This document shows positions 1 through 38,566 of a stretch of DNA of 38,566 nt, in pieces (the first letter of the stretch is position 1; each line of letters begins with the position of its first letter). Both the position numbers and the translations under genes were made by a program. Source of the DNA: Thermoprotei archaeon (GTDB lineage: Archaea; Thermoproteota; Thermoprotei; Thermofilales; B69-G16); the NCBI GenBank assembly GCA_003649235.1, contig QMRG01000005.1:1-38566 (forward strand). Direction: 5' to 3'. Below the pieces are notes generated by a model. The model ran no database searches, was not told the DNA's origin, and was given only the letters and a program-made list of their open reading frames with translations.

Positions 1-714
1 CGCTATATATTGGCTTTGACTGAGGACAGTGACTCCTATAGTTACCGGCCACAAATCTGGAGATTTCAAGAAGATCAAGGCGAATAGGAACTCGTTCCAT
101 ACGAGGAGGAATTGTAGCGAAGCCACAGAGCCTAAAGCTGGCGCAGATAATGGTAGCACTATTTTCATAAATATTTGGAAATCAGTGCATCCATCAATCT
201 TAGCCGCTTCTTCTATCTCTTTCGGCAGTGTTAGGAAGAAATTTCTCAAGAAGAATATTATCCAGGGTTGGGCGAAAGATGAGTGGATCAATACTAAGCC
301 GACTATCGTGTTGAGCAATCTCATCTCCCTTAGCAGTATGGTTAAAGGTATCAGAACGAGTATTGAAGGTATGATTTGTATAAAGACTAAGGTTATGAAG
401 AGCAGGTCTTTTATAGGAAAGCTAAACCTGGAAAATGCATACGCTGCTAAAGCGGCTACAAATATTGGTATTACTGTAGATGGCACGGTGATTACCAATG
501 AATTTACTAGATACTTGCCCATTCCTCTTTCAAAAGCTTCGATGTAGTTTTCTAATGTAAAATGGGCCTCTTCGAAATTCCACCATCCATGAGTTAATTC
601 TCTAAAGGGGCGAACAGAGGTCATGAATAATCCTATAAAAGGCATAAGCCAGATTATCGCTACCGTCCAAGCGAGCAGATTCACCATTACTAGTTTAGCG
701 TTAATCTTCCTCAC
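1..714 (-). CDS. Carbohydrate ABC transporter permease, MalG-like, truncated by window edge
   Basis: Absent from the ORF track because it is open at the edge. The reverse strand from GTG 714 (GTGA overlap with the upstream permease stop) reads MRKINAKLVMVNLLAWTVAIIWLMPFIGLFMTSVRPFRELTHGWW... and ends with the permease EAA-loop EEAAKIDGCTDFQIFMKIVLPLSAPALGSVASLQFLLVWNEFLFALIFLKSP. Confidence 0.9.
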   Translation of the reverse strand, partial: MRKINAKLVMVNLLAWTVAIIWLMPFIGLFMTSVRPFRELTHGWWNFEEAHFTLENYIEAFERGMGKYLVNSLVITVPSTVIPIFVAALAAYAFSRFSFPIKDLLFITLVFIQIIPSILVLIPLTILLREMRLLNTIVGLVLIHSSFAQPWIIFFLRNFFLTLPKEIEEAAKIDGCTDFQIFMKIVLPLSAPALGSVASLQFLLVWNEFLFALIFLKSPDLWPVTIGVTVLSQSQYIA

Positions 715-1559
715 GTTCTCACCATCTTCTTTATCATATAAGCCGAGGAGAGGAGAACTATTAGCGTCAACATTATAGCTATAGCAGATGCCCTGCCCAT
801 GTGAAACGCTATGAAGGCTTCCTTATATACTAGGTAAGCTAATACGTAGATAAACTCTGGAACCGCTCTACCTCCAAGCACGTACACTAATCCGAATATT
901 TTTAGATCCCATATCATCGTCAATACGACCGTAGTAACGGTAGCCGGCTTTAACAGCGGAAGCGTGATGTAGCGGAAAATCTGCCAAGAAGATGCCCCAT
1001 CGATACGCGCTACTTCATAAAGCTCTCGAGGTATTTCCTCTAGAGCTGCTATATAGGTTGTCATTGTAAATCCAGTCCACACCCATATCGAGGCTATTAT
1101 CATAGCGTAAATCGCGGTTTTAGGATCTGTGAGCCAACCATGAGATTTAAATCCTAGAAGTTCTAGAGCTGCGTTAACTATCCCTATCCTCGGATCGTAC
1201 ACGAACATCCATATTATACCTGCAACTACATCAGGGATTACCATTCCTATGAATATAATGGTTCTAGCTATGTTTCGGGCGACTATTCTCTGTCTCAGCA
1301 GTACGGCTAACGCCAAGCCTAGGATTAGGCTTATAGGCATGTGTATTAACATCCAGACAACGTTATTTTTAAAAGAAAGCCAGAATGTCTTCCAGTTGAA
1401 AATATATTCGTAGTTTTCCAAGCCTACATACTCCATCGGCGATAAGCCATCCCATTTATGGAGGCTTAGGAAAATTGTGAAGATGATAGGGTATAAGATG
1501 AAGAGAGAGATTAAAATAAATGAGGGTAGTAAGAAAAAAATATAGGATTTAAAACGCAT
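711..1559 (-). CDS. Carbohydrate ABC transporter permease, MalF-like
   Basis: Multiple TM segments; EAA loop ELYEVARIDGASSWQIFRYITLPLLKP. Confidence 0.93.
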   Translation of the reverse strand: MRFKSYIFFLLPSFILISLFILYPIIFTIFLSLHKWDGLSPMEYVGLENYEYIFNWKTFWLSFKNNVVWMLIHMPISLILGLALAVLLRQRIVARNIARTIIFIGMVIPDVVAGIIWMFVYDPRIGIVNAALELLGFKSHGWLTDPKTAIYAMIIASIWVWTGFTMTTYIAALEEIPRELYEVARIDGASSWQIFRYITLPLLKPATVTTVVLTMIWDLKIFGLVYVLGGRAVPEFIYVLAYLVYKEAFIAFHMGRASAIAIMLTLIVLLSSAYMIKKMVRT

Positions 1560-1562
1560 AGA

Positions 1563-2861
1563 TTAGCCACCATATATTCTATCAGCTTCAGATTCTAGAT
1601 CGTTTAGGATACTATCCAAATTATCCGGGTTTGCGAAGAATTCCTGGATTTTAGCCCATATCACAAGCTGGAATTCTCCAGGACAAGCATCATCCAAGTC
1701 TGGCACTATAGCATCTGATTCTCTCAGTATTAATATTACCTTTGAATCTATAGGATCATAAGCGTCTAATGGAACATCTAAATTAGGAGCTAGATATCCC
1801 TTCATTTTAACCATGGCTTCCTGATATTCAGCTCCTCCAAGCCAAGCGGCTAGCTTCCGTGCAGCTACCGGATGTGGAGCTTTCTTCGGTATTATGATAT
1901 AATCTGCATTTGCTGCTACAGTTTTAGGAGCTTGGGGATTTGGATTAGGCCATCTTACAACGTCGTAGTCTTCTCCAGGCGTAAATCCGAAATATTGGCT
2001 CATGAAAACGTTAGTGGCGGAGAGTATGAGCCACATTCCAACTTCTCCATTTCCAAGACGTGTAAACTGTGGAACTCCTTCTTCAGCTTCCGGATGTTCT
2101 CCCCAGTAACCTTTCTTTATTAAATCGGCCATTAAAGCAAAAGATTCTTTAACTCTAGGATCGGTCCATTCCACTTTATGTTCTATCAGGTCATAGGTTA
2201 GCTGTGGTCCATGCATTCCAAAGAGGAAAGCCTCCATATACTCTGTTAAAGTCCACTTAGTCTTACCTCCGGCAGCGAGCGGTTGTACGCCATTGGCTTT
2301 AAGAGTTTCGCACACGCTTACAAATTCGTCCCAGTTTTCCGGAGGTTTTAAGCCGTAATTATTGAAGACTTTAGGATTATACCAAAGCAGAGTTTTAACG
2401 CTCATTTTAATTGGAATTGCATAGTATTTATCGTCTACCTTAACCATTTCAAGCAGATCTTTAACCAGTTTATCCTTAAGTCCCTCCTCCTCTAATATTG
2501 AGGTTACATCTTCTATGTGTCCTTTCTTAGCAAGTTCTTTTATCAATCCGGCCCAAGGTATAAGCGCTATATCGAATTGAACCTCGCCTGAAGCGAGCTC
2601 CGTCATTATCGCTGTTCGAATATCGCTCTGCGGTATGTATTTAACTTCTACACCAGTTTTTTCCTCGAAAATATCTAATGCTTTTTCGAAGTTTTTTCCC
2701 TCAACTTCGGCCCATATACCATAAACTACTACTTCCTTCTCCATAGGCGGTGGACGCGGCATATAGAAGTATACTGCAGCTGCTGCGGCGATTATTACTA
2801 CGATGGCAATAAGGAGAGCCTGCATCTTAGTTAAGGCTTTTCGATTTAAAATGATTATCAC
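1563..2861 (-). CDS. Extracellular solute (sugar)-binding protein of ABC transporter
   Basis: N-terminal hydrophobic anchor, then SBP family 1-like sequence (EKTGVEVKYIPQ...PENWDEFVSVCETLKANGVQPLAAGG). GTG start at 2861, with an alternative ATG at 2825. Confidence 0.93.
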   Translation of the reverse strand: MIIILNRKALTKMQALLIAIVVIIAAAAAVYFYMPRPPPMEKEVVVYGIWAEVEGKNFEKALDIFEEKTGVEVKYIPQSDIRTAIMTELASGEVQFDIALIPWAGLIKELAKKGHIEDVTSILEEEGLKDKLVKDLLEMVKVDDKYYAIPIKMSVKTLLWYNPKVFNNYGLKPPENWDEFVSVCETLKANGVQPLAAGGKTKWTLTEYMEAFLFGMHGPQLTYDLIEHKVEWTDPRVKESFALMADLIKKGYWGEHPEAEEGVPQFTRLGNGEVGMWLILSATNVFMSQYFGFTPGEDYDVVRWPNPNPQAPKTVAANADYIIIPKKAPHPVAARKLAAWLGGAEYQEAMVKMKGYLAPNLDVPLDAYDPIDSKVILILRESDAIVPDLDDACPGEFQLVIWAKIQEFFANPDNLDSILNDLESEADRIYGG

Positions 2862-2874
2862 CTTTTGTGATAAT
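2854..2874. promoter_or_regulatory. Palindromic operator ATTATCAC-CTTTT-GTGATAAT, matching the TrmBL1/Tgr Thermococcales Glycolytic Motif (TATCAC-N5-GTGATA)
   Basis: Perfect 8-bp arms with a 5-nt spacer, overlapping the GTG start of the sugar-binding protein. Confidence 0.8.
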
Positions 2875-2888
2875 ATTACATTTTGCTC

Positions 2889-2915
2889 TTATAAACTTTT
2901 CCGAAAAGTTTATAA
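2889..2915. promoter_or_regulatory. Bidirectional core promoter: head-to-head BRE/TATA palindrome TTATAAACTTTT-CCG-AAAAGTTTATAA
   Basis: Perfect 12-bp inverted repeat with a 3-nt spacer, centred between divergent genes. Each arm reads AAAAG-TTTATAA toward its gene. Confidence 0.65.
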
Positions 2916-2987
2916 TACTTAAAGCCCTAATCTCCTAGGTGTTGATTTTGCATTCCCTGTCGACTTTGCTATTAACGGTGTAAAGTA

Positions 2988-5174
2988 ATGAAATTCTACG
3001 GCGTGATTGGAAACGGCGAAACTCTAGCTCTTATATCTCCTAGAGGAAGTATCGATTGGTGGTGTATACCTAGATTTCATGGACTACCGGTATTTGCTAA
3101 AATTTTAAATCCAGCTCTAGGCGGTACATTAGAGGTTTCGGCCTCTCCAACACCTAGCCGTCATGATTTTTCTAGTACCGGGCTTATTCCCGTCAAACAG
3201 AAGTATTTAGAAAAAACTAACGTACTTGCTACAAGCTGGGCTACCTCGTATTTTAAAATTTCATCTATTGATTTTCTCCCATGGAAGAAGAGAGTTTTAA
3301 CTAGATTAATTAAGATTGAAAAATCTGGAAGAGAAATTGAAGAGGCATATATACTGATAAAGTTTTCTCCAAGAGCGTTTTTGAAGAATTGCGAAGTTTC
3401 TATGGGATATGAAGAGTCTGAAGGGATTCTTTACTTCTATTCGGAAGAGGCAGGACATAGTCTCTATATTGCTTCTACTTTAAAGCCTAGTTACCTATTC
3501 ATGTTAGATCCTCGTGAAGATCGAGTTGTGAAAATTGGAAAGAGGGATGTAATATTTAGAGGCGTTTACGGGTTGGATGCATTTATAATTTTTAAAGTTC
3601 CTATAAACTTTCAACTTCCGCTATTTCTAGGGTATGGTGATTACCTAGAGGAGGCGAGGAGAGAAGTCCTAGAAGCTAGAAAAGGGAATCCTCTGGTTAA
3701 ACTAGAGGAAGAGTGTAAGTTTTGGAGAGAATGGCTTAGCAGAGGAGTCAACGTCTCGCTTCCGGATAAAGACTTGGAAGATGCTTTTTATAGAAGTCTT
3801 TTAACGCTCAAACTTTTAACAGATGCTGAGAATGGAGGCATCATAGCTGCTGGAACAACTTCTCTTACAGCGGTTCCTAAACGTGATAGTAACTGGGATT
3901 ATAGATATGTCTGGGTTAGAGATGGTGTTTTCACAGCTGAAGCTTTTGATCTCGCAGGACATCATGAAGAATCTAAGAAATTCTACGAATTTCTATTAAG
4001 ATGTCAGCGATCGGATGGATACTGGAGGCCTCTCTACACGGTAAAAGGCGAAGCACCTTTATTCGAAATAGTCAATCCCGGGATTACGGATTCTCACGGG
4101 CATCTGATCAGGTTGGGCAATGCCGCTTCCTCCCAATTCCAGATAGATTCTCCAGGACTTTTCTTAAGCGGTTTCTACCTCCATTATATGTTGACGAAAG
4201 ACGAAGATTTTCTAAAAAATAATTTAGAAAAAATAGCTAAATCGGCTATATGGATTGCTAAAAACTGGAGTTTAAGAGAAAACGGTATTTGGGAAGAACG
4301 TTTTAAGAAAAGCTACTGGCTATTTGGAAAAGCCGTTTGTTATGCCGGGTTAAAAGCGGCTTGGAAACTACTAGATAGAAAATCTCCAGTAAAGCTAAAA
4401 GAACTAGATCGTATAAGAGAGATAATTATTGAAAAAGGATGGTCCTCCAGTAAAAAAGCATTTGTCCAGAAATTTGAATCTGATTCTATTTTAGATATCT
4501 CTGCTCTCTCCTTAGTCTTCTACAACGTACTAGATGGTAATGATCAAAGAATTATTAAAACCGTGGAGAAAATCGAGGAAAAACTTAGATTTCACAATTC
4601 TTTCCTTAGGTTTGAAGGAGATATTCCTCCTTTCTATCTTTCAACGTTGTGGATGGCGAGATTCTACGCCAAGCTTAGTAATGGCAAGAGAGCTTTAGAA
4701 ATTCTAAAATGGTGCTTGGATAACGCTACAGATTTAAAGCTAATGGCGGAGCGTTACGACCCTATACTTAAGGAGCAAAGAGGGAATTTTCCTCAAGCGT
4801 TTAGCCATGAAGAATTGGTAAAAACTATCATGAATATGTTGATAGATTGGGGAGAGAAGAGAATTAAAATAGCTCCAGCTATCCCTCTATCCTTTTTAGA
4901 AGATGGGAAGCATCTAGTTTTAGAAAATGCGCCGACTCCCTATGGCAAGATATCATTCAACTACTCGTTAACCAATAACGTAATCGAGGTAAATATAGAG
5001 TGTGAATTAGAAGAAGATGTTAAAATTATAGTTTATACTCCAAAACCGCTAAGAGTTAGTAATGTAGAATCTTTAAAGAAATACAATATAAATTATAGTT
5101 ATAAAGGTAATATTGTCGAATTTCCGGCTAGGAAAGGCGATACATCGTTCCATCTCCTGATAGAAGTAGCGTGA
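2988..5174 (+). CDS. Glycoside hydrolase family 15 protein (glucoamylase/trehalase-like)
   Basis: GH15 hallmarks: MKFYGVIGNGETLALISPRGSIDWWCIPRF and NWDYRYVWVRDGVFTAEAF. Confidence 0.92.
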   Translation: MKFYGVIGNGETLALISPRGSIDWWCIPRFHGLPVFAKILNPALGGTLEVSASPTPSRHDFSSTGLIPVKQKYLEKTNVLATSWATSYFKISSIDFLPWKKRVLTRLIKIEKSGREIEEAYILIKFSPRAFLKNCEVSMGYEESEGILYFYSEEAGHSLYIASTLKPSYLFMLDPREDRVVKIGKRDVIFRGVYGLDAFIIFKVPINFQLPLFLGYGDYLEEARREVLEARKGNPLVKLEEECKFWREWLSRGVNVSLPDKDLEDAFYRSLLTLKLLTDAENGGIIAAGTTSLTAVPKRDSNWDYRYVWVRDGVFTAEAFDLAGHHEESKKFYEFLLRCQRSDGYWRPLYTVKGEAPLFEIVNPGITDSHGHLIRLGNAASSQFQIDSPGLFLSGFYLHYMLTKDEDFLKNNLEKIAKSAIWIAKNWSLRENGIWEERFKKSYWLFGKAVCYAGLKAAWKLLDRKSPVKLKELDRIREIIIEKGWSSSKKAFVQKFESDSILDISALSLVFYNVLDGNDQRIIKTVEKIEEKLRFHNSFLRFEGDIPPFYLSTLWMARFYAKLSNGKRALEILKWCLDNATDLKLMAERYDPILKEQRGNFPQAFSHEELVKTIMNMLIDWGEKRIKIAPAIPLSFLEDGKHLVLENAPTPYGKISFNYSLTNNVIEVNIECELEEDVKIIVYTPKPLRVSNVESLKKYNINYSYKGNIVEFPARKGDTSFHLLIEVA

Positions 5175-6229
5175 TGGATATGAATGGGCGCGAAGTAGAG
5201 GAAGCTCTTAGAATTCTTAGATCCATAGGCTTAAGGAGAAGCGAGGCTTTGGTCTATCTTAAAATATTAACCAATGAGGGTATCACAGCAATTGAACTTG
5301 CTTCTGAGTTAAACATACCGCTATCCAAGCTATACGTGATTTTGAAAACGTTAGAAAATAGGGGGCTCATAGAGAGCTATGGCAAGAAAAGAAAAATCTA
5401 CAGAGCGTCAAAACCTGAGATTAGCTTAGTTGAAATATTAAGAGAGAAGGAGAGACGTTTAAAAGAGGACGAGAAATTTATAATGGAATTTGTTAAGAAG
5501 ATTAAGTCAAGTCGAGATAAAATAAAAATTCCTCCTATCTATATCATCAGAGAGAATTTCCTGCCACGTTTGGGCAGAGAACTAAAAACAGCTAAATCTG
5601 AGGTTTTAATAGCCCTACCGAATGATTTCATTAAAGATCTTCTAGATGATATAAAAAGCATCCTAGAGAAAAATATAGTTGTATCGATAGTTCTATATCC
5701 AAGTCCAAGTATCGAAAAAATTCTCAAATATTTAGAGAGAGTAGATGGTTGTATAACTGTCAAAAGAAGAGAAATATATGCTATGGATTTACTGATAATC
5801 GATAGAAGTAAAGCTTTCATCTATTCTCCTAAAAACAGGTACGCTATGATGATAGAAGACCCTGAGCTGGTTAAAGCTATGATCCAAGTTTACTATTACA
5901 TGCTCTGGCTCCCCTCGAAAACAGTATGTAGGAAAACGGTTAAACCTGATACAATGCTAAGCTTTGTCAATATGTGGAGAGCAGTTTACGAAGTCGAAGA
6001 GTTCTTGAAGAAAGGCTATACGGTTAAAGCTTACGTGGTAGGCCGCTATACGAAAAGCAAGAAATCGTTTAAGGGACAGGGTGTAGTTAAAGGAGCGAGT
6101 ATGAGTGATGATAAAACAGTTTTTAATCTCACTATCGACTTCGACGGTAAGCTACTCTCAGTAGGAGGAATAGACGCTAAAATCGAGGATATCGAGGCTT
6201 ATGACCTATATTTAATTCCTCTAAAATAA
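5171..6229 (+). CDS. TrmB-family transcriptional regulator (HTH + PLD-like + C-terminal sensor domain)
   Basis: ALRILRSIGLRRSEALVYLKIL...ASELNIPLSKLYVILKTLENRGLI winged HTH; length typical of TrmB; overlaps the GH15 stop. Confidence 0.9.
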   Translation: MMDMNGREVEEALRILRSIGLRRSEALVYLKILTNEGITAIELASELNIPLSKLYVILKTLENRGLIESYGKKRKIYRASKPEISLVEILREKERRLKEDEKFIMEFVKKIKSSRDKIKIPPIYIIRENFLPRLGRELKTAKSEVLIALPNDFIKDLLDDIKSILEKNIVVSIVLYPSPSIEKILKYLERVDGCITVKRREIYAMDLLIIDRSKAFIYSPKNRYAMMIEDPELVKAMIQVYYYMLWLPSKTVCRKTVKPDTMLSFVNMWRAVYEVEEFLKKGYTVKAYVVGRYTKSKKSFKGQGVVKGASMSDDKTVFNLTIDFDGKLLSVGGIDAKIEDIEAYDLYLIPLK

Positions 6230-6294
6230 TTATGCAATTTATATGGGTTTAAGAAATATCTCTTTTTCCCTTGTGATGGTGTTAACTGTCTGAG

Positions 6295-7032
6295 CTACGG
6301 TTTTACCGTATAGTATATTCGGCGCCTTCTTGAACCCTTGCTCTCAAGCCTTACAATTTCTAGCTCTCCTATTTCACAGGTGTTTTTGACGTGAGGACCT
6401 CCATCTGCTTGAATATCTATGCCCGGTATTTCTACAACTCTAATTTTCTCTACTTCTGGTGGTAGCTTATCGGCTAGCTTAACTATGCCCGGTATTTTCA
6501 AAGCCTCCTCTCTAGGCAACCAGTATACTTTAACTTCTATACACTTCTTGATTATCTTATTGGCCTCTTCCACGGCCCATTTCAAAGTATCTTTCCATTC
6601 CTTGACGCCTCGAAGATCAAAATCGTCTCGCGCAACTTCTGGACCTATATGGCCGCCCGTAACCTTAGCCCCATATTTCTCATAGAGTAACGCGGCGATT
6701 ACGTGGCTAGCAGTATGAAGCCGCATCATCTTATACCTGCGTTCCCAGTCTATAACTCCTTTAACGGTTATGCCGGGCGTTAGCGTGGATATGTCTCCCT
6801 TCACTAAATGTGCTATTCCACTTTCTTCCTCACGTACAGCTTCAACTTCTAGCTTTTCTCCACTCGGCATGATTAGCCAACCGGTATCAGTATCTAGACC
6901 GCCGCTCGGTCCTGGATGGAAAGCTGTTTTATCTAGAAATACTTTGTTTTCTATAATGGCTACGACTTTTGCTTCAAATTCTTTAAGATAGCTATCTTTC
7001 TGGAATAAAAGCTCTGTTTTGATGTTATTCAT
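6295..7032 (-). CDS. alaX: AlaX-type alanyl-tRNA editing protein
   Basis: FHPGPSGGLDTDTGWL, LHTASHVIAALL, GIDIQADGGPHVKNTCEIGELEI. Confidence 0.92.
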   Translation of the reverse strand: MNNIKTELLFQKDSYLKEFEAKVVAIIENKVFLDKTAFHPGPSGGLDTDTGWLIMPSGEKLEVEAVREEESGIAHLVKGDISTLTPGITVKGVIDWERRYKMMRLHTASHVIAALLYEKYGAKVTGGHIGPEVARDDFDLRGVKEWKDTLKWAVEEANKIIKKCIEVKVYWLPREEALKIPGIVKLADKLPPEVEKIRVVEIPGIDIQADGGPHVKNTCEIGELEIVRLESKGSRRRRIYYTVKP

Positions 7033-7110
7033 ACGCTAGATTTTATTTTCCCGACGTATATTATTATCGCTAAGTTAAACCTATATGCTTCCTAGAGGGT
7101 AGAAGGCAAC

Positions 7111-7998
7111 ATGGATGCTAAATACCTCAAAGGCATCTTAGAAATGGTATTGACTACTTTCATATGGGGATCTGTCTCTCTATTCGCTATATGGAGTAAA
7201 CTGCCTTCACCCATCTTCGTGTTCTACAGGGTTCTAGTGGCGTCTATTTTCATCACCTTGATGATCATAGCTGAAGGAGGGATATCTTCTCTAAAAATAG
7301 AAGAAAATATAAAGACAGTGCTCATATCCGGAGTATTCTTAACATTGAACTGGATATTCTTCTTCTACGCGGTTTTGTTAACCACAGTAGCTAATGCTAC
7401 TCTGCTATACTATACAGGCCCGGTCATAGCTATAGTATTAGCACCGATTATCGCCAAGGAGAAACAACCAGGATGGGTTATCGCGCCGGTAGGCATGGCT
7501 ATGACGGGAATCCTTTTAATATTATCAGAAGGCCTTTCAGCGGGAAACCCTATAGGGCTATTTTTCGGCTTACTGGCGGGTCTTTCTTACGGGATTTTAG
7601 CTGCTATAGGTAAATTGGCGAGTAGCCGTAATCGGCCAGAGATAATAGTTCTCTATCAATGCCTAATATCCATAATTATCTTAACTCCATTCCTCTTCGT
7701 TATCGATTACTCTATGGAATGGATCACGTCTATAATCCTGATTATCGTAGGCGTGGTTCATACGGCGCTAGCGCTAAGATTGTGGTACAGTGCCTTAGGA
7801 AGTATACCTATGTCTCTAGCGTCTATATTATCCTACTTGGACCCTGTATTCGCCGTGCTCTTAGCGTGGATATTCCTAGGCCAGATACCGAGTTTAAGCA
7901 CGATAATCGGTGGAGTCTTAATAATTACGGCAGGTGTATTAACCACTCTACTTTATAATACGGGTAGGGATAGCGCTGTAAGCGAAGCTTTGATATAA
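7111..7998 (+). CDS. EamA/DMT-family transporter
   Basis: About 10 TM segments with DMT repeats (TTFIWGSVSLFAIWSKLPSP; LASILSYLDPVFAVLLAWIFLGQ). Confidence 0.88.
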   Translation: MDAKYLKGILEMVLTTFIWGSVSLFAIWSKLPSPIFVFYRVLVASIFITLMIIAEGGISSLKIEENIKTVLISGVFLTLNWIFFFYAVLLTTVANATLLYYTGPVIAIVLAPIIAKEKQPGWVIAPVGMAMTGILLILSEGLSAGNPIGLFFGLLAGLSYGILAAIGKLASSRNRPEIIVLYQCLISIIILTPFLFVIDYSMEWITSIILIIVGVVHTALALRLWYSALGSIPMSLASILSYLDPVFAVLLAWIFLGQIPSLSTIIGGVLIITAGVLTTLLYNTGRDSAVSEALI

Positions 7999-8018
7999 TT
8001 AAACGATGATATTTTTAG

Positions 8019-8492
8019 TTGACGCGCATGGAGAATTTAAATAATAAATTAAAGTATAAACTCACTAGAAGTTTGGAAGACTATATGAGGGCTATATACA
8101 TTCTCAGCAAGAGGAGTAAGGTAGTTAGGGTGAAGAATATAGCGAAACTGTTAAAAGTAAAGCCTTCAAGCGTCACTTTCGCTCTTAGGAAGCTCTCGGA
8201 AATGGGGTTAATAGAGTATGAGAAGCATGGATACGTTGATCTCACAGAAGAAGGATTAAAAGTCGCGAGCAAGCTTTCAGACAGATATCGCAGCATCGAG
8301 TATTTCCTAGAGAACATCTTAGGTCTTCCCAGAGAGATAGCTGAGATAGATGCCTGTAACATGGAGCATCATCTACACGACGAGACTATTAACAGGATAG
8401 AAGTGTTTGTAGAGTTTATTGAGAATAATCCTGAAAGAGCTGAGCTGATAAACAAGTTCTTAAGATACTATAAAGAGAATTTAAAACGTTAG
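8019..8492 (+). CDS. DtxR/MntR-type metal-dependent transcriptional regulator
   Basis: LTRSLEDYMRAIYILSK...VRVKNIAKLLKVKPSSVTFALRKLSEMGLIEYE...CNMEHHLHDETINRIEVF metal-site pattern. Start TTG 8019 or ATG 8028. Confidence 0.9.
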   Translation: MTRMENLNNKLKYKLTRSLEDYMRAIYILSKRSKVVRVKNIAKLLKVKPSSVTFALRKLSEMGLIEYEKHGYVDLTEEGLKVASKLSDRYRSIEYFLENILGLPREIAEIDACNMEHHLHDETINRIEVFVEFIENNPERAELINKFLRYYKENLKR

Positions 8493-8963
8493 TTCTCTAA
8501 TAAAATCTCTGAAAACCAGGTATAGAGGAGCTGCTAGAGCTCCGAGTATCAGATGAGGCGCTATACCCCAAGGGTCTGTGGCTAAACTCCATTCTCCGGG
8601 TTTATATCCGAGTAAAAACGGGTAATAGGCATCTATGAAGCTGGCGAACAGCTCTACGATATTTAGCAACATTAGCAATATGGAGAGTAGCCAGGCGGCG
8701 AAGATATATCCTCTATAATACTCCGACTTTTTCAATGAATGATAAGTGGACGTCAAAAACAACAGTCCTGTAGTGGTTAACGCGACACCAGAGAAAACAT
8801 CTGGAAATACGTTGGGAATACTAGTCTCATAGATTTCTATACCGAGTTGTAGAACGTCTCCCTGTAGACCCCAGCTTATCAAACCGTTATATACTTGGAG
8901 AAAACCGTATAAAACATATAAAATTCCTAGAAAGCCTCCATAGCATAAGATTATCTTCTTCAA
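8481..8963 (-). CDS. Small membrane protein encoded 3' of feoB (unknown function)
   Basis: 160 aa, four predicted hydrophobic segments, 4-nt overlap with feoB. Confidence 0.75.
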   Translation of the reverse strand: MKKIILCYGGFLGILYVLYGFLQVYNGLISWGLQGDVLQLGIEIYETSIPNVFPDVFSGVALTTTGLLFLTSTYHSLKKSEYYRGYIFAAWLLSILLMLLNIVELFASFIDAYYPFLLGYKPGEWSLATDPWGIAPHLILGALAAPLYLVFRDFIRELTF

Positions 8964-10963
8964 ATTCCCGCCCCCACTAGGAATCTACCAATATGCACTA
9001 TGAGAAAGCTGAGCCCGTATGCCAATAGTATTTCGTAGAGCATGGTGAATATGGTCCACTTCCAAGATCCGGTTTCCTGCCTAATCGCCGCCAAGGTTGC
9101 AATACACGGTACATAGACTAATATGAAGACCATGTAGGCGTACATGGTTAATGGATCATAGTACTGGTTTAAGAGAGCGGGAAGTCCTTCCTCTGAGGCT
9201 CCATATAGCATAGCAGTAGCTCCAATTATGATTTCCTTAGCTACAAAGCCGAAAAAGGCGGCTACCACGAGTCTCCAATCCCAGTTAAGAGGCTCGAAGA
9301 GTAGCTGGAGAGCCTTTCCCAGAGATGCTAACAGGCTTTCCTCAACATTTTCCGTAAATGTAAGGGTAGAGGCATTAGTTGTAGCTAGCAGACCTATCAC
9401 TAGTAGACCTAGGAGTATAGTAGTTCCAGCTTTTTTAAAGAATAATGAACCTCTAATCCACATCTGAGTGACGGCGACTTTGAGCGAGGGCATTTGATAA
9501 GGAGGAAGCTCTACTATAAACGGTGAGTATATTCCTTTAAATACAGTCTTCCTCAAAGCGAGCGCCATGAGGACCGATAGAAGTATTCCAAGTATGTATA
9601 GTGATAAAAGCACGTTTACAGCAGCAAACTCCCAAAACGCCGCAGCGATCACTGTGAAAACAGCAAGCCTTGCAGTACACGGTATAAGCGGGTTCGTCAC
9701 AATGGCTATTATCCTATCCTCCTCTCCAGCTATTATCCTGGTACCGTAGACACCGGCTATATTGCAACCAAAGCCGAGGATTATTGGTATAACGTTTTTA
9801 CCAGTCAATCCAAGCTTTTTCATAGCTCTATCTATTAGAAATGCGGCTCTAGCCATGTAGCCGGAATCTTCTAGAAGAGACATGGCGAAATATAAAGTCA
9901 TTATTAAAGGTATAAAGCTTAAAATAGTTCCAATACCATTCAATACACCGTATTCTCCGAAAAGCAAATAGTCTAAATGGGGAATTCCAGTAGCTCCTCT
10001 CAGCTTCTCCGAGAGGACGGCTAATAAGTCGCTTAGAATATTTGAGAAAGGAGTTGAAGCTATAAACGTGAATTGAAACATCATCCAAAGTATAGATATG
10101 AAAATTGGAATTCCAAGATATTTATCCAGTAGAGCCTGGTCTAAAGCATCGCTGGCGGCTAGTTTCTTCTCTCCTTTTACGGCTTTCTTAATTATCTGTT
10201 TAACAATATCATATCGTGCCTCAACAAATGCTATTTCAAAATCTCCGTATTTTTCTTCAAAAATCTCTTTGATTTTCTCCAATTTTCCGAGGATATTTTC
10301 GCCTTTAGGAGCTTTTTCTATCTCTTCAAGTACTTGAGGGTCTCCTTCTAATAGCTTGATAGCTAGCCAGCGAGTATTATACTTCTCAAAAAGTTCCTCT
10401 TTTTCTAAGTCTCTAGTTAATTCACTGATAACTTTCTCTAGCTCTCCATACCTTATTTTGATACTCCATTCTTTAACTTTAGCCATTTCCACGATTTTCC
10501 TGCAAAGTTCTTCTATTCCTATCTTCTTGGGGGCTATCATTGGAACTACGGGTACTCCAAGTAGTTTCTCAAGTTTAGCAGTATCTATTGAAATGCTTGA
10601 GGCTTTTGCTAAATCCATCTTATTGAGAGCAACTATAACTTTAGCTCCAAGCTCTAACACTTGTAAAACTAGGTAGAGATTCCTCTCGAGGTTAGAAGCA
10701 TCTATTACCACCACTACAACATCTGGTTTTTCTTCAACGATATAGTTTCTAGCGATAATCTCCTCGACTGAATAAGCGGTTAAACTATACGTACCGGGTA
10801 GGTCAACCACATATATCTTTTCTCCATTGTATTCGAAGAAACCTTCTTTCTTCTCAACAGTTTTCCCAGGCCAATTTCCTACCTTCTGATGAGAACCCGT
10901 TAAATTGTTAAATATAACAGACTTACCGACGTTCGGATTACCCATTAAAGCTACTCTTATCAT
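8960..10963 (-). CDS. feoB: Ferrous iron transport protein B
   Basis: GNPNVGKSVIFNNLTG, VDLPGTYSL, NKMD, FeoB membrane core (GYMARAAFLIDRAMKKLGLTGKNVIPIILGFGCNIAGVYGTRI). Confidence 0.97.
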   Translation of the reverse strand: MIRVALMGNPNVGKSVIFNNLTGSHQKVGNWPGKTVEKKEGFFEYNGEKIYVVDLPGTYSLTAYSVEEIIARNYIVEEKPDVVVVVIDASNLERNLYLVLQVLELGAKVIVALNKMDLAKASSISIDTAKLEKLLGVPVVPMIAPKKIGIEELCRKIVEMAKVKEWSIKIRYGELEKVISELTRDLEKEELFEKYNTRWLAIKLLEGDPQVLEEIEKAPKGENILGKLEKIKEIFEEKYGDFEIAFVEARYDIVKQIIKKAVKGEKKLAASDALDQALLDKYLGIPIFISILWMMFQFTFIASTPFSNILSDLLAVLSEKLRGATGIPHLDYLLFGEYGVLNGIGTILSFIPLIMTLYFAMSLLEDSGYMARAAFLIDRAMKKLGLTGKNVIPIILGFGCNIAGVYGTRIIAGEEDRIIAIVTNPLIPCTARLAVFTVIAAAFWEFAAVNVLLSLYILGILLSVLMALALRKTVFKGIYSPFIVELPPYQMPSLKVAVTQMWIRGSLFFKKAGTTILLGLLVIGLLATTNASTLTFTENVEESLLASLGKALQLLFEPLNWDWRLVVAAFFGFVAKEIIIGATAMLYGASEEGLPALLNQYYDPLTMYAYMVFILVYVPCIATLAAIRQETGSWKWTIFTMLYEILLAYGLSFLIVHIGRFLVGAGI

Positions 10964-11202
10964 GACCCCACCTCGACTAAGACTTTCATAGCAACCCCTC
11001 TCCCCAGTGCAAGCCTAGATCCATAAACAGATACAATTAAAGGACCTGCTCCCATATTCCTAACCACTATAACCTCCGTTCCTTCGACAAAGCCAAGCTC
11101 GTAAAGCCTCCTACGGACGCCGTAGCCTCCAGCTATACCTCTAACTATACCTTTTGCCCCATCTGGGAGAAAAGCTAAGGGAATAATTCTGGATCTCCTC
11201 AT
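10960..11202 (-). CDS. feoA: FeoA-domain protein
   Basis: RRRLYELGFVEGTEVIVVRNMGAGPLIVSVYGSRLALGRGVAMKV. Confidence 0.9.
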   Translation of the reverse strand: MRRSRIIPLAFLPDGAKGIVRGIAGGYGVRRRLYELGFVEGTEVIVVRNMGAGPLIVSVYGSRLALGRGVAMKVLVEVGS

Positions 11203-11429
11203 TTAACTACCTCCACTAATATCAGTTCAGCTTCATTTTTCCTTAGGGATAGATTATAGCCCCTGACCTCGAATTCTATAGGATCGCCGAGAGGCGCTTT
11301 TCTCACTACCTTAATTCTAGTTCCAGGTGTTAATCCCATATCCATTATTCTCCTCAAAGCTCCGCCTTTCCCTAGTATTTTAGAGATAACGCCTTCTTCA
11401 CCAGGTTTTAATTCGCTTAACTTTGGCAC
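11199..11429 (-). CDS. feoA: FeoA-domain protein (second copy)
   Basis: LRRIMDMGLTPGTRIKVVRKAPLGDPIEFEVRGYNLSLRKNEAELILVE; GTG start. Confidence 0.9.
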   Translation of the reverse strand: MPKLSELKPGEEGVISKILGKGGALRRIMDMGLTPGTRIKVVRKAPLGDPIEFEVRGYNLSLRKNEAELILVEVVK

Positions 11430-11441
11430 GCCACCACCATT

Positions 11442-11474
11442 TTAGAGTATTCTAATATTTTTAGAGTAATCTAA
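11442..11474. promoter_or_regulatory. Two tandem DtxR/IdeR-like boxes TTAGA-N4-TCTAA upstream of feoA
   Basis: TTAGAGTATTCTAATATTT / TTAGAGTAATCTAATATTT: 19-bp tandem repeat with one mismatch, each containing a 5-bp inverted repeat. Confidence 0.75.
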
Positions 11475-11578
11475 TATTTATAATTTTCCAAATTTTGTAA
11501 TATCGCCCGAAAATCACATGGTAAATCTGGATAAATCTAATTAATGAAAATCTCCAAGATAGATGGACAATACTATAG

Positions 11579-12390
11579 TCATCTATTAAAGAATATGCTT
11601 GTCACAAGTAAACAGTAAGAATCTCCTGTCGCTATACATCTTTCTTCCTTTATTTTTATTCGTTTACCGAGATAGCTTTCAATTATACCAGCTATTAACC
11701 CTCTCTCAAAGTGACAGGAATACTCTTTGATTCCATACTTCTTAGCGATTGCATATTCCCACATATCGTAAGCCTTTATCTGGATTTTTAAACTATCATA
11801 TCCTTTAATATAATGTGAAATTTCAGCTCTATATTTTCCTAAAGCATGAGCTCTTAGAAAATTCGCTTGCAATGCGTTTCTAAGGTTTTTATCCTCCATC
11901 CTTTATAGATGTCGGCTAACAAGAGCCCTGTGAAAAGTCCTTGATGATATAGAAATGCCAATCCTCCTTCTCTAAAGCGTTTTCTCAAGTCTACGACCAA
12001 GCTCTTCATATTATCCTCTGTAAGTAATAGCAATCTTTCCCCTCTAACGTCTACTATCGGGAGGTGGTATAGATCTACAAGTAGGAAATTCTCGATTTGA
12101 GGGTTTATTATCTCAACATTTTCAACCGAGTCCAATCTATAAATATTACTTTTAACTTTTTCATAATCCGACTCTGAGAGCCTGGCTATTATAAATAAAA
12201 TGCCCAGCTTTCCAGTAGCGGCCATACCTGGGAAATTAACTGCCAGAATATCCACATTATATTTTGCTAGTATTGAAAGAACTTCGGCTAAAGCTCCTGG
12301 AGTGTTTACAAGCCTAACCATAATCCCCTTTATATCTCTATTATCTACGTGTACTAGGTTGCCAATGATTAACGGCTTAATCTCTATCAT
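11579..12390 (-). pseudogene. ACT-V4R domain protein split into two frames (11854..12390 ACT + start of V4R; 11579..11899 rest of V4R)
   Basis: ACT: IMVRLVNTPGALAEVLSILAKYNVDILAVN. V4R: GLAFLYHQGLFTGLLLADIYKG then, in another frame, MEDKNLRNALQANFLRAHALGKYRAE...CHFERGLIAGIIESYLGKRIKIKEERCIATGDSYCLL. The two ORFs overlap by 46 nt. Confidence 0.65.
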
Positions 12391-12562
12391 TGCAAAATAA
12401 TTTCATGTTTTGATTGTTAAATTTATTCTTTTGCGATTTTAATTTTATTTTAACTTAAATTGTCTAGCAAAATACTAAAAACGAAATTTATTTTTTAATA
12501 ACTAATTTGACAATATTAAGTTAACCGATACCATATAAACCTATTTTGCTAATTTAATATCG

Positions 12563-14800
12563 ATGCAAAAATACAGAAAAGCGAAGACCACGGTAATAGC
12601 GCTGATAATTCTGCTCGCGCAGATAATTGTACACTATGATGCTATACAGGTAAGAGTTATCGCATTCAAAGACGATTATAAATTATCTTCTGGAAGTCCT
12701 CGTATAGAGGTTATAGGGGCGGTATGGGATAAGACCGATTTAAAAGTTCTAATAGTTTCAGCTTCCTGGCTTGGAAAGAAGTACATAGATTCCGTAGTTA
12801 AAGTGTTTAATGTTTGGGATAGAGCCCTCGAATCGTTTGGAAACTCCTACGGCTACGAATATTTACTAGATTTCTCGTTTAAAGTAAAGATATCCTCAAC
12901 CTATCAAACAGGCTATGATATCATTGTTAAATTCAGCAGGGACATTATAGAGCCCGGTGGGAAAATAGGGCTTGCCAGAGTCGAATACTGCGATGGCAAG
13001 ATTACTCGAGTATATGTAACATTGTACACGCGTACAACAGCTGGCGATTTATCGGTAGTCGACATTTTTAATATAGCTCTACATGAGATCGGACATGCTC
13101 TCGGATTAGAGCATGCGGAGAGTAAATACACCGAAAACGGCCTTGAAATAATGTATCCAGTATATTCTTACCCGGGAGTCGAGCTCCGTCCCTCTACTCT
13201 CGACGTTTATGCTTTAGCTGAGATATACTCATGGCTTAAAACAGGAGTATTTAAACCTACAGATAAGACTGTCATAACCTTGCCATCACACATACCATAT
13301 AAAATGTTGCTCTACTACAGGGTTAGCATATACTCTGAGTATGGCGCAGCAATTGGCGAGGGATGGTACTTAGAGGGGAGTATAGTCAACGTGACTTTAC
13401 TATCCACAATAGTTACTCTAGGCAAGGGGATACGCGCCGTATTTAAAAGATGGACTGGCTATATAAACTCGGAGAAGCCGAGTATATCCTTTAGGATTTA
13501 CCAGGATGTCAAGCTGTACGCCGAATGGAAGATACAATACTATCTAAATATAACGGCTTCATACTTTGAAGTGAACGTCAGTTCTGGATGGTATGATGCG
13601 GGAACTAGGCTTACCATATCGCTGCAGAACAGTACAGTTTATATAGGCTCGAATATTCGATATGTATTTATAAAATGGAATGGAGATATCGAGTCTAAAA
13701 ACTCTACACTTATAATAGTTATCGATAAGCCGTTATCTCTGACTGTTGAGTGGCGTTTAGAGTATAAGGTAGAGATCTTTAGCCTGTATTCAAGTCCGTT
13801 AAACTCTACAGGATGGTATCCTGAAGGAGCGGAGGTGTTTATAGGAGTTGTAGACGAAGTTGTTGATCTAGGTAATAAAACTAGAATGGTTTTGAAAGGA
13901 TGGACTGGTACATTCGATTTTAAAAATGCTACTGCTAGAATTGTTGTAAATCAACCTCTCCAGTTTAGGGCTATCTGGACTAAAGAATACCTGGTAGAGG
14001 TATCTTCAGAATATACAGGAAGTTTTGAAAAATGGGTTCCGATGGGGCAACTTTTCAAAGTGAAGTTAAACACGACTATAATTTTGGAGGATAACGGCAC
14101 GAGAAGAATTTTCAATTACTGGATTGTAAAGGATAGAATTGTTGAAAACAATGTATTTGAGGTCGTGGTTTGGGAACCTCTCTTTATTAAAGCAATTTGG
14201 AAGACTCAATACAAAGTAGTTTTAGAGACTAGAGACATGGAGAATAATCCTCTCGGAGCGGTATTATTTATAGAAGGAGAAGAAGTGAAGAGCGGGCAGA
14301 AGGTATGGTTAGATCGAGGCAAACTTGAAGTTAATGGAGTTTTCTATAATAGAACTATTAAAGCGCCGAATTTCATAAGATATTTCACTGGTTGGAATAT
14401 ATTTTCAGAATTTACTGAGTGTGAACCTTTAGAAAAAAGAATAATCATTAACACTACCGGGACATATGACGTAAAGCTTAGAGTTTGGAAGGTAGAGATT
14501 AAAGCTGTGGATTTCCTCATGATGCCTTCACCGCTCTACACGATTAAAATGGGAGATGAGAGATATTTAGCAGATTTGGACGGTCTTCTCTTAGAGACAG
14601 AACTGCCTGAGGGAATTCACGAGTTCGAAATATATCTTTTAGGATTTAAAGTAGGAAGCGGAGAAATTCTAGTCGATAAGTCCGGTGTATACTACGTAAG
14701 GACTCCAGCTACACCTTACTATATAGCTCTACTAATCATAGTGATAGTGTATTTAAATAGGAAGAGAAAAAATTCTACTCAAATGCAGAAACATGCTTAA
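12563..14800 (+). CDS. Secreted, C-terminally anchored matrixin-like zinc metalloprotease with about four beta-repeat domains
   Basis: Signal-like N-terminus; HEIGHALGLEH at 13082-13114 followed by IMYP; repeated ~75-aa units (GWYLEGS..W.G..; GWYDAG..WNG; GWYPEGA..WTG; ..WVPMGQ..); C-terminal TM ALLIIVIVYLNRKRK. Confidence 0.85.
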   Translation: MQKYRKAKTTVIALIILLAQIIVHYDAIQVRVIAFKDDYKLSSGSPRIEVIGAVWDKTDLKVLIVSASWLGKKYIDSVVKVFNVWDRALESFGNSYGYEYLLDFSFKVKISSTYQTGYDIIVKFSRDIIEPGGKIGLARVEYCDGKITRVYVTLYTRTTAGDLSVVDIFNIALHEIGHALGLEHAESKYTENGLEIMYPVYSYPGVELRPSTLDVYALAEIYSWLKTGVFKPTDKTVITLPSHIPYKMLLYYRVSIYSEYGAAIGEGWYLEGSIVNVTLLSTIVTLGKGIRAVFKRWTGYINSEKPSISFRIYQDVKLYAEWKIQYYLNITASYFEVNVSSGWYDAGTRLTISLQNSTVYIGSNIRYVFIKWNGDIESKNSTLIIVIDKPLSLTVEWRLEYKVEIFSLYSSPLNSTGWYPEGAEVFIGVVDEVVDLGNKTRMVLKGWTGTFDFKNATARIVVNQPLQFRAIWTKEYLVEVSSEYTGSFEKWVPMGQLFKVKLNTTIILEDNGTRRIFNYWIVKDRIVENNVFEVVVWEPLFIKAIWKTQYKVVLETRDMENNPLGAVLFIEGEEVKSGQKVWLDRGKLEVNGVFYNRTIKAPNFIRYFTGWNIFSEFTECEPLEKRIIINTTGTYDVKLRVWKVEIKAVDFLMMPSPLYTIKMGDERYLADLDGLLLETELPEGIHEFEIYLLGFKVGSGEILVDKSGVYYVRTPATPYYIALLIIVIVYLNRKRKNSTQMQKHA

Positions 14801-14816
14801 CTTCGTTTTCTTCTAA

Positions 14817-15439
14817 CTAGACTATATATTCTATAATTAACGTGATTATTTGAGATACGGCAGTTGCCCCAAGAAGCTGGAGGATTACTTTCACATCTAC
14901 AAGCCATGGTTTTATATTTCTAGTATCCTCCAACTCTTTAGAAAGTTTATTAAATAACAGTAAATCGCCTATCATAGTTTTTTCTCCAATGGGTATTTCC
15001 TCTATTTTCTTCTCTATAGATTCTATTCTATCCTCTTTTCCTTTAAGGATTTTACTCCATCATCGCTGGATACCGAAGCCACTATATATTCTTTCTCTTT
15101 AAGAACTTTCAAGATGTCTCCTACACAGGGTAAAACAGTTGTACTCTCTATCCTATACTTTCTACCCTATATACTTTCAGTATAAAGCAGCCAGTTCTTC
15201 ACTATTAAAATCTATTTCTAACCTTAACTTGTCCAGAGCTCTCCTAACCCATTTGCCCACATCGTGCTCGCCACGAGCATCTCCCAAATCCTCTTCTACT
15301 AAACATAATTCACAAACAAGCCTAGAAAACTCTCTTCCAGATTCAGATACTCTCCTATCCTTCTCCAAACCACGGGGAGGCAGGAGTAGCTATCAACCAG
15401 AGTCCCATCAAAGTCGAAGACACAAAGCTTCCAAGTCAT
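14817..15439 (-). pseudogene. HAD-superfamily hydrolase remnant with an unrelated-looking hydrophobic tail
   Basis: From ATG 15439: MTWKLCVFDFDGTLVDSYSCLPVVWRRIGEYLNLEESFLGLFVNYV*. A different frame continues ..LVEEDLGDARGEHDVGKWVRRALDKLRLEI..EELAALY*, then TVLPCVGDILKVLKEKEYIVASVSSDDGVKSLKEK.. Confidence 0.7.
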
Positions 15440-15451
15440 AAACTACCCTAG

Positions 15452-15825
15452 TTAAAGCATAGGCTCTAGTATTTTTGCTTCTATTTTTAATTCCCAAAGT
15501 TCGCGCGCCAATCCTAAAATTTTATCTTTATCCTCGAGTTTCTCCACAAGCTCCTTGGGGATGCTCTCATACCCGTAATATGCACCCGCCAGCGCGCCTG
15601 CCATAACCGCAATGCTATCAGTATCTCCCTCGCACCTTATAGCATCTATAATTGTGTTCTTGAAGTAGTTATTCTTTAAAAAGAGGTAGAGAGCTAAAGG
15701 CATGCTGTCTGGAGCACTGCTAAAATTCCCCAATACGTGTACGGCTTCTTCTAAACCAGTTTTCTTCAGTAATTTCTCTATCTGAGAGAGTTTTCTCAGA
15801 TAGACATTGTGTCTCGCTAATTTAA
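15452..15825 (-). pseudogene. ADP-ribosylglycohydrolase C-terminal fragment (copy A)
   Basis: GNFSSAPDSMPLALYL...IRCEGDTDSIAVMAGALAGAYYG. N-terminal half absent. The first ~22 residues of the listed ORF to 15892 are antisense to a methyltransferase fossil. Confidence 0.8.
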
Positions 15826-15890
15826 GAAGGCTTCTAAAACCCGGGCATCTAAAAGAACCGGTAGTAGTTAAAAGAGGGGAACTTTGGAGC
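15825..15890 (+). pseudogene. Fossil 3' end of a methyltransferase gene (paralogue of 21544..22386)
   Basis: RRLLKPGHLKEPVVVKRGELWSTF versus RRLLKPEHLEEPTVVKRGKPWNFL* at 22312-22386. Confidence 0.8.
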
Positions 15891-15898
15891 ACTTTTGA

Positions 15899-15959
15899 TT
15901 ATTTGAAAGATTTGGAAAACTTTAATACTCCTTCACCATGATCTCTCTTACACAGTACC
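15899..15959 (-). pseudogene. Fossil 3' end of a HAD (SPP-like) phosphatase gene (paralogue of 22401..23069)
   Basis: VLCKRDHGEGVLKFSKSFK* versus YVCRGENGEGVLEFLNFLFKL*. Convergent to the methyltransferase fossil, as in the intact locus. Confidence 0.7.
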
Positions 15960-16031
15960 TGAGCTTTTTCGAAGACTGCAACTATTCGAAGTCTTGATTT
16001 AAGGTAAAAAATATTTTATAAGTACCGTTGT

Positions 16032-16895
16032 TTATCCCTTAACAGCACCTACCAGCTGTATCCGTAATAAGGTTTTCTGAGTTAGAGCGTACATGACTAG
16101 GGTTGGAATAATGTAAAATAGGCTCATAGCGGCCAGAAGCCCCCAATTAACGAATCTAAACTCATAGATTAGACTTGATAAGAGGACGGGGAATGTGTAG
16201 TATTCAGGGTCGCGTAGGTAAGTATAAGCTATTAACCATTCCCCCCATCCGCTCATAAAGGAGAATATCGCTATTGCGGATATACCGGGTTTTATTACGG
16301 GCAATAGCACTTTTCTCCATACTTGAAACTTAGTGCATCCATCGACCAGTGCTGCCCATTCTAGCTCCCAAGGTATTCCATCGAAAAATCCTTTAAGAAT
16401 CCACACAGACATAGGGACGTTGAGCGCGACTTTAACCAGAGCGACGCCTATGAGCGTAAGGATGCCTTTACCATATAGTCCCATTTGTACTAGTAGATAT
16501 AAAAGTGCCATAAGCATTAAAACGCCCGGGAAGGCGTGAAGGAAGACTATGAAATTCATGATCGTTCCACGGCCAGGAGCTTTCATCCTTGATAATGCAT
16601 AGGCAGCTGAAGAGCTTATAAGGACTTCCATGGGCACCATTATTAGGCATAGAAAGAGGCTATTACGTACTACAGGCCATATGTTGGGATAGGTCTTAGT
16701 GCCGAATTTTATTTGTTTCCAGAGAAAAGAGAAATGATCAAACGTAAAGCCGCTCGGCAGTAATCCTACTATTACTTTTTCGCTGAAAGACTGAGCTATA
16801 AGCCACGCTATTCCGAGCATAGGTATAGCGAGCGGTACCATGATTATGCTGTAGACAACGATATTTATAAGCAAGTTTTTCACTTTCCTCCTCAT
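16032..16895 (-). CDS. Carbohydrate ABC transporter permease, MalG-like
   Basis: EAA loop ELEWAALVDGCTKFQVWRKVLLPVIKPGISAIAIFSFMSGWGEWLIAYTYL. Confidence 0.92.
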   Translation of the reverse strand: MRRKVKNLLINIVVYSIIMVPLAIPMLGIAWLIAQSFSEKVIVGLLPSGFTFDHFSFLWKQIKFGTKTYPNIWPVVRNSLFLCLIMVPMEVLISSSAAYALSRMKAPGRGTIMNFIVFLHAFPGVLMLMALLYLLVQMGLYGKGILTLIGVALVKVALNVPMSVWILKGFFDGIPWELEWAALVDGCTKFQVWRKVLLPVIKPGISAIAIFSFMSGWGEWLIAYTYLRDPEYYTFPVLLSSLIYEFRFVNWGLLAAMSLFYIIPTLVMYALTQKTLLRIQLVGAVKG

Positions 16896-16898
16896 AAT

Positions 16899-17858
16899 TT
16901 ACACCTCCACACGGGATGGCTGTACTAATCGCTTGAAGCCAAATATTCTAAAGTAGATAAAAGTCAGCGCTATCCCTATAACTACCAGAATCATCGCCAA
17001 CGCTGACGCATATCCGTAATCGTTTATCGAAAAAGCTTTATAATAGGAGTATAATGCCCAAGTAACAACATCTCCTGCTCTGGCTGTGCCGAAGTCACCC
17101 CATATCGCTAAAATTTCCCCGTAAGAGGATAATAGACTTAAGGTCTGCCATGCTGTTACAAAGAGTATAGGCCATTTGAGAAGAGGTACGTATATATACC
17201 TCATAATTTGGAATTCCGTAGCGCCATCTATCTTTGCTGCGTTTATTATATCGGTTGGTATAGATTTAATAGCTGCGGAATATATTATCATTCCCCAAGA
17301 CGCTCCGACAAAGCCATTGACTACTATCATCAATATCCATGAATACGGTCTCTGTATGAGCCAACTTAATGGAGGCTTTAATCCTAAAGCCTTCATCATC
17401 AAGTTTATCGGACCCATTTCAGGGTCTATAAGCCACAACCATAGTATAGCGTAAACTATGGTCGGCAAGATCCGCGGTATCAACCATAACATTCTTAAAG
17501 CTACGCCTATGACTTCGCGCTTGATATAATAAGTAGTTATGAATGCTATTAAAAAACTGTAGAAAGCGTTTATAATTATGACCGTGCCTACGTACATTAC
17601 CGTAACTTTGAATACGTTGGGGACGTATATATCCTTTGAAATCATCCATTCGTAATTGCGCAATCCAACAAATTTCATGTTAGAAAATGTATATTTAGCC
17701 TCGCAGAACGATAGGTACACGGTATCTAGTAGAGGTTTAATCCAGAAGAGAGCTACTGTAAGAAGGAATGGAAATAAGAATAAGTAAGCGATGACGTATT
17801 TTTTCATTTCTTCTCTGCCCAGGGTTAGTGCCTCAAGTATTTTATTCATATTGCACAC
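16899..17858 (-). CDS. Carbohydrate ABC transporter permease, MalF-like
   Basis: TDIINAAKIDGATEFQIMRYIYVPLLKWPILFVTAWQTL; multiple TMs. Confidence 0.92.
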   Translation of the reverse strand: MCNMNKILEALTLGREEMKKYVIAYLFLFPFLLTVALFWIKPLLDTVYLSFCEAKYTFSNMKFVGLRNYEWMISKDIYVPNVFKVTVMYVGTVIIINAFYSFLIAFITTYYIKREVIGVALRMLWLIPRILPTIVYAILWLWLIDPEMGPINLMMKALGLKPPLSWLIQRPYSWILMIVVNGFVGASWGMIIYSAAIKSIPTDIINAAKIDGATEFQIMRYIYVPLLKWPILFVTAWQTLSLLSSYGEILAIWGDFGTARAGDVVTWALYSYYKAFSINDYGYASALAMILVVIGIALTFIYFRIFGFKRLVQPSRVEV

Positions 17859-17900
17859 CCAAATAAATTAAAGAAAAGATTAGGATTTTATTTTTTGATT

Positions 17901-19445
17901 TTAATCCGTAATTATAATTTCTGTTATTTCGGTCTGGGCTCTGCTAACGACAAGGTCTACGGCTTCCTGAGGCGATATTTCCCCAGCTTCCACCTTAGTC
18001 AATGCCTCAACTAGTATCTCTACAAGTTTACCCCATTCGCCATGCGGTATCCACTCAGCCCAAGTTTTGTCAGTTAATTCGCTTAGCTTAGATAAGAATT
18101 TGCCCTCTTCTACGAATTTGGGTATTCCTCTCGTACCGACGTGAGTCGGCAGTCTCGCGCCTTCTATACAGTGATCTGCCTCAAACTCAGGCATCGTGGC
18201 TAGAACAGCTACTAAGAAAGCTATTTCTGGGTATTTACTTTGGCTCAAAATAACGTAACCGTGAGGACCTACAAACGCGCCTGGACTAGCGCCGTGCTTT
18301 GTGGCCGGATATAGGGAGAACCCTATATTCTCCCAGGCGTATTCCGGAGTTAGTTTTCCTAAAGTTTCATGATATTCTACTCTTTGCCACTCACCCCAAT
18401 GCCAGCTACCTCCCATCCAAAATAGTACTCTGCCGTTTACAAAGTCGGTGTGTATTTTTCTCCAATCGGTAGCTATCATCGTTGGAGGCATGACTTTGTA
18501 TTCCTGCGTCATCTTATAGAAAAGCATGAAGTAGTCGAGGAGTTTACTCTTGCTGATTGTAAGTTTGCCTGTTTCTGGATCGTAGAATTTTCCTCCTAGG
18601 CTATAATAGGGTATCCATAAGCTACCTCCAGCACCTTTTCTGTGATAAATGCCCCATTCTACGAATCCTCTATCCATAGCTTCTTTAGCTATTTGCATTA
18701 TCTTCTCAAACGTTATCTCGCCCGAATTTATCTTAGCTGCGAAAGCGTTAATTTCGTCTTCGCTCCATCCCATTTTCCTAAGGACATCTTTCCTGAAGTA
18801 GAAGACGTGCATAGCGGCATCCTGAGGGATAGTCCATATATGCCCTTTATACTTTAGATCCCACATTGAGCGGGGAACGTCGGCGAAGAATATCGCATAT
18901 TTGTCGTAGTATTCGTCGAGAGGCACAGCCCATCCCATGTCCACGAGTTCGACTGGAGAGTAACCGTAGTCGATCACTATATCTGGAGCTTCTTTCGCCT
19001 CCCAAGCAGCCATTAGCCTAGACCTAGCGGCGTCTTTTGGTATATGCTCAAATGTAGCTTCGATCTCTACTCTTACGTTAAGTCCTAGGGATTTTAGTAT
19101 TTTATTAAGTGTTTCCGCGCCTCTTTCAAGGTTTGTCGCTCTATAGCCCTCGGCTGGCGCGCCGCCACACCAAGCCTCAAGTTTGATAACGCCTTCCTCA
19201 GGGAATCTCCCTAGCAGAGATTTCAAGGCATTATATGCTTTTTCAGTATCTTTATAATTAGATTCCAACTGACTATATTTAGATTCTAGCTCTGAGTATT
19301 TGCTCGATAGCTCCTCATATTTGCTCTTAAGTTCTTCTACCTCCGCTGGTAGAGGAGGAGCTGGCTTTATGAAGTAACCTACTACCGCTCCGATTAGAAT
19401 TCCCACAATAAGAGCAACAATTAATAAAGTTTTTGACTCAGCCAT
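17901..19445 (-). CDS. Extracellular sugar-binding protein with N-terminal TM anchor and coiled-coil stalk
   Basis: TM (LLIVALIVGILIGAVVGYF), heptad repeat KYEELSSKYSELESKYSQLESNYKDTEK, then SBP-like body. Confidence 0.9.
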   Translation of the reverse strand: MAESKTLLIVALIVGILIGAVVGYFIKPAPPLPAEVEELKSKYEELSSKYSELESKYSQLESNYKDTEKAYNALKSLLGRFPEEGVIKLEAWCGGAPAEGYRATNLERGAETLNKILKSLGLNVRVEIEATFEHIPKDAARSRLMAAWEAKEAPDIVIDYGYSPVELVDMGWAVPLDEYYDKYAIFFADVPRSMWDLKYKGHIWTIPQDAAMHVFYFRKDVLRKMGWSEDEINAFAAKINSGEITFEKIMQIAKEAMDRGFVEWGIYHRKGAGGSLWIPYYSLGGKFYDPETGKLTISKSKLLDYFMLFYKMTQEYKVMPPTMIATDWRKIHTDFVNGRVLFWMGGSWHWGEWQRVEYHETLGKLTPEYAWENIGFSLYPATKHGASPGAFVGPHGYVILSQSKYPEIAFLVAVLATMPEFEADHCIEGARLPTHVGTRGIPKFVEEGKFLSKLSELTDKTWAEWIPHGEWGKLVEILVEALTKVEAGEISPQEAVDLVVSRAQTEITEIIITD

Positions 19446-19588
19446 ACTTACACCTCTTTTACGATAATTGTTGTATAATATCTTGAATATATGTTTTATG
19501 CCTAAATACTTAAAGATGATCTGATAAAATATGTTGTTAAAGAAATCTTTATTGCTTAAAATTAATTTTATTTAAGAGTATAGGAGGA

Positions 19589-20692
19589 TTGAAAAGAGAA
19601 TCGGCACAGGGAGGCTGCGCAATGAAAAATCCGAGAAAAATGCTCATAGATAGATTAACAAAATTAGGGTTAAGCATCAACGAAGCCAAAGCATATGAAA
19701 CACTGATAGAGCTTGGAGTAGCAGCTCCGCTTGAGATAGCCTCAGCATCAGGCGTCCCAGTCTCTAAGATTTACCTGATATTGTCCGAGCTTGAGCGGAA
19801 AGGACTGATAGAAGTTCAGCATGGAAGGCCTAAATTATATCGTCCGGTTGAGCCTAAAAGGGCTCTCCGCCTACTAACCGAGGAATATTTAAAAATAGAG
19901 AAAGAAGCTCTAGAGCTTATAGATAGAATCTCTGGCATCGGCAGGAATTTAAATACAGGGACTTTTTGGGTTGTTAAGGGAAAGAGGAATATCGTAGATA
20001 AGATAAGATATCTACTAGATAACGCTCAATATTCTTTAGCTATAGCAGCGCCCGATAAGCTCATAGTCCAGGTAAGTAACAACCTGCAAAACGCTATAGA
20101 AAATAACGTTAACGTCTCACTCGTAATATATAAGACAAATACTAAAACAACGAAGTACCTAGTGGATGATTTCAGAAGAGACGCTATGGTTAAAGTCAGA
20201 GAGATATTGGCGCCCTCCATGTTCATAGTCGATGACCATAAAGCCTTAACATATATCACCGCGACTTTATACCGCGGAATTAAGAGAAGAGAAGAAATAG
20301 CGTTGCTCGTGGAGGATGAGGATTTCCTACCAGTATTTAGCGCCTATTTCAAGTATACTGCATGGTATTCCAGCAAGCTAGTGAGCGATGTAGACGAGTT
20401 CCTATCAAAGCCTAGAACTTACTGCATCTACTTCCGCGCCGTTGAGGATGTGGCGCATCTGCTTTCAAAGGGGATAAAGCCTTTTGCGCGTGTACAGGGT
20501 TGGCATATAACCAATACAAGGGAAAAAGTGGTTTTAGAGGGCAGAATAGTTAAGGCGTATCAGTCTCCAGATAAGACTGTGTACAATTTAACGCTGGTAT
20601 CCGATAATGGGAAGACGTATATGCTAGGAGGGAAGCGGTGTGTCATCGAGGATGTGGAAACGGAGATTATAACGATATATCCGAACCGGTAG
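19589..20692 (+). CDS. TrmB-family transcriptional regulator (divergent from the second ABC operon)
   Basis: DRLTKLGLSINEAKAYETLIELGVAAPLEIASASGVPVSKIYLILSELERKGLIEV. TTG 19589 or ATG 19622 start. Confidence 0.9.
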   Translation: MKRESAQGGCAMKNPRKMLIDRLTKLGLSINEAKAYETLIELGVAAPLEIASASGVPVSKIYLILSELERKGLIEVQHGRPKLYRPVEPKRALRLLTEEYLKIEKEALELIDRISGIGRNLNTGTFWVVKGKRNIVDKIRYLLDNAQYSLAIAAPDKLIVQVSNNLQNAIENNVNVSLVIYKTNTKTTKYLVDDFRRDAMVKVREILAPSMFIVDDHKALTYITATLYRGIKRREEIALLVEDEDFLPVFSAYFKYTAWYSSKLVSDVDEFLSKPRTYCIYFRAVEDVAHLLSKGIKPFARVQGWHITNTREKVVLEGRIVKAYQSPDKTVYNLTLVSDNGKTYMLGGKRCVIEDVETEIITIYPNR

Positions 20693-20716
20693 TTAGTTTA
20701 GTCATAGTGCATAGAG

Positions 20717-20808
20717 TTGATAAAGGCAGTCTTCTTTGACCTCATAGGTACTCTAGTCTACGTTAAGAAGATGTTTTCATTCGAGGAAGTCTCAAATTAC
20801 CTGTTTAG
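20717..20808 (+). pseudogene. N-terminal HAD-hydrolase remnant
   Basis: TTG start: IKAVFFDLIGTLVYVKKMFSFEEVSNYLF, then abrupt junction into antisense ADP-ribosylglycohydrolase at about 20808. Confidence 0.65.
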
Positions 20809-21450
20809 TCGCAATACTATCGGTATCTCCTCCGCACTTCACCGCATCTATGACCGTATTTCTGAAATCGTTATTCTTCATAGATAGGTAAAAAGCTAGA
20901 GGCATGCTATCCGGCGCATTGCTGAAATTTCCTAACATGCTTACGTCTCCCTCTAAACCCATCCCTTTCTTTAATAATCTTTCTATTTGAAGAAGTTTCT
21001 TCAAATAGACTTCAGGTTTTGCTAATTTTACAAGCTTTTTAATATTTTTCTCTTGTCTACTCTTTCCAGCTCTCTCTTGCAACCCTTATACATCTCCCGA
21101 TTTCCATACGATCCACCTTTAAAAAATATTATACACAGCTTTACGCCAGTTAATTCCTCTTTCAATCTGCTTTAGAACGGTCGTGGTTCCATAGCCATAA
21201 CTCTCTTCGGATTAAATCTGGCGGCAAGTTCCTTAACGAAGATAGAAGCGTTAAGTCTTTTCTCTTTAATTATACATTCTGCTAGTATTATCATCATCTC
21301 GGTATCATCTGTATAGACGCCTAGATATCTAGACTCTATCTTATCCGGGCTAAGCTTGATCGTAGAACTGAATCTCCAACCCTCAAAATACGCGCCTAAA
21401 GCATCACCAACTCCAGTGCCAAGCAGAGCCCCTGCAAATCCATCCTCCAT
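20808..21450 (-). pseudogene. ADP-ribosylglycohydrolase (copy B) with middle deleted and 3' end lost
   Basis: N-term ORF 21172..21450 MEDGFAGALLGTGVGDALGAYFEG...YTDDTEMMIILAE; C-term ORF GNFSNAPDSMPLAFYL...KCGGDTDSIA. The RGYG/catalytic middle is missing. Confidence 0.82.
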
Positions 21451-21543
21451 ATAACAGATTTATTGTATCTGGAATTTAAATATTGCAGAACTATGGATAC
21501 TTTTTAGTTACACATTAGTATTTGTGGTGGAAGTAAATAAATT

Positions 21544-22386
21544 ATGGATATCTCGGAAAAATTAGAGAAGGGTTATGAAATAGCCCAATGGCGTGACGAT
21601 CCATGGAGTCCTGAAGGTAGAAAAAGATATGAATCTGCTTTAAAGAAATTCGGAAAACTCTCACAGCATCCATGGTTAACTGAACTGACCAGTAGTGACA
21701 AGGTTAGTATTTTAGATTTAGGCGCTGGCAGAGGTATAGGAGGAGTAGCTCTCGCGAAAGTCTTGGCGAATAAAGGTTTAGAAGTCGAGCTTACAATGGT
21801 TGACTTAAGGGAAAGCGCGGTAAGAGATAGTCTAAAATTTGCTAAAGAAAAAGGAGTTAAGGCTAAAGCCTATAAAATGGATGCAGTCGAAGCGTATAGG
21901 CTAGGTAGATTCGACTTAGTATTGATGTATGGAGCGATTTTAGCTCACTTCGATTCTTGGGCTTTGCCTAGACTTTTCGCTTCCGCCGCGGAGGCTCTAG
22001 AGGAAAAAGGTGTAGTTGTAGTTGAGGAGATGGATAGGGTTCATGTTATCTTCATGTCCAAGTTTAAAGAATTTATAGTAGAAAATCCAAAACCGGAAGC
22101 TTTAAGCATATCAGTCCACGCGGGCTATGACCCTGTTAAAGGCTCATACTTAAGGAACTATATCAGAGTAAAGGACTGGGAAGTGGTCACGCTACCAGTA
22201 AACTTTAGGAGTATCTCAACTATAGCCTCTACCCTATGGCTTTTTCTCAAAGACATAGATATCGTGAAAACTGAGACAGAGAACCTATACCTCGTATTAG
22301 GCAAAACTCCTAGAAGGCTTCTAAAACCCGAGCATCTAGAAGAACCAACGGTGGTTAAAAGAGGGAAACCTTGGAATTTTCTCTAG
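21544..22386 (+). CDS. Class I SAM-dependent methyltransferase
   Basis: VSILDLGAGRGIGGVALAKVLANKGLEVELTMVDL...FDLVLMYGAILAHF. Confidence 0.85.
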   Translation: MDISEKLEKGYEIAQWRDDPWSPEGRKRYESALKKFGKLSQHPWLTELTSSDKVSILDLGAGRGIGGVALAKVLANKGLEVELTMVDLRESAVRDSLKFAKEKGVKAKAYKMDAVEAYRLGRFDLVLMYGAILAHFDSWALPRLFASAAEALEEKGVVVVEEMDRVHVIFMSKFKEFIVENPKPEALSISVHAGYDPVKGSYLRNYIRVKDWEVVTLPVNFRSISTIASTLWLFLKDIDIVKTETENLYLVLGKTPRRLLKPEHLEEPTVVKRGKPWNFL

Positions 22387-22400
22387 CATATGTTCGTTGG

Positions 22401-23069
22401 CTAGAGTTTAAATAGAAAATTTAGAAACTCTAATACTCCTTCACCATTCTCTCCTCTACATACGTATTTTGCCGTAGATTTGAGTTTATCCGACGCATTA
22501 GCTACGGCGGCCGAGTAGCCGCAGATTCTAGCTATTTCAACATCGTTTTCGTTATCTCCTATAAAAGCTGTCTCTTCCGGATTCGCTTCCAACGTATTTA
22601 ATATTTTAAGCAAGGCTTCTGCCTTGTTAACTGCCGGCGGTACAGCGTTGAAGTAACTCGGCATTACTCTAACTATTCTAACTCCTTCCTCAAATTCTTC
22701 AGCAATTCGAAACGCGGCTTTCAAATCTTTTTCATAAATTCCTATTTTAATCTCGCCTATATCATAGCCTAATCCTTCTTCTCTAAATCTTTTAACGACT
22801 TCGTCCCAATACGAGGGTTTAAAAACTTCGTATAGACCAAGCTTCTCTGAGACTATCACGGCACCATTTTCAGCTATAATAAAGTCGAACAAATCTTTTT
22901 TATTGCCCAGATCTTTACGGAGACTTTTTATAGATCTGCCGGTAGCTATGCCTAAAACCACATTCTCCTTAATCTCTACTAGTCTAAAAAGCAGTTTTCC
23001 ATTTTCATAAATAGCCGGCGTTAACGTTCCATCATAGTCAAACACTACGACCCTTACGCGCATAGCCAA
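22401..23069 (-). CDS. HAD superfamily phosphatase (archaeal SPP / phosphoglycolate phosphatase-like)
   Basis: VVVFDYDGTLTPAIYENGKLLFRLVEIKENVVLGIATGRS...ETAFIGDNENDVEIARICGYSAAVANA. Confidence 0.88.
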   Translation of the reverse strand: MAMRVRVVVFDYDGTLTPAIYENGKLLFRLVEIKENVVLGIATGRSIKSLRKDLGNKKDLFDFIIAENGAVIVSEKLGLYEVFKPSYWDEVVKRFREEGLGYDIGEIKIGIYEKDLKAAFRIAEEFEEGVRIVRVMPSYFNAVPPAVNKAEALLKILNTLEANPEETAFIGDNENDVEIARICGYSAAVANASDKLKSTAKYVCRGENGEGVLEFLNFLFKL

Positions 23070-23179
23070 AATATAGAACTTCCACTACAAAAACATGTCT
23101 ATTATAGCTAAAGTTGATTCAAATCGCGGGCATTCTAGTTACCAGTTTCTCAATTAGAAAGCTCTAAAAGCTTAAAAGG

Positions 23180-24271
23180 CTAGCTGCTTAAAAACTTTAA
23201 AGAATCATATATTTTCTGTTTCTCAATTTCGTAAATGACCGCTATTTCATCGTCTACTCCTGCGGATATGAACACAAAGTCGCCATAGATAGCTGCTCCG
23301 CAAACGAATACAGTTGAAGGACGTCTCCCACTATAAACTCCTATTTCAGGAGCGATTATAGGTTCTCTAGTTAAAGCGAGTAGCTCAGCGTTCTCGTCGA
23401 AAAGCGCGCTATAGGTATAGTAGACTCCGTGCTTGTCAACCGTATGATATAGTAGAAGGTATTCGTTTGCTGAAATTTTGAGCGATGCATTGCCCCCGAC
23501 TTTTTCTTCGCCGTTTAATGGCAGAAGCTCGGGCAGAATTTCTATTTCGTCGAAATTTACTAGAGCTCCTTCTCTAGGTCCGATAGCTATTATACCGAAG
23601 CCTTTATCTTTGAAGAATGGCCTCACGGTCATAAAGTCACGGTTTACAGGAAAGGTGTCTCTATAGTCTTGAATGAGAAACTCGCCCCACTTCCTAGAAT
23701 AGAATCTAACCGCCTCTATCCCGTCTACCTTATCGCCGACTATCTGGGATTTAAACGTGAAAACTCTCGAAGCTTTTGTTCAATAGAAAGCTCTTACGTG
23801 GTATAGAACACCAGGCACATCAGGGTCGATCCTCGGATCTTCTATACATTCGTAGGGCATTATTCCGTAGAGCAATGGCTTAGCATTTACCCTAATTCTC
23901 CCCTGTAGATCCTCTACTCTAAGATCTGCAACTGCGATAAAAGTCTTGGCAAACTCGGAGCCTATCGACGCCAACCTAAGGTAGATACGCGCCTTATCTC
24001 CGCTAATTTCTATGGCGGGATTAGCAACTATACGCGGAGCTATAGGCACGCCGACTGCTGATATCGCTGCGACGTCCCCGGGAATTATATACCCTCTTAT
24101 CTTAGCTAAGCTTTTTCTAGATCTCCTTCTGGTGAAGCTCGTTTTTCCCCGTATTTTCAAATATTTTTCGTATAGGATTTTATCGGCTTTCGCTTTTACA
24201 CTCGAGAATAAGTTATCGAAAAACTCCTCAACTTTTCGGATATCCTCTAATTCATTTAGGAAAAAGCTCAC
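23180..24271 (-). pseudogene. GH130-family beta-mannoside phosphorylase/mannosidase-like gene interrupted by one in-frame TGA
   Basis: ORFs 23780..24271 and 23180..23632 are in the same frame. Continuous reading: ..NAKPLLYGIMPYECIEDPRIDPDVPGVLYHVRAFY*TKASRVFTFKSQIVGDKVDGIEAVRFYSRKWGEFLIQDYRDTFPVNRDFMTVRPFFKDKGFG.. with only TGA at 23780-23782. Confidence 0.85.
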
Positions 24272-24408
24272 AGCTAATCTTATTATATAGTATATTGATA
24301 TCTCTTTCTTCTAACATCACATAATCTTTGCAGTAAATTGAAAGATAACAAAGTTAAAGTTTAGTAAACTTACATGTTCACGTCTAAAAATAGGTGGCTA
24401 TGTATTAT

Positions 24409-24442
24409 CGTTGCAAAGAGTTATGACTCAACTTTAGCAACG
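24409..24442. repeat. Hairpin-forming inverted repeat CGTTGC..AAA..GAGT-TATG-ACTC..TTT..GCAACG
   Basis: Nested complementary segments read directly from the sequence, in an ORF-poor gap (24272-24555). Confidence 0.6.
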
Positions 24443-24555
24443 TTATTACTCCATTGTAACTCAGCACGTAAGAGGTTTTAGTTTTCGCGAGAGCTTCTGA
24501 TATGTATCCTTTCTCATATTCTCTGCGAGGCAAACCGTGCATCACTGCCGCTAGC

Positions 24556-25059
24556 TTAATTAAAATCCAAGATCTGCCTAACTTTTTTTGAGGATTGCCT
24601 GAGTTCTCTTATACTTATATCATGTGAGAATTCGTATATCCAGGCTTCTCCATGGCTACTTAATACTGCTGTAATTTCCTTAAATAGAACTTCCGGCTTT
24701 CTTATATGATGTAAAGTTCCCGTACTCACGATGAAGTCTACACTCTTAGGCCGGAAAGGCATCTTATGAGCATCGGCTAATAGGAGATCTATTTTTGAAA
24801 ATTCACTTTTCTCTACAATATTTCTCTTTGAAATTTTAATCATGGCAGGAGAAATATCCAATCCAATTATTATTGCAGAGTTAGCATTTTTCGCTATTTC
24901 TAGAAGAAGAACTCCTGTCCCACAACCTATCTCCAGTATAACTCTCCTATCCATATTTTCTTTAAAAATATCTTGGGTCACATAATTGTATGAAGGTTCC
25001 AGATATTTAATTGCTAAACTATCATAAAGCTGAGCTGATCCTCGCGGAATACCCTGCAC
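24556..25059 (-). CDS. Class I SAM-dependent methyltransferase (UbiE-like)
   Basis: VILEIGCGTGVLLLEIAKNANSAIIIGLDISPAMI...DFIVSTGTLHHIRKPE. Confidence 0.85.
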   Translation of the reverse strand: MQGIPRGSAQLYDSLAIKYLEPSYNYVTQDIFKENMDRRVILEIGCGTGVLLLEIAKNANSAIIIGLDISPAMIKISKRNIVEKSEFSKIDLLLADAHKMPFRPKSVDFIVSTGTLHHIRKPEVLFKEITAVLSSHGEAWIYEFSHDISIRELRQSSKKVRQILDFN

Positions 25060-25210
25060 TTTCTTTGAATTTTAACAAACACACGATTAATCAAGCCTAA
25101 CATTACTACTTTTATCTGCAAACTCTCTCTATTATATGTATATCACAATATAAGGTTTCAATAAGCGCTATAAAAAAATTAACTTGCCCTCAAACATTAT
25201 CTCTCAAGAG

Positions 25211-25840
25211 TTAAATTAACCAGTAAAAAAGAAGAGCTTGAAGATTTATCAATGTATGTGCTATGATCAACGGTACTAGATTTCTCCATTTAAGCACGAA
25301 ATACGATAATAGGAATCCATCAAGAAAGACTACGGGCAGTAAGAGCACAGGAGTAGAACTATAGTGTAATAGGGCAAAGAATAGCGAAGAAAACACGGTA
25401 GCTATAATATCTCCCGCATAGTCTCTTAAACCATGCAATATTAAACCTCTGAAAATCAACTCCTCTACTACAGGAGCCGTTAATAGTAGCATTGCAACTG
25501 CATATATAGGACTCACCTCTTCAAATACAGGCTCATATTTTACTTCAAAAAACGCAGAGATTAAAAGCCCACCGAATATCATGACAAAAGTACATAATAG
25601 GTATAAAGCTATTCCACGTTTCACGGCTTTCTCAATTTTAAACAGTTTTCTTAAAGATGAACTATAGACCACGGGCAATATCAAAAGAAAAGCGGCTATT
25701 TCTCCTAACATACTAGCTATCAAGACGGCATCCTTATTTTTTAACCCTATTTCGAGAACTAGCGGGTAAGCTATAGACGAAATTAAAGTCATTACCACGA
25801 CTGCTATTATCCCAATTACGAGTAAAAGATAGCTCCGCAC
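25211..25840 (-). CDS. CPBP-family intramembrane glutamic endopeptidase (CAAX protease-like)
   Basis: PVVEELIFRGLILHGLRD, SLFFALLHYSS, LIIAHTLINL in a polytopic membrane protein. Confidence 0.88.
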   Translation of the reverse strand: MRSYLLLVIGIIAVVVMTLISSIAYPLVLEIGLKNKDAVLIASMLGEIAAFLLILPVVYSSSLRKLFKIEKAVKRGIALYLLCTFVMIFGGLLISAFFEVKYEPVFEEVSPIYAVAMLLLTAPVVEELIFRGLILHGLRDYAGDIIATVFSSLFFALLHYSSTPVLLLPVVFLDGFLLSYFVLKWRNLVPLIIAHTLINLQALLFYWLI

Positions 25841-26066
25841 GAGAGTATAATGACAAACATAGGTATAGATTTATCGAAAAGCAAAGACACAATACTGGTA
25901 AATCAAACTCATATAGATGCCTATTAGACAACCTTCTTTCCCAAAGCATTTCAGAGTAGAGATGATAACTGAGAAATTAGATATCTGGCTATGGGAGATC
26001 TTGTGAATTTAATATTAAACCTTTTAGCATAAACGATATTATCAGCAATCCGCCATCATACTCTTA

Positions 26067-26267
26067 ATGAAATCGGTAGATTACCTGCTCTTAGCATCGC
26101 AAAAATTAAGTGAAGCTGAAGAACTTAAAGGAGAGAAAATTAAAGAATTGTCAGTCTTTACTGTATATTATTCTTTAGAAGCCATAGCTGCCGAGCTTGA
26201 GGTAGATCCCGAGGATATACTAGTTGGTGTTCGTAAGCTTCCGGAAAGAATATGGGTGAAGTTTTAA
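26067..26267 (+). CDS. Small protein of unknown function (66 aa)
   Basis: Complete ORF after an AT-rich upstream region; overlaps a second small ORF. Confidence 0.5.
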   Translation: MKSVDYLLLASQKLSEAEELKGEKIKELSVFTVYYSLEAIAAELEVDPEDILVGVRKLPERIWVKF

Positions 26268-26392
26268 GGATTCTCGAGATTAAAAGATATATTAGGATGA
26301 TGAAGCCGGAAGATGCTCTAGATGCGGCTAGAGAATCTTTGGAAATAGCAACAGCAATTATCTTATTTATGAAATCTCTCGATATTAAATAA
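26252..26392 (+). CDS. Small protein of unknown function (46 aa)
   Basis: ATG..TAA: MGEVLRILEIKRYIRMMKPEDALDAARESLEIATAIILFMKSLDIK; overlaps the previous ORF by 16 nt. Confidence 0.4.
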   Translation: MGEVLRILEIKRYIRMMKPEDALDAARESLEIATAIILFMKSLDIK

Positions 26393-26399
26393 CGGGATT

Positions 26400-28656
26400 A
26401 TGAAAGAGAAAATCATCATACTGACTCTCATTTTAATATTCTCCACACTTCATGCTTGTCTTTCTGTAGGAGAAGGAGAAATCACGTTGAGCAGGCATAA
26501 GCTTATACTCAAGAATAATGGGAGCTTAGACATTGTAAGAGGAGATAGGAAGATTTTACCCGGTTTAGGCTTTGCATTATGGAGAAAAGGTTGGACCGAT
26601 TTTACTCATCAATCTTGGTGGCAAAATGGAGAAATCTATGAATCACTGGGAGTTTTACGAGTTGAAGGAGTAGAAGAATATGGAGAAATTCTTCTAAATT
26701 ATAGAATAGAGGTTTTAACCGGTTCGTGGAAGAAAGCTGTACTCACAAGAGCATCCATAGATGTAGATACAGAATTAGAGGCTTTAGCCTGGGGGATCCT
26801 GGAATCTGGAAACGAGCAAGATGCAGGACAAAATATGGATTTTCTACACTTTCACAGAGAAGACAGAGGTCCATTTCCCACAGAAAATATCCAAAACTCC
26901 TATCTATTTAAAACATCACGTAATAGCAGTAGTCTTGCCAGAGGAAAAGCTCGCTCTTATTCCGCTAACGTTGACAAGTGTAAGTGTTGAAGATGAACGG
27001 AACCGGGGTAGTTCTGCCTTTTCTCTCAGATTTTGGATTGAAGATTCTGGTATAGAATTACTTGTAGTTGAATACGATGACCTCGATTTAAATACTTTCA
27101 TCTCAATAGTTAAAGGAGTTTTATTCACTAAGAATAGAAAGATAATAGAAGAATTCGCGCAGAATATACTGAGAGGTAAAATAGACGAAGCCTATGCTTT
27201 AACAAAGCCGCCTCTGGAGGAACTTCCAAGTCCTCCATGGTTGAAAACAGAAAACTTCTCTATAATGAGCGAGGATAGGGAGTATGTCCTTCTGCAGGGC
27301 GTCAATTGCATGGGACTTGAGTTCGGTTGGTTTGGACACAGCGAGGAAGATTTTAAACGAATAACTTCGTGGGGCTTTAACGTTATCAGACTACCTATAG
27401 GATGGGCCTATATAGAGCCTGAGCCTGGAGTAATCAACGAAGAATATCTCAAAATAGTAGACTGGATGATTTACTGGGCTAAAAAACACGGGCTTTACGT
27501 GGTACTGGATATGCATCAATGGAGATGGAGTAATAGGTATGGGGGTTGCGGTTTTCAGGATTGGCTAGTTCCTGACGCTGAGGACTATTTAGAGGCTTCG
27601 GTGAGATTCTTTAAGAATAGAGAGTTATGGAGAGAATTTGCTGAAGTTTGGAAAATAGTCGCCGAGAGGTATAAGAATGAATCCACTATAGCTGCTTATG
27701 ACGTGTTTAACGAACCTATGCCCCACTACGACCTTGTACCTAAAAGAGAATTCGTAGAACTAGTAGAGGAGTTCTATAAGTACATATTCGAAGAGATTAG
27801 AAAAATCGATAAAAAGCATATTCTCATGTACATGCCAGTTTGGGGCAGCGAGCTAGACGCCGTGCCTTGGATAACTGGAGAAAATATAGTATTGACTATA
27901 CACTTCTACGTCGGCGGAACATGGGATGGAAAGACAGGCTATGAAAAAACGAGCTTTGCAGAGCTGAAAAGAGCTGTTCAAGAATGCGTTAAATTGGGCT
28001 TGGAGAGAGGAATTCCTGTATGGATTGGAGAGTTCGGTGTAGGATCAAGCGCTTACGGAGCATCCGACTGGGTGAAAGACGTCTCAACTTTATTCGAGGA
28101 ACATGCTTTAGGTTATGCATGGTGGACTTACTGGAGGGATGAAGGTAGCTTCGGCTTGCTATATCCCGATGGAAAAGAGAAAGAGCATATAATGAAGATA
28201 CTGGATAGACCTCGCATATTGTCAAGCACTTGTAAACCGTCGAAGATATTCTTCAACGTAGAAAACAGAGACTTTACGGCATGTTTAGAGATGGAAAAGG
28301 AGAAGTGTAGAGTTTTAATTTATCTGCCTAAACGTCACTACAAGACAGGGTTTAAATTATCAATCCCTGTCGCTCATATCTATAGCTTCGATTACAGATC
28401 CAGAGTTTTAAAACTCGTCCTCGAAAGCAACGAATCATCTATAGTGGAGATTAAGGTTTCGAAAAGCCTCAAGGATAAAGTTGTTTTGCCGACAGTTATA
28501 ATTTTAAGCTTTTTCATTATATTTGTCCTAGTAGCCTATCGAACGTCGAGCAGAGCGGTGGTAGAGTGCGATCGAAAAAGCACGCATATATCGGTTGGAA
28601 AGACGTTCGAGGATGGACGTGTGTTAGATGCGGCGAATGCTGTAAGCGGTATATAA
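26400..28656 (+). pseudogene. Secreted, C-terminally anchored GH5-family glycosidase gene with a frameshift in its N-terminal domain
   Basis: Signal peptide and N-domain in ORF 26400..26990. The remaining N-domain plus GH5 catalytic domain (GVNCMGLEFGWFGH..GFNVIRLPIGW..VLDMHQWRW..YDVFNEPMP..VWIGEFGVG) is in the +1 frame from 26821, with a TM near the C-terminus. Confidence 0.8.
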
Positions 28657-29015
28657 TACAGCTTTCACAAGGAGAAGTGCTATATTACAGCGCTAAATAT
28701 GGTCCTGTCGCTGTAGGCTATAGAGGAAAATACTATCTGGTAAAGAAATACGATGGATCATGCATATTCCTCGACTACGAGAGAGGCGTAGCTAAGTGTT
28801 TAATATACCATGACAGGCCAAGAGTATGTCGCATGTATCCATTCCTTGTTACTAGAAAGCCTCTAAATGGAGACGGAGAGGATGCAGAAATACGGCTTGG
28901 CGAGCGAAAAGTCTACCTTTATGTAGATGCGGTGTGTCCAGGAGTGAATACAGCGGAAAACATCCATTATTTACTAGGTAAAATTTTGGAGAAATGGCTT
29001 CGCTATTTTGGTTAG
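28566..29015 (+). CDS. YkgJ-family CxxCxxCC cluster protein
   Basis: CVRCGECCKRYII, DGSCIFLD, CLIYHDRPRVCRMYPF, CPG. GTG start; overlaps the GH5 ORF by 91 nt. Confidence 0.8.
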   Translation: MRSKKHAYIGWKDVRGWTCVRCGECCKRYIIQLSQGEVLYYSAKYGPVAVGYRGKYYLVKKYDGSCIFLDYERGVAKCLIYHDRPRVCRMYPFLVTRKPLNGDGEDAEIRLGERKVYLYVDAVCPGVNTAENIHYLLGKILEKWLRYFG

Positions 29016-29054
29016 AATTTTTTGAGGGAATTCGATTACGCAGTTTTGTCGACG

Positions 29055-29810
29055 CTAAACAACATCTCTCAACTTTATTAGAAGATCTGGTCTATCGGTG
29101 GCTAAGCCGCTCACCCCATAGGATTTAAGTCTCCTACCAGTTTCTAAGTCGTTTACAACCCAGGGAACAACCATGAGCTTTAACCTCTTAGCAAACGCAA
29201 CGGCTTTCTCAGTTGCCAATCTATATTGAGGCAGTACGGCTATGGCTCCTATCTTTTTAGCTAAAACTATTCCATCGGAAGGCTTAGAGTATATCAATCC
29301 TATATAGGCATCCTCCTTATACTTTTTAACCTTTAAAAGGTGCTCTTGGTGGAAAGAGATGAAAAGCACGGATTTCCAGGCATTTAATTCATCCACCTTC
29401 TCCAACACGGGATCTACTGCCTCGGGAACCTTAAACTCCACAAAGAGAACAGCCTTCCCGTGAACTTCTCTCAAAACTTCCTCGAAGAGAGGGATTTTCT
29501 CGCCCATCCCCGCGTCGAGCTTGCGGAGCTCTTCTAAACTCATCTCAGCTACGGAGCCTTCTCCATTCGTAGTCCTATCTACCGTTTCATCGTGGATAAC
29601 CACGGGATAATCGTCTTTGGAAACCCTAACGTCCACCTCTACAGCGTCAACGTCCAGCTCCAAAGCACGCCTTATAGACTTGAGAGTATTCTCAGGCTCT
29701 AAACCTTTAGCCCCTCTATGCCCTACAATAAAGAAGTATCCCATAAGTTCTTCTAAAATAGGCAAATCAGCCACCATATAAATAGAAGATAGCGCGGTAT
29801 TTAAGACCAA
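29055..29810 (-). CDS. Glycerophosphodiester phosphodiesterase family protein
   Basis: IVGHRGAKGLEPENTLKSIRRALELDVDAVEVDVRVSKDDYPVVIHDETVDRTTNG. Likely true start MGYFF at ~29744. Confidence 0.92.
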   Translation of the reverse strand: MVLNTALSSIYMVADLPILEELMGYFFIVGHRGAKGLEPENTLKSIRRALELDVDAVEVDVRVSKDDYPVVIHDETVDRTTNGEGSVAEMSLEELRKLDAGMGEKIPLFEEVLREVHGKAVLFVEFKVPEAVDPVLEKVDELNAWKSVLFISFHQEHLLKVKKYKEDAYIGLIYSKPSDGIVLAKKIGAIAVLPQYRLATEKAVAFAKRLKLMVVPWVVNDLETGRRLKSYGVSGLATDRPDLLIKLRDVV

Positions 29811-30030
29811 TCTTTCAGACCAGCTTTAGCTCAGGAAGGAGTGACTACTACTGCTTAGTTTTCTTCTTTTACGATCACTAATACACCTGGACCTTGTACC
29901 CGCTTTGGACGGGCTATTAATAGCGTATTTTCAGAAAAATTTCGTTTTTAGAGTATTATTTTTGAAAGATTTTCTTCAAAGTATGAGAAATATTAAAAAA
30001 CATGTCGGCTATCCTCTTTAGAGATTCAAG

Positions 30031-31611
30031 ATGTATGGTTTGAGGTTTATATCTAAGACTATGTCTACGCAACATCCAGATAACGCTTACCTACCAGAGT
30101 GGGCTAGAGGAGAAGTTATCGCGGGAGACGATGAAATCTACGAAACTTACTACGTATATAGTGTACTGGATATACGCGAGCAGATGTGGGATTGGGAGGG
30201 GAAAGACGCCGACCCCCACGTTGTTAGGAAGCTTTTTGAGAATTTTCCAGAATTTTTTGAAGAAAATGTCTTGGGGAGAGATGTTTACTTAACCTATAGA
30301 ATCCCCAATCCAAATGTAGAAGAGGATGAAAGGAAGAAATTTGCTGAAGCTTTAGAGACTATTCCATCTAGCTATGATATAGCTAGGCGTTTCTACGGTG
30401 AAAAAGCCTCTCCGCCGATCTTTGAGGTTATCCTACCCTTAACTAGGAGTTGTCTAGACTTGCTTAGAGTGGTGAACTATTATAGGAAAGTTGTCGTGGG
30501 CAAAGAATCTATGAAAGTTGTGGAGGAAGACGTTAGCATTATGAAGTGGATAGGAGATTTCCATCCTAAGAATATTGAAGTTATTCCTTTAGTAGAGGAT
30601 AAGGATAGCCTACTTTTCATCGAAAAAATTATAGAATGCTTTATTAAAGCAGTCAAGCCAGCCTATCTTAGAGTTTTTATAGCGCGTTCCGATCCAGCCC
30701 TTAACTATGGATTGTTCGTGGCTGTCATGCTATCCAAGATAGCCTTAAACCTGTTAAAGCGAGTAAGTGAAAAGACCGGTATACGTATCTTCCCGATAAT
30801 AGGCGCGGGTTCTCCACCGTTTAGAGGGCACCTTACTCCCAGCAACGTGGAAGAGTTCATTAGAGAGTATGGAGGATACTGGACTACGACTATACAGTCT
30901 GCTTTTAAATATGATTACGGCAGATCAGAGTCTAGGAGAGCCATCGAGAAACTTAATAATAGTATGGGACAATTAGACTCGACTACAAGTGAACTGTCAG
31001 ATTTTAAGAAGAAGTTACTCTCTATTGTGGAAAAGTTTTCAGATACGTATAAGTCTAGAATAGAGTCTTTACATAGGATAATTAATGCTTTAGCGGAGTT
31101 TGTCCCAAGGCGTAGGGCAAGGAAGCTTCATATAGGACTGTTCGGCTATAGCCGTATAAATAGAGGGATAAGCCTCCCTAGGGCTATAAAATTCACAGCA
31201 GCTCTTTACTCACTTGGCATTCCTCCTGAAGTTCTAGGATTAACAGCCATCCATAGTTTGACAGAAGATGAGCAAGATTTTCTAGAAGAACTCTACGTTA
31301 ACTTAAAACATGACTTAAGAACGGCCGCGAGCATGATTTGCTGGGATAATATAAACATGTTACTCAGCGACGGCGAGGTCTATGAGCGAGTTACTAGAAA
31401 GTATGGGCTAGCCGAGGGGTTAACGATGGTTGTGAACGATATAGAAGTTTTGGAACAAAACTTTGGTATTAGAAGCGGGTCTCGTACTCTATCCGAGCGT
31501 AGGTATAGTAATATTGTAAATAACATTCTCTTATCATTCGCCGAGGGGGATCGTGAAGAAGTAAGAAAATATGTTTTAGAAGCAGCTAAAATTAGAAAAT
31601 TTCTAGGCTAA
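30031..31611 (+). CDS. ppcA: Archaeal-type phosphoenolpyruvate carboxylase
   Basis: TMSTQHPDNAYLPEWARGEVIAGDDEIYETYYVYSVLDIREQMWDWEGKDADPHVV and the rest typical of archaeal PEPC. Confidence 0.95.
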   Translation: MYGLRFISKTMSTQHPDNAYLPEWARGEVIAGDDEIYETYYVYSVLDIREQMWDWEGKDADPHVVRKLFENFPEFFEENVLGRDVYLTYRIPNPNVEEDERKKFAEALETIPSSYDIARRFYGEKASPPIFEVILPLTRSCLDLLRVVNYYRKVVVGKESMKVVEEDVSIMKWIGDFHPKNIEVIPLVEDKDSLLFIEKIIECFIKAVKPAYLRVFIARSDPALNYGLFVAVMLSKIALNLLKRVSEKTGIRIFPIIGAGSPPFRGHLTPSNVEEFIREYGGYWTTTIQSAFKYDYGRSESRRAIEKLNNSMGQLDSTTSELSDFKKKLLSIVEKFSDTYKSRIESLHRIINALAEFVPRRRARKLHIGLFGYSRINRGISLPRAIKFTAALYSLGIPPEVLGLTAIHSLTEDEQDFLEELYVNLKHDLRTAASMICWDNINMLLSDGEVYERVTRKYGLAEGLTMVVNDIEVLEQNFGIRSGSRTLSERRYSNIVNNILLSFAEGDREEVRKYVLEAAKIRKFLG

Positions 31612-32000
31612 GTTATCTGCGAGTTTTTAAGTAGTTTTTCATCCGCAGTATACATTTCAACGCCGTATTTTTTAGTATGTAGCAAGCATCGTAAAACCGT
31701 GACACCTTTTTAATAGCATGATTCAAAGCCTCCCTTAAGAAATCAAAAGTATAGAAACAAACTTTACTTCATCCTCTCTAGTAATTTCAGAGCGTCAATC
31801 ACGTCGCTTCTCGATAACAGTTTTCGAGCCACATGCTTTCTTAAAGTATTCGCAAACTCTAAAATTGCATAAGAAGGCGCTACTGCGGTAACTACGCCGT
31901 GTAAATGGTCGTTCATGAGAACAGCTGCGGATTCGGAGTAATCCTCTGGTATAAACTATTTAACCAGAATATTAGCATCTACAACGACTCGCTTAGGCAT
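31608..32000 (-). pseudogene. VapC PIN-domain toxin pseudogene (amber at conserved Trp plus frameshifts)
   Basis: MPKRVVVDANILVK*FIPEDYSESAAVLMNDHLHGVVTAVAPSYAILEFANTLRKHVARKLLSRSDVIDALKLLERMK*, with later pieces YDACYIL and KYGVEMYTADEKLLKNSQIT* in shifted frames. Confidence 0.85.
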
Positions 32001-32223
32001 CTCTATCCTCTCTAATAAATTCCACTGAGAGATTACCGCGGATAGGCTTTAACCTACTTTTAAACTCTTCTACTTCTCTAGCTGTTTTTTTAGCCTTTTC
32101 TTCTCTAACTCTTCTCGCTAAAAACTTCTTAATTTCCTTCGTATAATCGATTTCCAATTCTACCAGTTCTTTTTTGAGCTTACGCGGTACTCTGACTCTT
32201 ATAACAACGCTCAACGTTAACAC
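31993..32223 (-). CDS. VapB-type antitoxin, partner of the disrupted VapC
   Basis: VVIRVRVPRKLKKELVELEIDYTKEIKKFLARRVREEKAKK; stop overlaps the VapC start. Confidence 0.8.
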   Translation of the reverse strand: MLTLSVVIRVRVPRKLKKELVELEIDYTKEIKKFLARRVREEKAKKTAREVEEFKSRLKPIRGNLSVEFIREDRDA

Positions 32224-32323
32224 CTAAAATATAACAATAAAAGTTACTGCTATGAGATAGACTTTGTTCTAGAGTTTAAACCCTATATCATAACGAGGTC
32301 AAGCGAAAAGACTGCGGATTAAA

Positions 32324-32752
32324 TTATGGGATTAGTCTATTTTCAATTATTTTGAAATGTTTTTTATCAAAAGTTGCTAGATCCGCATCATAGACTAGGG
32401 TAAAGGCGCATATTAGTAGGTCGCTGAAGGGTATTTTCTCTCCCTTTTCAGCTAATAGAAAATCCAGCTTAAGAGTTTCTTGGAGTATCTTCTGGCTATT
32501 CCAGGCTACTAGGCCTAGAGATTCTACTTTCTTCTTCCTAAACAAGAGTTTTTCGTCGCTTATTTTCCTCCCTATTTTATGCCCGTAGAGATATTCGTAA
32601 AGGCTTATCCAAGGAATAATAACTTCTTCATACTCTGCCAATAGTTCAGCTAATTCTATACGTCCTCTATCCACCATTTCCACGAGAAAAGAAGTATCCA
32701 ATACTACTCTACCACCACTCCCTCTCTTCGATTTTCTTGATAACTTTTTCAA
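32324..32752 (-). CDS. VapC-type PIN-domain toxin
   Basis: VVLDTSFLVEMVDRG...PWISLYEYLYG...PFSDLLICAFTLVYDADLATFDKKHFKII. Confidence 0.85.
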   Translation of the reverse strand: MKKLSRKSKRGSGGRVVLDTSFLVEMVDRGRIELAELLAEYEEVIIPWISLYEYLYGHKIGRKISDEKLLFRKKKVESLGLVAWNSQKILQETLKLDFLLAEKGEKIPFSDLLICAFTLVYDADLATFDKKHFKIIENRLIP

Positions 32753-32936
32753 CTTTCTCCACCTCTTTCTCAGGTAGTTTAGTTTTTTCGATTAACTCTA
32801 GAAAATAGCGTTTACGATTTTCATAAAAGATATCTATGAGTTTTTCAATAGCATCTCCAAAACTTTTCGCCTTGAGGAATTTTTTAACTTTTTTAAGCTT
32901 GACATATGTTTCATCTCTGACGGATATGACTTTCAT
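32709..32936 (-). CDS. VapB-family antitoxin
   Basis: MKVISVRDETYVKLKKVKKFLKAKSFGDAIEKLID, directly upstream of and overlapping the PIN toxin. Confidence 0.82.
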   Translation of the reverse strand: MKVISVRDETYVKLKKVKKFLKAKSFGDAIEKLIDIFYENRKRYFLELIEKTKLPEKEVEKVEKVIKKIEEREWW

Positions 32937-32949
32937 ATAAGAGATTTAA

Positions 32950-32981
32950 AATATAGCTATATATTAATATATTGCTATATT
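32950..32981. promoter_or_regulatory. 32-bp near-perfect palindrome upstream of vapBC, putative autoregulatory operator
   Basis: AATATAGCTATATATTAATATATTGCTATATT: one mismatched base pair; centre about 30 bp upstream of the vapB start. Confidence 0.65.
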
Positions 32982-33015
32982 ACTATAGTTATAATACGAG
33001 TTTTTGTATATATAA

Positions 33016-34140
33016 TTATCTGGTAACTCGTATTTCCTCCATTTCCTCTAAGTACTTTCTACCAGCTCCTTCTAAGAAATACTTCCTGGCAGGCTCTAGT
33101 ATTCTAGCCAGCTCTTCTGCGACCGCTAGCTTTAGATCGAGAGGATGTACTCGTCTCTCAGCATAAGCCTCCTCCAGCTCCTTATAATTTTCGAAGACTA
33201 GCCTTTCCCTAGTCTTCTTGTTTACTATCTCGAACGGCTCTCTTCTATCTCTGAAGATTATATACTTGGCTATCTCCAGTACTGGGTTTAGCTCGACTTC
33301 CCCCATGGGACAGAGAGCTTTCTTAATCTTATTCTTAATATCCTCCACGCTATCGTGTATGAAGATAGCGCCTAAAGGCTTAGATTTAGACATTTTAACA
33401 TCTATAACTCCTTCTTCGAACAATTCTCTATTACCGGTCTTCTTAGCTTCTAGCATTTTCCTGCGAGCCTCTTCTGTTATCTGCATGCCGACCAGGAGGT
33501 GATGATGTACAGCCACAGGCTTATAGCCGAACTCTTTTTCTCCAACCTCTAGGGCTATTACATGAGCTTTTCTCTGATCAGTTCCTCCCTGAGCTAGGTT
33601 TACGCCGAGCGTAAAAATATCCGCGACTTGCATCGGTATGTAGAGGAGTTGGGCGAAGGTAAGAGCTTCCTCCATCTTCCTACCCATGATGGTTACGGAT
33701 CTCCTAACCCTAGAGAGGGTAGTCCTCATAGAAACTTTAATCACGTTGCTCAAATAGTCAAGCCCTACTTTCTCGTAGAGCTCGGAGCCCATGACGAACT
33801 TTACGTTGTCCGGGTCTCCACCGGCAATCTTTAACGAGTACTTCAAGGATTCTTTAAAATAGCCGCCTGCAACCCTTCTGATAGTGCTTAAATCTCCTCC
33901 AAGCTTCCTATTTATCCAGGAATGATAATCAGCTAAGAAGATGGTAGTCTCTACGCCTGCCTTTTGAAAATCAGCTACTTTCTGCATGCAGATAAGTCCT
34001 GTTCCCAGATGCACTAAACCTGAAATCTCAAATCCTATATAATGTTTAAGCTTTAACCCTTCATCCAAGTATTTTCTAAGTCTTTCTTCGGTTAAAACTT
34101 CTTCAACAGGCGGCCTAGTAATAAGCTGAAAACGGTTCAT
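33016..34140 (-). CDS. tyrS: Tyrosyl-tRNA synthetase (archaeal type)
   Basis: [38 protein letters not shown]. Confidence 0.93.
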
Positions 34141-34240
34141 AGAGGAAATAACAAGAGTCTGGCTTTAAATTTTATGCTTGTACAGTATCCGATTAGATTA
34201 TAATTTAAAAAATATAGTAGAAAAATTAGAAAATTTAGAG

Positions 34241-37200
34241 CTATTCTCCTATACCTTGCACGTTCACAGTTATCCAGCAGTAGAACGTGTATGGCATATT
34301 GCCTAGCTGTACCTCTACGTCTGCCGTATAAGTACCTGTTGGAGTATCTGCTGGAACCGTTATCTCTATTGGAACAGTAGTCTTACCGACTACAGTAAAC
34401 GATAAAGGCAGATTAGTTGGCGGCATGTCGTCATACCAGGCAACGTTAAGAGTTACATCTATGATTTCACTCGACTCGAAGGTCAACCAGACTACCACAG
34501 TTTCTCCAGCGGTAGCGTTAACCTCTACAAATCTAGAGGCATGTTTTACGTCATAGCCTCCGCTAAAGTACACCTTGTAGAAGTCGAGCGTAACTTCATA
34601 TGACTCTGGGAAGTCTGCTGGCACACTACCATCAATCAATACATTGTGAAGTATTAACGCACGGTTTTCACCCGTGACAGATCTATAGAATCCAGGATAT
34701 AGATATGGCCAGAGCCCATAGTAACCGCCATCCCATATCCATACGTATTCTTCAGTAGTTCCAGTCCTGGTGCCCCAAGTAAAGTTGCCATCGCTTTGAT
34801 AGTTTGTGACTCCTTGATCCCAGACAATACCATGTCCACCGACGCCGTGCACGTTTATATCGGTATTCGGATACTTCCAAGATACAGTAGCTTTTATGGC
34901 TACGAGTTTATCATCTTCATCCTTTACATTGAAGAATAATACGCGCCAGTCTCCAGTCTCATATCTCCATCCTTGATCATAAACTCCTCTAACTCTTAAC
35001 GCATCATATGGTTGCAGTTTTTGCGATGAAGATGATGTAATTTTATATTTTATCCACGTATTTCTTATATAAGGTACGGCTACAAAGGAGACAGGTATCA
35101 GACTCTTATATCCAGTAGTTGTATCTACGACTTTTATATAAGCTTCATATGGTCCAATCATGCCAGGTTTAGCCATTATAGTGACGGTTACGAAAGCGCT
35201 TTCTCCAGGTCCTAGCGATACCCATCCGGGCGTAACTCTAACCCAGTGAGGAATATAGGTATCCCATTCCTCAACTTTAACTGTAACAGTAAAGTTGCCT
35301 TGGATGCCCATACTTATAATTCTAAATACTGGTACTCCTCGTATTAGAGAGCTGTTAAATGTCAGATACTGTACATTGCCTTCATTATAGGAATCAGCTA
35401 TTCTATACACTTCATCGGTTTCAATTACGCCATCGCCATCATCTACCCAATCGAATACGTTAAATTGAGAGTAATTGCCTTCATAGTAATCTTCTAGACT
35501 CCCTATCATCGTTATTACTACTCTCCTGCCAGGAGTTATTCTTACAGGTATCGGATGATACGTGTAGTACATATTAGGCGTTATAGTCATGGTAAATGAA
35601 GTGCTTTTAACAAGGCAATAAGTGAATGGCATTAATTTGTAGGTCCTCCTAACTCCCGATGGGTTAAACAAGTATACCTGCCCTCTCTTTATAGTTCCAG
35701 TTCTGATAAAACCGCCGTAAAAGCTCTCAGTTACAGCATTTCCATACCAACCATCTGGAGTTGTGGAAAACGGTAATCCGAGAGATGTATTTAAGTGAAG
35801 GAACGCTGACATCCATGCATCTTCAATAGCTTCTAGTGCATTGTTCCAACTATCTCCAGTAACTATAAATACTCCACCTTCTCCTGCAACAAGTTTTACA
35901 GCTCTATAGATATCTATCCTTCCAGCACCTTGAGAATATGGGTCTTCCATTAGATCAGTAGCAGTAGACATTAGAATACACTTTATCGTCTCAGGAAACG
36001 GTTCATACCAGAGATCTCTAAAAGCTTCATACACTATAGCCGCGGCTCCAGCGGTCATAGGCGTAGCCATACTCGTACCGCCGAAGAGACCCCACCAGAT
36101 TGCACCGCTATATAGCGGTATAGCTGTAAAGCCGTAGGCTCCCACAGCTACAATGTCGGGCTTCGAAAAGCCTAATGGGGTCGGACCTCTAGCCGACCAG
36201 AATATTATTGTATCGTTGTATCCGGAGTAACCGTAAGTCCACGTGTAGTGATAAGATGTAGACGCGCCAACTGTTAAGGCAAGTATGGAGTATCCGGTTT
36301 CAGTTACGGTTCCAAAACCAGGCCCTCCGTTACCAGCTGCTTGTACCATTAGGGTGCCTGTATATTCTGGATCTAGCAGATATGGTATCATCAAAGCATC
36401 TTCGAGAATTGTCAATACATCGTACCAGAACCACCATTCATAATAGCTTCCTTCAACCCAGGAACTCCAACCCCAACTGTTGCTGATTATATCTGCCTTA
36501 TGTTCACCAGTATAAGTCCACTCGCCATACACCACAGTACCGTACATAGGTACTACTTCAATATCATTGTATGTTTCAAGGTCGAAACCTGCAGCCCATA
36601 GCCAAGCCTCTATTATATCACCTAAATACAACGCCGTAACGCCAATGAGTTTAGCTCCAGGAGCTATGCCCATGAGCCCTGTATAGCCTCCTCTTCCAGC
36701 AGCTGTTGAGGCGCATTGAGTTCCGTGTCCATAATAGTCATATTGCAATAATACCCAGCGCCCTTCGTAATCCCATTCTAATATCTGCCCTGTAGTGTCG
36801 AAGATTCCCCACCAGTCTAAAGTGTAGCCTCCAACTACTCCTAGAGACATGTTAAGAATTCCGTCGTGGTTAAAGTCTCCGATTACTGCTGCTCTATGCC
36901 CCCAGTCAAAGGGACCTTCAAAATCTTCGATTACCGCATCTTGATCCAAGTCGATGAATACCGCCTCATATCTGCCCGCCGTTCCATTATCTACAAAAAT
37001 GACCAGGTAATAGCCGTAATAGTAGCCTCCCTGCCATTCCGCAACTCCTACATGGTATTCGCCGCTCTGTGAAGTATACCCTATAGTATTTAGATAGGTT
37101 AGATCTATAGTGCCCGGTGTTATAGTCAATAGGTCGAATTTACCTACAGCTCCCATCCATGGTATGTAATATGATATGTTTCTAGGACCTTCAACTCCTA

Positions 37201-37861
37201 CTGTTAAAATTAGATCACCATCGTCCACGTAGGTGTTATTGGTTAGTACTAAGCCCATCTCGTCAGGGTCGAAGTAGAGTGGATAGCCAGTGGCGTTTCT
37301 AGCCATGGCCGGATATAGGTCTGGATGCCCGAAGTCGACGCCAGTATCTACTATTGCTACCGTCACACCCTTTCCTGTATATCCATATTCTGTCCAAACA
37401 TCACTGGCCCTAACAAGATCGACTATTTGATACATTTGAGGTTCTACTTCTCCTTTTTCGACTACAGAGGTTTTAAGCTCGGGGTCTAGTGGGACTTCGT
37501 AATGTAATCTTTTATCAAGGAAAACTCCTACAACGCCTTCGAGTTCGGATATTTTGGCTACGTCTTTGGGCTTTATCACAGTTCTTATCAGTTTTAAGTT
37601 ACCTATTGGCGGGGTGCCTCTAGCGACTCTAGTATAAGGTAGTAGTAGTGAGTAATTGAAGTCTTTTCCTACGACTAAGATCGCCCTAACAGGCAGATCC
37701 GGGTCTTGAGATAGAAATCCTGGGTCTATATAGGCCTTCCAGGTTGGTGTTTCCCTATTAGGAGAAGTTGGTTGGGCGCTTAGAGGAGTATACGTAGGGG
37801 CAAGGAATACGGCTAGAATCACCAGTAATGCCAGGACTTTTATTCTCATATTTATACCCAA
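34241..37861 (-). CDS. Large secreted S8 subtilisin-family protease (pyrolysin-like layout)
   Basis: Signal peptide; VAIVDTGVDFGHPD (Asp), YYGHGTQCASTAAG (His), GGTSMATPMTAGAAA (Ser); about 200-residue insertion between Asp and His; long C-terminal extension. Confidence 0.95.
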   Translation of the reverse strand: MGINMRIKVLALLVILAVFLAPTYTPLSAQPTSPNRETPTWKAYIDPGFLSQDPDLPVRAILVVGKDFNYSLLLPYTRVARGTPPIGNLKLIRTVIKPKDVAKISELEGVVGVFLDKRLHYEVPLDPELKTSVVEKGEVEPQMYQIVDLVRASDVWTEYGYTGKGVTVAIVDTGVDFGHPDLYPAMARNATGYPLYFDPDEMGLVLTNNTYVDDGDLILTVGVEGPRNISYYIPWMGAVGKFDLLTITPGTIDLTYLNTIGYTSQSGEYHVGVAEWQGGYYYGYYLVIFVDNGTAGRYEAVFIDLDQDAVIEDFEGPFDWGHRAAVIGDFNHDGILNMSLGVVGGYTLDWWGIFDTTGQILEWDYEGRWVLLQYDYYGHGTQCASTAAGRGGYTGLMGIAPGAKLIGVTALYLGDIIEAWLWAAGFDLETYNDIEVVPMYGTVVYGEWTYTGEHKADIISNSWGWSSWVEGSYYEWWFWYDVLTILEDALMIPYLLDPEYTGTLMVQAAGNGGPGFGTVTETGYSILALTVGASTSYHYTWTYGYSGYNDTIIFWSARGPTPLGFSKPDIVAVGAYGFTAIPLYSGAIWWGLFGGTSMATPMTAGAAAIVYEAFRDLWYEPFPETIKCILMSTATDLMEDPYSQGAGRIDIYRAVKLVAGEGGVFIVTGDSWNNALEAIEDAWMSAFLHLNTSLGLPFSTTPDGWYGNAVTESFYGGFIRTGTIKRGQVYLFNPSGVRRTYKLMPFTYCLVKSTSFTMTITPNMYYTYHPIPVRITPGRRVVITMIGSLEDYYEGNYSQFNVFDWVDDGDGVIETDEVYRIADSYNEGNVQYLTFNSSLIRGVPVFRIISMGIQGNFTVTVKVEEWDTYIPHWVRVTPGWVSLGPGESAFVTVTIMAKPGMIGPYEAYIKVVDTTTGYKSLIPVSFVAVPYIRNTWIKYKITSSSSQKLQPYDALRVRGVYDQGWRYETGDWRVLFFNVKDEDDKLVAIKATVSWKYPNTDINVHGVGGHGIVWDQGVTNYQSDGNFTWGTRTGTTEEYVWIWDGGYYGLWPYLYPGFYRSVTGENRALILHNVLIDGSVPADFPESYEVTLDFYKVYFSGGYDVKHASRFVEVNATAGETVVVWLTFESSEIIDVTLNVAWYDDMPPTNLPLSFTVVGKTTVPIEITVPADTPTGTYTADVEVQLGNMPYTFYCWITVNVQGIGE

Positions 37862-37909
37862 GACAGAAAATAGGGAAGATATATTATTATAGTTTACTTG
37901 TTCTAAAAA

Positions 37910-38566
37910 TTAGAACTCTAATTCCTTATACTCTTTTTCTCTTCTCCTAAGTAGCAGATATAAAAATATGATTAATGCGATTGGTATGACTAGGAATGCC
38001 AATATTTCAGGTTTAAATTTCTGTTCTACGTATATGCTTGTTTTCAATGTATAGGGGGCTATATTAGTAGCTTCGGCCTGGACTTCTACTCTATATTCTC
38101 CCTCTTTTTCGATTTCGAAAACTTCTTCTACAAATATCTCCTCTTCTAGGGGGATCTTCGTCTCTATCTTCTTGAATTTCTCTTCTCCAGTCGGATCTAA
38201 AACTTTGAAATATATCTTTAAATCTTCAACCGATATCGGTTGTAGACATTTCATTCTAATTTTCACGTATAGTTTACCGTTCACAAAAGAGGCATTGATA
38301 TTGCCGAATAGAGTTAGAGACGCATTTAAAAGCCATGGCTCAGCATAGTAGAGTTTCTCTATGTCTTCAACGGGAGACGGATCTATTATGAGAATAACTC
38401 CAGGTTTATATTCTAGAGAAGCTTTTCCATCCGCTCCCGTCGAAACTTCCGTATAATTAGTAACTATTTTTATTCCTTGAATTGGAGGTTTTACATCGAC
38501 TAGGATTCTAGGCTCGAGATTTGACCCGGTTAATTCGTAGCTTATCTTAAGTTTTTCAATTTTCCC
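37910..38566 (-). CDS. Membrane-anchored surface protein with beta-sandwich-like repeats, truncated by window edge
   Basis: The listed ORF start (GTG 38284) is internal. The frame stays open to the window end (KIEKLKISYELTGSNLEPRILVDVKPPIQGIKIVTNYTEVSTGADGKASLEYKPG...WLLNASLTLFGNINASF VNGKLYV...). C-terminal TM and RRREKE tail. Confidence 0.8.
   Translation of the reverse strand, partial: GKIEKLKISYELTGSNLEPRILVDVKPPIQGIKIVTNYTEVSTGADGKASLEYKPGVILIIDPSPVEDIEKLYYAEPWLLNASLTLFGNINASFVNGKLYVKIRMKCLQPISVEDLKIYFKVLDPTGEEKFKKIETKIPLEEEIFVEEVFEIEKEGEYRVEVQAEATNIAPYTLKTSIYVEQKFKPEILAFLVIPIALIIFLYLLLRRREKEYKELEF

Follow-up and report, generated by a model that had tools for sequence, protein, structure and literature searches.

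The closest described counterparts of the locus analysed here belong to the TrmB family of regulators. TrmBL1 of Pyrococcus furiosus (PF0124) and Tgr of Thermococcus kodakarensis (TK1769), both two-domain TrmB proteins, recognize the Thermococcales Glycolytic Motif (TGM), the inverted repeat TATCAC-N5-GTGATA, which lies downstream of the TATA box and over the start of sugar ABC operons (PMC4158304, PMC4706686). The motif is defined in Thermococcales, at many glycolytic or sugar promoters per genome, and for TrmBL1 ChIP-seq gave 28 sites at promoters. TrmB of P. furiosus and T. litoralis acts locally, repressing the sugar ABC operon next to it, and carries a Gly320/Glu326 signature (PMC4158304); its operator in the trehalose/maltose operon, TACT-N3-AGTA, differs from the dyad described below. 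The Halobacterium salinarum TrmB (VNG1451C) uses a TACT-N7-8-GAGTA operator of about 17 bp with dual upstream and downstream logic (PMC4158304). Within Thermoproteota, MalR of Sulfolobus acidocaldarius is a further TrmB-family protein that regulates a sugar ABC operon (PMC4158304); unlike the case presented here, it activates, its two ATAATACT sites being direct repeats placed far upstream, and has no such dyad. For Thermofilum, a 2014 review listed four TrmB proteins of unknown function (PMC4158304), and no Thermofilales TrmB operator is described in the open-licence literature searched.

The window, i.e., the whole stretch of 38,566 nt that was analysed, carries at 2854-2874 a 21-bp perfect dyad, ATTATCAC-CTTTT-GTGATAAT, whose core at 2856-2872 is identical to the TrmBL1/Tgr motif, with zero mismatches on direct reading of the sequence, exactly as the original prediction had it. 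The window has one exact core, where dinucleotide shuffles would predict 0.01; from base composition, about 0.19 exact cores would be expected per 1.81-Mb genome, and about 0.0016 copies of the extended palindrome with its 16 specified bases. The outer TA and the length of the core are similar to the H. salinarum operator, although the half-sites are TATC and the phylum is different. On the minus strand, the dyad adjoins SBP1, an extracellular sugar-binding protein gene (1563-2861; Pfam SBP_bac_1, E=3.2e-37) whose product has a glucose-binding protein (2b3b) as nearest solved relative, followed on the same strand by an ABC permease gene (711-1559; profile matches to Pfam BPD_transp_1) and by a second permease gene that runs on to the window edge. 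On the plus strand lie a gene for a GH15 glucoamylase/trehalase-like enzyme (2988-5174; Pfam E=1.3e-37) and, overlapping its end by 4 nt, trmB1 (5171-6229), whose product has both domains of the family above cut-off, the DNA-binding PF01978 (E=6.7e-15) and the sugar-binding PF11495 (E=1.3e-39). This is the TrmB gene that had been placed 2.3 kb from the dyad, beyond GH15, and the gene positions bear this out.

We consider, with a probability of about 0.75, that the dyad serves as operator for a locally acting, sugar-responsive repressor of the TrmB family, most likely TrmB1. As proposed from these features, a sugar-free TrmB1 dimer would occupy both TATCAC half-sites, which span the predicted start of the SBP-permease-permease operon, and RNA polymerase would be blocked; an imported alpha-glucoside lodged in the C-terminal domain of TrmB1 would release it from the dyad. 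Binding, repression and ligand are here all inferred; the arrangement would be that of the P. furiosus and T. litoralis TrmB, a local repressor of the neighbouring transporter.

The window belongs to a metagenome-assembled genome (MAG; 84% complete, 220 contigs, 1.81 Mb). Its tyrosyl-tRNA synthetase (TyrRS, 33016-34140) is 95% identical to that of Thermofilaceae archaeon S146_metabat2_scaf2bin.032, a MAG whose matches coincide in place with those of G002, a genome listed in the same genus as the window. We accordingly place the window genome in the order Thermofilales, in Thermoproteota, i.e., outside Thermococcales. The same TyrRS matches structure 7fg6 with 561 bits versus at most 362 for any other structure, and gene transfer is possible for this gene.

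G001 is of the same genus as well. In G001, SBP1, GH15 and TrmB1 are 86%, 50% and 68% identical, respectively, in the same gene order, and the dyad, TATCACCTTTAGTGATA, occupies the same place (L036:4824-4840) with 20 of 21 bases identical, the sole change falling in the spacer. The fourfold codon sites of SBP1 are just 35% identical between the two genomes, so the conservation of the dyad does not stem from recent divergence. One arm partly overlaps coding codons and a Shine-Dalgarno (SD)-like sequence, and could have been conserved for translation; the other, at 2867-2874, is noncoding and upstream of the called SBP1 start. The SBP1-GH15-TrmB1 cluster is found in just two genomes, which leaves a single comparison for the N5 dyad.

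The promoter elements are consistent with repression of the ABC operon. The SBP1 TATA box, TTTATAAG (2888-2895, minus strand), preceded by a BRE-like A-rich stretch (2896-2902), is kept in G001 in both sequence and spacing, and its centre lies 27.5 bp from that of the dyad. From this distance and the usual archaeal spacing (TATA centre + 26.5), transcription is predicted to start on the minus strand at 2864-2865, at the dyad centre, which is the best predicted +1 in both species. The dyad would thus cover the start in a repressor position downstream of BRE and TATA, as in the TrmBL1/Tgr promoters, and the repressor geometry of the original prediction is in this way predicted in two genomes. 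The divergent GH15-TrmB1 transcript has its own TATA box, TTTATAAT (2909-2916, plus strand), some 48 bp away from the centre of the dyad. The two promoters form a 27-bp palindrome, TTATAAACTTTTC-c-GAAAAGTTTATAA (2889-2915), with 13-bp arms and a 1-bp spacer, that corresponds to back-to-back mirror-image BRE/TATA elements, SBP1 to the left and GH15 to the right; this palindrome, longer than the TGM-type dyad, is mostly retained in G001. Viewed from GH15, the TGM-type dyad sits upstream of the TATA box, and by analogy with the divergent PF1538/PF1539 genes of P. furiosus, for which a dual effect has been described (PMC4706686), it may act on both SBP1 and GH15.

The translation start of SBP1 deserves separate attention. 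The ORF caller begins the gene at GTG 2861-2859, inside the dyad arm, in agreement with the claim that the start codon is embedded in the operator. This part of the claim is nonetheless unproven, given that an SD-like AGGTGAT (2857-2863, minus strand), identical in G001 and overlapping the same arm, together with an AUU at 2852-2850, would be an equally possible start; this SD-like reading relies on the archaeal anti-SD core. With a +1 near 2865, the GTG start would give a nearly leaderless message, while the AUU could give a leader resembling those of the N6 family described below. The same sequence raises the alternative that the palindrome is a translational element, in which TATCAC pairs with the GTGATA of the SD so that an mRNA hairpin hides the ribosome site from use at either start. 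The identity of AGGTGAT in G001 is in line with it, and the hairpin folds at 37 °C. No SBP1 hairpin is predicted at 80 °C, however, and with the predicted +1 in the spacer the SBP1 message would lack the TATCAC arm, two points that disfavour the SD-hiding structure at this gene. On the whole we judge this alternative unlikely, although an SD role of one arm and an operator role of the dyad could exist together.

In favour of TrmB1 as the cognate regulator of the operator stands its ortholog adjoining the conserved dyad in G001. Furthermore, alignment to 3qph indicates that TrmB1 retains the sugar-binding Gly and Glu (G320 and E326 of P. furiosus TrmB); these sugar-site residues and the DNA-contact ones were assigned in PMC4158304. 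In the DNA-contact Tyr-Asp pair (Y49 and D50 of TrmBL1; PMC4158304), Tyr50 is present and Val replaces Asp51, so TrmB1 should not be called TrmBL1. The TrmBL1/Tgr label given to the site is accordingly not sustained, Val standing where both proteins have Asp (PMC4158304), and a regulator lying beside its target in a Thermofilales host is a further difference from TrmBL1/Tgr. What stands of the suggested extension beyond Thermococcales is a TGM-type dyad at a sugar ABC promoter of Thermofilales. In the tree, other rows lie closer to TrmB1 than P. furiosus TrmB does, although the latter has a long branch; a chimeric query of P. furiosus TrmB and the window TyrRS returned no Thermococcales TrmB locus, and against plasmids TrmB1 matched haloarchaeal TrmB only.

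Other candidates for the same operator would be the TrmB encoded at 19589-20692, another TrmB paralog or a non-TrmB factor. Such candidates exist, with at least five PF11495 matches in the window genome, and members of the family can also control remote genes, TrmBL1 being a global regulator (PMC4706686). The protein at 19589-20692 had been proposed on equal terms with TrmB1; G001, however, keeps the dyad, yet none of the G001 TrmBs examined belongs to that clade, and the promoter of the SBP gene adjoining the 19589-20692 regulator in the window is free of the dyad. It is thus a weaker candidate than TrmB1. Indeed, the divergent intergenic region between SBP2 and this trmB (19445-19600) has no TAYYAC dyad, which suggests that its clade probably uses another operator. 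Against TrmB1 itself count the Val in place of Asp51 and its nearest paralog (G001, L037), which has no such dyad at its own SBP gene. As the wider dyad family follows TrmB clusters genome-wide, control by another regulator appears quite unlikely.

The local operator proposed for TrmB1 is not accompanied by a TGM regulon. In the 84%-complete MAG, the other exact core (C12) lies in a coding sequence and the three one-mismatch cores all fall within ORFs, so that the broad set of glycolytic and sugar promoters sharing the motif in Thermococcales has no equivalent in the portion of the genome searched, and the anticipated enrichment upstream of saccharide genes was not observed. This is evidence against a regulon but not against a local operator. 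On a larger scale, cores are rare among 398 Thermoproteota genomes and the reversed-pattern control gives comparable numbers; elsewhere in the class Thermoproteia there are about 25 cores versus about 15 for that control, and most cores in the 81 genomes of this class sit in ORFs. A TGM regulon in Thermoproteota is thus rejected, as is the exact core of G008 as an operator, which sits in an ABC-exporter-like ORF. In G186, a distant member of Thermoproteota, six N5/N6 TATCAC dyads were observed, a number well in excess of background; about 130 bp separate two of these.

These class-wide counts, close to those of the control, would also suit a chance palindrome in an AT-rich promoter; this is contradicted by the position of the dyad and by its conservation at saturated divergence, and we regard it as extremely improbable. 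Among the readable places of the 81 Thermoproteia genomes, only five genes for SBPs have an N5 or N6 core beside them (one in the window genome, two in G001, one each in G002 and G023), and all five are next to TrmB regulators. Assuming an estimated six SBP starts per genome, the probability of such an association by chance is about 7e-13 counted as five cases and 5e-5 counted as two families.

The second of these families, seen in G001, G002 and G023, involves N6-spaced TATCAC half-sites just before the ATG of another SBP family, whose genes are divergent from a separate, well-supported TrmB clade unrelated to that of TrmB1. G001 carries both dyads, N5 and N6, and each has a trmB of its own next to it. 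In the three exact cases the half-site continues directly into the start codon as GTGATA-AA-ATG, and G003 has a one-mismatch version. Here too the hairpin alternative finds some support, in the GGTGATA just before the ATG and in the arm change of G003 (TATCAC/GTGGTA), which preserves a G-U pair. No SBP relatives were confirmed by scan in the named genomes.

Other Thermofilales TrmB clusters carry related dyads upstream of SBP genes, namely TACTAC-N5-GTAGTA and TACCAC- or TACTAC-N6-GTGGTA; the TACTAC-N5/6-GTAGTA versions resemble the H. salinarum TrmB operator. The general form, TAYYAC-N5/6-GTRRTA, is present at 13 of 32 TrmB-linked SBP starts, whereas among 354 other ORF starts nine have it (Fisher P=2e-10), these control starts being drawn from the same TrmB-containing regions and not from the random genome; the nine are themselves all located in TrmB loci. 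The complete genomes of G004 and G015 yielded four TAYYAC-type dyads, every one in a TrmB-ABC cluster. Besides SBP genes, such dyads mark the beginning of a HAD-GH65 operon and a treT-like gene that is divergent from a trmB; at L229:3862-3878 of G013, a dyad and promoter resemble the Thermofilum HAD-GH65 operon start without the full gene, which looks like a remnant. Furthermore, TACTAC-N6-GTAGTA dyads occur at FBPase_3 and/or short TrmB-domain genes in the window genome (contig C51, L223:3152-3169 and L223:3311-3328), G001, G002 and G023, the loci outside the window genome being L224, L225 and L226. In G023, a GAPDH gene is also preceded by a TACTAC-N6-GTAGTA dyad (C82, L232:2698-2715).

Dyad geometry is consistent within groups. 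In the SBP-A promoters of Thermofilum the dyad precedes the TATA centre by about 24-25 bp, whereas the SBP-B dyads lie 10.5 bp downstream of it in three genomes. By the TrmBL1 rule, under which the position of the dyad relative to TATA sets the sign of regulation (PMC4706686), we infer an activator position for the former and a repressor position for the latter. For the SBP-A sister dyads, at some 25 bp upstream of TATA, an RNA hairpin is impossible, which argues further against the translational element.

The best reading of the window dyad is thus as one version of the Thermofilales TAYYAC-N5/6-GTRRTA family, to which the TGM half-site TATCAC also conforms. Our verdict is a predicted local TrmB operator with TGM sequence outside Thermococcales, belonging to this broader family. 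With a little less than even confidence, we further propose that Thermofilales TrmBs share the TAYYAC-N5/6-GTRRTA grammar, that the two middle pyrimidines and the spacer of 5 or 6 bp would keep paralogous regulons apart in a single cell, as with N5 for TrmB1 and N6 for the other clade in G001, that position relative to TATA would set the sign, and that the TGM may be one dialect of a grammar used across archaeal phyla and reaching FBPase and GAPDH genes.

Predicted operators, together with their cognate regulators and signs of regulation, are now available for Thermofilales. The targets with predicted regulation include sugar transporters, the treT-like gene, the GH65 operon and two gluconeogenic genes, and the TrmB recognition code becomes testable through paralogs using TATCAC, TACCAC or TACTAC.
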